A DNA stretch of 64,000 nt from Streptacidiphilus pinicola (GTDB taxonomy: Bacteria > Actinomycetota > Actinomycetes > Streptomycetales > Streptomycetaceae): contig NZ_QKYN01000082.1 of NCBI RefSeq assembly GCF_003258295.1, positions 1 to 64,000 on the forward strand, in the 5' to 3' direction. Position 1 is the stretch's first letter, and every line of letters starts with the position of its first letter. Of the stretch, positions 1 to 64,000 are shown piece by piece. The notes under the pieces are model-generated. The model was not told where the DNA came from, made no database searches, and worked only from the letters and a program-made list of their open reading frames with translations. Both the position numbers and the translations under genes were made by a program.

Positions 1-58
1 CCGCGGCCGTCGACGGCCGCGGGGCGCTCTCCTGGTCGGACATGGCCGGCGCGCTCAC
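1..58 (-). CDS. Partial CDS, third gene of the sugar operon (5' end only)
   Basis: Only the first codons are inside the window. On the minus strand a GTG at 58 overlaps the TGA stop of the upstream dehydrogenase by four bases (GTGA), the same coupling seen between the two upstream genes. An in-frame ATG at 43 gives an alternative start with the peptide MSDQESAPRPSTAA. The product cannot be recognised from this much sequence. By analogy with aminotransferase/dehydrogenase sugar operons an acetyltransferase or glycosyltransferase would be a natural partner, but that is only inference. Confidence 0.5.
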   Translation of the reverse strand, partial: MSAPAMSDQESAPRPSTAA

Positions 59-1077
59 GCGGTGGGTATCCGGGCTGAGGGGATCTTGACCGTGCCGCCG
101 GACTCGGCGGAGGCCAGGACCGCCGCGGAGACCTCGACCGTGCGCAGGCCCTGGCGCAGCGTCACGATGTCCGCCTGCTTGCCGACGACCGCGTCGCGGA
201 AGCTCTCGTGTTCGACCAGCAGCGGCTCGCGCTTGGGGATCGCGAAGCGGATCATGTCGCCCTCGGCGACGCCGCGGAAGGCGCGCAGCGCCTCCCACTC
301 GGTGTCGATGGCGCCGTTGGCGTAGAAGGTCAGGTCGGCGGTGAGGGTGTCGGCGACGAAGCAGCCCTTGTCGCCGGTCACCACGGTGCGCCGTTCCTTC
401 AGCGGGCTGAGCCAGTTGACCAGGTGGTTCACCATGGTGCCGTCGCTGAGCCGGCCGACCACGGCGACCATGTCCTCGTGCGGGCGGCCGCTGCGGGAGA
501 CCGTGTGCGCGGCCACCGACTCGTACTCCTGGCCGGTGACCCAGCCGGTGAGGTCGATGTCGTGGGTGGCCAGGTCCTTGACCACGCCCACGTCGGCGAT
601 CCGGTGCGGGAAGGGGCCCTGGCGGTGGGTCACCACCTGGTAGACCTCGCCCAGCTCGCCCGCCTCCAGCCGTCCGCGCAGGTTCTGCAGCGCCGGGTTG
701 AACCGCTCGATGTGGCCGACGGCGCCGACCAGTCCGCGTGACTCGAAGGCCTCGACCACGCGGCGCGCGCCCTCGACGGTGTCGGCCAGCGGCTTCTCGA
801 TCAGCACGTGCACGTCCGCCGCGGCCAGCGCGACCGCGACCTCCTCGTGCAGCGCGGTCGGGCAGGCCACCACGGCGTAGTCGACGCCGAGGGCGATCAG
901 CTGCTGCACGTCTGCCACGACCGGGACGCCCCGGACCACGCCGGCCGGGTCGGCCGCCGGGTCCACCACGCCGACCAGCTCCACGCCGGCCAGTCCGCTC
1001 AGCACCCGGTAGTGGTGGCGCCCCATGGCGCCGACGCCCACCAGTCCGGCCCGCAGCGGCCGGTCTCCCGCGGTCAC
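55..1077 (-). CDS. Gfo/Idh/MocA family NAD(P)-dependent sugar oxidoreductase
   Basis: A 340-residue protein with an N-terminal Rossmann fold (GVGAMG at about 14-19), the family motif EKPLA at 94-98 and GHIERFNPA at about 121-129, typical of WbpB/WlbA-like dehydrogenases acting on nucleotide sugars. The T-H-D-I-D segment near 171-175 holds the probable catalytic His. The start is taken as GTG at 1077 because it overlaps the stop of the upstream aminotransferase (GTGA) and the Rossmann fold begins directly after it; the open frame extends further upstream but only through the neighbouring gene. Together with the DegT aminotransferase it would convert a sugar nucleotide to an amino sugar for a cell-surface glycan or glycosylated metabolite. 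The exact substrate is unknown. Confidence 0.88.
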   Translation of the reverse strand: MTAGDRPLRAGLVGVGAMGRHHYRVLSGLAGVELVGVVDPAADPAGVVRGVPVVADVQQLIALGVDYAVVACPTALHEEVAVALAAADVHVLIEKPLADTVEGARRVVEAFESRGLVGAVGHIERFNPALQNLRGRLEAGELGEVYQVVTHRQGPFPHRIADVGVVKDLATHDIDLTGWVTGQEYESVAAHTVSRSGRPHEDMVAVVGRLSDGTMVNHLVNWLSPLKERRTVVTGDKGCFVADTLTADLTFYANGAIDTEWEALRAFRGVAEGDMIRFAIPKREPLLVEHESFRDAVVGKQADIVTLRQGLRTVEVSAAVLASAESGGTVKIPSARIPTA

Positions 1078-2177
1078 TGCTCGGCTCCGAGCGTGTTGCA
1101 GGCGGCCACGATCCGGTCCAACTCCGCCTCGCCGAGCGACGGATGCACCGGCAGCGACAGTACCTCGGCCGCGGCGCGCTCCGTCTCCGGCAGGTCCCAG
1201 GTCCGCTCGCTCGACGAGCCCTCGGAGGCGTAGGGGGTGAGCCGGTGGATCGGCGTCGGGTAGTACACGGCGCTGCCTACGCCGGCCGCGGCGAGCGCCT
1301 GCTGCGCCGCCTCGCGGCCGATCCCCTCCGGGACGCGGACCGTGTACTGGTGGTAGACGTGCTCGGCGCCCGGCGCGACCGGCGGGGTCACCAGCGTGGT
1401 GATGCCCGCGTCCAGCGCCTTGGCGTTGGCCCGGCGGCGCTCGGTCCACTCCGGGAGTCGGCCCAGCTGGACCCGGCCGATCGCGGCGGAGACGTCCGTC
1501 ATGCGCAGGTTGGCACCGACGATCTCGTTCGCGTAGCGCTGCTCCATGCCCTGGTTGCGCAGCAGCCGCACCCGGCGGGCGAGGGCCGCGTCGCCGGTGG
1601 TGACCATGCCGCCCTCGAGGGAGTGCATGTTCTTGGTGGGGTAGAAGCTGAAGCAGCCGGTGGTGCCGAAGGCGCCGACGGGCCTGCCGCCGAGCGAGGC
1701 CAGGTGGGCCTGCGCGGCGTCCTCGACCAGGGCCAGACCGTGACGCTCGGCGAGCGCCACCAGGGCCTCCATGGCGGCCGGGTGGCCGTAGAGGTGCACG
1801 GGCATGAGCGCGGCCGTGCGCGGGCCGATCGCCGCGGCGGCGGCCTCCGGGTCGAGGCAGAAGCTGTCCCGTTCGATGTCGGCGAAGACGGGCTCCGCGC
1901 CGACCAGGCGCACCGCGTTCGCCGTCGCCGCGAACGAGAACGACGGCACGACGACCTCGTCACCCGGCCCGATTCCCATCGCCAGCAGCGCCAGCTGCAG
2001 CGCGGAGGTCCCCGAGTTCACGGCAACGCAATGGCGGCCGTCGACGAGTCGGGAGAACTCCTCCTCGAATCCGGCGACTTCCGGTCCCTGCACCACGTTT
2101 CCGCTGCGCAGGACGCGAACGGCGGCCTCGATCTCGGCTTCGCCGATCACCGGTTTGGCCACGGCGATTTGGATCAT
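1074..2177 (-). CDS. DegT/DnrJ/EryC1/StrS family PLP-dependent sugar aminotransferase
   Basis: A 367-residue fold-type I aminotransferase that transfers an amino group to a keto-sugar nucleotide. Visible marks are the SGTSA phosphate-binding turn at 55-59, VEDAAQAH with the pyridine-nitrogen Asp at about 153, and SFYPTKN with the PLP lysine at about 182. The ATG at 2177 is preceded by GGAG six bases upstream and gives the family's usual N-terminus (MIQIAVAKP). A GTG at 2192, with its own GAGGA, would add five residues and cannot be excluded. It is first in a three-gene operon with four-base overlaps, followed by the Gfo/Idh dehydrogenase. The substrate cannot be told from sequence alone. Confidence 0.9.
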   Translation of the reverse strand: MIQIAVAKPVIGEAEIEAAVRVLRSGNVVQGPEVAGFEEEFSRLVDGRHCVAVNSGTSALQLALLAMGIGPGDEVVVPSFSFAATANAVRLVGAEPVFADIERDSFCLDPEAAAAAIGPRTAALMPVHLYGHPAAMEALVALAERHGLALVEDAAQAHLASLGGRPVGAFGTTGCFSFYPTKNMHSLEGGMVTTGDAALARRVRLLRNQGMEQRYANEIVGANLRMTDVSAAIGRVQLGRLPEWTERRRANAKALDAGITTLVTPPVAPGAEHVYHQYTVRVPEGIGREAAQQALAAAGVGSAVYYPTPIHRLTPYASEGSSSERTWDLPETERAAAEVLSLPVHPSLGEAELDRIVAACNTLGAEQ

Positions 2178-2506
2178 TTCTTGCTCCGGCACCTGTGCTT
2201 CCTCTCCAGAAAGCATGAAGTAACAGGCGTATCCGCATCGCAATCAAGATTTTTTGGCAATGCGGCCACGGCGGGCACAGCATATAAGAGCACCGGGGTC
2301 GGGCAAGAGGGCTGTAAGAATTTCTTCCACCCATTCTGACCTGCGCGTTTGTCTAAATTAAACCTGCAATTCAGCGAATAGGGATCCATTCTTCGCCTGG
2401 TGAGGGGGTTGCTCCAATCACCCGTTCGGCCGAGGTCGGCACCTAATGAGCGTTTGGTTACCACATCTGAGCAACTGACCTGCTGCGAAAGAAGTCTGAG
2501 CGAGCG
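2178..2506. other. Intergenic promoter region of the sugar operon
   Basis: About 330 bases with clearly lower GC than the neighbours, including runs of A and T around 2245-2260 and 2350-2370. It must hold the promoter for the minus-strand sugar operon, but I cannot pick a confident -35/-10 pair. No open frame here looks like a gene. The lower GC would fit a horizontally acquired or regulatory stretch. Confidence 0.4.
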
Positions 2507-2941
2507 TCAGTTCCAGGCGGACGGATGCCCGCGCTCCGGCATCTCCGGCTCGAACCACTCAAGTGACCCCCGACGAAAGCGCGTTCGCGCGGACCACAGC
2601 CGGCGCACACCCCGCACGAGGAGCGGCAGCGCGGCCGCCGCGAGGAGGACGGCGAGCCGCCAGGTCTCCGTCCAGCCGCCCCAGCCGAGCACGCCGTCCC
2701 GGTGCTCGACGAACCCGTCGTAACAGAGCCAGAAGACCGGCGCGATCACCAGCGCGGCCCCGAGGTTCCTCCCCCGCCGCGCGACGGCCGCGCAGGCGAC
2801 ACCGACCAGCACCAGCCCCACCACGGCGTGCTTCGGCGTCGCCAGCGCGCCCACGACCACCGACGCCACGGCGGCGACGCCGAAGGCGACGACGAACAGC
2901 AGCGGGGTCGGCATCGACGCAGGGGTGGAATCCTCGAACAC
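2507..2941 (-). CDS. Small four-helix membrane protein, DUF4118-like
   Basis: A 144-residue protein with four predicted transmembrane segments at roughly 11-32, 38-56, 58-79 and 91-110, then a basic, probably cytoplasmic tail. The central part (arginine-asparagine pair, helix, aromatic turn, helix) resembles the membrane domain of KdpD-type sensor kinases (DUF4118), but no kinase follows. The start is a GTG at 2941; an internal ATG at 2914 is an alternative, and neither has a strong ribosome site. It lies upstream of the sugar operon and downstream of a KimA-like potassium-type transporter on the same strand, so a role near ion transport is possible but unproven. Confidence 0.6.
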   Translation of the reverse strand: MFEDSTPASMPTPLLFVVAFGVAAVASVVVGALATPKHAVVGLVLVGVACAAVARRGRNLGAALVIAPVFWLCYDGFVEHRDGVLGWGGWTETWRLAVLLAAAALPLLVRGVRRLWSARTRFRRGSLEWFEPEMPERGHPSAWN

Positions 2942-3059
2942 CCCGCCATCTCACCCGCGGCAGGCGGTTGCCCCGTGCAATCTTGACGCGTTCCATACGC
3001 CGCCCCGACGCATCCATACGCGCCCCTAGCGTGGCGACGCGGAGCGCCCCCGGGTCGGC

Positions 3060-4922
3060 CTACTCGGTCAGCCGCAGCCGGAGCCGGCAGACCGTCGCGT
3101 CGGTGCCGCGCCGGACCGCCCGGCTGATCAGCGCTCCGCGCTGGTTGTGCAGCGGCCAGGTCCACCAGTGCTCCGGCTCGACCTCGGGGACCAGGACGGT
3201 GACCCGGTCGTACGCGTGGCCGCCGGCCTCGCCGCGCAACGAGCGGACGTACCCGACGATCGGGCGCGCCAGCTCCCGTCGCGCCGAGGCGACCTCGACC
3301 AGCGGGACCCCGGGCGCCCACAACTCCCAGTCGCGGCGCAGCGACTCCGCCCCGGCCCGCTCCTCCTCGTCCGCCTCGCCGGGGACGACCGTCACGGCGA
3401 CGACCTCGTCGCCCAGCGAGACCGCGGCGGACAGCGCCTCGCGGGTCAGCCGGGACATCGCGCCCACGGGGACGACGACCAGCGAGTGCCGCGGTTCCGG
3501 CGCGGCCGGGACGACGCCGAGCTCCAGCTTCGCGCCGATGCGGGCGTAGCCGCGCCGCACCGCGGTGAAGAGCAGGACCAGCAGCGGCAGCAGGGTGACG
3601 ACCAGCCAGGCGCCCTCGGTGAACTTGGTCAGCGTCTCGACCGCCGTCGCGGCCGCGGTGAGCAGCGCGCCGAAGCCGTTCATCAGCGCCTTGCCGCGCC
3701 AGCCCGGGCAGCGCGAGCGCCACCAGTGCCGGACCATGCCGACCTGGGCGATGGTGAAGCCGACGAAGACGCCGATGGCGAAGAGCGGGACGAGGCTGTT
3801 CACGTCGCCGCCGGAGGCGACCAGCAGCACGGCCGACGCGCCGGCCAGCGCCAGCACGCCGTGGCGGTAGACCTGGTGGTCGGCGCGGAGCGCGAAGACA
3901 TGCGGCAGGTGGTGGTCGCGGGCGAGCAGCCGCAGCAGCACCGGCAGGCCGCCGAAGGAGGTGTTCGCGGCGAGGGCGAGCAGCAGCATGGTGGCGAACT
4001 GCACCAGGTAGAAGGCGAAGCCATGGCCGAAGGCGGCGTCGGTCAGCTGGGCCAGCACGGTGACGCCGTCGACCGGTTGCAGGTGGAACCTGCCGATCAG
4101 CACGGCCAGCCCGATCAGCATGACGCCGAGCAGGCCGCCGAGCGCGATCTCGGTGTGCTGCGCCCGCTTGACCCTGGGCGCCTTGAACGACGGCACGGCA
4201 TTGGCGATCGCCTCGACGCCGGTCAGCGCGGAGCAGCCGGAGGCGAACGCGCGGAGCAGCAGCAGGAGGCCGACGGAGGTGGCGTTGGAGGCGACGACCG
4301 AGGCGTGGCCGGTGGCGAGCAGCGCGACCGGATGCGAGCGGAACAGGCCGACGACGACCACGCCCAGGATGGACGCCACGAAGACCACCGTCGGGATCAT
4401 GAAGGCACGGGCCGACTCCGCGATGCCGCGCAGGTTGATCGCGGTGACCACCGCGAGGACGGCCAGGCAGATCCACACCCGCTGCCCGTAGAGCCCGGGG
4501 AACGCGGAGGTCAGCGCGGCGACGCCGGCGGTCACCGAGACCGCGACGTTCAGCACGTAGTCGATGACCAGCGAGGCCGCGGCGACCAGCGCGGTCCGGT
4601 GGCCGAGGTGGGCCTTGGCGACGGCGTAGGAGCCACCGCCGTCCGGGAACGCGGCGATCACCTGGCGGTAGGAGAAGGTCAGCACCGCCAGCAGCGCGGC
4701 GATCGCGAGCGTGACCGGGAGGGTGAACCCGAGCCCGTGCGCCCCGGCGGTGGCCAGCACCAGCACGATCGCCTCGGGCCCGTACGCCACGGACGCCATC
4801 GCGTCCAGCGAGAGCGCGGCGAGGCCGCCGAGCGCGGACAGGCGATGCCTCTCCGCGGGGTCGGCGGCCCCGGGTATCGGGTGGGGTGCGGACTCCTCAG
4901 TGATGGCTGCCGGTACCGACAT
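3060..4922 (-). CDS. APC/KUP-superfamily permease, KimA-like
   Basis: A 620-residue membrane protein with about twelve hydrophobic segments over the first 460 residues and a soluble C-terminal domain, the layout of KimA-type potassium importers. The first helix has DAMASVAYGPEA with the Asp and Tyr that line the ion site in KimA, and the shared signature RAFASGCSALTGVEAI lies in the middle. The C-terminal part keeps the E-H-W-W...P-L-H-N-Q segment also found in the neighbouring paralog. The ATG at 4922 is chosen because GGGAGGGG precedes it; upstream in-frame starts lack such a site. It is divergent from a second KimA-like gene across about 230 bases. Potassium as substrate is inferred from family; amino-acid transport remains possible. 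Confidence 0.82.
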   Translation of the reverse strand: MSVPAAITEESAPHPIPGAADPAERHRLSALGGLAALSLDAMASVAYGPEAIVLVLATAGAHGLGFTLPVTLAIAALLAVLTFSYRQVIAAFPDGGGSYAVAKAHLGHRTALVAAASLVIDYVLNVAVSVTAGVAALTSAFPGLYGQRVWICLAVLAVVTAINLRGIAESARAFMIPTVVFVASILGVVVVGLFRSHPVALLATGHASVVASNATSVGLLLLLRAFASGCSALTGVEAIANAVPSFKAPRVKRAQHTEIALGGLLGVMLIGLAVLIGRFHLQPVDGVTVLAQLTDAAFGHGFAFYLVQFATMLLLALAANTSFGGLPVLLRLLARDHHLPHVFALRADHQVYRHGVLALAGASAVLLVASGGDVNSLVPLFAIGVFVGFTIAQVGMVRHWWRSRCPGWRGKALMNGFGALLTAAATAVETLTKFTEGAWLVVTLLPLLVLLFTAVRRGYARIGAKLELGVVPAAPEPRHSLVVVPVGAMSRLTREALSAAVSLGDEVVAVTVVPGEADEEERAGAESLRRDWELWAPGVPLVEVASARRELARPIVGYVRSLRGEAGGHAYDRVTVLVPEVEPEHWWTWPLHNQRGALISRAVRRGTDATVCRLRLRLTE

Positions 4923-5156
4923 GGCCCCTCCCGGGTGGCGTTGCTGTGCGGTGGTCATCTGTGTGACGCATCCCCATGCTGTCCGCCCGGAGCAGCCCCG
5001 CCGAGCCATCCTGACACCCCCTTAACGCCGCCCTCCGCCGCCCCTACGCGATCCTGACGCGCCCCGCCGGCCGACCCCGGCGGGGCCCCTGGCCCGACTC
5101 GGGGCCCGCAGCGTGCCGGGAAGGGCAATATGTCCGCTATCGCCTAGTCTCGGTTC
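4923..5156. promoter_or_regulatory. Divergent promoter region between the two KimA-like genes
   Basis: About 230 bases serve both transporters. It holds two copies of the 8-mer ATCCTGAC (near 5009 and 5051) in the same orientation, about 42 bases apart. I looked for the conserved core of a ydaO-type c-di-AMP riboswitch, which controls potassium transporters in other bacteria, and did not see it. Confidence 0.4.
5145..5150 (+). promoter_or_regulatory. Candidate -10 element (TAGTCT) for a leaderless transcript
   Basis: TAGTCT ends six bases before the GTG at 5157, and no Shine-Dalgarno sequence lies between. This spacing places transcription at or next to the start codon. Confidence 0.5.
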
Positions 5157-7175
5157 GTGGTGAACATCCCTCAGGTGGTGAAGCGGCTGCTGATCGGCCG
5201 GGCGATGCGCAGCGAGGAACTCGGTGAGACGCTGCTGCCGAAGCGGATCGCACTGCCGATCTTCGCGTCGGACCCGCTCTCCTCGGTCGCCTACGCCACC
5301 CAGGAGATCCTGCTGGTACTCACCATTGGCGGCACCGCGTTCCTCTACCTGACGCCGTGGATCGGCTTGGGCGTCGTGCTGCTGATGGCCGTCGTGGTGC
5401 TGTCCTACCGTCAGGTCGTCTACGCCTACCCCAGCGGCGGCGGCTCCTACGAGGTCGTCTCCTCGAACCTCGGGGCCAACCCGGGCCTGGTCGTCGCGGC
5501 CGCGCTGCTGGTCGACTATGTGATGACGGTCGCCGTCTCCGTCGCCTCCGGCGTGGACAACATCATCTCCGCGTTCACCGGGCTGGCCCCCTACCGCGTG
5601 CTGATGGCCGTGGTCTTCGTCGTGCTGCTGGCGGCGGTGAACCTGCGCGGCGTCCGCGAGTCCGGCAAGGCCTTCGCCACGCCGACCTACCTGTTCATCG
5701 CGGGCATCCTGCTGATGGTGATCACGGGCTTCGTCAAGATGGCCTTCGGCCACAACCCGATCGCCTCCAGCGCGCAGTACCCGATCAAACCGACGGACCA
5801 CAACAACACGCTCACCGGGTTCGCGCTGCTGATGCTCGCGCTGCGCGCCTTCGCCTCCGGCTGTACCGCGCTGACCGGCGTCGAGGCGATCTCCAACGGC
5901 GTCCCGGCCTTCCGCAGACCGAAGAGCAGGAACGCCGCGCAGACCATGTCGGCCATGGGCATCACGGCCGTGGTGATGTTCGCCGGCATCACCGTGCTGG
6001 CGCTGACCTCGAAGATCCACCTCACCAGCGACGGCTGCCAGCTCGTCGGCTTCCCCAACTGCGGCAGCGCGCCGCAGCAGACCGTCATCGCCCAGCTCGC
6101 CGCGGCGATCTTCGGGGGCGACCACAGCGTGCTCTTCTACTACATCCAGGCCGCCACCGCGCTGGTCCTGGTGCTGGCCGCGAACACCGCCTTCAACGGC
6201 TTCCCGCTGCTGGCCTCGATCCTCGCCCAGCACCGCTACCTGCCGCGCCAGCTGCACACCCGCGGCGACCGGCTCGCCTTCTCCAACGGCATCGTGGCGC
6301 TGGCCCTGGTCAACATCGCCCTGCTGGTCGCCTACAAGGCCGACGTCACCAACCTGATCCACCTCTACATCCTGGGTGTCTTCACCTCGTTCACGCTCTC
6401 CCAGATCGGCATGGTCAGGCACTGGAACGAGCTGCTGCGCAGCGAGACGGAGCCGAAGGTGCGCGCGGCGGCGAAGCGCTCCCGGGTCATCAACGGCTTC
6501 GGCGCCTGTGTCACCGCGCTGGTCCTGGTCATCGTGATGATCACCAAGTTCACCCAGGGCGCGTGGCTGGCCGTGGTCGCCGCGATCTTCCTCTTCGTCA
6601 ATATGAAGGCGATCCACCGCCACTACGACGAGGTCTCGGACGAGCTGGCCGTCGAGGACCCGGAGACCGCGCTGGCCCGGCCCGGCCGAGTGCACGGCGT
6701 GGTCCTGGTCTCCAAGCTGCACAAGGCCACGCTGCGGGCCATCGGCTACGCGGAGGCGCTCCGCCCCGACGTGCTGGAGGCGGTCACCGCGGCCGTCGAC
6801 CGCGAGGAGGCGGCGGAGCTCGAACGGCAGTGGCAGGAGTTCGACATCGACATCTCCCTCAAGGTCCTCGACTCGCCCTTCCGGGAGATCACCAAGCCGG
6901 TCGTCGCCTACGTGCGCAGTCTGCGCAAAGAGTCGCCGCGCGACGCCGTCGCGGTCTTCATCCCCGAGTACGTGGTCGGCCACTGGTGGGAGCAGCCGCT
7001 GCACAACCAGTCCGCGCTGTGGCTCAAGAGCCGGCTGCTGTTCATGCCCGGCGTCATGGTCATCAGCGTGCCCTGGCAGCTGGCCTCCTCGCGGCGCGCC
7101 GGCGGCCCCGCGCGCCGCGCGCCCGGCGCGGTCCGTCGCGGCGAGCCGAGCCCGTGGACTACTCCGCCGCGGTGA
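5157..7175 (+). CDS. APC/KUP-superfamily permease, KimA-like
   Basis: A 672-residue transporter paralogous to the divergent gene on its left. It shows SDPLSSVAYATQE in the first helix (Asp and Tyr expected at the ion site), GGGSYEVV in the next, and RAFASGCTALTGVEAISNG in the middle. About twelve hydrophobic helices are followed by a cytoplasmic domain of about 180 residues ending in a G-H-W-W-E-Q-P-L-H-N-Q segment. The GTG at 5157 follows a TANNNT hexamer by six bases, suggesting a leaderless transcript; GTG at 5160 is an alternative. The last 17 bases overlap the end of the convergent ArsR gene. Family knowledge suggests high-affinity potassium import; the substrate is inferred. Confidence 0.85.
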   Translation: MVNIPQVVKRLLIGRAMRSEELGETLLPKRIALPIFASDPLSSVAYATQEILLVLTIGGTAFLYLTPWIGLGVVLLMAVVVLSYRQVVYAYPSGGGSYEVVSSNLGANPGLVVAAALLVDYVMTVAVSVASGVDNIISAFTGLAPYRVLMAVVFVVLLAAVNLRGVRESGKAFATPTYLFIAGILLMVITGFVKMAFGHNPIASSAQYPIKPTDHNNTLTGFALLMLALRAFASGCTALTGVEAISNGVPAFRRPKSRNAAQTMSAMGITAVVMFAGITVLALTSKIHLTSDGCQLVGFPNCGSAPQQTVIAQLAAAIFGGDHSVLFYYIQAATALVLVLAANTAFNGFPLLASILAQHRYLPRQLHTRGDRLAFSNGIVALALVNIALLVAYKADVTNLIHLYILGVFTSFTLSQIGMVRHWNELLRSETEPKVRAAAKRSRVINGFGACVTALVLVIVMITKFTQGAWLAVVAAIFLFVNMKAIHRHYDEVSDELAVEDPETALARPGRVHGVVLVSKLHKATLRAIGYAEALRPDVLEAVTAAVDREEAAELERQWQEFDIDISLKVLDSPFREITKPVVAYVRSLRKESPRDAVAVFIPEYVVGHWWEQPLHNQSALWLKSRLLFMPGVMVISVPWQLASSRRAGGPARRAPGAVRRGEPSPWTTPPR

Positions 7176-7533
7176 CGCCGCCGACGCGCAGGTGCGCGAC
7201 GTGGTAGATCGCTTGGTCCAGCAGCGCGGACACGTGCTCGTCGTAGAGCGCGTACACCACGGACCGGCCCTGCCGCTCCCGCACCACCAGCCCCAGATTG
7301 CGCAGCAGGCGCAGCTGGTGCGAGCAGGACGACTGCTCCATGTCCACGTCGGCGGCGAGCTCACTCGGCGTGCAGGGCCCCTGCCGCAGCCGCGACAGGA
7401 TCCGCAGGCGCGAGGGGGTCGCCAGCGCTTGCAGGGTACTGGCCACGCGTTCGGCCTCCCCCGCGTCGAGCGCGGGCGCGGAGGGGGCGTCATCGGACGC
7501 GGCGTCGGTGGCTCTGGGGACCATGGTTTTCAT
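7159..7533 (-). CDS. ArsR/SmtB family metal-sensing repressor, NmtR-like
   Basis: A 124-residue winged-helix repressor. The recognition region reads DMEQSSCSHQLRLLRNLG and the C-terminal helix YDEHVSALLDQAIYHVAHL. The latter matches the alpha-5 metal site of the nickel/cobalt sensors NmtR and KmtR, where an Asp, the next-but-one His and two later His residues bind metal. The usual role is derepression of a metal exporter, but no exporter lies beside it, so it may control the divergent P1 peptidase, a distant gene or only itself. Its stop region overlaps the 3' end of the KimA-like gene by 17 bases. ATG 7533 is used; ATG 7524 is an alternative. Confidence 0.85.
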   Translation of the reverse strand: MKTMVPRATDAASDDAPSAPALDAGEAERVASTLQALATPSRLRILSRLRQGPCTPSELAADVDMEQSSCSHQLRLLRNLGLVVRERQGRSVVYALYDEHVSALLDQAIYHVAHLRVGGVTAAE

Positions 7534-7576
7534 CGTACTCAGGGCGCTCGGCGTCGCTCTTCAGCCGAGGGACGTT

Positions 7577-7596
7577 GCACGCCCCTGAAGGGGTGC
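7577..7596. promoter_or_regulatory. Inverted repeat in the ArsR/P1-peptidase divergent promoter
   Basis: GCACGCCCCT and AGGGGTGC face each other across two bases, with one unpaired G in the left arm. The repeat sits between the divergent ArsR-type repressor and the peptidase, so it is a candidate ArsR operator, although it is more GC-rich than most such sites. It could also form an RNA hairpin just before the peptidase start. Confidence 0.4.
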
Positions 7597-7608
7597 CAGG
7601 CTGATGTC

Positions 7609-8661
7609 ATGACAGACGAATCCGCGCTCACCAACTCCCTCACCGACGTGCCCGGGTTCCGGGTCGGGCACGCCCACCGCGTAGGTGGGGGTGCGCTGAC
7701 CGGGGTCACCGTGGTGCTCGCGCCCGAGGGTGGGGCCGTCGCGGGAGTGGACGTGCGCGGTGGGGGGCCGGGGACGCGGGAGACGGACGCGCTGGACCCG
7801 CGCAACCTCGTGCAGCGCGTGGACGCGGTGACGCTGACCGGCGGCAGCGCCTTCGGGCTGGACGCCGCCGGGGGCGTGATGGCCTGGCTGGAGGAGCAGG
7901 GACGCGGGTTCCGTGTCGGCCCCGAGCCGGGTCAGGTCGTGCCGGTGGTGCCGACCGCCGCGCTGTTCGACCTGGGCCGGGGCGGCGACTGGCGGGCCCG
8001 CCCGGACGCGGCGCTGGGCCGCGCCGCGGTCGCCGCGGCCACGGAGGGGCCGGTCGCGCAGGGCAACGTCGGCGCGGGGACCGGCGCCGTCGTCGGCGGG
8101 TTGAAGGGCGGCATCGGCACAGCCTCGGTCCGGCTGCCCTCCGGCGTCACCCTCGGGGCCCTGGTGGCCGTCAACGCCGTCGGATCCGCGGTCGACCCGG
8201 TGACGGGCGAGCTCTACGCGATCCGCTTCGGCCGGCCGGGCGAGTTCCCCGACCTCCGCGCCGAGCCGTCGTCGCCGCCCGCCGACGGGCCGTCGCTCAA
8301 CACCACGCTCGCCGTGGTCGCCACCGACACGACGCTGACCAAGGCGCAGGCCCACAAGCTCGCCGGGGTCGCGCACGACGGCCTGGCCCGGGCGCTGCGG
8401 CCGATCCACCTGCTCTCCGACGGCGACACCGTCTTCGCCCTCGCCTCCGGCGCACGCCCGCTGCCGGTCCCCGAGGGCACGGCCGGTTCCGGAGCGGGTG
8501 CCTTCGCCGTGCACGTGGAGGCCGGCGTGCTCAACGAGCTCTACGCCGCGGCGGCCGACACCGTCACCCGGGCCATCGGGCACGCCGTACTGGCCGCGGA
8601 GTCGGTGGGAGAGTTCAGCAGCTTTCGGGACAAGTGTACGAACAAGCCGAATTGCGGGTGA
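7609..8661 (+). CDS. P1 family (DmpA/NylC-type) self-cleaving aminopeptidase
   Basis: A 350-residue member of the N-terminal-nucleophile P1 peptidases. It has the glycine-rich family opening (LTGGSAFGLDAAGGV, about 76-90) and the GNVGAGTGA turn (152-160). The self-cleavage site is probably N231-T232 in LNTTLAVVATD, so T232 becomes the nucleophile of the mature beta chain, as in NylC. Family members hydrolyse N-terminal amino acids, beta-peptides or cyclic amides; the substrate here is unknown. ATG 7609 starts just where family homology begins. A basic, cysteine-containing tail follows. The gene is divergent from the ArsR regulator, which could control it. Confidence 0.87.
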   Translation: MTDESALTNSLTDVPGFRVGHAHRVGGGALTGVTVVLAPEGGAVAGVDVRGGGPGTRETDALDPRNLVQRVDAVTLTGGSAFGLDAAGGVMAWLEEQGRGFRVGPEPGQVVPVVPTAALFDLGRGGDWRARPDAALGRAAVAAATEGPVAQGNVGAGTGAVVGGLKGGIGTASVRLPSGVTLGALVAVNAVGSAVDPVTGELYAIRFGRPGEFPDLRAEPSSPPADGPSLNTTLAVVATDTTLTKAQAHKLAGVAHDGLARALRPIHLLSDGDTVFALASGARPLPVPEGTAGSGAGAFAVHVEAGVLNELYAAAADTVTRAIGHAVLAAESVGEFSSFRDKCTNKPNCG

Positions 8662-8712
8662 TGGTACGTCAAACATCTGCCATTGCCCGCCGCGCCGTCT
8701 CACACTGACTGC

Positions 8713-9534
8713 ATGCGCGTGGAGATAGCGGGGGAACCGCAACGGGGCGACCGCCCCTCGGAGGATTTCGTCGCCAGCAGCGGGGACGCGTTCGTGCTGC
8801 TGGACGGCTGCAGCTCGCCGGTCGCGATGGAGAACGGCTGCGAGCACGGCACGGCCTGGTTCGTCCGGCGGCTGGGCGTGCACCTGTTGGCCCGTCTGGT
8901 CGACCGTCCGGACCGGACGATGGCGCAGTGTCTGAGCGACGCGATCGCCGAGACGGCGTCCCTGCACGGGGCCCGGTGCGACCTCGCGCACCCGAACACG
9001 CCCGCGGCCATGGTGGTGGCGGCCCGCGCGCACGGGTCCGGCCTGCAGTACCTGGTGCTGGGCGACTCCCAGCTGGTGCTGGACCGGGAGGGGAACTACG
9101 CCGTCATGGGCGACAACCAGCCGTTCCCGGCGGGGGAGGGGCTGCGCCGCCAGGTCCATGCCGCCGCGCACGGCAGCCCGGAGCGGGCGTCCCTGCACAT
9201 GCGTTACGCGCTGGCCGTCCGGGCCGCGCGCAACACCGGGCACGGCCCGTGGGTCGCCTCCGCGCTACCGCGCGCCGCGGAACACGCGGAGACGGGAACC
9301 GCCCCGCTCGCCGAGCTCCGCGCTTTCGCGGCGCTCACCGACGGGGCGGCGCGCTTCGTCGACCGGTTCGACCTGGGCGGCTGGCCCGACGCGATGCGTC
9401 TGATGGACCAGCGCGGCCCGGCCGAACTCCTGCGCCGGGTCCGCGACGCCGAAGCCTCAGACCCGGCCTGCGCACGCTGGCCGCGCGGCAAGGCCAAGGA
9501 CGACGCGACGGCGCTCTACGCGACCTTGCGCTGA
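8713..9534 (+). CDS. PP2C-like serine/threonine phosphatase domain protein
   Basis: A 273-residue cytoplasmic protein with the metal-binding landmarks of PP2C phosphatases in order: S-E-D-F near 17-20, V-L-L-D-G near 28-32, T-P-A-A-M-V-V, L-G-D-S, L-T-D-G-A-A and a C-terminal K-D-D-A-T. The Asp residues for a two-metal centre are present, so catalysis is plausible. The ATG at 8713 is preferred over an upstream TTG at 8683 because the domain begins directly after it. Closest in style to the stand-alone PP2C-domain proteins of actinobacteria, whose targets are mostly unknown. It lies 51 bases after the P1 peptidase on the same strand and converges on a secreted protein gene. Confidence 0.75.
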   Translation: MRVEIAGEPQRGDRPSEDFVASSGDAFVLLDGCSSPVAMENGCEHGTAWFVRRLGVHLLARLVDRPDRTMAQCLSDAIAETASLHGARCDLAHPNTPAAMVVAARAHGSGLQYLVLGDSQLVLDREGNYAVMGDNQPFPAGEGLRRQVHAAAHGSPERASLHMRYALAVRAARNTGHGPWVASALPRAAEHAETGTAPLAELRAFAALTDGAARFVDRFDLGGWPDAMRLMDQRGPAELLRRVRDAEASDPACARWPRGKAKDDATALYATLR

Positions 9535-9550
9535 CGGTCTACGAGGTGGT

Positions 9551-10234
9551 TCAGGCGGTCTTGAAGTAGACCCAGTGGTAGCCCGAGCCGCCGTTCAGGG
9601 CGTCACCGTTGAAGGTGAACGTCTGACGGAAGGAGTACCCGGCCGGCAGGCCGCTGGTGGTGATCTTGAAGCTGCTGTTGGAGCTCAGCTGGAAGCTGCT
9701 CGGGGTGACCTGAAGGGTCTGCCAGCGGCCCTGGTACCAGACCTGCAGGTGGGCGTAGACCGACTCGCCCGCCTTGTTCGGGGACACGTAGCCCTCGATG
9801 GTCGGCTTCTGGCCGGCGGAGTAGGTGCCCTGGGTCATCCACTGGTGCATGACGGCCGCGTCGTGGACGTAGACGCCGCGGGCGGCCGCGTTGTCGCGGG
9901 AGTCGCCCGCGAACCTGACGGTGAAGCCGGTGTTGCGGCCCATCCAGACGGAGGTGCGCAGGTTGCCGTAGCGGTCGACCTTGCCGGACTTGACGACCTG
10001 GGTCGTCTCGCCCGCCGGGCTGCGGTAGATGGTGACGGTGCGGTTGGACGCCGTCTTGCCCAGGTGGGCGGTGAGGGTGACCCACTGGCCGTAGGTCGCG
10101 TTGGTGGTGCTGGCGGAGATGCTCAGCTGCGGGTTGACCTTGGCGGTGGTGGCCGCGTTGGCCGGGGCGGCGCCGACGGCGAGGACGGCGGCGGTGGCGG
10201 CCACAGCGGTGGCCACAGAGGTGCGGAGCTTCAC
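9551..10234 (-). CDS. Secreted Ig-like domain protein (paralog of 18771-19508)
   Basis: A 227-residue exported protein. A GTG at 10234 begins a clean signal peptide (KLRTS, hydrophobic core, cleavage after APANA at about 27). The mature part starts with an immunoglobulin-like beta-sandwich: segments YGQWVTLTAHLGKT, RTVTIYRSP and VRFAGDS closely match the protein at 18771-19508. A second beta-rich domain ends with a Tyr/Trp-rich strand. No enzyme motif is visible. This type of bacterial Ig domain usually acts as a cell-surface spacer or binding module; its ligand is unknown. GGGGG lies about ten bases before the start. Confidence 0.75.
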   Translation of the reverse strand: MKLRTSVATAVAATAAVLAVGAAPANAATTAKVNPQLSISASTTNATYGQWVTLTAHLGKTASNRTVTIYRSPAGETTQVVKSGKVDRYGNLRTSVWMGRNTGFTVRFAGDSRDNAAARGVYVHDAAVMHQWMTQGTYSAGQKPTIEGYVSPNKAGESVYAHLQVWYQGRWQTLQVTPSSFQLSSNSSFKITTSGLPAGYSFRQTFTFNGDALNGGSGYHWVYFKTA

Positions 10235-10383
10235 GAAAGTACTACCCCCAGAGAAAGCACGCGCCAATGACTGTGCGCATGCCAAAGAAAGTGCGCTCAC
10301 GGCGCAGAGCGCTGCAGACGCTCGACACACCGTGATGCTGTGTGAATGACGTGAACGTTAGTGCATAGGTGTGACAGATATGC

Positions 10384-10420
10384 GAGGGCCCCGTCCACTG
10401 AATTCGTGGACGGGGCCCTC
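10384..10420 (-). terminator. Hairpin terminator after the pirin gene
   Basis: A perfect 15-bp stem (GAGGGCCCCGTCCAC with its complement) closes a 7-base loop just downstream of the pirin stop. No T-run follows, which is normal in this group. Confidence 0.85.
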
Positions 10421-10430
10421 TCCTTGGGAA

Positions 10431-11390
10431 CTAGTCCCGGGTCACGGGGATCTGTCCGAATTTTCCGGAGTTGAAGTCCTCGATCGCCTGCTGCAGCTCG
10501 CGGTGACTGTTCATCACGAACGGCCCGTAGTGCGCCACCGGCTCCTTGATCGGCTCGCCGCCGAGGATGATGACGTCCATGTTGGGCGAACGCGACTCCT
10601 GCATCGCGGAGGCCTGCAGCGCGATGCTGTCGCCGTCACCGAAGACCGCCGACTGCCCCATGTGGATCGGACGGTTCTCCTCGCCGATCGTCCCCTCGCC
10701 GTTGAGGACGTAGACCAGCGCGTTGAAGTCCGGTCGCCACGGCAGGGTGATCCGCGCGCCGGGGCTGACCGTGGCGTGCAGCAGCGTGATCGGGGTGAAG
10801 GTCGTGCCGGGGCCCTGGTGGCCGTCGAGGTCGCCGGCGATGAGCCGGAGGACCGCGCCGCCGTCCGCGGTGGTCAGCAGCTTGACCTGGCCGCCGTGGA
10901 TGTCCTGGTACTTCGGCTGGATCATCTTGTCCGAGGCCGGCAGGTTCACCCACAGCTGGATGCCGTGGAACAGGCCGCCGCTCATGACCAGCGACTCCGG
11001 CGGGGTCTCGATGTGGAGGATGCCGGCGCCGGCGGTCATCCACTGGGTGTCGCCGCCGCCCAGGTGGCCGCCGCCGCCCGTCGAGTCCTGATGCACGAAC
11101 TCGCCGTCGATCAGGTAGGTCACGGTCTCGAAGCCGCGGTGCGGGTGCCACGGCGTGCCCTTGGGCTCACCGGCCGCGTACTCCACCTCGCCCATCTGGT
11201 CCATCATGATGAACGGGTCGAGGTACTTGGTGTTGATCTTCGCGAAGGCGCGGCGGACCGGGAAGCCCTCGCCCTCGAACCCCTCCGGAGCCGTGACCAC
11301 GCCCAGGACCGGGCGCGGCGTGGTCGTGGCCGGGTCCGGCGTCTCCACGCGCGGCAGAACCAGCGGGTTCTCTACGGTCACAGCGGGCAT
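10431..11390 (-). CDS. Pirin family cupin protein
   Basis: A 319-residue two-domain cupin. The N-terminal metal-binding site is intact: HPHRGFE gives two His, and a later L-H-I-E gives the third His and the Glu, the four ligands of iron pirins. Some bacterial pirins oxidise quercetin and others modulate metabolic enzymes or respond to redox stress, so the reaction is uncertain. ATG 11390 is preceded by AAGGAGG at good spacing; an upstream in-frame extension lacks any signal. It appears monocistronic, with a strong terminator and a promoter region carrying tandem TTGAAC repeats that suggest dedicated regulation. Confidence 0.88.
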   Translation of the reverse strand: MPAVTVENPLVLPRVETPDPATTTPRPVLGVVTAPEGFEGEGFPVRRAFAKINTKYLDPFIMMDQMGEVEYAAGEPKGTPWHPHRGFETVTYLIDGEFVHQDSTGGGGHLGGGDTQWMTAGAGILHIETPPESLVMSGGLFHGIQLWVNLPASDKMIQPKYQDIHGGQVKLLTTADGGAVLRLIAGDLDGHQGPGTTFTPITLLHATVSPGARITLPWRPDFNALVYVLNGEGTIGEENRPIHMGQSAVFGDGDSIALQASAMQESRSPNMDVIILGGEPIKEPVAHYGPFVMNSHRELQQAIEDFNSGKFGQIPVTRD

Positions 11391-11426
11391 GGCTGCCTCC
11401 TTGCTTTGCTCGACACGTCCAAGGTA

Positions 11427-11463
11427 GTTGAACGTTGAACCTCTAAGCAAGTTGAAGTGTCAA
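11427..11463 (-). promoter_or_regulatory. Pirin promoter with tandem GTTGAAC heptamers
   Basis: On the plus strand GTTGAAC occurs twice back to back (11427-11433, 11434-11440), with a third near-copy GTTGAAG at 11451-11457. A TTGACA -35-like hexamer lies on the minus strand at 11463-11458. The arrangement suggests an operator overlapping the pirin promoter; the regulator is unknown. Confidence 0.55.
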
Positions 11464-11502
11464 CTAATTCCCGCCCCGCTGACGAGCTCCCCTACGCGTC
11501 CG

Positions 11503-11928
11503 TCACCCGTACATCCTCCGCATGGTGAAGTCGACCATCTGTTCGACCGCCTTGGCGTCGAAGACCATCCGGTGCTCGCCCTCCATGTCCATCGCGAACC
11601 CGTAGCCGGTGGGCAGCAGGTCCAGCACCTCCGCCCCGGTCACGGTGAAGAACTTGGAGTCCTTGCCCGCGTAGCGGCGCAGCTCCTTGAGGGAACTGAA
11701 CATCGGGATCACCGGCTGGGGCGTGTTGTGCAGCGCGAGGAATCCTGGGCGATCCCCGCGTGGGCAGTAGATCTTCGAGGTGATGAAGATCGACTGGAAG
11801 TCCTCGACCGTCATCGCGCCCGAGGTGAAGGCCCGGATCGCGTCCGCCAGCGAGGGCGGGGAGGGCTCCGGGTAGGGCTGCTGATAGCCGGGGTTCGGCC
11901 CCTGCTGGGGCTGCTCGTAGCCGTACAC
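11503..11928 (-). CDS. SseB N-terminal domain protein
   Basis: A 141-residue cytoplasmic protein with a Pro/Gln-rich N-terminal tail (residues 1-25) followed by an SseB-type domain (about 26-135), recognised by its pattern of short beta strands around A-L-H-N-T-P-Q-P-V-I-P-M-F-S-S and the final G-x-x-M-V-F-D-A-K motif. In actinobacteria such proteins are common, small and uncharacterised, and are not linked to type III secretion. GTG 11928 follows TAGCCT by six bases without a ribosome site, so the transcript is probably leaderless. It shares its upstream region with the divergent acyl-CoA dehydrogenase. Confidence 0.75.
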   Translation of the reverse strand: MYGYEQPQQGPNPGYQQPYPEPSPPSLADAIRAFTSGAMTVEDFQSIFITSKIYCPRGDRPGFLALHNTPQPVIPMFSSLKELRRYAGKDSKFFTVTGAEVLDLLPTGYGFAMDMEGEHRMVFDAKAVEQMVDFTMRRMYG

Positions 11929-11934
11929 AGGTCA

Positions 11935-11940
11935 AGGCTA
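11935..11940 (-). promoter_or_regulatory. Candidate -10 (TAGCCT) for the leaderless SseB-domain gene
   Basis: On the minus strand TAGCCT is followed by six bases and then the GTG start at 11928. Confidence 0.5.
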
Positions 11941-11985
11941 GCGAGCGATGTGACGTACGCCAGGTCCCAGGGGGTTGATCTAAGT

Positions 11986-12024
11986 TACCCTTGGGTAGCA
12001 TCATGGCAGCTACCTGCTGGTAGC
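11986..12024. promoter_or_regulatory. Two palindromes upstream of the acyl-CoA dehydrogenase
   Basis: TACCC-TT-GGGTA (11986-11997) and GCTACC-TGCT-GGTAGC (12009-12024) share the half-site TACC/GGTA and have centres about 25 bases apart. They look like operators for a dimeric regulator, for example a TetR-type fatty-acid regulator, in the divergent promoter. Confidence 0.55.
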
Positions 12025-12088
12025 AGGTGGAAGGTCTCACTGGTAGATCGCTGTAGATCTCGTCGATCGAGTTTGAGGGTTCACGACT

Positions 12089-13918
12089 ATGGGTCACTAC
12101 AAGTCCAACCTCCGCGACCTGGAGTTCAACCTCTTCGAGGTGCTCGGTCGTGACGAGGTCTACGGCACCGGGCCGTTCGCCGAGATGGACGTCGAGACGG
12201 CGAAGTCCATCCTTTCCGAGATCGCGCGTCTGGCCGAGAACGACCTCGCGGCCTCCTTCGCCGACGCCGACCGCAACCCGCCGGTCTTCGACCCGGAGAC
12301 CAACACCGCGCCGATACCGGACACGTTCAAGAAGAGCTACCAGGCCTTCATGGACTCCGAGTACTGGCGTCTGGGCATCCCCGAGGCCATCGGCGGCACG
12401 CCCACCCCGAACTCCCTGGTCTGGGCCTACGCCGAGATGATCCTGGGCGCCAACCCGGCCATCTGGATGTACTCCTCCGGCCCGGCCTTCGCCGGCGTCG
12501 TCTTCGAGGAGGGCACCGAGGAGCAGGCCAAGGTCGCCCAGCTGATGGTCGACAAGGGCTGGGGCGCCACCATGGTGCTGACCGAGCCCGACGCGGGCTC
12601 CGACGTGGGCGCCGGCCGCACCAAGGCCATCCAGCAGCCCGACGGCTCCTGGCACATCGAGGGCGTCAAGCGCTTCATCACCTCGGGCGAGCACGACATG
12701 TCCGAGAACATCATCCACATGGTGCTGGCCCGCCCCGAGGGCCACGGCCCGGGCACCAAGGGTCTGTCGCTCTTCATCGTGCCGAAGTACGACTTCGACT
12801 GGGAGACCGGCGAGCTGGGCGAGCGCAACGGCGCCTACGCCACCAACGTCGAGCACAAGATGGGCCTCAAGGCCTCCAACACCTGCGAGATGACCTTCGG
12901 CGCCAAGCACCCGGCCAAGGGCTGGCTGGTCGGCGAGAAGCACGACGGCATCCGCCAGATGTTCCGCATCATCGAGTTCGCCCGCATGATGGTCGGCACC
13001 AAGGCGATCGCCACCCTCTCCACCGGCTACCTGAACGCCCTGGAGTACGCCAAGGAGCGCGTGCAGGGCCCGGACCTGGCCCAGTTCCTGGACAAGTCCG
13101 CCCCGCGCGTCACCATCACGCACCACCCGGACGTGCGCCGCTCGCTGCTGACCCAGAAGGCCTACGCCGAGGGCATGCGCGCGCTGGTCCTGTTCACCGC
13201 GACCGTCCAGGACGAGGTGCAGCTGCTCAAGGCCCGCGGCGAGGACGCCTCCGCCGCCGAGCGCCTGAACGACCTGCTGCTGCCGATCGTCAAGGGCTAC
13301 GGCTCCGAGAAGTCCTACGAGCAGCTGGCCCAGTCCCTGCAGACCTTCGGCGGCTCCGGCTTCCTGCAGGAGTACCCGATCGAGCAGTACATCCGGGACT
13401 CCAAGATCGACACCCTCTACGAGGGCACCACCGCCATCCAGGGCCAGGACTTCTTCTTCCGGAAGATCGTCAAGGACCAGGGCCAGGCGCTGACCGCCCT
13501 GTCGGAGCAGATCTCCAAGTCCATCGCCTCCGACATCGGCGGCGAGGAGCTGGCCGCCGAGCGCGAGGCGCTCGCCTCGGCCGCGGGCGACCTGGAGGGC
13601 CTGGTCGGCACCATGCTGGCCCAGCTCGGCACCGTCGAGCAGGACGTCCGCAACATGTACAAGGTCGGCCAGAACACCACCCGCCTGCTGCTCGCCTCCG
13701 GCGACGTGGTCGTCGGCTGGCTGCTGCTGCGCGCCGCGGCCGTCGCCCAGACCAAGCTGGCGGAGGGCGCCGTCGACAAGGACGTGGCGTTCTACCAGGG
13801 CAAGATCGCGGCCGCCCGCTTCTTCGCCCGCAACGTGCTGCCGAACGTGCACACCCAGCGTCTGATCGCCGAGGGGATCGACAACGAGATCATGGACCTC
13901 GCGGAGGAGGCGTTCTGA
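12089..13918 (+). CDS. Acyl-CoA dehydrogenase, DmdC/FadE-like long form
   Basis: A 609-residue flavoprotein. It has the FAD-contact segment [13 protein letters not shown] near 160-172, a middle beta domain, a C-terminal four-helix domain with [10 protein letters not shown] near 451-460 carrying the catalytic-base Glu, and an extra C-terminal helical domain. The length and the N-terminal segment starting [16 protein letters not shown] match the acyl-CoA dehydrogenases related to 3-methylmercaptopropionyl-CoA dehydrogenase, common in Streptomyces. It would oxidise acyl-CoA at the alpha-beta bond in fatty-acid breakdown. The gene is monocistronic, with a strong terminator and palindromic operator candidates upstream. 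Confidence 0.9.
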
Positions 13919-13955
13919 TCGGCCCGACCGCCGATCAGCAGCCCGCCTGAGCGCT

Positions 13956-13987
13956 GAGGGCCCGGACCCGCTGGGGTCCGGGCCCTC
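13956..13987 (+). terminator. Hairpin terminator after the acyl-CoA dehydrogenase
   Basis: A perfect 14-bp stem (GAGGGCCCGGACCC with its complement) closes the loop GCTG, 37 bases after the stop. Confidence 0.9.
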
Positions 13988-14158
13988 GTGCGTCCGGGCC
14001 CGCGCTCGCGGCCAGGTCCGGGCGCGCGCTCGGGGCCGTGCTCGGCCCACGCTCGGGCCTTGACGGCGATGGAACAACCGCCTGTCGTCGTCGGGCCTAT
14101 GCTCGACCGCAGAGATCGGCCCACCCTCAGCACATTCTCAGCAAGTCTGGAGCGAGCC

Positions 14159-15475
14159 TTGACCCCCGCCGCGCCTTCCGCCACGCCCTCGGCCGTGCCT
14201 GCGTTCGACCGCAGCCACACCGATGACCTCATCGCCTACCTGCAGTCGAGCCCCTCGCCGTTCCACGCGGTGGCCGAGGCGGCGGCACGGCTGGAGAAGG
14301 CGGGCTTCCGGCAGGTCGAGGAGACGGCGGCCTGGGACGCGGCCTTCGGCGGCCGCTACCTGATCCGCGGCGGCGCGCTCATCGCCTGGTACGTGCCCGA
14401 GGGCGCCACCCCGGCCACCGGGTTCCGCATCGTCGGCGCCCACACCGACTCGCCCAACCTGCGGGTCAAGCCGATCCCGGACACCGGCACCGACGGCTGG
14501 CGCCAGGTCGCCGTCGAGATCTACGGCGGCGTCCCGCTCAACACCTGGCTCGACCGCGACCTCGGCCTCTCCGGCCGCCTCGCGCTGCGCGACGGCAGCG
14601 TCGTGCTGGTCCGGATCGACGAGGCGCTGCTGCGCGTCCCGCAGCTCGCCATCCACCTGGACCGCAGCGTCAACGACGCGCTGACGCTGGACCGGCAGCG
14701 GCACCTCACCCCGATCTGGGGCCTCGGCGACGTCCACGAGGGCTCGCTGATCTCCTACGTCGCCGCCGCGGCGGGCGTCACCGCGGCCGACGTGGTCGGC
14801 TGGGACCTGATGGTGCACGACGTGCAGCCGCCGTCCTACCTCGGCCGCGACCGCGAGCTGCTGGCCGCACCGCGCCTCGACAACCTGCTCTCCGTGCACG
14901 CCGGCACCGCCGCGCTGGCCGCGGCAGCGGCCGGCGGCACCCTGGACCACATCGCGGTGCTGGCCGCCTTCGACCACGAGGAGAACGGCAGCGAGTCCGA
15001 CACCGGCGCCCAGGGCCCGCTGCTCGGCAACGTCCTGGACCGCTCCGTCTTCGCCCGCGGTGGCACCCTCGAGGACCGCGCCCGCGCGCTGGCCGGCACC
15101 ATCTGCCTCTCCTCGGACATGGGCCACGCGGTCCACCCCAACTACAGCGAGCGGCACGAGCCGGGCCACCACCCGATGCCGAACGGCGGCCCGATCCTCA
15201 AGGTCAACGTCAACAACCGCTACGCCACCAACGCGACCGGCCGCGCCGTCTTCGCCGCCGCCTGCGAGAAGGCGGGCGTGCCGTGGCAGAGCTTCGTCTC
15301 CAACAACTCCGTGCCCTGCGGCACCACCATCGGCCCGATCACGGCCGCCCGCCTCGGCATCGCGACGGTGGACTGCGGCGTCGCCGCCCTGTCCATGCAC
15401 TCCGCGCGCGAGCTGTGCGGGGCGGACGACCCGTTCCTGCTGGCCTCGGCCCTCAAGGCCTTCCTCGAGAGCTGA
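14159..15475 (+). CDS. M18 family aminopeptidase
   Basis: A 438-residue two-zinc exopeptidase removing N-terminal, often acidic, residues from peptides in the cytoplasm. Metal and catalytic residues are present: V-G-A-H95-T-D, the L-D-N segment, D-H-E-E-N-G near 272-277 with the Glu pair, S-S-D-M-G-H, and the C-terminal M-H-S-A-R-E His near 413. The start is a TTG at 14159 with GGAG exactly six bases upstream; the longer open frame through the preceding GC-rich spacer has no signal. It converges on the thioredoxin-NHL gene with only 18 bases between stops and no obvious hairpin. Confidence 0.9.
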   Translation: MTPAAPSATPSAVPAFDRSHTDDLIAYLQSSPSPFHAVAEAAARLEKAGFRQVEETAAWDAAFGGRYLIRGGALIAWYVPEGATPATGFRIVGAHTDSPNLRVKPIPDTGTDGWRQVAVEIYGGVPLNTWLDRDLGLSGRLALRDGSVVLVRIDEALLRVPQLAIHLDRSVNDALTLDRQRHLTPIWGLGDVHEGSLISYVAAAAGVTAADVVGWDLMVHDVQPPSYLGRDRELLAAPRLDNLLSVHAGTAALAAAAAGGTLDHIAVLAAFDHEENGSESDTGAQGPLLGNVLDRSVFARGGTLEDRARALAGTICLSSDMGHAVHPNYSERHEPGHHPMPNGGPILKVNVNNRYATNATGRAVFAAACEKAGVPWQSFVSNNSVPCGTTIGPITAARLGIATVDCGVAALSMHSARELCGADDPFLLASALKAFLES

Positions 15476-15493
15476 GGCTGTCGTTCGTCGGGG

Positions 15494-17317
15494 CTAGCCT
15501 TCGTCCATCCCTGCCAGCACGAGTGCCAGCCGGTCCGTACCGCCGTCGGTGACGCGGACCGGCACGCCCCAGTCCTGCTGGTGCACATGGCAGGTCGGGA
15601 ACTCGATCGCCGGATCCGCGTCGCAGGACGCGGCCATGGCGGAGACGTGCAGGACGCCCTCGGTCACGTCCGGGTTCAGCGTCAGCGCGCGTCGCAGCGC
15701 GGTGTCCGGACCGGCGCCCTCCAGGATCAGCTCCGGCGGCGTGGAGCTGACCAGCAGTCGGGTGGCCGGGCCGTAGGTCTCGTCCAGCTTCTGCCCGGCC
15801 GGCGGGGTGAAGACGACGTCCAGCGCGAGCGTGCCGCCCGCGATCTCGGTCGCCGGCCGTTGCGTCCGGTGCGCGGCGGCCTCCACCTGCACCGCCTCCT
15901 CGGGCAGCCGCAGCCGGGTCAGCCGGTGCCGGGCGGACTCGACCACCACGATCTCGTCCCCGTCCACGACCGCGCCCGACGGCTCGCGCAGATCCGTGGC
16001 GAGCGTGCTGACCTGGCCCGTCCCCGGGTCGAACCGGCGCAGCGCGTGGTTGTACGTGTCCGCGATCGCCACCGAGCCGTCGGGCAGCACGGTCACCCCG
16101 AGCGGGTGCTGCAGCAGCGCCTGCGTGGCATCGCCGTCCCGGTGCCCGAAGTCGAACAGCCCCGTCCCGACGGCGGTGCGCACCTCGTGCGTCCCGGCCT
16201 CGACGAACCGGACGGCGGACGTCTCGGAGTCCGCGACCCAGAGCCGGCTCCCGTCGGCGGCGGTCGCCAGCCCCGACGGCTGCGCGAACCACGCCTCGGC
16301 GGCGGGCCCGTCGACCAGCCCCTCGTTCGTCGTCCCGGCCTCCACCTGGACCGTCCCGGCCTCCGGGTCGAAGCTCCACAGCTGGTGCGTCCCGGCCATC
16401 GCGATCCACACCCGGCCGTCGAACCAGGCGACGTCCCACGGCGAGGACAGGTCCACCTCCCGCGCGGGACCGCTGGTCGCGGAGTTCTGCCACCACTGCC
16501 GGCCGGTGCCCGCGAGCGTCGTGACCTCGCCGGTCGCCAGGTTCACCCCGCGCAGCGCGTGGTTGACCGTGTCCGCCACGACGACGTCGTACGGCCGGCC
16601 GTCGACCAGCGCGACGCCCTGCGGTTCGCTGAACCGCGCGTCCTCGGCCTTCCCGTCCGCGAACCCGCGCTCACCACCGCCGATCCGCCGCACCACGGTC
16701 TCCCCGTCGGCGGCCAGCTCGACCAGGCTGTGGTGCCCGGAGTCCGCCACCAGGAACCCGCCACCGGGCAGCCGCACGGCCTTCCCGGGGAACTTGAGCG
16801 CCCCGGGCGCCGCCTTCGGCGCCACGTACGGCCCGTCCCCGCGCCGCAGCGTCCCCTTGGCCCCGTGCTCCGCCTCCAGCTCCTCCACCAGCGCGGCGAT
16901 CGCGTGCGCGTGCCCCTCCCCGGCGTGCTGCGCGACCACGTACCCCTCGGGATCGACCACTACCAGCGTCGGCCACGCCCGCACCGCGTACTGCTTCCAG
17001 GTCGCGAGCTCGGGATCGTCCAGCACCGGGTGCTCCACCTCGTACCGCGCCACGGCGTCCACCACGGCCTGGTGCTCGGCCTCGTGCACGAACTTCGGCG
17101 AGTGCACCCCGATGATCACCAACGTCTCCCGGTGCGCCTCCTCGAGCTCCCTGAGCTCGTCGAGGACGTGCAGACAGTTGATGCAGCAGAAGGTCCAGAA
17201 ATCGAGCAGAACGATCTTTCCCCGCAGATCCGCGAGGGTCAGATCCTTGCCGCCGGTGTTGAGCCAGCCACCCTTACCGACCAGCTCGGGGGCGCGAACG
17301 CGTGCACGTGATGCCAT
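15494..17317 (-). CDS. Thioredoxin-like/NHL-repeat protein (NHLRC2-like)
   Basis: A 607-residue protein with a TlpA/thioredoxin-type domain (about 10-160), active-site pair C45-I-N-C48 in the segment WTFCCINCLH, then a beta-propeller of NHL-type repeats (about 170-490) and a C-terminal beta domain. The order matches human NHLRC2 and its bacterial relatives. There is no signal peptide, so it is probably cytoplasmic; the reaction is unknown. ATG 17317 is used; the upstream sequence GGATGCAGGT is a weak ribosome site. The first 22 bases of the gene and its ribosome site recur at 18081-18112 on the other side of a VapBC module, where the copy has the better GGAGGCAGGG. The module appears to have landed at this gene's start. 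Confidence 0.85.
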   Translation of the reverse strand: MASRARVRAPELVGKGGWLNTGGKDLTLADLRGKIVLLDFWTFCCINCLHVLDELRELEEAHRETLVIIGVHSPKFVHEAEHQAVVDAVARYEVEHPVLDDPELATWKQYAVRAWPTLVVVDPEGYVVAQHAGEGHAHAIAALVEELEAEHGAKGTLRRGDGPYVAPKAAPGALKFPGKAVRLPGGGFLVADSGHHSLVELAADGETVVRRIGGGERGFADGKAEDARFSEPQGVALVDGRPYDVVVADTVNHALRGVNLATGEVTTLAGTGRQWWQNSATSGPAREVDLSSPWDVAWFDGRVWIAMAGTHQLWSFDPEAGTVQVEAGTTNEGLVDGPAAEAWFAQPSGLATAADGSRLWVADSETSAVRFVEAGTHEVRTAVGTGLFDFGHRDGDATQALLQHPLGVTVLPDGSVAIADTYNHALRRFDPGTGQVSTLATDLREPSGAVVDGDEIVVVESARHRLTRLRLPEEAVQVEAAAHRTQRPATEIAGGTLALDVVFTPPAGQKLDETYGPATRLLVSSTPPELILEGAGPDTALRRALTLNPDVTEGVLHVSAMAASCDADPAIEFPTCHVHQQDWGVPVRVTDGGTDRLALVLAGMDEG

Positions 17318-17327
17318 ACCTGCATCC
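17296..17327 (-). repeat. Direct repeat copy A (start of the thioredoxin-NHL gene)
   Basis: A 32-base segment matching 18081-18112 at 29 of 32 positions in the same orientation. It covers the ribosome site, start codon and first seven codons (MASRARV) of the thioredoxin-NHL gene. The two copies bracket the VapBC module. Confidence 0.85.
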
Positions 17328-17389
17328 AACCGCATCGGGCTGTGGGCGCATTCCACGCGCAGCTGCGGCCGCCGGGGCGGCTCCTGTAT

Positions 17390-17395
17390 TACGGT
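17390..17395 (+). promoter_or_regulatory. Candidate -10 (TACGGT) for vapBC-1
   Basis: TACGGT is followed by six bases and the antitoxin ATG at 17402. A GGA three bases from the ATG is too close to act as a ribosome site. Confidence 0.45.
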
Positions 17396-17401
17396 TGGAA
17401 T

Positions 17402-17680
17402 ATGGGCGACAAGGCCAAGCTGAGCATCAGCATCGACGAGGAGCTCAGCGCCACACTTCGCGCCGTCGCAGCGCAACGACAACAGCAGATCTCGACGGTC
17501 GTCACGCATGCGTTGGTCGACTACTTCGCCAACGAGCAGCGGAGGCTCGACGGCCTTGCTGCGATGGCGGAATACCAGCATGAGCACGGTGCCTTCACGG
17601 CCGAGGAACGCCGGGAGGCCGCGGAGCGAGTGGACGAGCTGATGGGCTGGTTGCCCAAGTCCGGGCGGCCGAGCGCGTGA
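17402..17680 (+). CDS. Ribbon-helix-helix antitoxin, VapB-like
   Basis: A 92-residue protein. The N-terminal strand K-L-S-I-S-I-D followed by two helices (E-E-L-S-A-T-L-R-A-V-A and the following helix to about 45) is a classic MetJ/CopG DNA-binding fold. The C-terminal half is charged, as expected for a toxin-wrapping tail. The stop overlaps the toxin start by four bases (GTGA), ensuring coupled translation. It should repress its own operon and neutralise the VapC-like toxin. The ATG at 17402 follows a TANNNT hexamer by six bases. The module is bracketed by a 32-bp direct repeat, a sign of insertion. Confidence 0.85.
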   Translation: MGDKAKLSISIDEELSATLRAVAAQRQQQISTVVTHALVDYFANEQRRLDGLAAMAEYQHEHGAFTAEERREAAERVDELMGWLPKSGRPSA

Positions 17681-18066
17681 ACGCGATCGTGTACGACACC
17701 GGAGCCTTGATCGCCGCGGAGAGGAACGACCGGGCTTTCGTGGCCCAGCACGAGACGTTGCTCGTCGCGCGGGTCCGACCGTTGGTGCCCGCGGGCGTGC
17801 TGGCCCAGGCGTGGAACACGCGTCCCGCGGCGGCCGTTCTGCACCGGGTCCTTCGAGGTTGTGAAGTTCTGACCCTCACGGAGGAGCGGGCGAAGGCCGC
17901 AGCCGAGCTGTGTCGGCGCGCGGGTAGCTACGACGTGGTGGACGCGAGCGTCGTTCTGGCGGCGATCGAGCACCTCGATGCGCCCATCCTGACGGATGAC
18001 CTCGGGGATATCGAGAAGCTGGTTGAGGCTTCCGGACGCTCGCGGATCAAGGTCGCTCGCCCGTAG
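17677..18066 (+). CDS. PIN-domain toxin, VapC-like
   Basis: A 129-residue PIN domain, a metal-dependent RNase. Acidic residues seen are D7 (Y-D-T-G), D86/D89 (Y-D-V-V-D-A-S-V) and D107/D108 (L-T-D-D). The second canonical acid, a Glu about residue 40-45 in most VapC proteins, appears to be Gln44 in V-L-A-Q-A-W; E15 might substitute. This belongs to a divergent PIN group seen in actinobacteria, so activity is likely but not certain. GTG 17677 overlaps the antitoxin stop. The stop lies 14 bases before copy B of the flanking repeat. Confidence 0.82.
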   Translation: MNAIVYDTGALIAAERNDRAFVAQHETLLVARVRPLVPAGVLAQAWNTRPAAAVLHRVLRGCEVLTLTEERAKAAAELCRRAGSYDVVDASVVLAAIEHLDAPILTDDLGDIEKLVEASGRSRIKVARP

Positions 18067-18080
18067 TCGACTCAGCGTCA

Positions 18081-18112
18081 GAACGCGTGCGCGTGATGCC
18101 ATCCCTGCCTCC
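18081..18112 (-). repeat. Direct repeat copy B (relic start of the thioredoxin-NHL gene)
   Basis: It matches 17296-17327 at 29 of 32 bases. On the minus strand it has GGAGGCAGGG, then ATG and codons for MASRARV, after which the frame reads unrelated sequence. It is therefore an orphan gene start with a better ribosome site than the working copy. Confidence 0.85.
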
Positions 18113-18149
18113 GATGGCGTTCCCGGTGCGGGGGTGGCCGGGGAGCTTG

Positions 18150-18155
18150 GATAAT
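18150..18155 (+). promoter_or_regulatory. Candidate -10 (GATAAT) for the GNAT gene
   Basis: GATAAT is followed by seven bases and a GTG at 18163; this favours a leaderless GTG start over the ATG at 18154, which lies inside the hexamer. Confidence 0.4.
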
Positions 18156-18162
18156 GCGCGGC

Positions 18163-18741
18163 GTGCCCACACTTGTCGCGCCGACGGTGCCGTACGGTTC
18201 CCTCGCTTCGCGGGAGCAGCCCGTTCTTCCGGCCGGTGACGGCCTGCTGCTGAGGCCCTGGGCGGTCGACGACGCGCCCGCGGTGCTGGCGGCCTACCAG
18301 GATCCGGGGGTGCGGCGGTGGCACGCGCGGGGGATGGACTCCGTCGCGGAGGCCGAGGAGCAGCTCGACGCGTGGCGGGCCGGTTGGGCCGCCGAGCGGG
18401 AGGTGGGGTGGGCGGTGGTCGACGCCGTAGGCGGTGAGCTGTTGGGCCGCGCCGGGCTGAAGCTGCTGAACTTCGACGACGGCACGGCCCACGTCGCGTA
18501 CTGGACCGTGCCGGCCGCGCGTGGCCGGGGCGTCGCTCCGCGCGCCGTGGCGGCGATGACCGCCTGGGCCTTCGACGCGGCGGGCTTCCAACGGCTCGAG
18601 CTCGGGCACGCGGTGGCCAACACCGGCTCCTGCCGGGTCGCCGAGAAGACCGGGTTCGTGCTGGAGGGCGTCCGCCGCAGCGTCTGGCAACTCGATGACG
18701 GCCGGCACGACGCGCATCTCCACGCGCGTCTGCGGCCCTGA
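18163..18741 (+). CDS. GNAT family N-acetyltransferase, RimJ-like
   Basis: A 192-residue acetyltransferase. The acetyl-CoA loop is visible as V-P-A-A-R-G-R-G-V-A-P-R-A around 121-133, followed by the helix and the V-A-N-T-G-S-C-R-V-A-E-K-T-G-F segment typical of the RimJ/RimL group that acetylates protein N-termini or small amines. The substrate is unknown. The GTG at 18163 gives MPTLVAPTVPYG; an ATG nine bases upstream is possible. It is followed 29 bases later by a secreted protein gene on the same strand that has its own strong ribosome site. Confidence 0.82.
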   Translation: MPTLVAPTVPYGSLASREQPVLPAGDGLLLRPWAVDDAPAVLAAYQDPGVRRWHARGMDSVAEAEEQLDAWRAGWAAEREVGWAVVDAVGGELLGRAGLKLLNFDDGTAHVAYWTVPAARGRGVAPRAVAAMTAWAFDAAGFQRLELGHAVANTGSCRVAEKTGFVLEGVRRSVWQLDDGRHDAHLHARLRP

Positions 18742-18770
18742 CGGGACTTTCACCCTGGGGGGAGAAGAAG

Positions 18771-19508
18771 TTGAGGATCCGGCGAGCAAGAACGGCATGC
18801 GTGACGGTGATCGCCGCGTTGGCCTGTCTGTTGGGCGTGGGGGTCGGGCCCGCGCAGGCTTCCGCGGCGAAGAGCGGAACGTGGATCGGGCTGCGGGCGA
18901 GTGCGTCGACCGTCGACTACGGGGGCCTGGTGACGCTGACCGCGCACCTGGCGGCGACGCACTCCAGCCGGTTCGTGACGATCTACGCGAGCCCGCCGAT
19001 CACCGGGCCCGTGTACGTGTTGGCCAGCGGGAACGTGGACAGCCACGGCCTGTTCAAGGCCACCGTGCGGGCGACGGGACTGCTGAACGTCTACGCACGC
19101 TTCGCGGGTGACTCCGGTACGTGGCCGGCCACCTCGACGGAGGTGTGGGTGAACGTGCGGGCCGTGCTGCACCAGAAGCTGACCGGCCAGTACCGGACGG
19201 TCACCCTGCACGGCGGCCCCTACGCCGTCTTCCATCACGCCACCACGCCGGTGGACGTCATCACAGCGGTCCCCGCGGTCTGGGTCTACTCGGTCTCGCC
19301 GCTCGTGCAGAAGTTCTGGGCCGGGACGTGGCACACCGACAGCCACTACGGGAACCGCTGGTTGAACGGAAAGCCCGTCAAGGACGTGCGTCTGGACCAG
19401 GGCTTCACCGTCGGCGGGCTCTACCGGGTGAGCGTCGGCAGCATCACCCAGGAGGACGCGATCGTCCCCGGCCAGACCTCCTGGCTCTACTTCACCGTCA
19501 CGAAGTAG
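18771..19508 (+). CDS. Secreted Ig-like domain protein (paralog of 9551-10234)
   Basis: A 245-residue exported protein starting at TTG 18771 with GGGGGAGAAGAAG directly upstream. The signal peptide (basic start, hydrophobic 10-25, cleavage near AQASA) is clear. The mature part has the Ig-like segments YGGLVTLTAHLAAT, RFVTIYASP and ARFAGDSGTW, clearly related to the protein at 9551-10234, then a second beta-rich region ending in WLYFTVTK. No catalytic motif is seen. The ligand and role are unknown; a surface or extracellular binding function is inferred. Confidence 0.75.
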   Translation: MRIRRARTACVTVIAALACLLGVGVGPAQASAAKSGTWIGLRASASTVDYGGLVTLTAHLAATHSSRFVTIYASPPITGPVYVLASGNVDSHGLFKATVRATGLLNVYARFAGDSGTWPATSTEVWVNVRAVLHQKLTGQYRTVTLHGGPYAVFHHATTPVDVITAVPAVWVYSVSPLVQKFWAGTWHTDSHYGNRWLNGKPVKDVRLDQGFTVGGLYRVSVGSITQEDAIVPGQTSWLYFTVTK

Positions 19509-19529
19509 CCGACCCTTCGTGGACGCGGA

Positions 19530-19557
19530 GGCCCGCACCCGGCTTCGGGTGCGGGCC
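19530..19557. terminator. Bidirectional hairpin terminator
   Basis: A perfect 12-bp stem (GGCCCGCACCCG with its complement) closes a GCTT loop between the convergent secreted-protein and LAETG-protein genes. Confidence 0.88.
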
Positions 19558-19564
19558 ACGCGGG

Positions 19565-20335
19565 TCAGTTGTGCTGGCCGCCGCGACGGCGGGTGAGGAC
19601 GACCGCGCCCGCGCCGAGGGCGATGAGCGCGGCGGCGCCGCCGGCGATCAGGCCGGTGTCGGAGCCGCCACCGGTTTCGGCCAGGGTGCTGCTCGGGCTG
19701 GGCGACGGCGTCGCGGGAGCGGTGGACGTGCTCGGGGCCGGGGTGGGCTTGCCGGCGGCCACGACCTTGAACGTCGCTGCGGAGATCGAGACGCCACCGT
19801 GGCAACCGTGGAAGCCGGCGGGGAGACCCTGCGTTGCGTGGGTCGCGGGGCCGAGGTTGTCGCCGATGCTTGTGGCGACGAGGGCGTAGGTGCCGGTGGG
19901 CGTGCCCTTCGGGACGCTGACCGTCAGCGGGGCGGCGTCGACGTTGCCCGCGACCAGGTGGTCGTCGCCCGGGGACGAGATGTGGAAGCCGATGACGCCC
20001 TTCTCCATGTAGGGGAGGGTCATCCACTTGCCGCCGTGCTCACCCCGGATCGTGAGCGCGTCGTTGGGGCCGGCCGAGGTCGGGCCGGCGGTGAGGACCT
20101 CGGCGAAGGTGGACAGCGCCTTGCCGGAGACGTTGGTGAACGAGACGTGCGCGGAGACGGGCGCGCCGCCGGCGACCAGCGTCTTGCCGGCCAGGCCGGT
20201 CAGCGACGCGTTGATCTGGCAGGAGGACGTCGCGACGCTCTGCGGTGCGGCGGAGGCGACGGGGGCGGTGCCGACCAGGGCGGCGCCGGCCAGGGCCGCG
20301 ACCGCTATCGCGGTGCGGACAGGGCGGATCTGCAT
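19565..20335 (-). CDS. LAETG-anchored cell-wall surface protein (sortase substrate)
   Basis: A 256-residue surface protein: signal peptide (cleavage near ASAA, about 30), a beta-rich ectodomain with two widely spaced cysteines, a Pro/Thr/Ser-rich wall-spanning stretch (about 196-217), then LAETG, a hydrophobic helix and the basic tail TRRRGGQHN. LAxTG with Ala is the preference of class E sortases of actinobacteria, so it should be covalently linked to peptidoglycan. No sortase gene lies in the window. The ectodomain is not one I recognise. The ATG at 20335 has GAGGGATCC upstream. Confidence 0.85.
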   Translation of the reverse strand: MQIRPVRTAIAVAALAGAALVGTAPVASAAPQSVATSSCQINASLTGLAGKTLVAGGAPVSAHVSFTNVSGKALSTFAEVLTAGPTSAGPNDALTIRGEHGGKWMTLPYMEKGVIGFHISSPGDDHLVAGNVDAAPLTVSVPKGTPTGTYALVATSIGDNLGPATHATQGLPAGFHGCHGGVSISAATFKVVAAGKPTPAPSTSTAPATPSPSPSSTLAETGGGSDTGLIAGGAAALIALGAGAVVLTRRRGGQHN

Positions 20336-20489
20336 GGGGGAGGATCCCTCTCAGGACCAGGTCGCAGGTGTGCAAAGCGTGCGCGACCTGCGAGTCAGCT
20401 GTGACGGGTGGAGGGTAGCGTTCCGGTGGGCCGGGAAGCCAGACTAGGTTTCGTCACAGTGCGTGAACAGCGGCCCCGGTGAGGATCTG

Positions 20490-21749
20490 TCATGCGGAGG
20501 GCGCCTTGCCGGCGACGGCCCGGCCGCCCTCCAGGATCGCCGGGGTGGCCGCGGCCTGCGGGACGACGGGCGTCGCCCGCGGTCGCACGGCGCGGCGGTG
20601 CTGGAGGGCCGCCGAGAGCGTGGCGAGGGCACCGAGCAGCGCCGTGGTGGCGAAGCCGTAGCGGGCGTCGGAGTGGTCCGTGACGGTGGCGACGACGAGC
20701 ATCGCCACGATCGTGGCGGCCAGGCCGCCCGCGTTGGCGCGACCGAAGGCGCGGCCGATGGTGTCGGTGTCCGCGGTGGCCATCAGCAGGTTGCGCGAGG
20801 CGATCCGGGCCTGGCCGAAGACGAAGGCCCCGGAGGGGACCAGCAGGACGAGCCCGAGCACCCCGAAGAGCCCCTGCAGCACCATGAGGACGTTGCAGGC
20901 CAGGAAGCCCACGAGCGCGATCCGCAGATCGGGGTGACGCCGGGCCACCTGGCGGTAGACGGCGGCGGCGAGCAGGAAGCCGAGGCTGCCGAGCGCGTCG
21001 ACCGCGCCGAACGTGCCTGCGCCCCGGTGGAGTTCGGCGAGGACGAAGGTGGGCAGCAGCGCGTTGAAGACGGTGACGACGACGCTGCCCTGGGCGTAGA
21101 GGACGATCACCCGCCGCAGCGAGAGCGAGGTGACGGCCGTCGGTTCCGTCGTCGTGGCGGGCAGCGGCGTGCCCGGGGCCGGAGCCGGGGCGGGTCGGCG
21201 TGTGCCCACGAGGACGGCGCAGACCGCGGAGATCGCGAAGGTCGCCGCGTTGAAGACGAGCAGCGGGGGCGCGCCGAAGCGCTGCACGGCCAGGCCGCCG
21301 ACGGTGGCGGAGAGCAGCATGCCGGCCTGGGTGGCCGTCTCGAAGCCGCCGTTGAAGCGGCGCAGCCGGGCGCCCTCGACCCGCTCCTTGACCAACGCGG
21401 CGGAGACCGGCAGGAACAGCGCGCTGACCAGCGCGAGAGCGAAGTTGGCGCCGTAGACGCCGACGGCGGTGGAGCCGCCCGCCGCGAGCCAGACCGGCAG
21501 GGCCAGGGCGAGGCCGGCACTGGAGAGGTCGCAGCCGATCCACAGGCGTCGCCGGTCGAAGCGGTCGGCGACCCGTCCGAAGAACGGCGAGAGCAGGGCC
21601 TGCGGCAGCGCCACGGCGATGAACAGCCAGCCGACCGAGAGCATCGTGTGCTGTTGGCGGATCATCAGCAACGCCCCGCTGATCAGCTGGACGTTGTTGC
21701 CGAGCGCCGTCGCGAAGGCCGCGCCGAGGAGGAGCCGTTCGGTTCTCAT
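20490..21749 (-). CDS. Major facilitator superfamily transporter, probable drug efflux
   Basis: A 419-residue, twelve-helix permease. The loop between helices 2 and 3 has G-R-V-A-D-R-F-D-R-R-R, the MFS signature. The glycine-rich N-terminal helix and proline-rich central loop (about 187-205) resemble the MefA/enterobactin-exporter-like MFS group that exports antibiotics or siderophores. The ATG at 21749 follows TAGCTT by six bases with no ribosome site, suggesting a leaderless transcript. A perfect 11-bp inverted repeat with a 3-base spacer sits just upstream, so the gene is likely repressed until a ligand binds a regulator. No regulator gene is adjacent. Confidence 0.85.
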   Translation of the reverse strand: MRTERLLLGAAFATALGNNVQLISGALLMIRQQHTMLSVGWLFIAVALPQALLSPFFGRVADRFDRRRLWIGCDLSSAGLALALPVWLAAGGSTAVGVYGANFALALVSALFLPVSAALVKERVEGARLRRFNGGFETATQAGMLLSATVGGLAVQRFGAPPLLVFNAATFAISAVCAVLVGTRRPAPAPAPGTPLPATTTEPTAVTSLSLRRVIVLYAQGSVVVTVFNALLPTFVLAELHRGAGTFGAVDALGSLGFLLAAAVYRQVARRHPDLRIALVGFLACNVLMVLQGLFGVLGLVLLVPSGAFVFGQARIASRNLLMATADTDTIGRAFGRANAGGLAATIVAMLVVATVTDHSDARYGFATTALLGALATLSAALQHRRAVRPRATPVVPQAAATPAILEGGRAVAGKAPSA

Positions 21750-21755
21750 GCAGGG

Positions 21756-21761
21756 AAGCTA
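21756..21761 (-). promoter_or_regulatory. Candidate -10 (TAGCTT) for the MFS gene
   Basis: On the minus strand TAGCTT is followed by CCCTGC and the ATG at 21749. Confidence 0.45.
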
Positions 21762-21767
21762 CGGATC

Positions 21768-21792
21768 TTCCCTGACAACCATTGTCAGGGAA
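21768..21792. promoter_or_regulatory. Perfect palindromic operator upstream of the MFS pump
   Basis: TTCCCTGACAA (21768-21778) and its exact complement TTGTCAGGGAA (21782-21792) flank the spacer CCA. It lies 19 bases before the MFS start, about where the -35 region would be. A further TTCCCTG half-site lies on the minus strand at 21758-21752, next to the start. Confidence 0.75.
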
Positions 21793-21803
21793 GAGAAGGC
21801 GGT

Positions 21804-22397
21804 TCAGGAGGACGTCGGCAGTGGCGGGAGCGGGAGCGGAAGTCCCGGCAGGCCGTCGAGGCTCTGCCCGATGTGCTCCTTCTTGTGGAAGTAGGCGTCC
21901 AGGCTCTGGTCCGTCTCCCGCTCGAAGCGGGAGCGGTGCAGCGGCCGGTCCTCGTCGTAGGTCATGAACGGCACGGCGTAGCCGCAGGTGTCGCGGACCA
22001 GTTCCGCGGTGACCACGATGATCGCGCGCGGGCCGTGCGGGGCCGGGTCGATGGCGGGGAAGTGGGTCATCAGCTCCGGCCAGCGCGGGTCGTCGCGGAA
22101 GACGGGCTCGCCGCGCCCGTGCACCCGCACGATGTTCGGCGGACCGTCGAACGCGCACCACATCAGCGTGATGCGGCCGTTCTCCCGCAGGTGGGCGACG
22201 GTCTCGGCGTTGCTCCCGGCGAAGTCGAGGTAGGCCACGGTCTGTTCGTCGAGCACGGCGAAGGAGCCGCTGAGGCCCTTGGGCGAGAGGTTCACCGTGC
22301 CGTCGCCGGAGAGCGGCGCGGTGGCGGTGAAGAAGAGGTGCTGCGCCTCGATGAACTCGCGCAGCCGGCCGTCGATGCGTGCGTACGTCTTTCCCAT
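21804..22397 (-). CDS. Pyridoxamine 5'-phosphate oxidase-like (PPOX) flavin/F420-fold protein
   Basis: A 197-residue split-barrel protein. Landmarks are an early A-Q-H-L-F-F-T-A-T-A strand, G-T-V-N-L-S-P-K-G-L near 54-62, A-Y-L-D-F-A-G-S-N-A-E-T-V, and C-G-Y-A-V-P near 130-135, a set found in general-stress-type FMN- or F420-binding PPOX proteins rather than true pyridoxamine oxidases. The reaction and cofactor are uncertain. ATG 22397 follows GATGAT by six bases. It lies directly upstream of the MFS gene on the same strand, but the MFS gene has its own operator and promoter-like elements. Confidence 0.78.
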   Translation of the reverse strand: MGKTYARIDGRLREFIEAQHLFFTATAPLSGDGTVNLSPKGLSGSFAVLDEQTVAYLDFAGSNAETVAHLRENGRITLMWCAFDGPPNIVRVHGRGEPVFRDDPRWPELMTHFPAIDPAPHGPRAIIVVTAELVRDTCGYAVPFMTYDEDRPLHRSRFERETDQSLDAYFHKKEHIGQSLDGLPGLPLPLPPLPTSS

Positions 22398-22508
22398 GCC
22401 GCCATCATCCGGGGAGTCGGGGGTGCGCGGCCCGGAATTCCCCGCCCTCGGAATGCCGGGGGAACCGAATGGTTCGTGCGAGCATCGAAGAGGCATGAGG
22501 CGGACGAC

Positions 22509-22937
22509 ATGAGACGTGAGCAAGGGATGCGGCTGGCGGCCTTGGCGATTGCCGGCACGCTGCTGACGTGCTGCAGCGCCGGGACCGGCTCGGGAGCCGC
22601 CACGTCCTCCTCCCCCTCCGGTGGCGCGGGCTCCGCGCCGACCACGGCGCCGCCGACCTACCCCGGCGTGAAGGTGCCGATCACCGCCGTCCTCGTTCAG
22701 GACGGCGGCCTCAAACTCACCACCCAGACGCTCGGCGGCGGTTGCCGCCGTCTCTCCCTCCAGGCCCAGGAATCCGCGACGGACGTCCGCCTGACCCTCA
22801 CCGTGACCCGCCCCTCCGGCATCTGCCCGCCGTACGTCACCCTGGTCGAGGTCTCCACCACCCTCCACGCCCCGCTGGGCACTCGCCAGCTTGTCGACGC
22901 CTCCACCGGCCGTCCGATCACCTCGCGGAGCGGCTGA
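22509..22937 (+). CDS. Small lipoprotein or secreted protein of unknown function
   Basis: A 142-residue protein. The N-terminus is basic then hydrophobic and ends in L-L-T-C-C-S, a lipobox-like cysteine pair, followed by a Ser/Gly/Thr/Pro-rich linker (about 24-50) typical of actinobacterial lipoproteins. The remaining 90 residues are beta-rich with two cysteines, probably one disulfide. No family is recognised. ATG 22509 has GAGGCGGACGAC before it; an ATG at 22527 with AAGGG directly upstream is an alternative. It converges on the phosphotransferase gene with a 4-base gap. Confidence 0.65.
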   Translation: MRREQGMRLAALAIAGTLLTCCSAGTGSGAATSSSPSGGAGSAPTTAPPTYPGVKVPITAVLVQDGGLKLTTQTLGGGCRRLSLQAQESATDVRLTLTVTRPSGICPPYVTLVEVSTTLHAPLGTRQLVDASTGRPITSRSG

Positions 22938-22941
22938 GCCG

Positions 22942-23637
22942 TCAGGCGGGCCGGCCGAGCGGCCCGAGCAGGGCGAGCGCCTCGTCCAGGGCCGCGACCT
23001 CGGCCGCGCTGAGCGTCGGGTCGGCGGCGCGCAGGGCGCGGGCCCGGGCCAGGGCGGTGGGGTCGAGCGGGCCGAGCCGATCGAGGAACGGCTGCAGGAC
23101 CGCGCGGGCGAGGGTGGCGAACTCGGGCATGGAGACGGCCGCCTGGGCCAGGATCAGGGCGGACATGGCGCGGTCGAGGGCGGGCGGACCCTCCATGGTG
23201 TTGGCCCAGTCGATCACGACGGGGCCGTCGGGCGTCAGCATGACGTTCAACGGGTGGAAGTCCAGGTGCAGCACCCGGTCCGCCGGGTCGGTGGAGCGGT
23301 GCGCGGGGAGGGCGTGCAGCGACCGCAGCAGGGTGGCGAGCACGTCGCCGGCGGCGTCGGCGGAGACGGTACCGGCGGCGACGGCCTCGGCGAGGGTCGC
23401 TCCCGAGATGCGCTCCATGACCAGGTCCTGCCGCGTCGGGCCGGGCCAGACCCGCGGGACGGCGTAACCCTGCTCGAACAGGCGGGCCATGACCGCGAGT
23501 TCACCGGTGGCGTCACTGCCGTCGCGGTAACGCCGCAGTACCCGGCCGCCGGGGAGCGCATAGACGTCGGCGGTGCGGCCCGCGCCCAGCAGCGGTCCCG
23601 GTGTGCCCGCTGAGTCGGCCTCTTCCAGCGTGGTCAT
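22942..23637 (-). CDS. Aminoglycoside phosphotransferase (APH)-like kinase
   Basis: A 231-residue protein with a small N-terminal lobe and the catalytic motif H-L-D-F-H-P-L-N-V-M (catalytic Asp, metal Asn) followed by V-V-I-D-W-A-N-T with the metal Asp. This is the APH/choline-kinase fold. It is short for an antibiotic kinase and resembles the uncharacterised APH-like enzymes common in Streptomyces, so resistance cannot be inferred. The ATG at 23637 follows TACCGT by seven bases, suggesting a leaderless transcript; the open frame beyond has no start signal. Confidence 0.82.
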   Translation of the reverse strand: MTTLEEADSAGTPGPLLGAGRTADVYALPGGRVLRRYRDGSDATGELAVMARLFEQGYAVPRVWPGPTRQDLVMERISGATLAEAVAAGTVSADAAGDVLATLLRSLHALPAHRSTDPADRVLHLDFHPLNVMLTPDGPVVIDWANTMEGPPALDRAMSALILAQAAVSMPEFATLARAVLQPFLDRLGPLDPTALARARALRAADPTLSAAEVAALDEALALLGPLGRPA

Positions 23638-23644
23638 GCGGGAG

Positions 23645-23650
23645 ACGGTA
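23645..23650 (-). promoter_or_regulatory. Candidate -10 (TACCGT) for the APH-like gene
   Basis: On the minus strand TACCGT is followed by CTCCCGC and the ATG at 23637. Confidence 0.45.
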
Positions 23651-23800
23651 GCGCTGCCCGCGGCCGCGCCGAGGTCCGCACCCCGGACGCGGGGACGTCC
23701 GAGGAGGAGCTGTTCCGCGTGCCGTCGTGATGGGCTGAATCGTCCCCGGATGGCAGCATGGCCGATGACGTTCCGCCACATGCGAAAGAGGGACAGCGCG

Positions 23801-24307
23801 ATGAAGTTTCTGATGCGCGAGCGGGTCTTCGGTATCGGCGACGACCACTGGATCACCACCGAGCACGGCGAGAAGGCCTTCCTGGTCGACGGCAAGGCGC
23901 TGCGCATCCGGGAGACCTTCGAGCTGAAGAACCACGCGACCGGCCACATCGACGCCGTGATCAAGAAGAAGCTGATCTCCGTCCGCGACGCCATGGTCGT
24001 CGAGCGGGAGGATCACAAGATCGCGACGGTGAAGAAGAAGCTGATCACGGTCTTCCGCGACAAGTACCTCGCCGAGCTGGAGGACGGCGTCGGCGGCGGC
24101 GAGATCGAGGTGATCGGCAACTTCACCGACCACGAGTTCCATATGGAGCGCGACGGCCGCCGCATCGCCACGGTCAGCCGCAAGTGGTTCTCGATCCGCG
24201 ACACCTACGCGATCGACATCGCCGACGACCAGGACGTCGCGCTGCTGATCTGCGTCGCGGTCTGCGTCGATCACCTGAACGCCGAGGAGCACCACCGGGA
24301 GGCCTGA
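23801..24307 (+). CDS. LURP-one-related (tubby-like, YxjI-type) protein
   Basis: A 168-residue protein of repeated beta strands. The pattern of short strands around R-V-F-G-I-G-D, L-V-D-G-K-A-L-R-I-R-E-T-F-E-L, the K-K-K-L-I-S-V-R-D turn and H-E-F-H-M-E-R-D-G-R-R-I-A is that of LURP-one-related proteins, distant relatives of tubby and phospholipid scramblases. Bacterial members are uncharacterised. A membrane-phosphoinositide-like binding role is only suggested by fold. ATG 23801 has AGGG eight bases upstream; an ATG at 23765 is less likely. It ends 25 bases before the HspR element of clpB. Confidence 0.82.
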   Translation: MKFLMRERVFGIGDDHWITTEHGEKAFLVDGKALRIRETFELKNHATGHIDAVIKKKLISVRDAMVVEREDHKIATVKKKLITVFRDKYLAELEDGVGGGEIEVIGNFTDHEFHMERDGRRIATVSRKWFSIRDTYAIDIADDQDVALLICVAVCVDHLNAEEHHREA

Positions 24308-24332
24308 CGGCCCGGACGGGACCGCTCACAAG

Positions 24333-24353
24333 GTTGAGCGGAATAGACTCAAC
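24333..24353 (+). promoter_or_regulatory. HAIR element (HspR operator) of clpB
   Basis: GTTGAGC-N7-ACTCAAC closely matches the HspR-associated inverted repeat CTTGAGT-N7-ACTCAAG. TAGACT (24344-24349) inside it is a possible -10. HspR is known to repress clpB in Streptomyces, so heat-shock control is expected. Confidence 0.8.
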
Positions 24354-24421
24354 TTATGTCATGCTGGATCCAGCAGACATAGGCGAGAGTCCGGGTGCGA
24401 CCGGAGGAGGACCGAACACAC

Positions 24422-27016
<2,595 letters not shown>

Positions 27017-27060
27017 CCGCAGGGCTGAGGGCAAGGGCTGAGGCCAAGGGGTGACGGCCG

Positions 27061-27112
27061 GGCCCGTCCGCGTCCGCACCGGGGGTAAACCTCAGGTGGA
27101 CGCGGACGGGCC
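27061..27112 (+). terminator. Hairpin terminator after clpB
   Basis: A 15-bp perfect stem (GGCCCGTCCGCGTCC with its complement) encloses a 22-base loop, 44 bases after the clpB stop. Confidence 0.7.
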
Positions 27113-27123
27113 GGTTCTGTGTC

Positions 27124-27129
27124 TAGGGT
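27124..27129 (+). promoter_or_regulatory. Candidate -10 (TAGGGT) for the histidine kinase operon
   Basis: TAGGGT is followed by GCCGCCC and the ATG at 27137, with no ribosome site. Confidence 0.5.
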
Positions 27130-27136
27130 GCCGCCC

Positions 27137-28420
27137 ATGCCCTCGCCCGAGCCGCTGCCCGAGCCGCTGCCCGACCCGCAGCTCGACCCGCTGCCCGCGC
27201 CGCTGCGCCGCCTCCCGTCCGCGGTCGTCGCGATCGGCTCGGACGCGCTGATCGCGCTGATCCAGACCTGCCTGGCGCTGCTCGGCGGGCTGACCGCGAC
27301 GCCGAACCAGTGGCGCCCCTTCGATCTCACCGCCGTCGCGCTGACCTGCGTGATCAACCTGCTCGCGGTGGTCCGGCGGCGGCTGCCGCTGGGCCTGCTG
27401 CTGATCTGTGGCGGGCTCTGGGCCTGGTACATCGCGCTCGGGTACTGGCCGGTCGTCAACAGCCTGGCGCCGATGCTCGCCTTCTACACCGTGGCCTCGC
27501 GTCGGCCGGCCCGCGTCACGGCCGGCGCCTGGGCGGCGATGGCCGCCGTCTGGGTCTTCGGCGGCCTGCGCACGCACGACTCCTCGATGGTCTCCGTCGT
27601 GGCGCAGGCCGTCGCCTTCCCGGCGATCCTGTGGCGGTTCGGCGCCTCCGCCCGGCTGGTCAACCTGCGCAACCGCCAACTGGCCGAGGCGGCACAGCGC
27701 TTGCGTGAGGAACAGCGGGACCGGCTGCGGCGCGCCGCGATGCTGGAGCGCACCCGGATAGCCCGCGAGCTGCACGACCTGGTCGCGCACCACCTCTCCG
27801 TGGTCTGCGTCCAGGCCGGGCTGGCCCGCTACGTGCTGCCGAGCGACCGGGAGACGGCGGAGCGGGCGCTCGACACCACCGTCGCCACCGCGGGGGAGGC
27901 GCTGGAGGAGATGCGCCGGCTGCTCGGCCTGCTGCGCACCGACCCGGCCGACGCCGACCCCGCCGACGCCGAGCCGGCCCCGGACGGTCCCTCGCCCGGC
28001 CTGGCCCAGCTGCCCGCGCTGCTGGAGCGGGTGCGCGGCGCGGGGGTCGAGGTCGCCCTGGAGCGCCGGGGCGAGGCCGTAGCGCTGCCGCCCGGTCCGG
28101 ACCTGTGCGCGTACCGGATCGTCCAGGAGAGCCTGACCAACATCATCAAGCACGCCCCGGGCGCGACGGCGCAGGTGACCCTCGACTACCGGCGCGGCGG
28201 CGTCCTGCACGGCGCCGTGCGCGACTCGGGCCGCGGCGCGGGGCCCGCCGTGCCGGAGGTCCACCGGGCGGTGGCGGGCGGCGGCGGCAAGGGCCTGCTC
28301 GGCATGCGGGAGCGGGCCGAGCTGTACGGCGGCGCGCTCACGGCGGGCCCGCTCGCCGGGGGCGGCTTCGAGATCGCCTTCGAGCTCCCCCTTCCCGGCA
28401 CTACCATGACGGAGCACTGA
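27137..28420 (+). CDS. NarL-partner sensor histidine kinase (HisKA_3 type)
   Basis: A 427-residue membrane kinase. After a Pro-rich start it has four to five hydrophobic helices (about 33-175), then a HisKA_3 dimerisation domain with R-E-L-H-D-L-V-A-H-H (phospho-His near 212), a low-complexity Asp/Ala/Pro linker (about 272-290) and an ATPase domain with Q-E-S-L-T-N-I-I-K-H-A (N box) and G-L-L-G-M-R-E-R near 394. There is no extracellular sensing domain, so it is of the intramembrane-sensing type. The ATG at 27137 fits a leaderless transcript; GTGs at 27119 and 27128 are alternatives. The cognate regulator follows after 19 bases. Confidence 0.9.
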   Translation: MPSPEPLPEPLPDPQLDPLPAPLRRLPSAVVAIGSDALIALIQTCLALLGGLTATPNQWRPFDLTAVALTCVINLLAVVRRRLPLGLLLICGGLWAWYIALGYWPVVNSLAPMLAFYTVASRRPARVTAGAWAAMAAVWVFGGLRTHDSSMVSVVAQAVAFPAILWRFGASARLVNLRNRQLAEAAQRLREEQRDRLRRAAMLERTRIARELHDLVAHHLSVVCVQAGLARYVLPSDRETAERALDTTVATAGEALEEMRRLLGLLRTDPADADPADAEPAPDGPSPGLAQLPALLERVRGAGVEVALERRGEAVALPPGPDLCAYRIVQESLTNIIKHAPGATAQVTLDYRRGGVLHGAVRDSGRGAGPAVPEVHRAVAGGGGKGLLGMRERAELYGGALTAGPLAGGGFEIAFELPLPGTTMTEH

Positions 28421-28439
28421 CAGGGTCGGGGGAGGCTCC

Positions 28440-29108
28440 ATGACGAGTGTGCTGGTGGCGGACGACCAGGTGCTGATCCGCGCCGGCCTGGCCGCCCTGT
28501 TGCGCGCGGCGCCGGGGCTCGACGTCGTCGGCGAGGCGGAGGACGGCGAGGCGGCCGTCGAACTGGCCTGGGCCACCCGTCCGGACATCGTCCTCATGGA
28601 CGTGCGGATGCCCCGCCTGGACGGCATCGCCGCCACCCGCCGCCTGCTCGCGCCGGACTCCCCGCACCGGCCCAAGGTGCTCATCCTGACCACGTTCGAC
28701 CTGGACGAGTACGTCTACAAGGCGATCCAGGCCGGCGCCAGCGGCTTCCTGCTCAAGGACACCGGACCGGACCGGCTGCTCGCCGGGATCTCCACCGTGG
28801 CGCACGGCGACACGTTGCTCGCCCCGAACATCACCCGGCGGCTGATCGAGGCGTTCGCCCCAGAGCAGGTGCGTCCGGAGCCGCAGCAGAGCCGCGACCT
28901 GGAGCTGCTCACCGGCCGGGAGAACCAGGTGCTGCGGCTGGTCGCCAAGGGGCTGGACAACCAGGACATCGCCCAGCGCCTGCACGTCAGCCAGGCCACC
29001 GTGAAGACCCACCTCAACCGGGCGATGACCAAGCTGGGCCTGAGCAGCCGGGCCCAGGCCGTGGTGCACGCCTACGAACACGGGCTGGTCGTGCCGAGCG
29101 TCGGCTGA
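28440..29108 (+). CDS. NarL/FixJ family response regulator
   Basis: A 222-residue regulator. The receiver domain has the D-D-Q acidic pair near 9-10, the phospho-acceptor in L-M-D-V-R-M-P (about Asp55) and the conserved Lys in L-L-K-D-T. The C-terminal LuxR-type helix-turn-helix (about 155-210) starts T-G-R-E-N-Q-V-L. The ATG at 28440 has GGGGGAGG six bases upstream. It forms a two-component pair with the kinase 19 bases upstream. The target genes are unknown; clpB upstream has its own regulation and terminator. Confidence 0.93.
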   Translation: MTSVLVADDQVLIRAGLAALLRAAPGLDVVGEAEDGEAAVELAWATRPDIVLMDVRMPRLDGIAATRRLLAPDSPHRPKVLILTTFDLDEYVYKAIQAGASGFLLKDTGPDRLLAGISTVAHGDTLLAPNITRRLIEAFAPEQVRPEPQQSRDLELLTGRENQVLRLVAKGLDNQDIAQRLHVSQATVKTHLNRAMTKLGLSSRAQAVVHAYEHGLVVPSVG

Positions 29109-29136
29109 CCCCCGCGGCCCCGCGGCCCCGCGGTCC

Positions 29137-29173
29137 GTGCGTCGGCCGGCCCCCCGTGGGTCGGCCGACGCAC
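29137..29173. terminator. Bidirectional hairpin terminator
   Basis: A perfect 12-bp stem (GTGCGTCGGCCG with its complement) with a 13-base loop between the convergent response-regulator and transpeptidase-like genes. CCCCGCGG is repeated just before it. Confidence 0.8.
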
Positions 29174-29180
29174 CGGGCGG

Positions 29181-30086
29181 CTACTGCGTGACCAGCACCA
29201 GGTTGCGGTAGAAGTGCGTGCCGTAGCCCGGCCCGCCGTGCGCCCGGCTGTACCGGTCGGCTGTGAGGATGTCCGACGGCGACAGGTGGATGCACCCGTT
29301 GGAGTGGTACGGGTTCGGCGCGTGGGCCCACGAGGACGGCGTCTTCGAGTGGATGAAGAGGGCCGAGCGCGTCACCGTGCCCCGGCTGCACGCCTTGTCG
29401 CTGAGCTCCCAGTTCATCGTCGGGATGATCGAGCTCCAGTAGGTGCTGTGCTCGTAGCCGTTGTACCAGCCGTTGGGCAGCCAGCCGTTGTTGCTGTAGC
29501 AGTCGTTCTCCGAGCCCATGCCGGAGCCGGCCCGCCAGGTCTCGGAGCCGACCAGCGGCGTCCCGCCGTTGTTCCTGGCCCAGAACCAGGTCATCCGCGA
29601 GTCGGACGGGTCGCTCGCGTTCTTGTCGAAGACGAAGTAGCCCGACCCCACGGCGTGCCATTCGGTCCAGTTCCCGCTCGGGCCGCGGTCCCGGGCCCAG
29701 GCCTTCCCGTCGGAGCCGATGGAGACCGTGCTGAACGCGGCCCCGTCGTACTGCCGCACGGTGACCCAGCTGTCCAGCACGCCGCCCATGGACTGCCAGC
29801 CGGAGCCGTGGTGGTACTTGTAGATCCACTGTGTGTACATCTGGTGGTTCGTGCCGACCACGAAGACCTGCCGTTCCCCGTTCGGCAGGTTCACCCAGGT
29901 CTCGCCGTTGCCGTAGGCGCCGCCGCAGAAGTAGCGGCCGCCCCAGGTCGGGTCGGAGCAGACCGATGCCGGTGCCTTGGCCCCCGTGGGGGCGGCCGAC
30001 GCCGACTCGGCCGCGGCGGTGGTTCCCGCCGCGAGCGCAAGCAGCGCGGTCGCGCCGACGGCCAGGCGGTTCAGGAGCTTCCTCAC
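29181..30086 (-). CDS. Secreted L,D-transpeptidase-like protein with altered active-site motif
   Basis: A 301-residue exported protein. The GTG start at 30086 has GGAAGGA upstream; the signal peptide ends near ASA (about 31). The N-terminal part (about 40-180) is Trp/Gly-rich and may be a sugar-binding beta-propeller-like domain. The C-terminal part carries I-H-S-K-T-P and, 18 residues later, S-N-G-C-I-H-L-S. This is the YkuD transpeptidase layout (His, then S-H-G-C), but the His before Gly-Cys is Asn. The catalytic Cys (about 264) and the first His (about 245) remain. It may crosslink peptidoglycan or have diverged to another cysteine-based reaction. Confidence 0.72.
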   Translation of the reverse strand: MRKLLNRLAVGATALLALAAGTTAAAESASAAPTGAKAPASVCSDPTWGGRYFCGGAYGNGETWVNLPNGERQVFVVGTNHQMYTQWIYKYHHGSGWQSMGGVLDSWVTVRQYDGAAFSTVSIGSDGKAWARDRGPSGNWTEWHAVGSGYFVFDKNASDPSDSRMTWFWARNNGGTPLVGSETWRAGSGMGSENDCYSNNGWLPNGWYNGYEHSTYWSSIIPTMNWELSDKACSRGTVTRSALFIHSKTPSSWAHAPNPYHSNGCIHLSPSDILTADRYSRAHGGPGYGTHFYRNLVLVTQ

Positions 30087-30128
30087 GATTCGTCCTTCCT
30101 CTGCTGTGTTTGCGGTGGTTCCGTGTGA

Positions 30129-30157
30129 GCAGTAGGAAGCATGGCCGTGAGCGCCAA
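30129..30157 (-). promoter_or_regulatory. Candidate promoter of the transpeptidase-like gene
   Basis: On the minus strand TTGGCG (30157-30152) and TACTGC (30134-30129) are separated by 17 bases and lie about 45 bases upstream of the GTG. Confidence 0.4.
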
Positions 30158-30370
30158 CTCGCCACATCGGGTGGGCGGTTGAATTGGATCCTGCACCGGC
30201 GGCGGTAGCGGGGGTAAACCTGGGCGGCAGTGGCCCGGCCGGCAAGGAGCGGTCGGCGGGGGCTGCCGCGCCCATGTCCATCTGGTGGAGTAGGGGGACA
30301 CTGGGCTTGGCGCCCCGGAGTGAGGCAGGATGAGAGAGGCAAGCCGTAATCCCCGAAGGGAACACCTGTC

Positions 30371-30913
30371 GTGACCATCGACCCGTCCGCCATCCCCAAC
30401 TTCGGCGGGCAGCCTCAGCAGCCGTCGACGCCGCAGGGTCCGCCGCCGGTGATCATCCCGGACCCGGAGCTGGTCAAGCAGCTGCTCGACCAGATGCAGC
30501 TGAAGCACGGCGAGGACGCCGAGGGCGACGTCGTCGCGCCCTGGGAGGAGTTCCAGGTCTACTTCATGTTCCGCGGCGAGCAGAAGGAGCTCTTCGCGGT
30601 CCGTGCCTTCTACGCGTACGCCCACGAGCTGGCGGCCAAGCCCGCGCTGCTCGAGGCGCTGGACGAGTGGAACCGCGAGACCCTGTGGCCCAAGGTCTAC
30701 ACCCAGACCACCGACGAGGGTGAGCTGCGCGTCGTCGGCGAGACGCAGATGATCGTCGGCATGGGTGTGAACATCAACTACTTCGCGGCCATGGTCGTGA
30801 ACTGGGTCCAGGCCTGCGTCACCTTCAACCAGTGGATGAACGAGCGCCTCGGCCTGGTCAAGGACGTGGACGACAAGCCCGGCGAGGCCGACGGCGACTC
30901 CGCCGAGTCCTAA
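30371..30913 (+). CDS. YbjN domain protein
   Basis: A 180-residue cytoplasmic protein with a Pro/Gln-rich start (about 12-30) and an alpha-beta YbjN domain resembling type III secretion chaperones: alternating strands F-Q-V-Y-F-M-F-R-G and L-F-A-V-R-A-F-Y-A, helix, then G-E-L-R-V-V-G-E-T-Q-M-I-V. In enterobacteria YbjN affects motility and stress responses; in actinobacteria its role is unknown and it is usually a stand-alone gene. The start is the GTG at 30371, with GAAGGGAA about ten bases upstream. It is divergent from the transpeptidase-like gene. Confidence 0.8.
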   Translation: MTIDPSAIPNFGGQPQQPSTPQGPPPVIIPDPELVKQLLDQMQLKHGEDAEGDVVAPWEEFQVYFMFRGEQKELFAVRAFYAYAHELAAKPALLEALDEWNRETLWPKVYTQTTDEGELRVVGETQMIVGMGVNINYFAAMVVNWVQACVTFNQWMNERLGLVKDVDDKPGEADGDSAES

Positions 30914-31024
30914 TCTTGACCCTTGCTTTACATGACGCCTGCAACCGCTTGCGTAGGGTTCGGTCTCTCTGGACATGTTGAAAACATCCAGTGATGGCGA
31001 AGTGACGCGAGCGGAGCAGGTGGC

Positions 31025-32065
31025 GTGGGGCGCGTGGGGCGGATCAGGCGGGGCCGTATCAAGAGCGGCATAGGAATAGCACTGCTGGCGGGCGCGGTCG
31101 CGTTCGGTGCCAGCGGTTGCGGGGGCACCGCCTCCGCGACGTCGGCCAAGGGGACCCCCTCCGCGCTCGCGAGCGGCAGCGGCAGCCCGTCGGGCGGCGC
31201 GAGCACGAAGGCCAGCCCGTCGGCGAGCCCCTCACCCACCCACCCGGCCGGTCCGCCGGTGCTGCTGGACTCGATGTACCCCGTCGACGGCGAGACCGTC
31301 GGCGTGGCGCAGCCGATATCCATCGTCTTCACCCACTCCGTCGACCCCTCCGCCCGCAAGGCCGTCGAGCAGGCGCTGAAGGTCACCACCTCGGTCCCGA
31401 TGACCGGCGCGTGGCACTGGTTCAGCAGCCGCCGGGTCGACTGGCGCCCGCAGAACTACTGGCCGTCCGGCACCAAGGTCTCGATCGACGCGGACCTGAA
31501 CAACGTCGGTGACGGAAACGGCCGCTGGGGCACGCACAACTACCACCACAGCTTCACCGTCGGCGCCGACATCGAGTCCACGGTCAACGTCCCCGGCCAC
31601 TCGATGAAGGTCTACAAGAACGGCTCGTTGATCAGGACCATGCCGATCGACGCCGGCAGCCCGGACTTCCCCTCCTGGGACGGCACCATGGCCGTCCTGG
31701 ACAAGGAGCCCACCGTCCGGATGACCTCCTGCAGCGTCGGCATCGACTGCACCAAGGGCACGCCCAACTACTACGACCTGACGCTGCCCTGGGACGTGCA
31801 CCTCACGGACTCCGGCACCTACGTGCACTACTCCACGGGCGACCCGGACCCGGGCCACAGCTACGGCTCGCACGGCTGCGTGCACCTGTCCTGGGACGAC
31901 TCGAAGTGGTTCTTCAACCTCACCCAGCCCGGTGACCCGGTCACCATCACCGGCTCGCCGCGCGGCAAGGTCGCGGGCGACAACGGCTACGCGGCGTTCA
32001 CGCTGAGCTGGTCCGACTGGCTGTCGGCGAGCTCCGCGGGCGCTCAGCCGACGACGGTCGGCTGA
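31025..32065 (+). CDS. Lipoprotein L,D-transpeptidase (Ig + YkuD domains)
   Basis: A 346-residue protein that would make 3-3 crosslinks in peptidoglycan. The N-terminus is basic then hydrophobic with lipobox G-A-S-G-C near 32, followed by a Ser/Gly/Pro linker to about 78. An Ig-like domain (about 80-180) with V-D-W-R-P-Q-N-Y-W precedes the YkuD domain, whose active site Y-G-S-H-G-C-V-H-L-S keeps the canonical SHGC. This is the actinobacterial LdtMt2-like layout. The GTG at 31025 has GGAG eight bases upstream. A very strong terminator follows. Confidence 0.92.
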   Translation: MGRVGRIRRGRIKSGIGIALLAGAVAFGASGCGGTASATSAKGTPSALASGSGSPSGGASTKASPSASPSPTHPAGPPVLLDSMYPVDGETVGVAQPISIVFTHSVDPSARKAVEQALKVTTSVPMTGAWHWFSSRRVDWRPQNYWPSGTKVSIDADLNNVGDGNGRWGTHNYHHSFTVGADIESTVNVPGHSMKVYKNGSLIRTMPIDAGSPDFPSWDGTMAVLDKEPTVRMTSCSVGIDCTKGTPNYYDLTLPWDVHLTDSGTYVHYSTGDPDPGHSYGSHGCVHLSWDDSKWFFNLTQPGDPVTITGSPRGKVAGDNGYAAFTLSWSDWLSASSAGAQPTTVG

Positions 32066-32081
32066 GCCGCAGACTCCAGTG

Positions 32082-32117
32082 AGGAGCCCGAGGTCCCTGC
32101 CGGGACCTCGGGCTCCT
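32082..32117 (+). terminator. Hairpin terminator after the L,D-transpeptidase
   Basis: A perfect 16-bp stem (AGGAGCCCGAGGTCCC with its complement) with the loop TGCC. Confidence 0.92.
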
Positions 32118-32273
32118 GCCGTTGCGGGGTCGGCTGAGCCGGTGGACGCCACGATCGTGGGGGATGCGATGCTGTCCTTCTCCCGCCGTACACCCGAGGC
32201 CGCGTGAACGGGCCTTCGGCGTGCGTGGGCACCCCCACCTGCCACCCCTCCGGCTCCGAAGAGGCGTTCCACC

Positions 32274-33023
32274 ATGACCACGCACCCCCGTCGCGCCCTC
32301 GCCGCAGCCCTCTGTGCCGGCACGGCCCTGGCCCTGACGGCCTGTTCGTCCCCCGGCGGGACCACCGTGAACGCGGGCTCGACCTCCTCGGCCGTCGCGT
32401 CGCCCTCCCCCTCCTCCGCCCCGGCCGACCCGAACGCGGGCCTGCCGAACGGCATCCAGCTCTCCGGCTGGCTGCTGCCCGCGAGCGTGGTCCCGAAGCT
32501 GAAGTCCGACCGCAAGGCCGTGGTGAACTCCGGCGAGGGGTTGGCACAACCGAGTGACAAGGCGGTCGCCAAGACGGAGGCCTGTGACCAGCTGGGCCGC
32601 ACCGACTGGATGGAGGCGGGCGGGGTGGGTCCGTCCGCCGCCGCGGGCAACGACTTCGCCGACCCCGCCGGCAACGAGTTCTACCAGCAGCTGAACGCCT
32701 ACCAGGGCACCCGCGCCGCTCAGGAGTTCGCGGCGCTCAAGAAGGTCTTCACCGAGTGCAGGTCCTTCCCCGCCAAGGTCAGCGGCGGCACTTACACGAT
32801 GCGTGTCAAGCTCAACGCCCTGCCCGGTCTGGGCGACGAGGCGGTCAAGGCGGTCCTCACCTCGCCGGACATCCAGGGCGGGGAGACGCTCGTCGCCATC
32901 CGCTCGGGCCGGCTCCTGGTCACCACGATGTACAACGACCAGAGCAAGACCGGCGCCCAGGCGCTGACGCTGGCTCAGCGGTTGCTCAAGAACGTCCCCC
33001 CGGCCCCGGCCGCCGCCAGCTGA
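32274..33023 (+). CDS. Lipoprotein of unknown function, possibly PknH-sensor-like
   Basis: A 249-residue lipoprotein: signal peptide with lipobox A-L-T-A-C near 24, Ser/Pro linker to about 56, then a mixed alpha-beta domain with two cysteines (about 104 and 162) likely to form a disulfide. The helix F-Y-Q-Q-L-N-A-Y-Q-G-T and the following C-R-S-F strand resemble the PknH extracellular sensor fold, but this is a weak impression. It may bind a small extracellular ligand. The ATG at 32274 has AGAGG upstream. It stands alone between the transpeptidase terminator and the convergent oxidoreductase. Confidence 0.7.
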   Translation: MTTHPRRALAAALCAGTALALTACSSPGGTTVNAGSTSSAVASPSPSSAPADPNAGLPNGIQLSGWLLPASVVPKLKSDRKAVVNSGEGLAQPSDKAVAKTEACDQLGRTDWMEAGGVGPSAAAGNDFADPAGNEFYQQLNAYQGTRAAQEFAALKKVFTECRSFPAKVSGGTYTMRVKLNALPGLGDEAVKAVLTSPDIQGGETLVAIRSGRLLVTTMYNDQSKTGAQALTLAQRLLKNVPPAPAAAS

Positions 33024-33063
33024 TGCTCCGGCGTCCTGCCGTCGTACGGCCTGTGTTGTCGGT

Positions 33064-34041
33064 CTACGGCAGCAGGACCGTCTTCCCCACCGTTTCGCGG
33101 CGCTCGATGGCCCGGTGCGCGGCGCCCGCGTCGGCCAGCGGGAAGGCGGCGCCGACGAACGGGCGCAGCCGGCCGCTCGCCGCGGCCGTGAGGGCCTCGC
33201 GCGTCTGCCGCAGCTGCGTCTCGGGCCCGCGCGGGCCGACCGGCGGGCCCCAGTAGGAGAGCACCTCGACGCCCCGTCCGGCTGCCTCGCCCTCGCCCAG
33301 CTTGGTCCCGGCCCCGCTGGAGAACCCGAAGGTGACGAACCGGCCGCCCGGGCCCAGCAGTTCGAAGGCCTCCCGGCCCACGCTGCCACCGACGCCGTCG
33401 AAGACCACGCTGACCCCGGCGTCGCGCAGCGCCGCCGACCAGCCCGGCGCGCCGTAGTCCACCACGGTGTCGGCGCCGAACTCGCGCGCCAGGGCCAGCT
33501 TGCGCTCGCCGCGGGCCAACCCGATCACCCGGGCCGCGCCCGCCGCGCGGGCGAGCTGGAGCAGCAGCGCCCCGACCGCGCCCGCCGCGGACTCCACCAG
33601 CACCACGTCGTCCGGGCCGATCCCGGCCAGCTCGCCCAGGGCCACCGCGGTGCGGCCGGTCCCCAGCAGCGAGACGGCCTCCGCCGCCCCCAGCGCCGCC
33701 GGGACCGGATGCGCCGCCGCCGTGTCCAGGAGCGCCAGCTCCGCGTAACCGCCCGCCTGCGGGGTCTGCCCGGCGACCCGGCTCCCGAGCAGGGCGCGGT
33801 CCACCCCCGCCCCGACGGCCACCACCTCGCCCGCGACCTCCCGCCCCGGTGTCCACGGCAGCGAGCCGGGCGCGAGCGGCGTCCCGGCCATGGCCCCGGC
33901 GCGCACCTGCGTCTCCACGAACTGCACCCCGGCCGCCGCGACCCGCACCAGCAGCTGGCCCTCCCCGGGCACCGGATCCGGCACCTCCTCCAGCCGCAGC
34001 CGCTCCGGCTCCCCGTACTCCCGCACCACACTCGCCCGCAC
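33064..34041 (-). CDS. Zinc-independent quinone oxidoreductase (MDR family)
   Basis: A 325-residue medium-chain dehydrogenase. It starts with the groES-like fold (A-S-V-V-R-E-Y-G-E-P-E-R-L), contains P-G-R-E-V-A-G-E-V and a Rossmann domain with A-A-G-A-V-G-A-L-L-L-Q-L-A. The structural zinc cysteines of alcohol dehydrogenases are absent, which places it with NADPH:quinone reductases. The substrate is unknown. The GTG start at 34041 has GAGGAG about eight bases upstream. It is divergent from the class I aminotransferase. Confidence 0.87.
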   Translation of the reverse strand: MRASVVREYGEPERLRLEEVPDPVPGEGQLLVRVAAAGVQFVETQVRAGAMAGTPLAPGSLPWTPGREVAGEVVAVGAGVDRALLGSRVAGQTPQAGGYAELALLDTAAAHPVPAALGAAEAVSLLGTGRTAVALGELAGIGPDDVVLVESAAGAVGALLLQLARAAGAARVIGLARGERKLALAREFGADTVVDYGAPGWSAALRDAGVSVVFDGVGGSVGREAFELLGPGGRFVTFGFSSGAGTKLGEGEAAGRGVEVLSYWGPPVGPRGPETQLRQTREALTAAASGRLRPFVGAAFPLADAGAAHRAIERRETVGKTVLLP

Positions 34042-34167
34042 GGCCCGCTCCTCGCCTAGACCGGGTCCGCTCTCGAACCCCTCGCCCCGACGCTAGGCGC
34101 CGCGCCCGCCCACGGCCTCGGTCCACGGTCCTAAGCCGCCTCCTCCTTTCCGCCCGGGCCGACCCCC

Positions 34168-34173
34168 TATGCT
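34168..34173 (+). promoter_or_regulatory. Candidate -10 (TATGCT) for the aminotransferase gene
   Basis: TATGCT is followed by GCGGTC and the ATG at 34180; no ribosome site intervenes. Confidence 0.55.
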
Positions 34174-34179
34174 GCGGTC

Positions 34180-35352
34180 ATGAGCGACAGGCCGCTGCTG
34201 AACCGCCGGTTGGCGGGCATGGGGACGACGATCTTCGCGGAGATGTCCGCGCTGGCCACGGCCACCGGGTCGATCAACCTGGGCCAGGGCTTTCCGGACA
34301 CCGACGGTCCGCGCGAGATCGCGCAGGCCGCGGCGGACGCGGTGCTTGCGGGGCGCGGCAACCAGTACCCGCCGGGGCCGGGGATCCCGGAGCTGCGCGC
34401 CGCCGTCGCCGAGCACCAGCAGCGCTTCCACGGCCTCGAGTTCGACCCGGACACGGAGGTGCTGGTCACCGCCGGGGCCACCGAGGCGATCGCCGCCGCG
34501 ATGCTGGCCCTGCTCGAACCCGGCGACGAGGTGATCGCCTTCGAGCCGTTCTACGACTCCTACGCCGCCTGTATCGCCATGGCGGGCGCCACCCGGGTCC
34601 CTCTGACGCTGCGCGCGCCGTCCTTCCGCCCGGACCTGGACGAGCTGCGTGCGCTGATCACCCCGCGCACCCGGCTGCTGCTGCTCAACTCCCCGCACAA
34701 CCCCACCGGCATGGTGCTCAGCGCGGACGAGCTCGGCACCATCGCCGAGCTCGCCGTCGAGCACGACCTCCTCGTCGTCACGGACGAGGTCTACGAGCAC
34801 CTCGTCTTCGCCCCGGCCGCCCACCGCCCACTCGCCTCCCTGCCGGGCATGCGCGAGCGGACCGTCTCCATCTCCTCGGCCGGCAAGACCTTCTCCTTCA
34901 CCGGCTGGAAGGTCGGCTGGGTCACGGCCACCCCGGAGCTGGTCGCTGCCGTCCGCACCGCCAAGCAGTACCTCACCTACGTCAGCGCCGGCCCGTTCCA
35001 GTACGCGGTCGCGGACGCCCTCCGCCTGCCGGACTCCTACTTCACCACCCTCCGCGCCGACCTCCAACGCAAGCGCGACCTCCTCGACGCCGGCCTGCGC
35101 GCGGCCGGCTTCGAGGTCTTCGAGCCCCAGGGCACCTACTTCATCACCACCGACATCGCCCCCTTCGGCGAGAAGGACGCCTACGCCTTCTGCCGTGCGC
35201 TGCCGGAGCGCTGTGGCGTGGTGGCGATCCCCAACTCCGTCTTCTACGACGACAAGGAGGCGGGCCGCACCCAGGTGCGTTTCACCTTCTGCAAGCAGGA
35301 CTCCGTCCTGCTCGAAGCGGTCGACCGGCTGCGGCGTCTCGCCGAACGCTGA
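34180..35352 (+). CDS. Class I/II pyridoxal-phosphate aminotransferase
   Basis: A 390-residue fold-type I enzyme related to DapC/kynurenine aminotransferases. Seen: G-Q-G-F-P-D near 36-41, Y-P-P-G-P-G, N-S-P-H-N-P-T-G near 169-176, T-D-E-V-Y-E-H and the PLP-lysine segment S-S-A-G-K-T-F-S near 236, then T-G-W-K-V-G-W. In actinobacteria enzymes of this subgroup are often annotated N-succinyldiaminopimelate aminotransferase, but cysteine-S-conjugate and kynurenine activities are also known, so the substrate is open. The start follows a TANNNT hexamer by six bases, so the mRNA is probably leaderless. Confidence 0.9.
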   Translation: MSDRPLLNRRLAGMGTTIFAEMSALATATGSINLGQGFPDTDGPREIAQAAADAVLAGRGNQYPPGPGIPELRAAVAEHQQRFHGLEFDPDTEVLVTAGATEAIAAAMLALLEPGDEVIAFEPFYDSYAACIAMAGATRVPLTLRAPSFRPDLDELRALITPRTRLLLLNSPHNPTGMVLSADELGTIAELAVEHDLLVVTDEVYEHLVFAPAAHRPLASLPGMRERTVSISSAGKTFSFTGWKVGWVTATPELVAAVRTAKQYLTYVSAGPFQYAVADALRLPDSYFTTLRADLQRKRDLLDAGLRAAGFEVFEPQGTYFITTDIAPFGEKDAYAFCRALPERCGVVAIPNSVFYDDKEAGRTQVRFTFCKQDSVLLEAVDRLRRLAER

Positions 35353-35400
35353 CGCCGCCACGAGCCAGGCCCACCCGGGCTGCGCTGCGGTGGTCGTGCG

Positions 35401-35616
35401 TCAGCTTTGTGCGGTGTCGTCGCCCGGCTGCGCGGCAGCCTCGGCCGCGCCTGCCTTCTCACGCATCTTGCGCACCAACTCCGCCTTCTGGTCGGCCGCA
35501 CCCTGGCGGTCGAGGTTGCGGTGCGGACCGTTGTTCTGCCTTTCGGCGCGCGAAAGCCTTTTGCGCTGGCCGCCGCCCATGCCCACGGGGTTGTTGATGT
35601 TCTTGCTGTCGGTCAC
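35401..35616 (-). CDS. Small basic protein, DUF6243-like
   Basis: A 71-residue, very hydrophilic protein: G-M-G-G-G-Q-R-K-R-L-S-R-A-E near 13-26 and a C-terminal helix A-A-D-Q-K-A-E-L-V-R-K-M-R-E-K. I recognise the pattern as the small streptomycete family DUF6243, with no known function. The GTG at 35616 has GGGAGAACCC upstream. It follows the VapC-like gene on the same strand by 59 bases. Its size, charge and lack of cysteines would suit a nucleic-acid or ribosome-associated protein, but this is speculation. Confidence 0.7.
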   Translation of the reverse strand: MTDSKNINNPVGMGGGQRKRLSRAERQNNGPHRNLDRQGAADQKAELVRKMREKAGAAEAAAQPGDDTAQS

Positions 35617-35675
35617 GGGTTCTCCCGGTAATGACGTGAAGTGGTCTACGGACTCAGGTGGGCAAGTATCTGATG

Positions 35676-36074
35676 TCAGAGCTTGACGACCACCACACGG
35701 TCGCCGCAGAGCCGGCGCATGTCGTCCTCGTCGGACGTGAAGATCGTGACGCGGCCTGGCTGTCGCAGGGCTACGGCGGCAAGGACGGCGTCCATCGCGT
35801 ACTTGTGCCCGTGCAGGCCGGTGCGCTCAAGCAGATCGATGGCATCGCTGGCGATCTGCTCGGTCACTGGTTCCACCCGCAGTCGCGACAAGGCCCACCG
35901 CCAGGCTGGTCGTTGGATCTTGCCGTGATACGCCTCGACGAGGGTCATGGAGGTGGTCACCACCGGGATGTCCGAGCGGTCCGCGTCCTTGAGGCGTAGG
36001 CCCATACGACGCTCGCCGCGCACCCACTGCGAGAGGCCCTCGCTGTCGAGCAGGTACACCTGTCCCGCGCTCAC
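35676..36074 (-). CDS. PIN-domain toxin, VapC-like
   Basis: A 132-residue PIN-domain ribonuclease. All four expected acids are present: D10 (Y-L-L-D-S), E47 (T-L-V-E-A-Y), D95 (Y-A-M-D-A) and D115 (T-S-D-E-D-D), so it should be active, unlike the more divergent copy at 17677. GTG 36074 overlaps the antitoxin stop by four bases. Residues about 34-44 (SDIPVVTTSMT) are encoded by a segment repeated upstream of the operon at 36471-36503, a relic of another copy. The likely activity is cleavage of tRNA or rRNA in non-growing cells. Confidence 0.87.
   Translation of the reverse strand: MSAGQVYLLDSEGLSQWVRGERRMGLRLKDADRSDIPVVTTSMTLVEAYHGKIQRPAWRWALSRLRVEPVTEQIASDAIDLLERTGLHGHKYAMDAVLAAVALRQPGRVTIFTSDEDDMRRLCGDRVVVVKL
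35944..35976 (-). repeat. Repeat copy inside vapC-2
   Basis: A 33-base segment matching 36471-36503 at 30 of 33 bases in the same orientation; it encodes the strand leading to the catalytic Glu of the PIN domain. Confidence 0.75.
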
Positions 36075-36367
36075 GCCGCCTCTCCGGACGGCTCGGCTGC
36101 CTTCCGCGCCTTCTTCTCGCGCTCCTCGCGCTCGGCATGGGCTCGCTCGATCTCTCTGCGTTCCGCTTCTGCCTCAGCTAGCTCATCGGCCGTGACGAGG
36201 CCGTACTCGGACTCCCACCAGGAAACGGCCTCGTGCAGCCGGTCCCGCTCGCGCTGGCGCTCGACCGCCCGCGTGACATAACGGCTGAAGCCACCGGAGC
36301 CCACCTCGGAACGGATCTCCTCAGCGAGCTCCTCAGGCAGGGTCACGGTGTACTTCTTGGTTGCCAT
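36071..36367 (-). CDS. Ribbon-helix-helix-type antitoxin, VapB-like
   Basis: A 98-residue protein starting K-K-Y-T-V-T-L-P-E-E-L-A-E-E-I, a ribbon-helix-helix strand and helix, followed by G-F-S-R-Y-V-T-R-A-V and a long, highly charged helix rich in Glu, Arg and Lys (about 45-90). It should bind its own promoter and the toxin encoded four bases out of phase downstream. ATG 36367 is preferred; it follows TATGAT by seven bases with no ribosome site, so the operon is probably leaderless. An ATG four codons upstream lies inside the -10. Confidence 0.87.
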   Translation of the reverse strand: MATKKYTVTLPEELAEEIRSEVGSGGFSRYVTRAVERQRERDRLHEAVSWWESEYGLVTADELAEAEAERREIERAHAEREEREKKARKAAEPSGEAA

Positions 36368-36374
36368 ACCATCG

Positions 36375-36380
36375 ATCATA
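36375..36380 (-). promoter_or_regulatory. Candidate -10 (TATGAT) for vapBC-2
   Basis: On the minus strand TATGAT, close to the TATAAT consensus, is followed by seven bases and the ATG at 36367. ATACC occurs on both sides of a central ATCGAT, possibly the antitoxin's operator. Confidence 0.55.
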
Positions 36381-36470
36381 CCGTTGGTTCGGCTGCCTCG
36401 CCGGCACAGTCAGCGGTGAACGGGTGCGTGAAAACGGAGTGGCCTGGGTCACCAGAACCCCGGAGCTGGC

Positions 36471-36503
36471 GTCATCGAGGTGGTCACCAGGGGGATGTCC
36501 GAG
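36471..36503 (-). pseudogene. Relic fragment of a second vapC copy
   Basis: It matches 35944-35976 at 30 of 33 bases. On the minus strand it reads SDIPLVTTSMT, the same peptide as vapC-2 with Val to Leu, then diverges and stops within about seven codons. It lies about 100 bases upstream of the antitoxin start. Confidence 0.6.
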
Positions 36504-36668
36504 CCCCAGGGTTCGGGGCCCCGGGGCGTCCGTCCGTGGCATCCCGATCCCCTGGCCACTGTCGCGCCGAGCCGCTCAAATCCCGCCACGGGATACCGCT
36601 TTCGCGCCACCTCCGTGCTGTGGCATGATCCCCGCGCCGTCTTGGCTGATCAGGGGTGGGGGGATGCT

Positions 36669-39425
36669 ATGAAGCGTGCGCGTTTGTCCGGTGCGCTGGT
36701 GCTGGCGGTGGTGGCGGCGGGGCTGACGTTGCCCGCCTCGTCCGCTGCGGCGGCAGGCACGGACCTGTATGTGGACAACCAGCTCGCCGGCTGCTCGAAC
36801 AACGGCCCCGGCACCGCTGCACAGCCATACTGCTCGCTGCAGACCGCGGTGGACGCCGCGCAGCCGGGCGACACGGTGCACGTGCAGGGTTGGGGTCAGT
36901 ACGGGGACGTCGACCTCACACACTCCGGGACGCCGGGCGCGCCGATCACGATCGCCGGGGCCGGGCACCTGACCAGGTTGTCGGTCACCGGTGCACACGA
37001 TCTCCGCCTGCAGGGCCTCAGTGCGACGACGATGCAGCTCACTTCCGCGCACGCGGTCACCCTGGACGGCTTCGGGATGCTGGCAGGGACCGCCGCCACG
37101 GGCCTGGAGATCGGCGGTGACAGCTCGCAGATCACGGTCAGCCGCTCGTTCCTCTACGACGCGGGCACCGCGGTTCAGGTCGATCCCGGTAGCTCGGACG
37201 TCGTCCTGACGACCGACTGGATCAGCGCCGGGACGCTGGGCGTGCACGTGTCCGCGGCGGCGGGGGTTGACCTTGTCAGCAGCACCCTCGACGGCGGTGC
37301 GGCTGCTGCGCCGCCGATCACGGTGGACCATGCGTCGACCGGCACGGTGATCGAGAACAATGTCTTCGCCGGCCCGATCACGGTGGTCGCGGACTCCACG
37401 GTCGGCGCCAAGGTCGACTACAACCTGGGCTACACGGTCAATGGCAGTCCGCTGTACGAGTGGGCGGGGCGGGCGATCAACGACGTCCCCGCCTTCCGAT
37501 CCGCGTCCGGCCAGGGCGCGCATGACCTGGGCGCCGGGGCCTGGACGGGGGCGAGCAACCCGCGCGTGACCAACACGCTGCAGATCGACTCGGCCGACGC
37601 CCTGGCACCGGGCGAGCTGCCCACCGACGCTCGCGGAAACGCTCGCGTGGACGACCCGCTCGTGTCCAACTCCGGTACGGGCGTGGGTTACTACGACCGA
37701 GGTGCGCTCGAGGCGCAGGACCCGTTCCAGGCCGAGAGCCCGACCCTGTCCGCCGACAACGTCGCCTACGGATCCACCGTCGCCTTCACCGCCGTTGATG
37801 ACAACCCGTGGGGCGACACCGTCAGCCGCACCTACGACTTCGGTGACGGGACGTCCGAGGCCACGACGACGGCCCCCGTGGTCCACCACACCTACGCGGC
37901 CGTGCCGGGCGGTGGCAGCAAGCGCTACCAGGTGACCGTCACAGAGACCTCGCCGACCGACGGGACTCAGCACTCCTTCACTCTGTGGGAGACGGTCAAT
38001 CCGCCCGGACCCCTTCAGGTGTTCTACCCCCGGCTCGGGGCCGAGCCTTCAGCGCCGTTGAACGTCGTCTTCGCCGGTGCGGACTTCCACTCCCCGTTCA
38101 CCATCTCCTCGTGCACGGCCGACTTCGGGGACGGTTCGAAGCCGGTCACGGGCAGTTGCTGGAACCTGCCGCACACCTACGCGCGAGCGGGGCTGTACAC
38201 CGTCCGCGTCAAGGTGACGGACGCCGGCGGGCAGACGGCGAGCATCCGGCAGAACATCAGCGTCGGACCGCAGTTCACGCGGACGACGCCGGTCACCACG
38301 CTGGACACCTACCGCGGCACCGGGACGTCCAGGAGCGTCGTCGGGCCAGGCCGGACGCTGCGGCTGAAGGTCGCAGGCGTCGCGGGTGTGCCTGGCGACG
38401 CCGCCGCTGTGCGGTTGAACGTCACGGCGGTCGGCGCCGGGATGTCCGGCTCCGTGACGGCCTATGCGGAGGGAAGGACCCGGCCGGGGCTGCCGACTGT
38501 GCTCTACCCGGCACGGCAGGCGAGCAGCAGCCTGATCGACGTGCCCGTCGGGGCCGGCGGCTACGTGGACCTGACGAACCTCTCCGGGCGTGCCTACCTC
38601 TCGGCCGAGGTCGAGGGCTACTCCACGCTGACCCCGGGCACCCAGGGGCTCGTCTTCGTCCCCGAGGCCTCCATCGGCTACCCGACCCAGTGGCTCGCCG
38701 TACTCGACACCACACAGAGTCAGCACCCTGCCAAGATCGGCCCCGGCGGCTCGATGCGGTTCTCCGCTGTCCCCGGTCCTTCCGCCCCGAACACCACCTG
38801 GTCCTATGCGACGGGCGAAGGGTCGCCCCTGGTCGAGCTGAGCGTCACGACGTCCGGCTCCACCGCCTTCAGCCGGCTGACGTTCCAGGGCGGCCGCGGG
38901 GCGGGCCCCGGCGCCGACGGGGTCTACGCCTACCCAGGCCAGCGGCACACCACGACGCTGCTCGTCCCGGTGGCGCCGGATGGGACGGTCACCGTACGCA
39001 ACTCGGCGGGCTGGACCAACGTCCGCGCCGAGGTGGAGGGGTTCTACCTTCCCGCCGCGTCGGCTCCGTCCACCCAGGCGATGGTCACCGTCGCGTCCAC
39101 GCCCGTTTTCGACACCCTGACCGGACTCGGCGTCCGGCGGGGCCCGATCACCGGCAACGGAGCGGTTTGGGTCAAGGTGGCCGGTGTCGCCGGCATCCCG
39201 GCCGGTGCGACGGCGGTCGCCGTGCGGCTCGCGGCGCTGAACGCCCACTACAGCGGCGGGATCGTCGACTACCGCAGCTACGGTGGCGCGCTGACGGTGA
39301 CGGCGGGTCAGAACATCGCGAGCCTGGTCTACCTGCCGGTGGTCAACGGCTGGATCAAGTTGAACATCGGCGACCTCAGCCCGTTCGACCTGACCGCCTC
39401 CGTCGAGGGCTATTCGGCGGGCTGA
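36669..39425 (+). CDS. Large secreted beta-helix/PKD/repeat surface protein
   Basis: A 918-residue exported protein. ATG 36669 follows GGGGGATGCT; the signal peptide ends near A-S-S-A-A-A-A (about 28). Residues about 30-340 look like a right-handed beta-helix (repeated short strands around L-Q-T-A-V-D-A-A-Q-P-G-D-T-V-H-V), typical of carbohydrate-active surface proteins. Two PKD domains follow (about 357-535; Y-D-F-G-D-G-T and A-D-F-G-D-G-S). The rest holds three divergent copies of an actinobacterial beta domain with the pattern V-L-D-T, K-V-A-G-V-A-G-(V/I)-P, E-V-E-G-(Y/F) (about 536-660, 660-790, 790-918). No catalytic residues were recognised. Adhesion or polysaccharide binding is inferred. 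Confidence 0.82.
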   Translation: MKRARLSGALVLAVVAAGLTLPASSAAAAGTDLYVDNQLAGCSNNGPGTAAQPYCSLQTAVDAAQPGDTVHVQGWGQYGDVDLTHSGTPGAPITIAGAGHLTRLSVTGAHDLRLQGLSATTMQLTSAHAVTLDGFGMLAGTAATGLEIGGDSSQITVSRSFLYDAGTAVQVDPGSSDVVLTTDWISAGTLGVHVSAAAGVDLVSSTLDGGAAAAPPITVDHASTGTVIENNVFAGPITVVADSTVGAKVDYNLGYTVNGSPLYEWAGRAINDVPAFRSASGQGAHDLGAGAWTGASNPRVTNTLQIDSADALAPGELPTDARGNARVDDPLVSNSGTGVGYYDRGALEAQDPFQAESPTLSADNVAYGSTVAFTAVDDNPWGDTVSRTYDFGDGTSEATTTAPVVHHTYAAVPGGGSKRYQVTVTETSPTDGTQHSFTLWETVNPPGPLQVFYPRLGAEPSAPLNVVFAGADFHSPFTISSCTADFGDGSKPVTGSCWNLPHTYARAGLYTVRVKVTDAGGQTASIRQNISVGPQFTRTTPVTTLDTYRGTGTSRSVVGPGRTLRLKVAGVAGVPGDAAAVRLNVTAVGAGMSGSVTAYAEGRTRPGLPTVLYPARQASSSLIDVPVGAGGYVDLTNLSGRAYLSAEVEGYSTLTPGTQGLVFVPEASIGYPTQWLAVLDTTQSQHPAKIGPGGSMRFSAVPGPSAPNTTWSYATGEGSPLVELSVTTSGSTAFSRLTFQGGRGAGPGADGVYAYPGQRHTTTLLVPVAPDGTVTVRNSAGWTNVRAEVEGFYLPAASAPSTQAMVTVASTPVFDTLTGLGVRRGPITGNGAVWVKVAGVAGIPAGATAVAVRLAALNAHYSGGIVDYRSYGGALTVTAGQNIASLVYLPVVNGWIKLNIGDLSPFDLTASVEGYSAG

Positions 39426-39441
39426 ACGCGCACCACCACCG

Positions 39442-39479
39442 AAGGCCCGGCCGTCGCAGCTGTGCGGTGGCCGGGCCTT
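39442..39479 (+). terminator. Hairpin terminator after the PKD protein gene
   Basis: An 11-bp perfect stem (AAGGCCCGGCC with its complement) and a 16-base loop, ending in TTT and extended by flanking CACCACC/GGTG. Confidence 0.8.
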
Positions 39480-39488
39480 TGTGGTGCG

Positions 39489-39707
39489 TCAGCGGGCGCC
39501 CGCCGGGTCGGGCTGAGCAACCACCGGAGCGTCCGCCGAGGCGGTCATCGGCGTAGCCGTGGTCGCCGGGGTCGGGCGGCGGACCGTGGTGAGGACCAGG
39601 AGGCCCGCCGCGAGACCGGTGAGGCCGGCGGTGAGGAAGACCGGTTGGAGGCCGGAGGCGAAGGCCGCGCGGGTGGAGGGGCCGTGGAGCGCGCCGGTGA
39701 TGCGCAC
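39489..39707 (-). pseudogene. C-terminal remnant of an MFS (DHA2-type) transporter
   Basis: A 72-codon open stretch encodes one transmembrane helix (F-L-T-A-G-L-T-G-L-A-A-G-L-L-V-L) preceded by A-F-A-S-G-L-Q-P-V-F and followed by a short Thr/Ala-rich tail, just as in the last helix of EmrB/QacA-type drug exporters. A TAG lies in frame about seven codons upstream, at the end of the FHA gene. The other eleven or more helices are missing, so this is probably a dead fragment left after a deletion. Confidence 0.6.
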
Positions 39708-39730
39708 GGTGAAGGGCCCGGGCCCCTATG

Positions 39731-40342
39731 TCAGGCCCGTGCGGTCTGCGCGCTCGCGAGGGCGAGCCGGAAGCTGACGGAACCGAAGCTGACCCGGTCG
39801 CCGGCCCGGACGGGCACGGTGCCGATCACCCGCCAGCCGTTGACCTGCGTGCCGTTGGTGGAGCCGAGGTCGCGCAGCAGCCAGACGCCGCCCTCCAGCC
39901 GCAGTTCGGCGTGGACCCGGGAGACCGACTCGTCGCCCAGCTTCAGGTCGCAGCCGGCCAGCCGGCCGATCTTCACCGGGCCGGCCGGGTCGCGCGGCAA
40001 CGGCAGTGCCGGCAACTGCGGTGTGCGCCAGGCGTTGTCCAGCCGCACCTTGAGCGTCGCGAGCGTGCCGACGGCCCGGGCCAGCGCCCGGGTGAGCCGG
40101 CCCTCCGTCGGCAGGTCGGCGGTGAGCTCGTCCAGCTCGTGCCGGGAGCGGGCGGCGAAGGCCAGCTCCATGCGGCGCAGGAAGGTGTCGTGGGAGAGCC
40201 GCCCCTGCACCGCGTGCTCCCGCAGCCGGTCGACGACCAGCTCCCGGTCTACGTCCGAGAGGCGTTCGGAGGCGGCGTACTCGTCCATTCGGAGCAGCGC
40301 GGTACGCGGTTCCGGAAGCCGTGACGCGGCGGGGTCGTTCAT
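39731..40342 (-). CDS. DUF1707 + FHA domain protein
   Basis: A 203-residue cytoplasmic protein. Residues about 19-78 are a DUF1707 (SHOCT-like) helical domain (A-S-E-R-L-S-D-V-D-R-E ... G-R-L-S-H-D-T-F). Residues about 115-195 are an FHA domain with I-G-R-L-A-G-C-D, S-V-S-R-V-H-A-E and N-G-T, the contacts for phosphothreonine. It should bind phosphoproteins produced by Ser/Thr kinases; no such kinase is in the window. ATG 40342 is preferred by domain position; upstream frame has no signal. Its 3' end abuts the MFS remnant. Confidence 0.88.
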   Translation of the reverse strand: MNDPAASRLPEPRTALLRMDEYAASERLSDVDRELVVDRLREHAVQGRLSHDTFLRRMELAFAARSRHELDELTADLPTEGRLTRALARAVGTLATLKVRLDNAWRTPQLPALPLPRDPAGPVKIGRLAGCDLKLGDESVSRVHAELRLEGGVWLLRDLGSTNGTQVNGWRVIGTVPVRAGDRVSFGSVSFRLALASAQTARA

Positions 40343-40823
40343 GGTGCCGATTGTCGGGCCTCTCGCCGGGGGCGTCCAGCTCCGTCGAAGGAGTGAGTGT
40401 CCACTTCGGGGCTGACGACACACGGGTCCGTTCGGGTGGCACACGGACGAGTGATCCTGACGGCCCGAAAAATGCCGGATATGCCTGCAGAATGATCGCC
40501 CGGCACATGTTCTGGAGATCGCCGCCGAGTTCGCCGGGAATCACGGCACGTCAAAGCCGTCTCCATCAGCGTGCCAGGGAACTCGTGCCATTTGCGGGCC
40601 GGATGGGGGAGCGGTGTCGAAAATGGGTAAATCCCCTACGGACACGGAGCATTCGTGCTTCGCTGCTTCCTGAGTCCCCGAATGTCTCTCCGCCGCGGTG
40701 CCCTTCGGTCCGTTCATGCCATTCATGCCGTAGCCATGTCACTTCTTTGCCATGGTGCGGTGTGTCCGCGCATGCCGAGCGGCGCCCGGCGTTGTCGAGT
40801 GACCCGAGTACGCGGAGCCGAGA
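40343..40823. other. 480-base intergenic region without a recognised gene
   Basis: It lies between the divergent FHA and DUF2617 genes. Short open frames exist in several frames, but none has gene-like composition, a ribosome site and a sensible start together. The stretch 40460-40760 is lower in GC than the flanks and contains repeated ATTCATGCC-like words around 40715-40732. Promoters for both neighbours must lie here. Confidence 0.45.
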
Positions 40824-41342
40824 ATGCTCACCACCCTCCACACGACCTATACCGACACCCGTGCCGGCGATCTCGCCTGGTGCCTGGGGAGCGGGCTGCT
40901 CCCGGCCCTCGCCGTCCTCGATCTCGACCTCGGCCCGAACGGCCTCCAACTGCGCCTTCTCGGCGCCTCCCACCAGGTCGTCCTGGACCGGAACGAGCAG
41001 GGCCCGGACGCCTGCGTCGAGACGGTGGCCTGCATGCCGGGCCGCCGCACCCCGTTGCCGGCCCGGGCCGCCGAGCAGGTGCGCGGCTGGGAGTACGAAT
41101 TCGCGGCGCGCATCGAAAAACTGACGAAACATGATTTCGACTGCCGGGCCCAGGAGTTGCTGGCCCTAGTGGAGAACCACCCGCACGGGCTGGCCGGAGT
41201 CTTCCCCGGAGACCCGAACGCTTTCACCGCGCTGCTCGCCGGTGGTGACGAGGAGGGCATCCTCTGGCGCACCTGGCACGCCTATCCACAGGAGGGTCGT
41301 TTGGTCTGCACGCGCTCGACCCTGCGCCGCCGCGACTGGTAG
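40824..41342 (+). CDS. DUF2617 family protein
   Basis: A 172-residue cytoplasmic protein starting M-L-T-T-L-H-T-T-Y-T-D-T-R-A, which I recognise as the opening of DUF2617. It has several short strands and two His residues (P-H-G near 123, W-H-A near 152) but no known motif. In streptomycetes it is regularly found next to the spermidine-synthase-like gene, as here, suggesting a shared but unknown pathway. ATG 40824 has GGAGCCGAGA before it. A hairpin at 41461-41489 separates it from the next gene. Confidence 0.82.
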   Translation: MLTTLHTTYTDTRAGDLAWCLGSGLLPALAVLDLDLGPNGLQLRLLGASHQVVLDRNEQGPDACVETVACMPGRRTPLPARAAEQVRGWEYEFAARIEKLTKHDFDCRAQELLALVENHPHGLAGVFPGDPNAFTALLAGGDEEGILWRTWHAYPQEGRLVCTRSTLRRRDW

Positions 41343-41460
41343 TGGTCCCGTGCTTCGCCGGACGGTCCGGCCGCAGCGCGCGTTCGTCGGGCGGTCATCG
41401 GATGATTGACCCGGATGTCCGCTCAGGTGTCCGCCGCGTCAAAGTGATGCTGCTTGGATC

Positions 41461-41489
41461 ACCCGTCCGGGCGCAGAACCCGGACGGGT
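41461..41489 (+). terminator. Hairpin just upstream of the spermidine synthase-like gene
   Basis: A perfect 11-bp stem (ACCCGTCCGGG with its complement) and a 7-base loop. It may end DUF2617 transcription, although it is about 120 bases from that stop and only nine bases from the next promoter-like hexamer. Confidence 0.65.
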
Positions 41490-41497
41490 CCGTCGCC

Positions 41498-41503
41498 TAG
41501 CGT
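41498..41503 (+). promoter_or_regulatory. Candidate -10 (TAGCGT) for the spermidine synthase-like gene
   Basis: TAGCGT is followed by TTCTTC and the GTG at 41510, with no ribosome site. Confidence 0.5.
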
Positions 41504-41509
41504 TTCTTC

Positions 41510-43000
41510 GTGATCAACCCCACCCCCCGAGCCGCCCGTCTGCTGGTGCTGCTCGCGGCCTTCGTCTGCGCCGCCTGCGGGTTGGTCTACGAGCTGGAGC
41601 TGGTCGCCCTCGGCAGCTACCTGTTGGGCGACTCCGTGACCCAGGCCTCTGTCGTGCTCTCGGTGATGGTCTGCGCCATGGGCGTCGGCTCCCTGTTGGC
41701 CAAACGGTTCACCTTGCGCCCGGCCGCCTCCTTCGCCCTGGTCGAGAGCCTGCTCGCGCTGGTCGGCGGCCTCTCCGTGATCGCGCTCTACGGCTGCTAC
41801 GTCTGGCTCGGCCACTACCAGGTCGCGTTGGTCGGCTTCGCCTCCCTGATCGGTCTGCTGATCGGCGCGGAGATCCCGCTGCTGATGACGCTGATGCAGC
41901 GGATCCGCCGACAGGAGGCGGGCCGCGCCGTCGCGGACCTGTTCGCCGCGGACTACGTCGGCGCGCTGGTCGGCGGGCTCGCCTTCCCGTTCCTGCTGCT
42001 GCCGACGCTCGGTCAACTGACCGGCGCGCTGCTGACCGGCGTGGTCAACACCGTCGCCGGCGGGCTGATCGCGTTCTGGCTGTTCCGCGCCGAACCGGCG
42101 CCCCGGGTGCGGCTGTTGCTCGGGTTGTGCAGCGGCGTGGTCGTCGTGGTGCTCGCGCTGGCGTGGGCCGGCAGCGGCGCGTTCGAACGCGCGGCGCAGC
42201 GGCGGCTCTACGGCGGGCCGGTCCGGGTCAGCGCGCAGAGCCGGTTCCAGCAGATCATCCTGACCGGTGGCGCCGGGGGGACCGACCGCAGTGCGGACGC
42301 CGCCCGGCTCTACCTCAGCGGCCGGCTCGCCGTCTGCGGCCACGACCAGGCCGCGTACCACGCCGACCTCACCCGCCCCGCGCTGCGCGGCGGGCGCCGC
42401 GCCCGGGTGCTCGTCCTCGGCGGCGGGGACGGGTTGGCAGCCCGTCAGATCCTGGCCGCGCCAGGGGTCCGCCGCGTCACCGTCGTGGAACAGGACCCGG
42501 TGCTGCTGCGGCTCGGCACCGACGACCCGGTGCTGCGCGAGCTGAACGGCGCGGCGCTGGCCGACCCGCGGGTCCAGACCGTCACCGCCGACGCCTTCGG
42601 CTGGCTGCGCACCGCGCCGGTCCAGGAGCACCCCTACGACGTGATCGTCGCCGATCTGCCCTCCGCCGGGCTGGACGCGGCCGACAAGCTCTACACCCGC
42701 GAGTTCTACGGCCTCGTCCGCCGGATGCTGGCTCCCGGCGGGCGCCTGGTCGTCCACGCGGCCGACCACCTGTGGTCCGTCGCCGACACCCTGCGCGCGG
42801 TGGGCCTCACCCCGCACGCCTACCTGGCCGCCGGCCGGGACGCGGTCGCCTGCGGCGAGCTCCCGGCGGGCGACGCCACCTGGCACTTCGTCCTCGCCTC
42901 GGCCACGACGCTGCCCCGTTCCGCGCTCCAGGACGTCCAGCCGCTGACCGAGCCGACCGGCACGCCGTCGCGGGTTGCGACCCTCCTGGGACCGCTGTGA
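41510..43000 (+). CDS. Membrane-bound spermidine synthase-like aminopropyltransferase
   Basis: A 496-residue protein with seven hydrophobic helices (about 10-215) fused to a spermidine-synthase-type methyltransferase fold (about 230-480). The cofactor loop reads V-L-V-L-G-G-G-D-G-L near 300; acidic residues follow in V-V-E-Q-D-P and V-I-V-A-D-L-P-S, where true spermidine synthases have D-D or D-S for the amine substrate. It would transfer an aminopropyl group from decarboxylated S-adenosylmethionine, but membrane-fused members are poorly characterised. GTG 41510 fits a leaderless transcript. It neighbours DUF2617. Confidence 0.87.
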   Translation: MINPTPRAARLLVLLAAFVCAACGLVYELELVALGSYLLGDSVTQASVVLSVMVCAMGVGSLLAKRFTLRPAASFALVESLLALVGGLSVIALYGCYVWLGHYQVALVGFASLIGLLIGAEIPLLMTLMQRIRRQEAGRAVADLFAADYVGALVGGLAFPFLLLPTLGQLTGALLTGVVNTVAGGLIAFWLFRAEPAPRVRLLLGLCSGVVVVVLALAWAGSGAFERAAQRRLYGGPVRVSAQSRFQQIILTGGAGGTDRSADAARLYLSGRLAVCGHDQAAYHADLTRPALRGGRRARVLVLGGGDGLAARQILAAPGVRRVTVVEQDPVLLRLGTDDPVLRELNGAALADPRVQTVTADAFGWLRTAPVQEHPYDVIVADLPSAGLDAADKLYTREFYGLVRRMLAPGGRLVVHAADHLWSVADTLRAVGLTPHAYLAAGRDAVACGELPAGDATWHFVLASATTLPRSALQDVQPLTEPTGTPSRVATLLGPL

Positions 43001-43069
43001 CGCCCGGCGTCCTCCGGCACGGTGCGACTTCCCCGCGTGCGAATCGGTTCCTCGGAGCCGTCGGCTGGG

Positions 43070-43075
43070 TAGGCT
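43070..43075 (+). promoter_or_regulatory. Candidate -10 (TAGGCT) for the SRPBCC gene
   Basis: TAGGCT ends eight bases before the ATG at 43084; there is no ribosome site. Confidence 0.4.
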
Positions 43076-43083
43076 CAGCCGGC

Positions 43084-44004
43084 ATGGAGCATGAGGTTCT
43101 GGTACCACTCTCGCCGCAGGCGCTCCGGCGGTCCCTGGGCCGGCCCGAGCTGCTCGCGGTGTGCCTGCCCGGGTTCACCCCCGACGAGGACGGCGGGACC
43201 CCGCTCGAGGGGCGGCTGAAGCTGCGGATCGGCAGCACCTCCATCACCTACCGGGGCGAGCTGCGCCGACTCGACGCGGGGGACGGTCACGCCGGAGACG
43301 GTGGGGACGCGGGGGACGGCGGAGACGATCCCGACGTGTTCCGCTTCGCGCTCGACGGCCGGCAGGCCGTGGGCACGGGCGGCGTCACCGGGACGGTCCT
43401 CCTGCGGCTCGACCCGGACACGCCGGACCCGGGCCTGGAGACCCGGGTCCTGTTCGTGACGTCCCTTCAGGGCACCGGCCGTATCGAGGAGCTGTCGAGC
43501 GCGTCCGTCCAGACCGCCGCCCGCAAACTGCTGGACCGTTTCTGCCTGGACCTCGCGGAGCGCGCCGACGAGGACGTCCCGCCCGTGCCGGAGCCGCCGT
43601 CGGACGCGTCGGAGTTCTTCCTCGTTGAGGGACTGGGCGACCTGAACGACCTCGGCCCGCTGGAGGAGGAGCTGCAGGACCTCGCCGCGCTGCCCGAGTT
43701 CTCCGATCTGGACGGCCTCCCCACGCCGGCCGAGGCGACCGCGGACCCGGCGCGGCGGCACATCGTCGGCCGCTCCGCCGAGGAGGTGGACCACGCCCCG
43801 CCGCGCGGGCGCTACGCCCCCGCCCTGCCCGCGCGCAGCGCACGTTCGCGGGCGTCGGCGCGGTGGGGCGGCCCGGAGCCGCGGATGGGGGAGCCGCCGG
43901 TCCTCACGCCGGACCGCATCCCCACACCGTGGCTCGTGGGCGGCGGTGTCGCCCTCCTCGGCGGCGCGCTGCTGCTCGCCCGCGCCCTGCGCCGCTCCCG
44001 CTGA
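43084..44004 (+). CDS. SRPBCC (CoxG-like) lipid-binding-fold protein, membrane anchored
   Basis: A 306-residue protein. Residues 1-165 form an SRPBCC domain of the CoxG type (start M-E-H-E-V-L-V-P-L-S-P, later L-K-L-R-I-G-S, G-R-I-E-E-L-S-S), with an inserted Asp/Gly-rich loop (about 67-80). A long acidic, proline-rich linker follows, and the last 20 residues are a transmembrane helix with a basic tail (R-A-L-R-R-S-R). CoxG proteins help assemble CO dehydrogenase at the membrane, but no CO dehydrogenase genes are here, so the role is unknown. It is probably co-transcribed with the epimerase 61 bases downstream. Confidence 0.78.
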   Translation: MEHEVLVPLSPQALRRSLGRPELLAVCLPGFTPDEDGGTPLEGRLKLRIGSTSITYRGELRRLDAGDGHAGDGGDAGDGGDDPDVFRFALDGRQAVGTGGVTGTVLLRLDPDTPDPGLETRVLFVTSLQGTGRIEELSSASVQTAARKLLDRFCLDLAERADEDVPPVPEPPSDASEFFLVEGLGDLNDLGPLEEELQDLAALPEFSDLDGLPTPAEATADPARRHIVGRSAEEVDHAPPRGRYAPALPARSARSRASARWGGPEPRMGEPPVLTPDRIPTPWLVGGGVALLGGALLLARALRRSR

Positions 44005-44065
44005 CCGCACGACCTCCCCGCCGCCGCTCCGGAAGGCTCGACCGTTCCGGAAGGAAGGACCACCT

Positions 44066-44908
44066 GTGCTCGACCTCGCCCCCGTCCTGCTCTCCGCGGG
44101 CGACGCGGCCGTGACGCTCCTGCCCGGGGCGGGGGGCCGGCTCGGCAGCCTGTGCCTGGGCGGTACGGAGCTGCTGCGTACCTCGCAGGACGTCGCGGAT
44201 CCCAACGGTGACGTCTTCGGATACGGCTCGTTCCCGATGGCGCCGTGGGCGGGCCGGCTGGAGCGGGGGCGGTTCAACAACGGGCCGGTCCGGCACCAGC
44301 TGCCGCTCGACCTGGTGCCGCACGCCGCCCACGGCACCGCGTTGCGCGGACGCTGGCGCGTCGCGACCGCGCCCGCCGCGACGGACGAGGGCGTGAGCGC
44401 GGCCCTCGTCCACGAACTCGCGGAGCCCTGGCCCTACCCGGGCCGGGTGACCCAGCTGTTCGAGCTGACGCCGGAGCAGCTGAGGATCACGATCTCGGTG
44501 GAGGCGCTGCGGGACTCCTTCCCGGCGCAGGCGGGCTGGCACCCGTGGTTCCGCAAGCGGCTGCGCGCCGACGGACCGCAGGCCGCGCTGGACTTCGCGC
44601 CCGCCTGGCAGGAGGAGCGCGGCGCGGACTACCTGCCGACGGGCCGCCGCATCGACCCGGCCCCGGGGCCCTGGGACGACTGCTTCGCCTTCCCGGACGG
44701 GGTCGAGGCCACGCTGACCTGGGGCGACGAGCTCGCCCTGCGGATCACCAGCGACTGCCCCTGGGCGGTGGTCTTCGACCACCAGGCCGACGCCCTCTGC
44801 GTCGAACCGCAGTCGGGCCCCCCGAACGGCCTCAACACCGCCCCCCACCTGGTCACCCCGATCGAACCTCTCGAGGTCACCACGACCTGGTCGTGGCGCC
44901 GCGGCTGA
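44066..44908 (+). CDS. Aldose 1-epimerase family protein
   Basis: A 280-residue beta-sandwich enzyme that interconverts alpha and beta sugar anomers. It shows G-F-P-M-A-P-W-like (G-S-F-P-M-A-P-W-A-G-R), H-G-T-A near 91-94 (His), G-W-H-P-W-F near 161-166 (His) and a late E-P-Q-S-G-P-P-N (Glu), the usual mutarotase residues. GTG 44066 has GGAAGGA upstream. It is followed by pyrE after 24 bases. The sugar is not specified; members of this subgroup often act on phosphorylated sugars. Confidence 0.87.
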   Translation: MLDLAPVLLSAGDAAVTLLPGAGGRLGSLCLGGTELLRTSQDVADPNGDVFGYGSFPMAPWAGRLERGRFNNGPVRHQLPLDLVPHAAHGTALRGRWRVATAPAATDEGVSAALVHELAEPWPYPGRVTQLFELTPEQLRITISVEALRDSFPAQAGWHPWFRKRLRADGPQAALDFAPAWQEERGADYLPTGRRIDPAPGPWDDCFAFPDGVEATLTWGDELALRITSDCPWAVVFDHQADALCVEPQSGPPNGLNTAPHLVTPIEPLEVTTTWSWRRG

Positions 44909-44932
44909 GCTCCGCAGCTAAGCTGGAGCCTC

Positions 44933-45469
44933 ATGAGCACTACGCGTGACGCGCTTCTCGAAGAGATCAAGACCAAGGCCGTCGTCCACGGCAAAGTCAT
45001 CCTCTCGTCCGGCCTGGAGTCGGACTACTACGTCGACCTTCGCCGCGTGACGCTGGACGGCGTGGCCGCCCCGCTCGTCGGCCAGGTCATGCTCGACCTC
45101 ACCAAGGACCTCGACTTCGACGCCGTCGGCGGGCTCACGCTCGGCGCGGACCCGGTCGCCACCGCGATGCTGCACGCCTCCGCGGCGCGCGGGCAGCGCC
45201 TGGACGCCTTCGTGGTGCGCAAGGCCCAGAAGGCGCACGGCATGCAGCGCCGGATCGAGGGCACGGACGTGAAGGGCCGCCGGGTCCTGGTCGTCGAGGA
45301 CACCTCCACCACCGGCGGCTCGCCGCTCACCGCCGTCGAGGCGGTGCGTGAGGCGGGCGGCGAGGTCGTCGCCGTCGCCACCATCGTCGAGCGCAGCGCC
45401 GCGCAGGCGATCGCCGACGCGGGCCTGCCCTACCTCTTCGCCTACGAGCTGAGCGACCTCGGCCTGTAG
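44933..45469 (+). CDS. pyrE: Orotate phosphoribosyltransferase
   Basis: A 178-residue enzyme that makes orotidine 5'-phosphate from orotate and PRPP in pyrimidine synthesis. The PRPP loop R-V-L-V-V-E-D-T-S-T-T-G-G-S (about 120-133) is intact, and V-V-R-K-A-Q-K-A-H-G near 96-105 is the flexible loop with catalytic Lys and His. ATG 44933 has GGAG close by as well as a TAAGCT hexamer eight bases upstream. Placed near fba and purA as in other streptomycetes. Confidence 0.95.
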   Translation: MSTTRDALLEEIKTKAVVHGKVILSSGLESDYYVDLRRVTLDGVAAPLVGQVMLDLTKDLDFDAVGGLTLGADPVATAMLHASAARGQRLDAFVVRKAQKAHGMQRRIEGTDVKGRRVLVVEDTSTTGGSPLTAVEAVREAGGEVVAVATIVERSAAQAIADAGLPYLFAYELSDLGL

Positions 45470-45491
45470 GCGCATTCGTCGCGCGAGGGCG

Positions 45492-46232
45492 TCACCGCTT
45501 GCGGTGGCGTCCTCCGCGGCCCGCGGCCTGCGCGGGCGGGACCGCGGACGGTCCGTCGGCCAGCGCCGTCCCGCCGCCCTGGCCGCCCTCGCGGCGACCG
45601 CGCACCACCTCGATGATGATCGGGATCACCGAGAGCAGCACGATCAGGCCCACCGCCGGGATCAGGTACTTGTCGATCACCGGAGCCATCGACGAGCCGA
45701 ACTTGTAGCCGATCAGCAGCATGGCCTCGGTCCACACCAGGCCGCCGACGGCGTTCCAGACCAGGAAGGTGCGGGCCGGCATCTCCAGGGTCCCCGCCAC
45801 CGGGTTCAGGAAGGTGCGCACCACCGGCACGAAGCGGGCCATGACCACGGCCTTCGCCGGGCCGAAGCGGTTGAAGTACTGCTCCGCCTTGACCACGTGG
45901 TCCCGCTTGAACAGCTTCGAGTTCGGCCGGTCGAACATCCGCGAGCCGACCTTCACGCCCAGCAGGTGGCCCAGCTGCGCGCCCGCGATCGCGCAGATCG
46001 GCGCGCCGACGAGCAGCGTCCCGATCGACATCTGGGTGCCGAGCAGCGCCTTGCCCGCGCCGGACGCGGCGACGCCGCCGAGGATCAGCAGCGAGTCGCC
46101 GGGCAGGAAGAAGCCGATCAGCAGGCCCGTCTCGGCGAAGACGATCGCGAGCAGTCCGTACGCACCGACCTGAGCGATCAGGGCCTTCGCGTCCAGCAGG
46201 GTGCTCAGGTTGAGCGCGAGGTTCTGGGTCAC
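45492..46232 (-). CDS. DedA family membrane protein
   Basis: A 246-residue integral membrane protein with the DedA (SNARE-associated/VTT) signature: E-T-G-L-L-I-G-F-F-L-P-G-D near 35-47 and a second re-entrant segment F-V-P-V-V-R-T-F-L-N-P-V-A-G near 131-144 with the conserved Arg. DedA proteins move or flip undecaprenyl phosphate or phospholipids and affect membrane potential. The C-terminus is a long basic Gly/Arg-rich tail. GTG 46232 lies six bases after TACTCT, pointing to a leaderless transcript. It is convergent with pyrE and divergent from fba. Confidence 0.9.
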   Translation of the reverse strand: MTQNLALNLSTLLDAKALIAQVGAYGLLAIVFAETGLLIGFFLPGDSLLILGGVAASGAGKALLGTQMSIGTLLVGAPICAIAGAQLGHLLGVKVGSRMFDRPNSKLFKRDHVVKAEQYFNRFGPAKAVVMARFVPVVRTFLNPVAGTLEMPARTFLVWNAVGGLVWTEAMLLIGYKFGSSMAPVIDKYLIPAVGLIVLLSVIPIIIEVVRGRREGGQGGGTALADGPSAVPPAQAAGRGGRHRKR

Positions 46233-46238
46233 CCGCGC

Positions 46239-46244
46239 AGAGTA
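46239..46244 (-). promoter_or_regulatory. Candidate -10 (TACTCT) for dedA
   Basis: On the minus strand TACTCT is followed by GCGCGG and the GTG at 46232. Confidence 0.5.
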
Positions 46245-46296
46245 GCGGTCGTGGGTGACCGCACGTTGTCCCGCCCGGCACCGCGGGAAGTCCGGA

Positions 46297-46314
46297 GGGG
46301 GACCTAGGTCCCCC
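46297..46314. promoter_or_regulatory. 18-bp perfect palindrome between dedA and fba
   Basis: GGGGGACC-TA-GGTCCCCC is its own complement over 18 bases. It lies in the shared promoter region, 52 bases from the dedA -10-like element and about 130 bases before fba. Confidence 0.5.
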
Positions 46315-46447
46315 CGTGACCTGCCGAGCGAGGGGATGAAGGGGTTGCACCGCAGTGCGAGAATGGCGCACGGTGCCCGGTCGACGAAGTCCGGCGTCAG
46401 CACCTTCACCCCATGGTTGGACGCCCACCCCGACAGGAGCGGTTCGC

Positions 46448-47470
46448 ATGCCTATCGCAACGCCCGAGGTCTACAACGAGATGCTGGACCGGGCCAAGGC
46501 AGGCAAGTTCGCCTACCCCGCGATCAACGTCACCTCCTCGCAGACCCTGCACGCGGCCCTGCGCGGCTTCGCCGAGGCCGAGAGCGACGGCATCGTTCAG
46601 ATCTCGACCGGCGGCGCCGAGTTCCTGGGCGGTCAGTACAGCAAGGACATGGTGACGGGCGCGGTGGCCCTCGCCGAGTTCGCGTACATCGTGGCCGCGA
46701 AGTACGACGTCAACATCGCCCTGCACACCGACCACTGCCCCAAGGACAAGCTGGACGGCTACGTCCGCCCGCTGCTGGCGATCTCCGCCGAGCGCGTGGC
46801 CCGCGGCGAGAACCCGCTCTTCCAGTCGCACATGTGGGACGGCTCCGCCGAGACCCTGAACGACAACCTGGCCATCGCCGAGGAGCTGCTGGCCCAGGCC
46901 CGCGCCGCCAAGATCATCCTCGAGGTCGAGATCACCCCGACCGGCGGCGAGGAGGACGGCGTCTCCCACGAGATCAACGACTCCCTCTACACCACGGTCA
47001 ACGACGCGGTGCGCACCGCCGAGGCCCTGGGTCTGGGCGAGAAGGGCCGCTACCTGCTGGCCGCCTCCTTCGGCAACGTGCACGGCGTCTACAAGCCGGG
47101 CAACGTCGTCCTCAAGCCGGAGCTGCTGCGCGAGCTGCAGGACGCGATCGGCAAGCAGTACGGCAAGACCGAGCCGTTCGACTTCGTCTTCCACGGCGGC
47201 TCCGGCTCGAGCGTCGAGGAGATCGAGACCGCGCTGGAGAACGGCGTCGTCAAGATGAACCTGGACACCGACACCCAGTACGCCTTCACCCGCCCGGTCG
47301 TGGACCACATGTTCCGCAACTACGACGGCGTGCTGAAGGTCGACGGCGAGGTCGGCAAGAAGAACACCTACGACCCGCGCACCTGGGGCAAGCTGGCCGA
47401 GGCGGGCATGGCCGCCCGCGTGCTGGAGGCCGCCAAGCAGCTGCGCTCGGCGGGCAACAAGCTGAAGTAG
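46448..47470 (+). CDS. fba: Class II fructose-bisphosphate aldolase
   Basis: A 340-residue zinc aldolase of glycolysis and gluconeogenesis. Metal ligands are seen in A-L-H-T-D-H-C near 90-96 and in the N-V-H-G-V-Y and V-F-H-G-G-S-G-S segments (about 216 and 256), with N-L-D-T-D-T-Q near 276 for phosphate binding. The length and ending match the actinobacterial class II enzyme. ATG 46448 has AGGAG upstream. A 17-bp terminator follows, and DUF3151 converges on it, an arrangement familiar from streptomycetes. Confidence 0.96.
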   Translation: MPIATPEVYNEMLDRAKAGKFAYPAINVTSSQTLHAALRGFAEAESDGIVQISTGGAEFLGGQYSKDMVTGAVALAEFAYIVAAKYDVNIALHTDHCPKDKLDGYVRPLLAISAERVARGENPLFQSHMWDGSAETLNDNLAIAEELLAQARAAKIILEVEITPTGGEEDGVSHEINDSLYTTVNDAVRTAEALGLGEKGRYLLAASFGNVHGVYKPGNVVLKPELLRELQDAIGKQYGKTEPFDFVFHGGSGSSVEEIETALENGVVKMNLDTDTQYAFTRPVVDHMFRNYDGVLKVDGEVGKKNTYDPRTWGKLAEAGMAARVLEAAKQLRSAGNKLK

Positions 47471-47479
47471 GTCATGTAT

Positions 47480-47516
47480 GAGGGCCCCGGAACCGCTCGG
47501 CGGTTCCGGGGCCCTC
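47480..47516. terminator. Bidirectional hairpin terminator after fba
   Basis: A perfect 17-bp stem (GAGGGCCCCGGAACCGC with its complement) with a TCG loop between the convergent fba and DUF3151 genes. Confidence 0.93.
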
Positions 47517-47536
47517 GTCTTCGTTCTGCTGACCGT

Positions 47537-47956
47537 CTACTGCTTCAGCTCGGTGTAGGCCTCGGGGCTGCTGTCCTTGAGGAAGGCCCAGCAGCGGGCC
47601 GCCTCGTCGGTCTCGCCGATGGAGTCGGCGGCGCGGGCCAGCGCGGCCAGGCAGCGCAGGAAGCCGCGGTTGCCCCGGTGGTCCCACGGGATCGGCCCGT
47701 GGCCCTTCCAGCCGGCACGACGCAGCTGGTCCAGGCCCCGGTGGTAGCCCGTGCGCGCGTAGGCGTACGACTCGACCACGCGACCCGCGGCGAAGGACTC
47801 GTCCGCCAGCTGGGCCCAGGCCAGGGAGAAGGTCGGGTGCGCCGCCGCGATCTGCGCGGGGGACGCGGACTGCTCGGCCATCTGCTGGTACGGCTGCTCG
47901 TCCTCGGGCAGGAGCGTCGGCTCCGGGCCACCGAGCAGGTTCTCGTGAATGGACAT
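47537..47956 (-). CDS. DUF3151 family protein
   Basis: A 139-residue cytoplasmic, all-helical protein starting S-I-H-E-N-L-L-G-G-P-E-P-T-L-L-P, the recognisable opening of DUF3151. Helices around W-A-Q-L-A-D-E-S and Y-A-Y-A-R-T-G-Y-H-R-G-L-D resemble a tetratricopeptide-like pair. No function is known; its constant position beside fba in streptomycetes suggests a link to central metabolism. ATG 47956 is chosen by homology. It is divergent from the secreted Cys-repeat protein. Confidence 0.85.
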   Translation of the reverse strand: MSIHENLLGGPEPTLLPEDEQPYQQMAEQSASPAQIAAAHPTFSLAWAQLADESFAAGRVVESYAYARTGYHRGLDQLRRAGWKGHGPIPWDHRGNRGFLRCLAALARAADSIGETDEAARCWAFLKDSSPEAYTELKQ

Positions 47957-48112
47957 GGCTGCCAGTCTGCCATTGCGGCGTTTCGGGGGGCAGCGCCGTG
48001 TTCCTCGGATGTCACGGTTAGACGACAGCGGGGCCCCGGGCGGAACTCGTTCGCCCCCGGATGGCATCGTTCCGTGCAGCAAAGCATCGGTGCACGTCGC
48101 AGGGGGACGATC

Positions 48113-49189
48113 GTGGGCAGAGCAACCGCTCTCCTGGCCGCATTCTGTCTGTTCGCCGCAGGAGTGTGGGCCGTCGCGACGACCGCGTGGGCCGTTCCGG
48201 TGGCCGTGGCGTCCGCGCCGCCCACGACCACCGGGCCCTCGCCGACGCCCTCGGTCCCGGCCACGCCCGCGCTGTGGACCCAGAGCACCCTGCGCACCCA
48301 CCTCGTCGCGGAGCTGAACCGCACCGACCCCGGCGTCGCCCTCGACGACCTGGAGCACATCACCGAGGTCCAACCGCAGGTCAGCCGGTTCTGTCACCCC
48401 GTCGCGCACGACCTCGGGCATGCGGCGCTGAAGAAGTACGGCAGCTTCAGCAAGGCTGCCGCCTTCCGCAACGACGTCTGCGGCTCCGGCTACCTGCACG
48501 GCATCGTCGAGGAGACGCTGGCCCAGAGCCCCGACCCGGTGGCCGCCGTCACCACCCTGTGCGCGCCACAGCTGGCGGCCTCGTGCATCCACGGCATCGG
48601 GCACGGCGCGATGTTCGTCTCGCATCTGGACGTGTCGAAGGCGGAGCGGCTCTGCGACCGCTTCGGGCAGACCTACCAGGTGGTGGCCTGCTCGGAGGGT
48701 GTCTTCATGCAGCTCTTCGAGCCCGACGAGGACGACCCCGCGGCCCTGGCGCAGCTCCCCGCGCAGCGCCTGGCGGCGGAGCCGCTGTACCCCTGCCCGG
48801 AGCAGCCGTCGGTCTTCCAGTCCGCCTGCTACTTCTACGCCCCGATCTACTACCTGCAGACGCACGACTACGTGAACCACCCGGCGAGCTTCGTCCAGGC
48901 GCTGAGCTGGTGTCTGAACGCGCCCACCGCGGGCGGACAGCAGTCCTGCACCCGGGGGACGGGCTCGCGGCTGATGAAGTACAACATCGACCGGCCCGGG
49001 TGGACGGCCGCCCAGTGCGAGGCGGCGCCGCAGCCGTGGCAGCGACCGGCCTGTGTGGGCGGCATGGTCAGCTACTGGAACGTCAACTTCCACGACAAGT
49101 CCGCCCGGACGAAGCTCTGCCCGCAGCTCGACGGCGCGGCGGCGGTCGCGTGCCGGTCCGCCTCCGGTGGCAGCACTTCGGCGGACTGA
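48113..49189 (+). CDS. Secreted tandem Cys-pair/His repeat protein of unknown function
   Basis: A 358-residue exported protein. GTG 48113 has AGGGGGACG upstream; the signal peptide covers about 1-35 and a Thr/Pro-rich linker reaches about 53. The mature part contains at least six modules of the form helix-Cys-x(7-11)-Cys-x-x-Gly: C150/C158, C181/C193, C228/C239, C267/C279, C302/C314, C336/C347. Early His motifs C94-H-P-V-A-H-D-L-G-H103, Y-L-H-G near 127-130 and C158-I-H-G-I-G-H-G165 suggest metal or heme binding. Spacing implies one disulfide per module in a helical solenoid. I do not recognise a named family. It probably forms an operon with the DoxX-Rieske gene 46 bases downstream. Confidence 0.72.
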   Translation: MGRATALLAAFCLFAAGVWAVATTAWAVPVAVASAPPTTTGPSPTPSVPATPALWTQSTLRTHLVAELNRTDPGVALDDLEHITEVQPQVSRFCHPVAHDLGHAALKKYGSFSKAAAFRNDVCGSGYLHGIVEETLAQSPDPVAAVTTLCAPQLAASCIHGIGHGAMFVSHLDVSKAERLCDRFGQTYQVVACSEGVFMQLFEPDEDDPAALAQLPAQRLAAEPLYPCPEQPSVFQSACYFYAPIYYLQTHDYVNHPASFVQALSWCLNAPTAGGQQSCTRGTGSRLMKYNIDRPGWTAAQCEAAPQPWQRPACVGGMVSYWNVNFHDKSARTKLCPQLDGAAAVACRSASGGSTSAD

Positions 49190-49235
49190 GCGCCGTTCAC
49201 CGCCTGACGAACACGAACCCTGGACGACCTCGACC

Positions 49236-50225
49236 ATGACGATGACGCTCCCCACCGACTCCCTGCGCCGCCAGGCGCTGCTGCCGCTGCGACTCTTTCT
49301 CGGCGTGACCTTCTGCTACGCCGGTCTGGTCAAGCTGGGCGACCCGCACTACCTGGCCGGGGCCGGGGATCCCGCCTCGTACCTGTCCCAGCTCCAGGCC
49401 GCGCTCGCCCAGCACAGCCCCGCCGCGCCGCTGCTGCGCCTGGCCCGCCACGCTCCGACGGTGACCGGCACCGCTCTCGCCTTCGGCGAGCTCGCGGTCG
49501 GCCTGGGCACCCTCCTCGGGCTCTTCGGCCGGATGGCGGCGGCCGGCGGTGCGGTGCTCAGCCTGACCCTCTTTCTGACGGTCAGTTGGCGGACGTATCC
49601 GTACTTCCTCGGCAACGACCTGGCGTATCTCGCGGCCTGGACCCCGCTGCTCCTCGCCGGGACGCCCTCGCTCTCGCTCGACGCCTGGCTGGGGGCCCGC
49701 CGTTCGGGCCGGCTCGCGAGCGGCGAGAGCAGGCGGCGCGCGGTGCTCGAGACCGGGACCGCCGTCCTCGCCGTGGTCGGCGGCGGGCTGCTCGCGGGGG
49801 CGCTGACCGCACGGTCCCGGGGGCCGGTGACGGGCGCCGCCGCACCGACGGGCGGGCAGCCGGGCGGGCCAGGGGGTGGGCCGTCGGGCGGTCCCTCGGG
49901 AGGCGGGACGGCCACGGGTGTGAGCGTCGCGGTCTCGAAGGTCCCGGTCGGCGGCGCGGTGCAGCTCAGCGCGCCCGGCAGCGGCGATCCGATCTTCGTG
50001 GTCCAGCCGAAGCCGGGTACCTTCTGCGCCTTCTCCGGCGCGTGCACGCACGCCGGATGCACGGTCCTGCCACCGAAGGACGGTGCCTTCGTCTGCCCCT
50101 GCCACGACTCCGCGTTCGACGCCGCGACCGGTGCGGTCCTGCGCGGCCCGGCCACGCAGGCGCTGCCGCGCCATGCCGTCACGCGGTCCGGCACGGACCT
50201 CCGGGTCGCCGGGAAGCCGGAGTAG
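49236..50225 (+). CDS. DoxX-type membrane protein fused to an exported Rieske [2Fe-2S] domain
   Basis: A 329-residue fusion. Residues 1-150 hold four hydrophobic helices of the DoxX/DoxD family (quinone-linked oxidation). Residues 165-190 read S-R-R-R-A-V-L then a hydrophobic stretch, a Tat-like internal signal anchor. After a Gly/Pro linker (200-225), residues 228-329 form a Rieske domain with C270-T-H272 and C287-P-C289-H290 as cluster ligands and C275/C289 for the usual disulfide. Electrons would pass between the membrane quinone pool and an extracytoplasmic partner, perhaps the Cys/His repeat protein encoded just upstream. ATG 49236 is used; ATG 49242 is equivalent. Confidence 0.85.
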   Translation: MTMTLPTDSLRRQALLPLRLFLGVTFCYAGLVKLGDPHYLAGAGDPASYLSQLQAALAQHSPAAPLLRLARHAPTVTGTALAFGELAVGLGTLLGLFGRMAAAGGAVLSLTLFLTVSWRTYPYFLGNDLAYLAAWTPLLLAGTPSLSLDAWLGARRSGRLASGESRRRAVLETGTAVLAVVGGGLLAGALTARSRGPVTGAAAPTGGQPGGPGGGPSGGPSGGGTATGVSVAVSKVPVGGAVQLSAPGSGDPIFVVQPKPGTFCAFSGACTHAGCTVLPPKDGAFVCPCHDSAFDAATGAVLRGPATQALPRHAVTRSGTDLRVAGKPE

Positions 50226-50291
50226 GGCCGGAGCGGGAAGCGGAGTAAGACCGGGAGCGGGACGCCGGGGTGGGGCCGGGAGCCGCGGCGA

Positions 50292-51086
50292 CTACGGCCG
50301 GTGCGGCACCCGCAGGGACCAGGCGGCCGGTTCCACCGTCCAGGTGCGCTCGCGGACCGGCGCGCTCAGGGTGTGGTCCGCCTCGTAGGTGAAGAGCGAG
50401 CCGCCCACCGTGACCCGGCGGGCCTGGACCGGGACGCAGGCGTCGATGCGCAGCTCCGCCGCGCCGTCGTGGCTGCGGAGCGCCAGTGCGCGCAGCGGGT
50501 GCGAGGGATCGGCCAGCACCTGTCCGTCCGCCTCCACCCGGAGTTGTTGCGGTGCGGGGAGCGGCCGTGACAGCGCCCGGACGACCAGTCCGGCGAGATC
50601 TGTCCACCAGGTGGACGGAGCTCTGTTCGCCCTGGGCGAACGCTGCGCGGGGATGCGGACGCCGCCGAGAACCACCCCGCCACCGTCGTCGACGAGCAGA
50701 TCGAGCGGGCGGTCCGCGCCGCGGACGACGGCGCGCGCGGCCTGGACGGGGCGCACCTCCGCGCCGAGCGCGCGGGCCAGTTCGGTGCGCGGTCCGCGGC
50801 CGACCGGGATCACCGCGACGGGGGCTTCGTCCAGTGTGGCCTGCTGATGCAGAAGTTGAACCACCTGTTGCAGATAGCGGTCGTCGCCGATAACAACCGG
50901 TCGCCTGCGGCCGCGCCGGGCCAGCAGTCGATCAAGATCGGACAGGTTCTCCGGCACCGCCGTCTTCATCGTCAGGGCAGCGCCGAGCACGTCCTTGGCG
51001 ACCCGTACCGACTCGCCGTCCAGGGCCAGCGCCGCAGGGGAGACCAGGACCAACACGGGCTCGCCCGCCGAACGCTCAGCCGACAC
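50292..51086 (-). CDS. Diacylglycerol-kinase-fold protein with degenerate nucleotide motif
   Basis: A 264-residue protein with the DAG/sphingosine kinase layout: an N-terminal alpha-beta domain ending in A-V-I-P-V-G-R-G-P-R-T-E-L-A-R-A-L-G near 93-110, which aligns with the P-x-G-T-x-N-D-L-A-R segment, and a C-terminal beta domain. The preceding GGDGT loop is replaced by V-V-I-G-D-D-R-Y, and the N-D of the second motif by R-T-E. It may therefore be inactive or use another substrate. The GTG start at 51086 is used. It is divergent from purA. Confidence 0.7.
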   Translation of the reverse strand: MSAERSAGEPVLVLVSPAALALDGESVRVAKDVLGAALTMKTAVPENLSDLDRLLARRGRRRPVVIGDDRYLQQVVQLLHQQATLDEAPVAVIPVGRGPRTELARALGAEVRPVQAARAVVRGADRPLDLLVDDGGGVVLGGVRIPAQRSPRANRAPSTWWTDLAGLVVRALSRPLPAPQQLRVEADGQVLADPSHPLRALALRSHDGAAELRIDACVPVQARRVTVGGSLFTYEADHTLSAPVRERTWTVEPAAWSLRVPHRP

Positions 51087-51103
51087 CGTGGTCCTTCCTC
51101 GGG

Positions 51104-51109
51104 TAATCT
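51104..51109 (+). promoter_or_regulatory. Candidate -10 (TAATCT) of purA
   Basis: TAATCT lies about 12 bases before a hairpin, so transcription should begin near 51116 and give a 5' leader of about 100 bases. Confidence 0.45.
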
Positions 51110-51119
51110 CTCGGTGTAA

Positions 51120-52502
<1,383 letters not shown>

Positions 52503-52519
52503 CAGCTTCTTCCGAACTG

Positions 52520-52548
52520 GCCCCCGCCCTTCCGGACGGGGGCTTTTT
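52520..52548 (+). terminator. Rho-independent terminator after purA
   Basis: GCCCCCGCCC and GGACGGGGGC pair with one mismatch around a TTCC loop, followed by TTTTT. It is one of the few hairpins here with a true T-run. Confidence 0.92.
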
Positions 52549-52562
52549 CGCGCCCGGAGACA

Positions 52563-52612
52563 TTGTACTAATGCAGATATTCATTGCTTCTAGTGCAAAG
52601 TGCGGCTATGTT
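52563..52612 (+). promoter_or_regulatory. Promoter and inverted repeat of the GNAT operon
   Basis: TTGCTT (52584-52589), 17 bases, then TATGTT (52607-52612), six bases before the ATG. TTGTACTA (52563-52570) and TAGTGCAA (52591-52598) form an inverted repeat matching at 7 of 8 positions around the -35. The stretch is AT-rich for this genome. Confidence 0.6.
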
Positions 52613-52618
52613 TCGAAC

Positions 52619-53215
52619 ATGACCTCGAAGACCCCGCTTCCTGTCGTGCTCACCGGACGCCACGTCCGGCTGGAGCCGCTCACCCTCGACCACGTGCCCG
52701 CGCTGTGGGAGGCGCTGGAGCCCGACGCGTCGGAGGTCTTCCGCTGGATCCGCCCGGCGCCCCGCAGCGCCGAGGAGCTGGCCGAGTACGCCGACGTCCT
52801 GCTGCACGGCCCGAAGCGGTTCGTGGCCTTCGCCGTCGTCGACCTGGCGACGGGGCGGCCCGTGGGCTGGACCACCTTTCTGGACATCCAGGAGCAGGAC
52901 GAGCGCCTGGAGATCGGCTGGACCTGGTACGCCCGCTCCCACTGGCGCACCGCCGCCAACACCGAGGCCAAGCTGCTGCTGCTCACCCACGCCTTCGAGG
53001 AGCTCGGCTACGGCCGGGTGCAGTGGAAGACGGACATCAACAACGAGCGCTCGCAGGCCGCCATCGCCCGTCTCGGCGCGCAGCGCGAGGGCGTGCTCCG
53101 CCGCCAGGTGCAGCGTGGTGACGGCAGTTGGCGCGACAGCGTCTACTTCGGCATGAACATCGACGAGTGGCCGGAGGCCAAGCAGCGGCTGGCCGACCGA
53201 CTGGCGCAGGGCTGA
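52619..53215 (+). CDS. GNAT family N-acetyltransferase
   Basis: A 198-residue RimJ-type acetyltransferase. It starts with L-T-G-R-H-V-R-L-E-P-L, has E-I-G-W-T-W-Y at about 99-105, a degenerate acetyl-CoA loop around W-R-T-A-A-N-T-E-A-K and the T-D-I-N-N-E-R-S-Q-A-A-I-A-R-L-G-A segment typical of the family. The substrate is unknown. The ATG at 52619 fits a leaderless transcript with a good promoter. The next GNAT gene follows after 12 bases with its own ribosome site, so the two form an operon. Confidence 0.87.
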   Translation: MTSKTPLPVVLTGRHVRLEPLTLDHVPALWEALEPDASEVFRWIRPAPRSAEELAEYADVLLHGPKRFVAFAVVDLATGRPVGWTTFLDIQEQDERLEIGWTWYARSHWRTAANTEAKLLLLTHAFEELGYGRVQWKTDINNERSQAAIARLGAQREGVLRRQVQRGDGSWRDSVYFGMNIDEWPEAKQRLADRLAQG

Positions 53216-53227
53216 AAGGGCATCATC

Positions 53228-53674
53228 ATGAGCGACATCGTCATCTCCGCCCCGACGGAAGCCGACTACCCCCGCTGGCGGGAGCTCTTCACCGGCTATG
53301 CCGAGTTCTACCACGTGGAACTGACGGAGGAGCGGTTCGCGGAATCCTGGGCCTGGATCCACGACGAGAACCACCCGGTCGAGTGCCTGCTCGCGCGTGA
53401 CGCTGACGGAAGGGCCATCGGGCTGGCCCACATCAGCCCGGACCACTCGCCGCTGCGTGGCACCCGCGGTTTCCTGCACGATCTCTTCGTCGACCCCGGG
53501 CACCGCGGCGGCGGCACGGTCGACGCGATCCTCGCCGAGCTCCGCCGGCTCGGCCGCGTGCGTGGCTGGTACCAGATCCGCTGGAACACGGCGGACGACA
53601 ACTACCGCGCTCGCTCCGCCTACGACCGCAACGGCGAGAAGACGGAGTTCCTGCTCTACGTCATGCCGTGCTGA
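53228..53674 (+). CDS. GNAT family N-acetyltransferase (second gene of the pair)
   Basis: A 148-residue acetyltransferase, not closely similar to the one upstream. It has L-H-D-L-F-V-D-P-G-H-R-G-G-G near 85-98 as the acetyl-CoA loop and ends in N-T-A-D-D-N-Y-R-A-R-S-A-Y-D-R. ATG 53228 has GAAAGGGC upstream. The substrate is unknown; two acetyltransferases transcribed together may act on one pathway or resist one compound. Confidence 0.85.
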   Translation: MSDIVISAPTEADYPRWRELFTGYAEFYHVELTEERFAESWAWIHDENHPVECLLARDADGRAIGLAHISPDHSPLRGTRGFLHDLFVDPGHRGGGTVDAILAELRRLGRVRGWYQIRWNTADDNYRARSAYDRNGEKTEFLLYVMPC

Positions 53675-53682
53675 GCTCGGCT

Positions 53683-53724
53683 GACAAGCTGTCGCCCTGC
53701 CCTCGGATCGCCAGACAAGCTGTC
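53683..53724. promoter_or_regulatory. Tandem GACAAGCTGTC operators upstream of the class III aminotransferase
   Basis: The 11-mer GACAAGCTGTC (inverted repeat GACA-AGC-TGTC) occurs at 53683-53693 and 53714-53724, starts 31 bases apart, about three helical turns, so both face the same side. A half-site GACAGG lies near 53737. The arrangement is typical of Lrp/AsnC-type regulators. Confidence 0.65.
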
Positions 53725-53749
53725 CGTTCCGGGGGCGACAGGCGGAAAA

Positions 53750-53755
53750 TACGCT
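53750..53755 (+). promoter_or_regulatory. Candidate -10 (TACGCT) for the class III aminotransferase
   Basis: TACGCT is followed by GGCGCGC and the ATG at 53763, with no ribosome site. Confidence 0.5.
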
Positions 53756-53762
53756 GGCGCGC

Positions 53763-55118
53763 ATGACGATCTCCCCAAACCCGGCACTCGGCCAGGCGGT
53801 CAAGGCTGCCGACCGTGCCCACGTCTTCCACTCGTGGTCCGCGCAGTCCCTGATCGACCCCCTCGCCGTGGCCGGGGCCGAGGGGTCGTACTTCTGGGAC
53901 TTCGAGGGCAAGCGCTACCTCGACTTCTCCTCGCAGCTGGTGAACACCAACATCGGCCACCAGCACCCCAAGGTCGTCGCCGCGATCCAGGAGCAGGCCG
54001 CCAAGCTCTGCACCTTCGCGCCGGCCTTCGCCATCGAGTCCCGCTCCGAGGCGGCCCGCCTGATCGCGGAGCGCACCCCGGGCGACCTCGACAAGATCTT
54101 CTTCACCAACGGCGGCGCCGAGGCCAACGAGAACGCCATCCGCATGGCGCGGCTGCACACCGGCCGCCAGAAGGTGCTCTCCACCTACCGCTCGTACCAC
54201 GGCGCCACGGCCAACGCGATCGCGCTGACCGGCGACCCGCGTCGCTGGCCGAACGAGACCGGCGTCTCCGGCGTCGTGCACTTCTGGGGCCCGTACCCGT
54301 ACCGCTCCAACTTCCACGCCGAGAACGAGGCGCAGGAGTGCGAGCGCGCGCTGGCGCACCTGGAGGACACGATCGCGTTCGAGGGTCCGCAGACCGTCGC
54401 CGCCATCATCCTGGAGACCGTCGTCGGCACCGCCGGCATCCTGATCCCGCCGACCGGCTACCTCGCGGGCGTCCGCGAGATCTGCGACCGCTACGGGATC
54501 GTCTTCATCCTGGACGAGGTCATGGCCGGTTTCGGCCGCACCGGCGAGTGGTTCGCCGCCGACCACTGGGGCGTCACCCCGGACCTGCTGACCTTCGCCA
54601 AGGGCGTCAACTCCGGCTACGTCCCGCTGGGCGGCGTCGCGATCAGCGGCGAGATCGCCGCGACCTTCGCCGAGCGCCCCTTCCCGGGCGGCCTGACCTA
54701 CTCGGGCCACCCGCTGGCCTGCGCCTCCGCCGTGGCGACGATCAACGCCATGGCCGAGGAGGGCATCGTCGAGAACGCCAAGCACGTCGGCGAGACCGTG
54801 ATCGGCCCCGAGCTGCGCGCGATGGCCGAGCGGCACCCGTCCATCGGCGAGGTCCGCGGCCTCGGTGTCTTCTGGGCCGTCGAGCTGGTGAAGAACCGCG
54901 AGACGCGCGAGCCGCTCACCCCCTACAACGCGGCCGGCGCCGCCAACGCGCCGATGGCCGAGCTGGCGGCGGAGTGCAAGAAGCGTGGCCTGTGGCCGTT
55001 CACCAACATGAACCGCTTCCACGTCGTGCCGCCGTGCAACGTCACCGAGGCCGAGGCCAAGGAGGGCCTGGCCGTCCTCGACGAGGTGCTGACCCTCACC
55101 GACCGGCACACCGCCTGA
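53763..55118 (+). CDS. Class III (omega) aminotransferase
   Basis: A 451-residue PLP enzyme of the GABA/beta-alanine/diaminobutyrate type. Seen: T-N-G-G-A-E-A-N-E near 118-126, S-Y-H-G-A-T near 146-151, I-L-D-E-V-M-A-G-F-G near 249-258 and the PLP lysine in F-A-K-G-V-N-S-G-Y near 280. It moves an omega-amino group to an alpha-keto acid. The physiological amine is unknown. It is preceded by tandem palindromic operators and followed by a strong terminator and a GntR regulator. The start fits a leaderless transcript. Confidence 0.9.
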   Translation: MTISPNPALGQAVKAADRAHVFHSWSAQSLIDPLAVAGAEGSYFWDFEGKRYLDFSSQLVNTNIGHQHPKVVAAIQEQAAKLCTFAPAFAIESRSEAARLIAERTPGDLDKIFFTNGGAEANENAIRMARLHTGRQKVLSTYRSYHGATANAIALTGDPRRWPNETGVSGVVHFWGPYPYRSNFHAENEAQECERALAHLEDTIAFEGPQTVAAIILETVVGTAGILIPPTGYLAGVREICDRYGIVFILDEVMAGFGRTGEWFAADHWGVTPDLLTFAKGVNSGYVPLGGVAISGEIAATFAERPFPGGLTYSGHPLACASAVATINAMAEEGIVENAKHVGETVIGPELRAMAERHPSIGEVRGLGVFWAVELVKNRETREPLTPYNAAGAANAPMAELAAECKKRGLWPFTNMNRFHVVPPCNVTEAEAKEGLAVLDEVLTLTDRHTA

Positions 55119-55158
55119 GGTCCCGCCAGAGGCCTTCGGCCGTGACCGGCCCGTGATT

Positions 55159-55169
55159 TGGTCTATACC
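55159..55169. promoter_or_regulatory. Candidate GntR-type operator
   Basis: TGGTCTATACC resembles GntR-family sites such as the DasR core TGGTCTAGACC. It lies between the aminotransferase and the GntR gene. Confidence 0.35.
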
Positions 55170-55174
55170 TTATC

Positions 55175-55210
55175 GGCCCCGCGCCCCCACCGAACGGGGG
55201 GTGCGGGGCC
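55175..55210 (+). terminator. Hairpin terminator after the class III aminotransferase
   Basis: GGCCCCGCGCCCCC pairs with GGGGGTGCGGGGCC (one G-T pair) around a 7-8 base loop. Confidence 0.75.
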
Positions 55211-55285
55211 TTACCATTGGGGGGCCCTGACCGGCAGTATGCGGAGGAACACGCACAGGTCGGGACGGATCACGACCAACCCAGA

Positions 55286-55311
55286 CGACCACGACCACGA
55301 CCACGACCACG
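55286..55311. repeat. Hexanucleotide tandem repeat (CGACCA)x4.3
   Basis: CGACCA is repeated four times plus two bases in the leader of the GntR gene, a likely slippage-prone tract. In one frame it would encode alternating Asp-His. Confidence 0.85.
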
Positions 55312-55341
55312 ATGCGACGGACCGGAGCGGAGGAAAGCGCC

Positions 55342-56115
55342 ATGCCGTTCGGCCTCGGCTCCACCGGCCGCCGATCCACCGGGTCCCCGGTCGTCCAGCG
55401 CAGCTCCCTGCGGGAACAGGTCGCCGGCGCGATGCGGGACGAGCTGATGGCGGGCCGCCTCGCCGCCGGCCGCCACTTCACCGTCAAGGAGATCGCCGAG
55501 CTCTACGGCGTCTCCGCGACCCCGGTCCGCGAGGCGCTGGTCGACCTCGCCGCCCAGGGCATGCTCGTCGTCGAGCCCGGTCGCGGCTTCGCCGTGCCGC
55601 GCTTCACCTGGGACGACTTCGTCGACATCGTCGAGGCCCGCTCGCTGGTCATCGACGGCATCTTCCGCCGCCTCTCCGGCCGCCTCTCCGCGCTCGACCC
55701 GGCGGCCCTGGCCTCCCTGCGCCGCCGCGCCGACGCCGCGGTCAGCGCCGCCCGCGCGGGCCGGCTGGACGTGCTCGTCGGCTGCGACCGCCGCTTCTGG
55801 GCCGAGCTCGGCGCGTTCGCCGGCAACCGCCGCATCGCCGACTACCTGGACTGGCTCCGGGTCCAGTACTGGATCTTCGCCGCGGGCTACCTGCGCGGCC
55901 GCGAGGACGTGGCGGACTTCTGCTGGTCCCGCCACCTGGAGCTGGTCGACCTCATCGAGACCGGTGACCAGTCCGGCGTCCACGCCATGCTCCTCGGCTA
56001 CAACCAGGAGTCCCTGCGGCAGATGTCCGCCCTGTGCGGACGCCCGCTCCCGACCGAGCTCTCGCAGGTCCCGGGCCAGCGTGAACCCGACCCGCTGCCT
56101 GGGACGACCCAGTAG
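55342..56115 (+). CDS. GntR family transcriptional regulator (FadR/FCD-like)
   Basis: A 257-residue regulator. The N-terminal winged helix (about 20-88) has L-R-E-Q-V-A-G-A-M-R-D-E-L, G-V-S-A-T-P-V-R-E-A-L near 59-69 and the wing V-V-E-P-G-R-G-F. The C-terminal domain is all-helical with D-R-R-F-W-A-E-L and H-L-E-L-V-D-L-I, as in FCD domains that bind organic acids through a metal, though not all metal ligands are obvious. ATG 55342 has GGAGG upstream. Its leader holds the CGACCA repeat and a candidate operator. Confidence 0.88.
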   Translation: MPFGLGSTGRRSTGSPVVQRSSLREQVAGAMRDELMAGRLAAGRHFTVKEIAELYGVSATPVREALVDLAAQGMLVVEPGRGFAVPRFTWDDFVDIVEARSLVIDGIFRRLSGRLSALDPAALASLRRRADAAVSAARAGRLDVLVGCDRRFWAELGAFAGNRRIADYLDWLRVQYWIFAAGYLRGREDVADFCWSRHLELVDLIETGDQSGVHAMLLGYNQESLRQMSALCGRPLPTELSQVPGQREPDPLPGTTQ

Positions 56116-56165
56116 GGTGGACCACCCGGAGCACCACCGCACCCACCCCTGGACTGGAGAGAGTC

Positions 56166-56813
56166 TTGGCTTGTGACATCTGGCTCGTCCCCCTGGTCGA
56201 CCTGCTGGTGCTCAGCCCGGACAACCCCTTCGCCGAGGACCTGGCGATCTACAACGCCTCACTGAACGCGGCGGGTCTGCCGCAGCTCCCGGTCTTCCCG
56301 TACATGCCCGGCCTCAGTGGTGACGTGGAGCCGGTCGCGGCCTTCGACTACGACTCGCTGCACTTCCTGCGCCGCGCCTACCTGCTGCAGCTGACCGGCC
56401 TGGACGTCACGCCGGTCGACGAGCTCGGCGGCGACTACGAGCAGCTGCTGGAGATGTTCGAGGCCACCGCCGAGCAGAGCCACCTGGTCTGGCACTTCGA
56501 CCATGCCGGCGCGTACGTCCCGCTGGACTTCGAGCTGCCCGTCGTCGACGACGCGCTGCTGGCCACCGGCGGCCCGCTGGGCTCGGTCCAGCGCCTGCTC
56601 AAGGAGCTGGAGGCGGTGGCCCCGCACATCGGGATCGACTACCAGCTGCCCCCGGTCCCGGTCCGCCCGGTCGCCCCGACCACCCTGGAGGGCCCGGCCT
56701 ACCCGCCGCCGGGCCACGAGGGCCCGTACGCCCGCGAGCGCCACGCCTGGATCGGCCTCTACGCCGCCGCGACCCGCGCGCTCGCCCAGGGCTCGATGAT
56801 CGTCTTCGCCTGA
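56166..56813 (+). CDS. Conserved hypothetical protein
   Basis: A 215-residue protein without signal peptide or membrane helix, rich in Leu, Pro, Asp and Tyr. The TTG at 56166 has GGAGAGAG directly upstream, which decides the start. Segments L-V-L-S-P-D-N-P-F-A-E-D-L and F-D-Y-D-S-L-H-F-L-R-R are distinctive, but I cannot name the family. It follows the GntR regulator by 50 bases on the same strand and could be its target. A strong bidirectional terminator follows. Confidence 0.7.
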   Translation: MACDIWLVPLVDLLVLSPDNPFAEDLAIYNASLNAAGLPQLPVFPYMPGLSGDVEPVAAFDYDSLHFLRRAYLLQLTGLDVTPVDELGGDYEQLLEMFEATAEQSHLVWHFDHAGAYVPLDFELPVVDDALLATGGPLGSVQRLLKELEAVAPHIGIDYQLPPVPVRPVAPTTLEGPAYPPPGHEGPYARERHAWIGLYAAATRALAQGSMIVFA

Positions 56814-56838
56814 CCGGGCGCCCGCCCGAGCGAACGTC

Positions 56839-56869
56839 GAGGGGCGCGGTGAGTCTCCCCGCGCCCCTC
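56839..56869. terminator. Bidirectional hairpin terminator
   Basis: A perfect 11-bp stem (GAGGGGCGCGG with its complement) and a 9-base loop between the convergent hypothetical and FG-GAP protein genes. Confidence 0.85.
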
Positions 56870-56886
56870 ATCGCCTCGAGCCGGTC

Positions 56887-59800
56887 TCAGTAGAGCGCCG
56901 AGAAGCTGTTCCAGCCCCCACTGATCCGGCTCCGACCGGCGAAGCCGCCCCGGCCGTCGCCGCGGTACAGCCAGAGCACACCCGACGGGTCGCGGGCGAC
57001 GAAGTCGTTGCGTCCGTCCCCGTTGAGGTCGCCGACCCCGACCAGGGCGTTGTAGATCCAGTACCCCGAGCCCAGGAACGTCCGGGCGCCGAAGCCGCCG
57101 TGGCCGTTGCCGAGATAGCGCCAGAGGTAGCCCTTGCCGTCCACGGCCAGCAGATCGCCCACGCCGTCGCCGTTCAGGTCACCGACGCCGACGATCTTCG
57201 TGTAGGCGTTCCACCCGCCCCCGAGCCGCACCCGCGAGGCGAAGCCGCCGTGGCCGTTCCCGGCGTAGAACCAGAGCACGCCGGAGTTGTCGCGAGCGAC
57301 GAGGTCGTCGTGGCCGTCGTGGTTCAGGTCACCGACGGAGACCAGCTGGTTGTAGATGGTCCAGCCGCGACCGATGGTGATCGGCCTGGCCGCGGCCGGG
57401 TTGTTGACGTTCGGCAGGCCGGAGAAGTAGCCGAGCGTGCCGTTGCTCATCCGCACCAGCAGGTCGTTCTGGCCGTCGCCGTTCAGGTCGCCGAACGGGA
57501 TCAGCGCGTTGACGGTCCCGTAGTTCGCGGCGAGGCGGGAAGAGATGGCCATGCCCTGGGTGAACAGGCCGCCCTTGCCGTCGCCCTCGTAGACCAGGCT
57601 GTCCCCGGCGGCGTTCTGCCGGGTGTCCGCGCCGACCCGGGCGAAGAGACTCGGCTGCCCGTCGTCGTTGAAGGAGTGGAACGTCTGCACGCCCTGCTGG
57701 ACCAGCACCGACGCGGTGGCCCCGACGACCGGTGTCGCCGGCGCGGTCGGGTCGTCCGCCGGGGTGGCCCACAGCTGCAGGGTGTACCAGCCGTCCAGGG
57801 GCTTCGCGCCGGAGTCGGTGTACCCGTTCCACGTCGTCTCGTAAAGAGCCGGCGTCGGTCCACCGGTCAGCACGCGTACCTGCTGACCGGTGCCGGCGCG
57901 CCGGATGACGAGGTGCCAGGACGCCACCGGACGGCTCAGCATGCCGCCGATCTGCAGGTTCGCTCCGGGCTCGGTCACCTGCATCGACGTGCCCACGCCG
58001 CCGCTGACCGCCGAGGCGGGCACGCCCGGGGTCAGCACGTGGACGACATTGGCCGAGTCCGCGTAAGCGACGTCGCCGCTGGTGCGGTCGACGGTCCAGG
58101 TCAGGTGCCGGTCGTCGCCGCTCGGACCGCTCGCCGGGAAGGTGGCCAGGGTGGTCGTCGCCCCGACGCTGTCGGTGTGCAGGTCCGTCAGCTGCAGCCG
58201 GCCTGACGCGGCGTCGTGCCGCACCACGTAGCCGTCGCCGAGCAGCACCGGGCCCGCCGGGACGGAGATCCCGGCGTTGGTGCTCAGGTCGTAGACACCG
58301 GCCGGTCCGGCGCTGCCGCAGCTCCAGTAGAGCCAGTGCTGCGCCACCTGGATCTCGCTCGGTGCGCAGGACGCACCGGTGTTGACGGTCCGCTTCAGCG
58401 GCGTCGCGTAGAACTGGCTCTCCAGACCGAAAGCCTGGATCCTGCCCGGCCCGGCCGTGCGCCACAGGGTGCCCTGCCACAGCGCCGCACCGGCGACCGG
58501 CACCGTCTGCGAGCTGACCATGTTCTGCCCGGGGTCCCAGATGTACTGCGTGCCACCGGAGTTCACGATCTCGAACTCGGCGTCCGCGTCGACGATGGTG
58601 GCGCCCGCGCCGAAGCCGTGCTGCAGGCCGCCCGCGTTGGCGACGCCCGCAGGTGTCACCGACGAATACCCGTAGAAGCTGCCGTCGACGATGCGCACAC
58701 AGCTCGCGTCCACTGCGCACGGGCCGGGAGCGGTGGCCAGGAAGCCGTTCTGGGCGGGGCCGGTGCCGAAGGTGGAACTGTCGGCGGACTTCGCGGCCAG
58801 CGGCGTGGTGCTCAGGTCGAACCTGGTGGTGCCGCCCAACTGGGGCACGCTCAGGACCTGGCGAACCTGGCCGTAGTCCATGCTCAGCGTCGCGGTCGTC
58901 GCGGACGGGGGCGGCAGCGTCCGTAGGGCGGCGGTGGCCAACGTGCCGTCGGCCGCGTCGGAGAAGCGCTGCACCGCCTGGCTCGTTCCCGTGCCGCCCA
59001 CGGTGAGAATCCCCGCCGGTCCCGGGATCAGGGAGTCGAACTGCAACCCGGAGGTCACCGCCGGATCGATCCGGGTCGGCGCGCCTCCACCCACCAGCGG
59101 CACCGAATAGAGCTCCACCGGTGCGCCGTAGGTGGTGGTGTTGGTGAACAGCAGCTGCCCGCCGGCGATCCCGCCGGCCACGTTGGTGCCGGGCAGAGTG
59201 AAGCTCGTCGTCGTCGCGGTGGTCGCCGTCCCCGCGAGGATGTCGGAGACCTTCAGCGACGTCAGGGTGTTCGTCGTGCTGCCGTTGACGAAGCTGTACA
59301 GGTAGCCGTTCGAGAGCCGGCCGCCCCCCGGGAACGCCGCCGGCACCTCCACGGCCTTGCCGGTGCCGAGATCGACCAGGAAGGAGCGGGCCGGGCCGGT
59401 GGTGCCGGGCTTGGGAGCGGCCGTGATCGCGGCGATCGAGCCGGAGCTCGCGTCCAGGGACGGCGCGGTGAACGTGTACGAGGACGCGTCGGGCAGCCCC
59501 GAGAGCGTGAGTTCGGAGGTCGTGCCGTCCGCGTTCAGCTGGAGCAGATGCGGCCCGTCGGTCTCGTGGGCCAGCAGGCGAGTGCCGTTGACCCCGACGA
59601 CACCGAAGACACCGGTCGGCAGCGAGTAGGTGGTCCAGCTGTCGCCGGCCGGATCCCCGACGGTCAGCTTGACCGTGGTCGTCCCGGCGGCCGTGGGAGT
59701 CCAGTAGGCGAACATGTCGCCGCCGGCGGCCTCGGGCCGGTAGTACGGGCGGGAGTTGAAGGTCACCCCGTCCAGCTGCGCCACGTGCGTGTCGGCACCG

Positions 59801-60045
59801 CTGGCGTAGTCCGTCCAGGTGTAGCCCGGCAATCCCTGCTCCTGGTGCAGGAAGCCCGTCGCGCCGGTGCCCCAGACGGTGTCCGCGCGGTAGGCGCCCA
59901 CCGCGGGAGCCGGAAGCGTCGCCACCTCCTGCGGGGTACCCGACGCCGTCGCCCCCGCCGCCTGCGCCGTGCCCGGGAGGCCCGCTATCGCGGCCGCCAC
60001 CACAAGCGGCGCCAGGGCACCCGCCATCCTTCGTCTTGCTGACAT
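56887..60045 (-). CDS. Large secreted FG-GAP/VCBS repeat protein
   Basis: A 1052-residue exported protein. ATG 60045 has GGGGGCGGTTC before it; the signal peptide ends near A-Q-A-A-G (about 30). The body (about 40-680) is a beta-rich, Thr/Ser/Gly-rich region that looks like a large propeller. Residues about 690-790 include S-W-H-L-V-I-R-R and W-N-G-Y-T-D-S-G, like FlgD-type Ig modules. The end has four FG-GAP repeats with calcium loops D-L-N-G-D-G or D-L-N-H-D-G at about 850, 904, 954 and 1004. It is likely a calcium-stabilised extracellular adhesin or binding protein. No enzyme motif is seen. Confidence 0.82.
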   Translation of the reverse strand: MSARRRMAGALAPLVVAAAIAGLPGTAQAAGATASGTPQEVATLPAPAVGAYRADTVWGTGATGFLHQEQGLPGYTWTDYASGADTHVAQLDGVTFNSRPYYRPEAAGGDMFAYWTPTAAGTTTVKLTVGDPAGDSWTTYSLPTGVFGVVGVNGTRLLAHETDGPHLLQLNADGTTSELTLSGLPDASSYTFTAPSLDASSGSIAAITAAPKPGTTGPARSFLVDLGTGKAVEVPAAFPGGGRLSNGYLYSFVNGSTTNTLTSLKVSDILAGTATTATTTSFTLPGTNVAGGIAGGQLLFTNTTTYGAPVELYSVPLVGGGAPTRIDPAVTSGLQFDSLIPGPAGILTVGGTGTSQAVQRFSDAADGTLATAALRTLPPPSATTATLSMDYGQVRQVLSVPQLGGTTRFDLSTTPLAAKSADSSTFGTGPAQNGFLATAPGPCAVDASCVRIVDGSFYGYSSVTPAGVANAGGLQHGFGAGATIVDADAEFEIVNSGGTQYIWDPGQNMVSSQTVPVAGAALWQGTLWRTAGPGRIQAFGLESQFYATPLKRTVNTGASCAPSEIQVAQHWLYWSCGSAGPAGVYDLSTNAGISVPAGPVLLGDGYVVRHDAASGRLQLTDLHTDSVGATTTLATFPASGPSGDDRHLTWTVDRTSGDVAYADSANVVHVLTPGVPASAVSGGVGTSMQVTEPGANLQIGGMLSRPVASWHLVIRRAGTGQQVRVLTGGPTPALYETTWNGYTDSGAKPLDGWYTLQLWATPADDPTAPATPVVGATASVLVQQGVQTFHSFNDDGQPSLFARVGADTRQNAAGDSLVYEGDGKGGLFTQGMAISSRLAANYGTVNALIPFGDLNGDGQNDLLVRMSNGTLGYFSGLPNVNNPAAARPITIGRGWTIYNQLVSVGDLNHDGHDDLVARDNSGVLWFYAGNGHGGFASRVRLGGGWNAYTKIVGVGDLNGDGVGDLLAVDGKGYLWRYLGNGHGGFGARTFLGSGYWIYNALVGVGDLNGDGRNDFVARDPSGVLWLYRGDGRGGFAGRSRISGGWNSFSALY

Positions 60046-60267
60046 GAACCGCCCCCAGCTCAAAGCTTGAGAAGATCAAGAAGAATCGTCGGCTCCGGGC
60101 GCGACCGGGCGGTGATCCACTCTGCTCTCCCAGGTCGCGCTCGCGCGGAGCGGACGGAGCCTAGCAATCGGTACGGGGCGATCAACAGAGCACCCCCGGA
60201 GGAGAACAGCCAGGTCCGGGGGTGTGTCTGGGTTTGGGCGCGAATGGGCGTCACGCGCTCGGCGCGC

Positions 60268-61062
60268 TCAGCGCAGCGGGGACTCCGGCGGGCGCTGGCG
60301 CGGCATGGTCGGGCGGTTGCCGATCGAGGGCAGCACGCGGACCTGCGCGCTCGTGCCGCCCTCGGCGCGCCCGCCCCACACGCCCGCGGCCTGCGTGGGC
60401 AGCTGGCTCATGGAGGCGCGGAACTCCAGCATCCACTCCGAGGTCTCCGTGCGGACCATGTCCGAGACGTCCTCGCAGAAGCGCCGCAGCACGCCCAGGC
60501 AGCGCTCGGCGGCCTCGCTCGCGGTGCCCTCGGTGGGGCCCAGCACCTCGCGGACGCACTCCGAGGCCCAGTCGAACTGGAACGCCTCCAGCCGGCGCTG
60601 CAGCGCCTGCGCAGTGGAGACGTCCCGCATCCAGCCGGAGGTCAGGCCGAAGACGCGGTCGGCCAACAGGCAGCAGCCGGCGAGCAGCAGCAGCACGTAG
60701 CCCCAGTCATGGCCGGCCTTCCAGACGCCGGTCAGGGCGACCAGCGGGAGCACTGCGCCGCCGATACCGAGCAGGGCGGAGAGCACCCGCAGGAACCGGG
60801 CGCCGCGGCGCTTCCAGCGGCGGTCCCGGTGGTACCAGTCGATCGCCTCGAGGGCGCGCTCCTCGGACCAGCGGTAGAGCTCCTCCAGCCGCTCGGCCGG
60901 CTCGCCCCAGTCGCCCAGCGGGAACTGCCGCACGCTCAGATCGCGCCCGGGCTGCGACTTTCGGGGCGCGGGCACGGCCGGAGCGGCTGGGGCTGACGTG
61001 TCCTCAGCCCCGGGCTCCTTGCCCCAGGGGGTCTCCTCGGGCTGCATCTCCGGCTGGCTCAC
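60268..61062 (-). CDS. SLATT-domain two-helix membrane protein
   Basis: A 264-residue protein. After an acidic, proline-rich start, W-S-E-E-R-A-L-E-A-I-D-W-Y marks a SLATT/DUF4231 domain, followed by two transmembrane helices (about 90-113 and 118-138) and a long cytoplasmic helical region (about 140-235). SLATT proteins are predicted pore-forming effectors in nucleotide-signal immune systems, but stand-alone copies are also common. No SMODS, SLOG or nucleotide-cyclase partner is adjacent here. GTG 61062 has GGGAG upstream. It is divergent from purD. Confidence 0.75.
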   Translation of the reverse strand: MSQPEMQPEETPWGKEPGAEDTSAPAAPAVPAPRKSQPGRDLSVRQFPLGDWGEPAERLEELYRWSEERALEAIDWYHRDRRWKRRGARFLRVLSALLGIGGAVLPLVALTGVWKAGHDWGYVLLLLAGCCLLADRVFGLTSGWMRDVSTAQALQRRLEAFQFDWASECVREVLGPTEGTASEAAERCLGVLRRFCEDVSDMVRTETSEWMLEFRASMSQLPTQAAGVWGGRAEGGTSAQVRVLPSIGNRPTMPRQRPPESPLR

Positions 61063-61377
61063 CGTGGAACTCCCTGTCCTTCGGCCGGTCCTTCGGCCTC
61101 GCTGGCTTCCAAGAGCTACTTCTTACCGCCAAATGGCTGACCGTGGTGGCGGTTCGAGTCGGATTGTTGTGCGAAAAAGTGAGGGTTTCGCAAGTGGGCG
61201 GCCTTGTCCGGCCCGCTGCGCTCGATTCAAATCTCACCCCTAAGAGTGGGTGCTTTCGGGGAGCCGATCTGACCCGTGGTCGAATCGTTGCCAAATGTGG
61301 CATTCGCCGTGACTGAGGCGGTCCGGCCGGTGGTCCCCGCAAGCCGTCGTTCGGGGCAGGCACTAGGCTCTAGACCC
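61063..61377. other. Divergent region between the SLATT gene and purD
   Basis: 315 bases with no recognised gene. It holds the SLATT promoter on the left and a purD promoter-like hexamer on the right. A small inverted repeat CACCC/GGGTG lies near 61238-61251. T-loop-like words near 61150 and 61220 do not belong to tRNAs because their stems do not pair. Confidence 0.45.
61364..61369 (+). promoter_or_regulatory. Candidate -10 (TAGGCT) of purD
   Basis: TAGGCT ends eight bases before the GTG at 61378; there is no ribosome site. Confidence 0.45.
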
Positions 61378-62634
61378 GTGAAGGTCCTTGTCATCGGCGG
61401 CGGCGCCCGCGAACACGCCCTGTGCCGAGCGCTCTCGCTCGATCCTGAAGTCACCTCCCTGCACTGCGCGCCCGGCAACGCCGGCATCGCGTCGGTCGCC
61501 CAGGTCCACCCGGTCGACCAGCTCGACGGCCGCGCCGTGGCCGACCTCGCGGTCGAGCTCGGCGCGGAGTTCGTCGTCGTCGGCCCGGAGGCCCCGCTGG
61601 TGGCCGGCGTCGCCGACGCCGTGCGCGAGCGCGCCATCCCCGTCTTCGGCCCCGGCATCGAGGCCGCGCAGCTGGAGGGGAGCAAGGCGTTCGCCAAGGA
61701 CATCATGGCCGCGGCCGGCGTCCCCACCGCGCGCTCCTACGTCTGCACCACCCCCGAGGAGGTCGCCGAGGCGCTGGACGCCTTCGGCCCGCCGTACGTC
61801 GTCAAGGACGACGGCCTCGCCGCCGGCAAGGGCGTCGTGGTGACGGACGACCTCCAGGCCGCGATCGACCACGCCGCGGGCTGCGAGCGCGTCGTCATCG
61901 AGGAGTACCTCGACGGCCCCGAGGTCTCCCTCTTCGCGGTCACCGACGGCACGACGGTGGTGCCGCTGCAGCCCGCGCAGGACTTCAAGCGCGTCGGCGA
62001 CGACGACGCCGGCCCGAACACCGGCGGCATGGGCGCGTACTCGCCGCTGCCCTGGGCCGACCCGAAGCTGGTCGAGGAGGTCCTCGACACCGTCCTCCAG
62101 CCCACCGTCGACGAGCTGCGGCGTCGCGGCACGCCCTTCTCCGGCCTGCTGTACGCCGGCCTCGCGATCACCTCGCGCGGCATGCGCGTGATCGAGTTCA
62201 ACGCGCGGTTCGGCGACCCGGAGACCCAGGTGGTCCTGGCCCGGCTGAAGACCCCCCTGTGCGGTCTCCTCTACGCCGCGGCGACCGGCCACCTCGCCGA
62301 CTTCCCCGAGCTGCGCTGGCGCGACGGCGCGGCGGTCACCGTCGTCGTCGCCTCCGAGGGCTATCCGGCCGCGCCGGTCTCCGGCGACCCGATCCTCGGC
62401 CTCGCCGAGGCCGAGTCCGAGGACGGCACCGCCTACGTCCTGCACGCGGGCACCCGTCTCGCCGACGACGGCAGCACCGTCCTCTCGGCCGGCGGCCGCG
62501 TCCTCTCCGTCACCGCCACCGGCACCGACCTCACCCAGGCCCGCGCCCGCGCGTACGACGCGGTCTCCAAGATCACCCTCCGCGGCAGCCACCACCGCTC
62601 CGACATCGCCCTCAAGGCGGCCCAGGGGGCGTAG
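61378..62634 (+). CDS. purD: Phosphoribosylamine-glycine ligase
   Basis: A 418-residue ATP-grasp enzyme, second step of purine synthesis. It starts K-V-L-V-I-G-G-G-A-R-E-H-A-L, then V-V-G-P-E-A-P-L near 64-71, an ATP-binding lid with V-K-D-D-G-L-A-A-G-K-G near 142-152, and the metal site V-I-E-F-N-A-R-F-G-D-P-E near 272-283. GTG 61378 is chosen because the Rossmann strand begins at once; the upstream frame has no support. Together with purA it gives two purine genes in the window, not in one operon. A repeated-element hairpin follows the stop. Confidence 0.97.
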   Translation: MKVLVIGGGAREHALCRALSLDPEVTSLHCAPGNAGIASVAQVHPVDQLDGRAVADLAVELGAEFVVVGPEAPLVAGVADAVRERAIPVFGPGIEAAQLEGSKAFAKDIMAAAGVPTARSYVCTTPEEVAEALDAFGPPYVVKDDGLAAGKGVVVTDDLQAAIDHAAGCERVVIEEYLDGPEVSLFAVTDGTTVVPLQPAQDFKRVGDDDAGPNTGGMGAYSPLPWADPKLVEEVLDTVLQPTVDELRRRGTPFSGLLYAGLAITSRGMRVIEFNARFGDPETQVVLARLKTPLCGLLYAAATGHLADFPELRWRDGAAVTVVVASEGYPAAPVSGDPILGLAEAESEDGTAYVLHAGTRLADDGSTVLSAGGRVLSVTATGTDLTQARARAYDAVSKITLRGSHHRSDIALKAAQGA

Positions 62635-62639
62635 CCCCC

Positions 62640-62741
62640 AGGGGCGCGAGGGACTGCGCGACCAGCCACCCAAGCAGGCAGCGGCCCGAATGTGCGGGGC
62701 CATCCGCTCGAGTGGTTTCTCGCGCAGTTCCTCGCGCCCCT
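62640..62741. repeat. Streptomycete-type extragenic palindromic element
   Basis: AGGGGCGCGAGGGACTGCGC starts at 62640 and its complement ends at 62741; the 22-base arms match at 21 positions and enclose about 58 bases. The same arm sequence recurs after many genes in streptomycetes, as I recall, where it may act as terminator or repeated element. It begins five bases after the purD stop. Confidence 0.7.
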
Positions 62742-63095
62742 TGCGTGTTGCAAGTGTCCGTCCTGCGGAAAGCGCGCCGCCCCGCGCGGAGCAATGGGTA
62801 CGACCCAAGCAGATTCACTGCCGTTCCGCAGCGTTTGCCGTACCCGCACATTCCTTCGGGTGATGGCGGGGACATCCGGCTGACGGATCCCGGCCTTCGG
62901 CCGTATCGTGCCCAGGACCGGCGCGCTCACCTGGGAGTGCGTGCGCGCTGGGCAGGTGCACCGCCCTGCCGAGGGGGAAGCTGCGGTCCACGGGGAATCA
63001 CCGATCCGAGTGGTTCCGGGCCCAGGCAGGAACACCCGGCCGGTCTGGTGCGTCCGACTGGGCAGGGGCGAAAGCGGCAGGGGGTGAACCGATCC
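62742..63095. other. Long leader before the membrane protein gene, possibly structured
   Basis: 354 bases without a convincing gene. Stems can be drawn: GGAATCAC (62994-63001) with GTGGTTCC (63010-63017), one G-T pair; and a CGGCC-TTCG-like hairpin near 62890. GGGCAGG-like words repeat three times (62950, 63020, 63057). I compared it with cobalamin, TPP, glycine and c-di-AMP riboswitch cores from memory and found no match. Confidence 0.35.
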
Positions 63096-64000
63096 ATGCG
63101 AGGAGACACGGCCGACGACGCGGTCGCGGACGCGGCCGGCGCTCGCGCCGGAGCGATCCTGAGGTTGCGCGGGCTCGCGCTCGCCGCGGCCGCCGTGCCG
63201 GCGGCCGTCGCCTCGGTGCTCTGGGCGGGGCGGCTCACGGGGCATCTCGGCGCGGCCGGTGCGCCGGACGCGGTGGCGTGGGACGCGGCCCGCTGGGCGG
63301 TCACCGCCCTCGCGCTGCTGACGTTCGGCTGGGCGGCCGCGTTCGCCGCGGCCCTGCGGCGCGCGCGCCCGCACCGGACGCCGAACGTGCCGCTCGCCGA
63401 GCAGGACGCGCCGGAGCTCTACCGGCTGGTGCGGGATCTCGCGGGGCGGATGGAGGTGCCGCCGCCCGGTGCCATCGCGCTGACACCCGACTGTGACAGC
63501 TGGCTGGAGGACGAGACCGCGCCCGGCGGGAGCGAACCCGCGCCGCCCACCCTCGTCGTCGGCTCGCCGTTCATGTGGTGGATGCGCGTGGCCGAGCTGC
63601 GCGCGCTGCTCGCGCCCGTCGCGGCCGGGGCCGCCTGCGCGATGGATCCGGAGATCTCCGCGGCCCGGCGGTTCACCCACGGGCTCGACGCCGTCCTCGC
63701 CACGCACCAGGGGCGGCGCGGCGCCTGGGCCTCCATACCCGCGCGCTCGCTGCTGCGCCGCTCGCGCGGCCACGCGGCGGAGATGGAGCGCGCCGTCGCC
63801 GTCTGGGCGTCCGAGCGCGCACGGCAGGTCGACTACGGGCAGCGGATCGTCGCGCAGGAGCAGGTCGGCCTCGCCTACGCGGGGTGGGACCGGCTGCTGA
63901 CCAGGGTCGCCCTGCCGGCCTGGCGGCTCGGCCGGACGCCGGGCCGGCTCAACGCCGGGGTGGTCTCCGCGCTGACCGAGCTGTCCCGGCGCGACCGCCT
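63096..64000 (+). CDS. Membrane protein with degenerate M48-like peptidase domain (3' end outside window)
   Basis: At least 301 codons, open to the window edge. Two hydrophobic helices (about 28-50 and 66-90) are followed by a soluble part with E-L-Y-R-L-V-R-D-L-A-G-R-M near 107-119 and V-V-G-S-P-F-M-W-W near 153-161. The next segment, A-E-L-R-A-L-L-A-P-V-A-A-G, lines up with the zinc motif helix of M48 peptidases (E-L-x-A-V-L-A-H-E-L-A-H), but both His and the Glu are replaced, so it would not bind zinc. ATG 63096 follows a purine-rich stretch GGCAGGGGG. The gene lies downstream of purD on the same strand. Confidence 0.65.
   Translation, partial: MRGDTADDAVADAAGARAGAILRLRGLALAAAAVPAAVASVLWAGRLTGHLGAAGAPDAVAWDAARWAVTALALLTFGWAAAFAAALRRARPHRTPNVPLAEQDAPELYRLVRDLAGRMEVPPPGAIALTPDCDSWLEDETAPGGSEPAPPTLVVGSPFMWWMRVAELRALLAPVAAGAACAMDPEISAARRFTHGLDAVLATHQGRRGAWASIPARSLLRRSRGHAAEMERAVAVWASERARQVDYGQRIVAQEQVGLAYAGWDRLLTRVALPAWRLGRTPGRLNAGVVSALTELSRRDR

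Follow-up and report, generated by a model that had tools for sequence, protein, structure and literature searches.

A recurrent integration site with rebuilt gene starts in Streptomycetaceae, and a possible eroded vapBC insertion in Streptacidiphilus pinicola

Introduction

Several large serine integrases of actinophages integrate inside coding genes. AICEs that carry serine integrases and lie in coding genes have also been described: in the main text of Ghinet et al. (2011; PMC3218068), 19 of 144 AICEs carry serine recombinases, and some of these elements lie in protein-coding genes. That main text mentions neither thioredoxin nor NHL, and a literature search combining serine integrase, attB, thioredoxin and Streptomyces found no paper. 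The use of a thioredoxin-NHL gene as integration target, a rebuilt 5′ end and compact toxin-gene inserts were likewise not found in the literature searched.

We analysed a chromosomal stretch of 64,000 nucleotides from Streptacidiphilus pinicola (the window), for which an initial annotation, made from the letters alone, had described a vapBC toxin-antitoxin module bracketed by a 32-bp direct repeat of a neighbouring gene's start. It had proposed that the module inserted at the 5′ end of this gene, in the manner of elements integrating at attachment sites, and regenerated the gene start.

Results

The two copies of the repeat, at positions 17296–17327 (inner) and 18081–18112 (outer), both read on the minus strand, are, as first described, identical at 29 of 32 bases in the same orientation; they are offset by 785 bp. 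Each corresponds to −10 to +22 of a gene whose predicted product is thioredoxin-like and has NHL repeats (15497–17317, minus strand; Pfam NHL, 9.6e-30; Thioredoxin_8, 8.8e-13), which confirms that the repeat spans the gene start. The next-best ungapped 32-mer match within the 64-kb window reached 21/32, and the 22-base coding part of the repeat, with at most three mismatches allowed, was found at two sites only in the whole 8,432,874-base (8.43-Mb) genome; a chance origin of the repeat was therefore rejected. The 32-mer ends abruptly on both sides: extending the anchored match outward and inward did no better than shuffles (fractions 0.385 and 1.0), and a gapped local alignment stretched it weakly to −29, with 11/19 identities in the added part.

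The thioredoxin-NHL gene is intact and carries native codons (RGKIVLLDFW in the motif table). Its codons 39–41, GATTTCTGG (17195–17203, minus strand), form the putative integrase crossover region, at which the gene-start remnants of relatives described below cease to match in a base-by-base comparison; they are absent from the outer copy. The region upstream of the gene (17318–17354, minus strand) contains GGTTGGAT and GGAATGC blocks (by eye) that are conserved in relatives, and the outer copy keeps none of it beyond −10. Because the outer copy has the ATGGCATCACG...GTTC codons of the subgroup to which the window belongs, it is not ancient. As a separate observation, GGTTGGAT lies 7–14 bases ahead of the ATG in the window and in most relatives compared, and from this position the gene may be leaderless, with transcription starting near the ATG.

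Between the copies lies the toxin-antitoxin pair, as annotated, on the plus strand: the antitoxin gene vapB (17402–17680, 92 aa) and the predicted PIN-domain toxin gene vapC (17677–18066, 129 aa). A GNAT acetyltransferase gene, recognized by Pfam and by comparison (18154–18741, plus strand), starts 41 bp past the outer copy. Using the integrase, RepSA and TraSA proteins of the Streptacidiphilus melanogenes NBRC 103184 element described below (genome G005) as queries, we obtained no match in the window at an E value of 1 or better; the locus thus showed no AICE replication or transfer gene, and the module contains no integrase, as had been noted. The outer ATG had been said to lead nowhere. It does open a long frame antisense to vapBC, apparently a shadow frame such as GC-rich DNA gives.

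The PIN match of VapC scored 23.3 bits, just below the Pfam cut-off of 23.6, and that of the antitoxin to CcdA was weak and sub-threshold (19.4 against 22.4); neither protein had an NCBIfam match at 0.01. Residues D7, D89 and D107 of VapC were invariant in the five sequences aligned, and we take the catalytic acidic residues to be among them. Close relatives of vapC in the family sample were found in S. melanogenes (88% identity), G110 (84%) and Kitasatospora sp. GAS204B (G188, 84%; its genus is meant wherever Kitasatospora is named here), the next relative being at 58%. S. melanogenes is the only one of 13 other Streptacidiphilus genomes with a close vapC. A scan of named genomes gave Streptomyces relatives at 57–59%, plus weaker ones, and in all four Streptomyces loci at 57–59% the thioredoxin-NHL gene was absent from the stretch examined.

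VapBC or a relic of it lies beside the same gene, or beside its remnant, in several genomes. In G110 (Kitasatospora), vapBC is divergent from a native thioredoxin-NHL gene across an 83-bp spacer (84 bp in the window), with no outer copy; the middle of the spacer matches that of the window at 10/31 by count and is not recognizably shared. The full vapBC of S. melanogenes lies outside a remnant of the gene start, a vapC relic in G134 lies about 55 bases outside a native remnant, and a relic in G026 adjoins the gene itself; the vapBC of G188 is elsewhere in its genome. These positions in G110, G005, G134 and G026 indicate that, in at least some lineages, vapBC has long adjoined the native gene, and that in G005 and G134 elements inserted between gene and vapBC. 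The initial annotation had named a module accompanied by a single repeat as refuting its reading, and this is seen in G110, with a native start and no outer copy, and in G005, with vapBC beyond the remnant. No hidden remnant beyond vapBC rose above shuffles (as good or better in 154/200 for G110, 80/200 for G005 and 99/200 for G026). The vapBC tree splits the two genera, with support of 88/93, below the tool's mark for strong support, and in 96% of bootstraps. Third-codon divergence of vapBC was considered as proof of horizontal arrival and dropped, saturation and a faster rate being sufficient and the tree following genus.

Other toxin-like neighbours of the thioredoxin-NHL gene were seen besides vapBC and the Fic genes described below: a pair of MazF/PemK-like toxin and RHH-like antitoxin genes lies directly upstream of it in G188 (L212:694–1255), and a DUF6247 gene lies outside the remnant in G009 (L035:4893–5243).

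A whole-protein search of 61 genomes found N-terminal fragments (aa 1 to 42–47) upstream of an intact gene in G005, G007, G009 and G012, and a second N-terminal copy is present in 5 of 14 Streptacidiphilus genomes (these four and G010). Across Streptomycetaceae, the N terminus was matched in 332 of 394 genomes. A remnant of it adjoins the gene in 31 of the 332 (5 + 18 + 8), drawn from a pool of 67 genomes with at least two N-terminal hits (hand count) and including a pair on two contigs (G174), a decayed copy (G010) and two weak ones of 53–55% identity (G214 and G103). In a later round, 44 two-hit genomes were inspected, and in eight a copy adjoins the gene on its upstream side; we took the remaining 36 second hits for paralogs, these being 46–61% identical, located elsewhere or, in G324, downstream.

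One of these loci is that of S. melanogenes, where an insert of 17 kb (L031:2125–19233) lies inside the thioredoxin-NHL gene, between gene and remnant. It encodes a 513-aa serine integrase (Resolvase and Recombinase domains), a RepSA initiator (PF20199, 6.4e-152), an FtsK/SpoIIIE-type protein and a GntR regulator; one further gene is NUDIX-like by eye. A replication initiator, an FtsK-type transfer protein and an integrase are thus all present between attachment-site copies (Pfam), and by this gene content the element is an AICE, with transfer predicted. Its RepSA and TraSA were unmatched in all other integrase or remnant loci compared.

Among the matches listed, with three candidates per genome scored so that fragments may be missing, relatives of its integrase with at least 55% identity over at least 170 aa occur in 28 of 394 genomes, G005 included. 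Among the same matches, 27 of the 28 lie at most 3 kb from the gene or at most 50 bp from its remnant; the exception is G385, in which the N terminus of the gene was not found. Where a locus has both integrase and remnant (18 loci), they are 34–46 bp apart. No integrase was detected in the stretch examined of 11 of the 31 remnant loci (G007, G009, G010, G012, G182, G210, G220, G086, G168, G214 and G103), which are in this respect like the window, and the remnant loci form an erosion series from a whole integrase through broken or partial ones (G407, G288, G091, G234) to none.

In 13 loci compared base by base, old start and working gene agree up to GACTTCTGG (codons 39–41, GAC TTC TGG; one base off in G009) and then diverge, so that the remnants part from the gene at about +123, ~100 bp inside it. 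WTFCCINC, a thioredoxin-type motif by eye, begins with the Trp of this stretch. From the match until codons 39–41 and the divergence thereafter it follows that the element supplies a promoter and codons 1–41 and leaves the former start outside. We conclude that elements have repeatedly integrated at the 5′ end of the thioredoxin-NHL gene and rebuilt its start, and that a clade of predicted large serine integrases is linked to the breakpoint at codons 39–41. The initially proposed insertion with regeneration of the gene start therefore holds for this gene in relatives, as seen at the 31 remnant loci. It differs in its details, the breakpoint near +123 being part of what the window's outer copy lacks, and the window gene has none of the codons of regenerated genes.

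These codons are distinctive. In the 18 loci with complete integrase and remnant, the working gene reads RGKCVV (15 loci) or RGRTLI, RGRLVV or RGRILV (three loci), and the motif of the remnant, visible in 17 of them, is always unlike that of its own working gene. RGKCVV and the RGR... variants are thus, by comparison of the sequences, a putative attP-derived footprint of insertion. In G003, G019 and G026 the gene has RGKCVV or RGKCVI and a remnant was not found within the stretch examined. Among 20 Kitasatospora genomes picked because the N terminus matched once, G170 alone has RGKCVV and two (G172 and G178) proved to contain partial copies. At one locus (G297, L185) the remnant itself reads RGKCVV and the gene carries another footprint, which suggests two successive integrations.

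In G012, G182 and G210 (L033, L204, L205), remnant and gene are identical at 121–123 of 123 bases but differ further upstream; gene conversion between the repeats is the best reading. This near-identity also suggests that an insertion footprint can be erased. The native RGKIVLLDFW of the window gene, without the signature of regenerated genes, gives insertion no support, yet is compatible with one.

An empty site, with one 32-mer directly upstream of the gene, had been expected in related genomes; with the acetyltransferase gene as marker, no such site, at which the two genes would be adjacent, was found in 14 genomes of Streptacidiphilus. In G010 a relative of the acetyltransferase (77%) lies outside the decayed remnant, and in G009 a relative (68%) is sited elsewhere. 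VapBC is inside none of the 18 inserts with integrase and remnant, and we discarded the idea that it is regular cargo of intact elements.

The nearest parallel to the window is given by a different toxin-like gene. Fic, identified by Pfam in G168 and by similarity to G168 in the other loci, is found between gene and start remnant in four Kitasatospora genomes (G168, G086, G182, G214), with ATG-to-ATG distances of 1325–1379 bp in two length classes (about 1325 and 1377–1379 bp; those of G086 and G214 are estimated from partial remnants). In the Kitasatospora genomes G074 and G107 Fic adjoins the gene, and no remnant was seen within 0.6–0.7 kb beyond Fic. In G178, Fic is cut at aa 179 and bracketed by a copy that matches +1 to +26 of the gene start with zero mismatches and is random upstream of the start (10/30). 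No integrase was detected in the Fic-bracketed loci (L209, L208, L204, L210 and L223, the last with the short copy and half a Fic gene). The short copy in G178 is best read as what a deletion left of a longer remnant. Genes beside the target can thus arrive along with a new gene start.

Discussion

We favour the reading that the window locus is an eroded insertion of a captured vapBC pair and gene start over a local 32-bp duplication, and give it a probability of roughly 0.55. The pair and a replacement gene start would have been captured from a host in which vapBC was already the divergent neighbour of the gene, and the captured unit would have been joined to the gene body at codons 39–41. 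The displaced original start, left outside the insert, would be the source of the outer 32-mer. Later deletions would have taken away what else remained of the old start, together with the crossover and any integrase, so that +22 now abuts a position 14 bp downstream of vapC. This requires erosion on both sides, because the crossover and the promoter part are both missing from the outer copy.

The window shares with the serine-integrase insertions an outer start remnant in the same orientation, limited to −10 to +22. Unlike theirs, this remnant does not reach codons 39–41, no integrase adjoins it, and the gene lacks the RGKCVV or RGR... codons. As the outer match stops at +22, the locus is filed as a possible eroded product and not as an intact member, and an outer copy with no breakpoint and no integrase left makes it at most an eroded remnant. 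Because the Fic series is the nearest parallel and G178 shows the same short start-only pattern, we favour insertion and infer that the window underwent it, capture and erosion included. Against this stand the absence of vapBC from all 18 complete elements, the missing footprint, the lack of an integrase relic and of an empty site among the genomes compared, the vapBC–gene arrangement of G110 with no outer copy, and a grouping of vapBC by genus that fits a resident neighbour. If insertion holds, the window vapBC would be a toxin-antitoxin pair of ordinary kind that points away from the gene, with predicted activity.

The last two objections belong to a serious rival, which we nonetheless rate as somewhat unlikely. 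Here vapBC would be a resident neighbour and the outer 32-mer a separate local event, in which a repair junction separating vapC from the acetyltransferase gene received a short piece of the gene start. Template switching, end joining that used filler DNA, or a tandem duplication that deletion subsequently shortened would account for it. The divergent layout of G110 with its nearly equal spacer (83 against 84 bp), the vapBC tree that follows genus, the native window gene and the sharpness of both 32-mer edges all agree with such an event. It requires, however, the chance copying of exactly the one nearby gene start that yields copies otherwise, and the middle of the spacer is not recognizably shared with G110 (10/31). 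Moreover, since G005 alone among the 13 other Streptacidiphilus genomes has a close vapC, a resident vapBC demands many losses.

Homology-facilitated illegitimate recombination appears improbable. A strain without vapBC would have taken up a relative's gene–vapBC fragment, anchored it by homology in the gene and joined it illegitimately, beyond vapC, to its own start, with no integrase involved. The same layout, the native gene, the junction at +22 and the linkage of vapBC to the gene in relatives are consistent with this, but it also predicts that the former promoter persists upstream of −10, and that part is missing. Least probable, and rejected as the main reading although it comes nearest to the initial annotation, is that the 32-mer is the true attachment core of a different integrase, such as a tyrosine integrase, using the gene start: start-only copies of similar extent do occur in two genomes (the window and G178) and the stretch contains the palindromes CGTGCACG and ACGCGT (by eye), but the G178 copy runs into mid-Fic as a deletion would give and unlike an attachment site, the outer upstream flanks are unlike the gene's usual upstream region, and the other remnants compared reach the region of codons 39–41, ending near +123, or are partial on the start side.

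Extending the insertion reading of the window, compact toxin cassettes (vapBC, Fic) with a captured gene 5′ end might move as small non-autonomous units into this one gene, served in trans by site-specific serine integrases that other elements encode. Such traffic would make the gene a docking site common to toxin-like genes, small islands and AICEs, which would displace one another, and every insertion would exchange the promoter and the first 41 codons. We regard this generalization as tentative and rather doubtful.

More widely, the results point to one conserved gene at which mobile elements have docked repeatedly in Streptomycetaceae. The codon footprint makes past insertions readable and the target site of a serine integrase clade predictable, and such integrases could serve as tools in these antibiotic producers. 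By itself the window locus is a small, worn and modest example; it adds the possibility that insertion carries along, or leaves stranded, toxin-antitoxin genes that adjoin the target.

Compared with known systems, the window pair has the small antitoxin gene overlapping a predicted PIN-domain toxin gene of VapBC type II modules, and differs in its profile matches just under the Pfam cut-offs and in having no NCBIfam match at 0.01; its activity is predicted. The Fic loci (G168, G086, G182, G214, G178) are like the window in being compact, with a toxin-like gene between gene and start copy and no integrase detected. They differ in that the gene is Fic and not vapBC, that it is co-directional with the thioredoxin-NHL gene, and that longer remnants persist in four of the five loci, in two of these in decayed form. 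The S. melanogenes integrase has the same Resolvase and Recombinase layout as the large serine integrases of actinophages (phiC31, phiBT1, phiJoe); it is about 30% identical to its best-ranked matches among 50,697 phage records, and all matching phage and plasmid records stay below 60% identity. Like the pSAM2-type AICEs as described in the main text of PMC3218068, the S. melanogenes element combines RepSA, an FtsK/SpoIIIE-type protein, a GntR regulator and a serine integrase. It differs from those described there in its site, which lies inside the 5′ end of a gene whose start is rebuilt.
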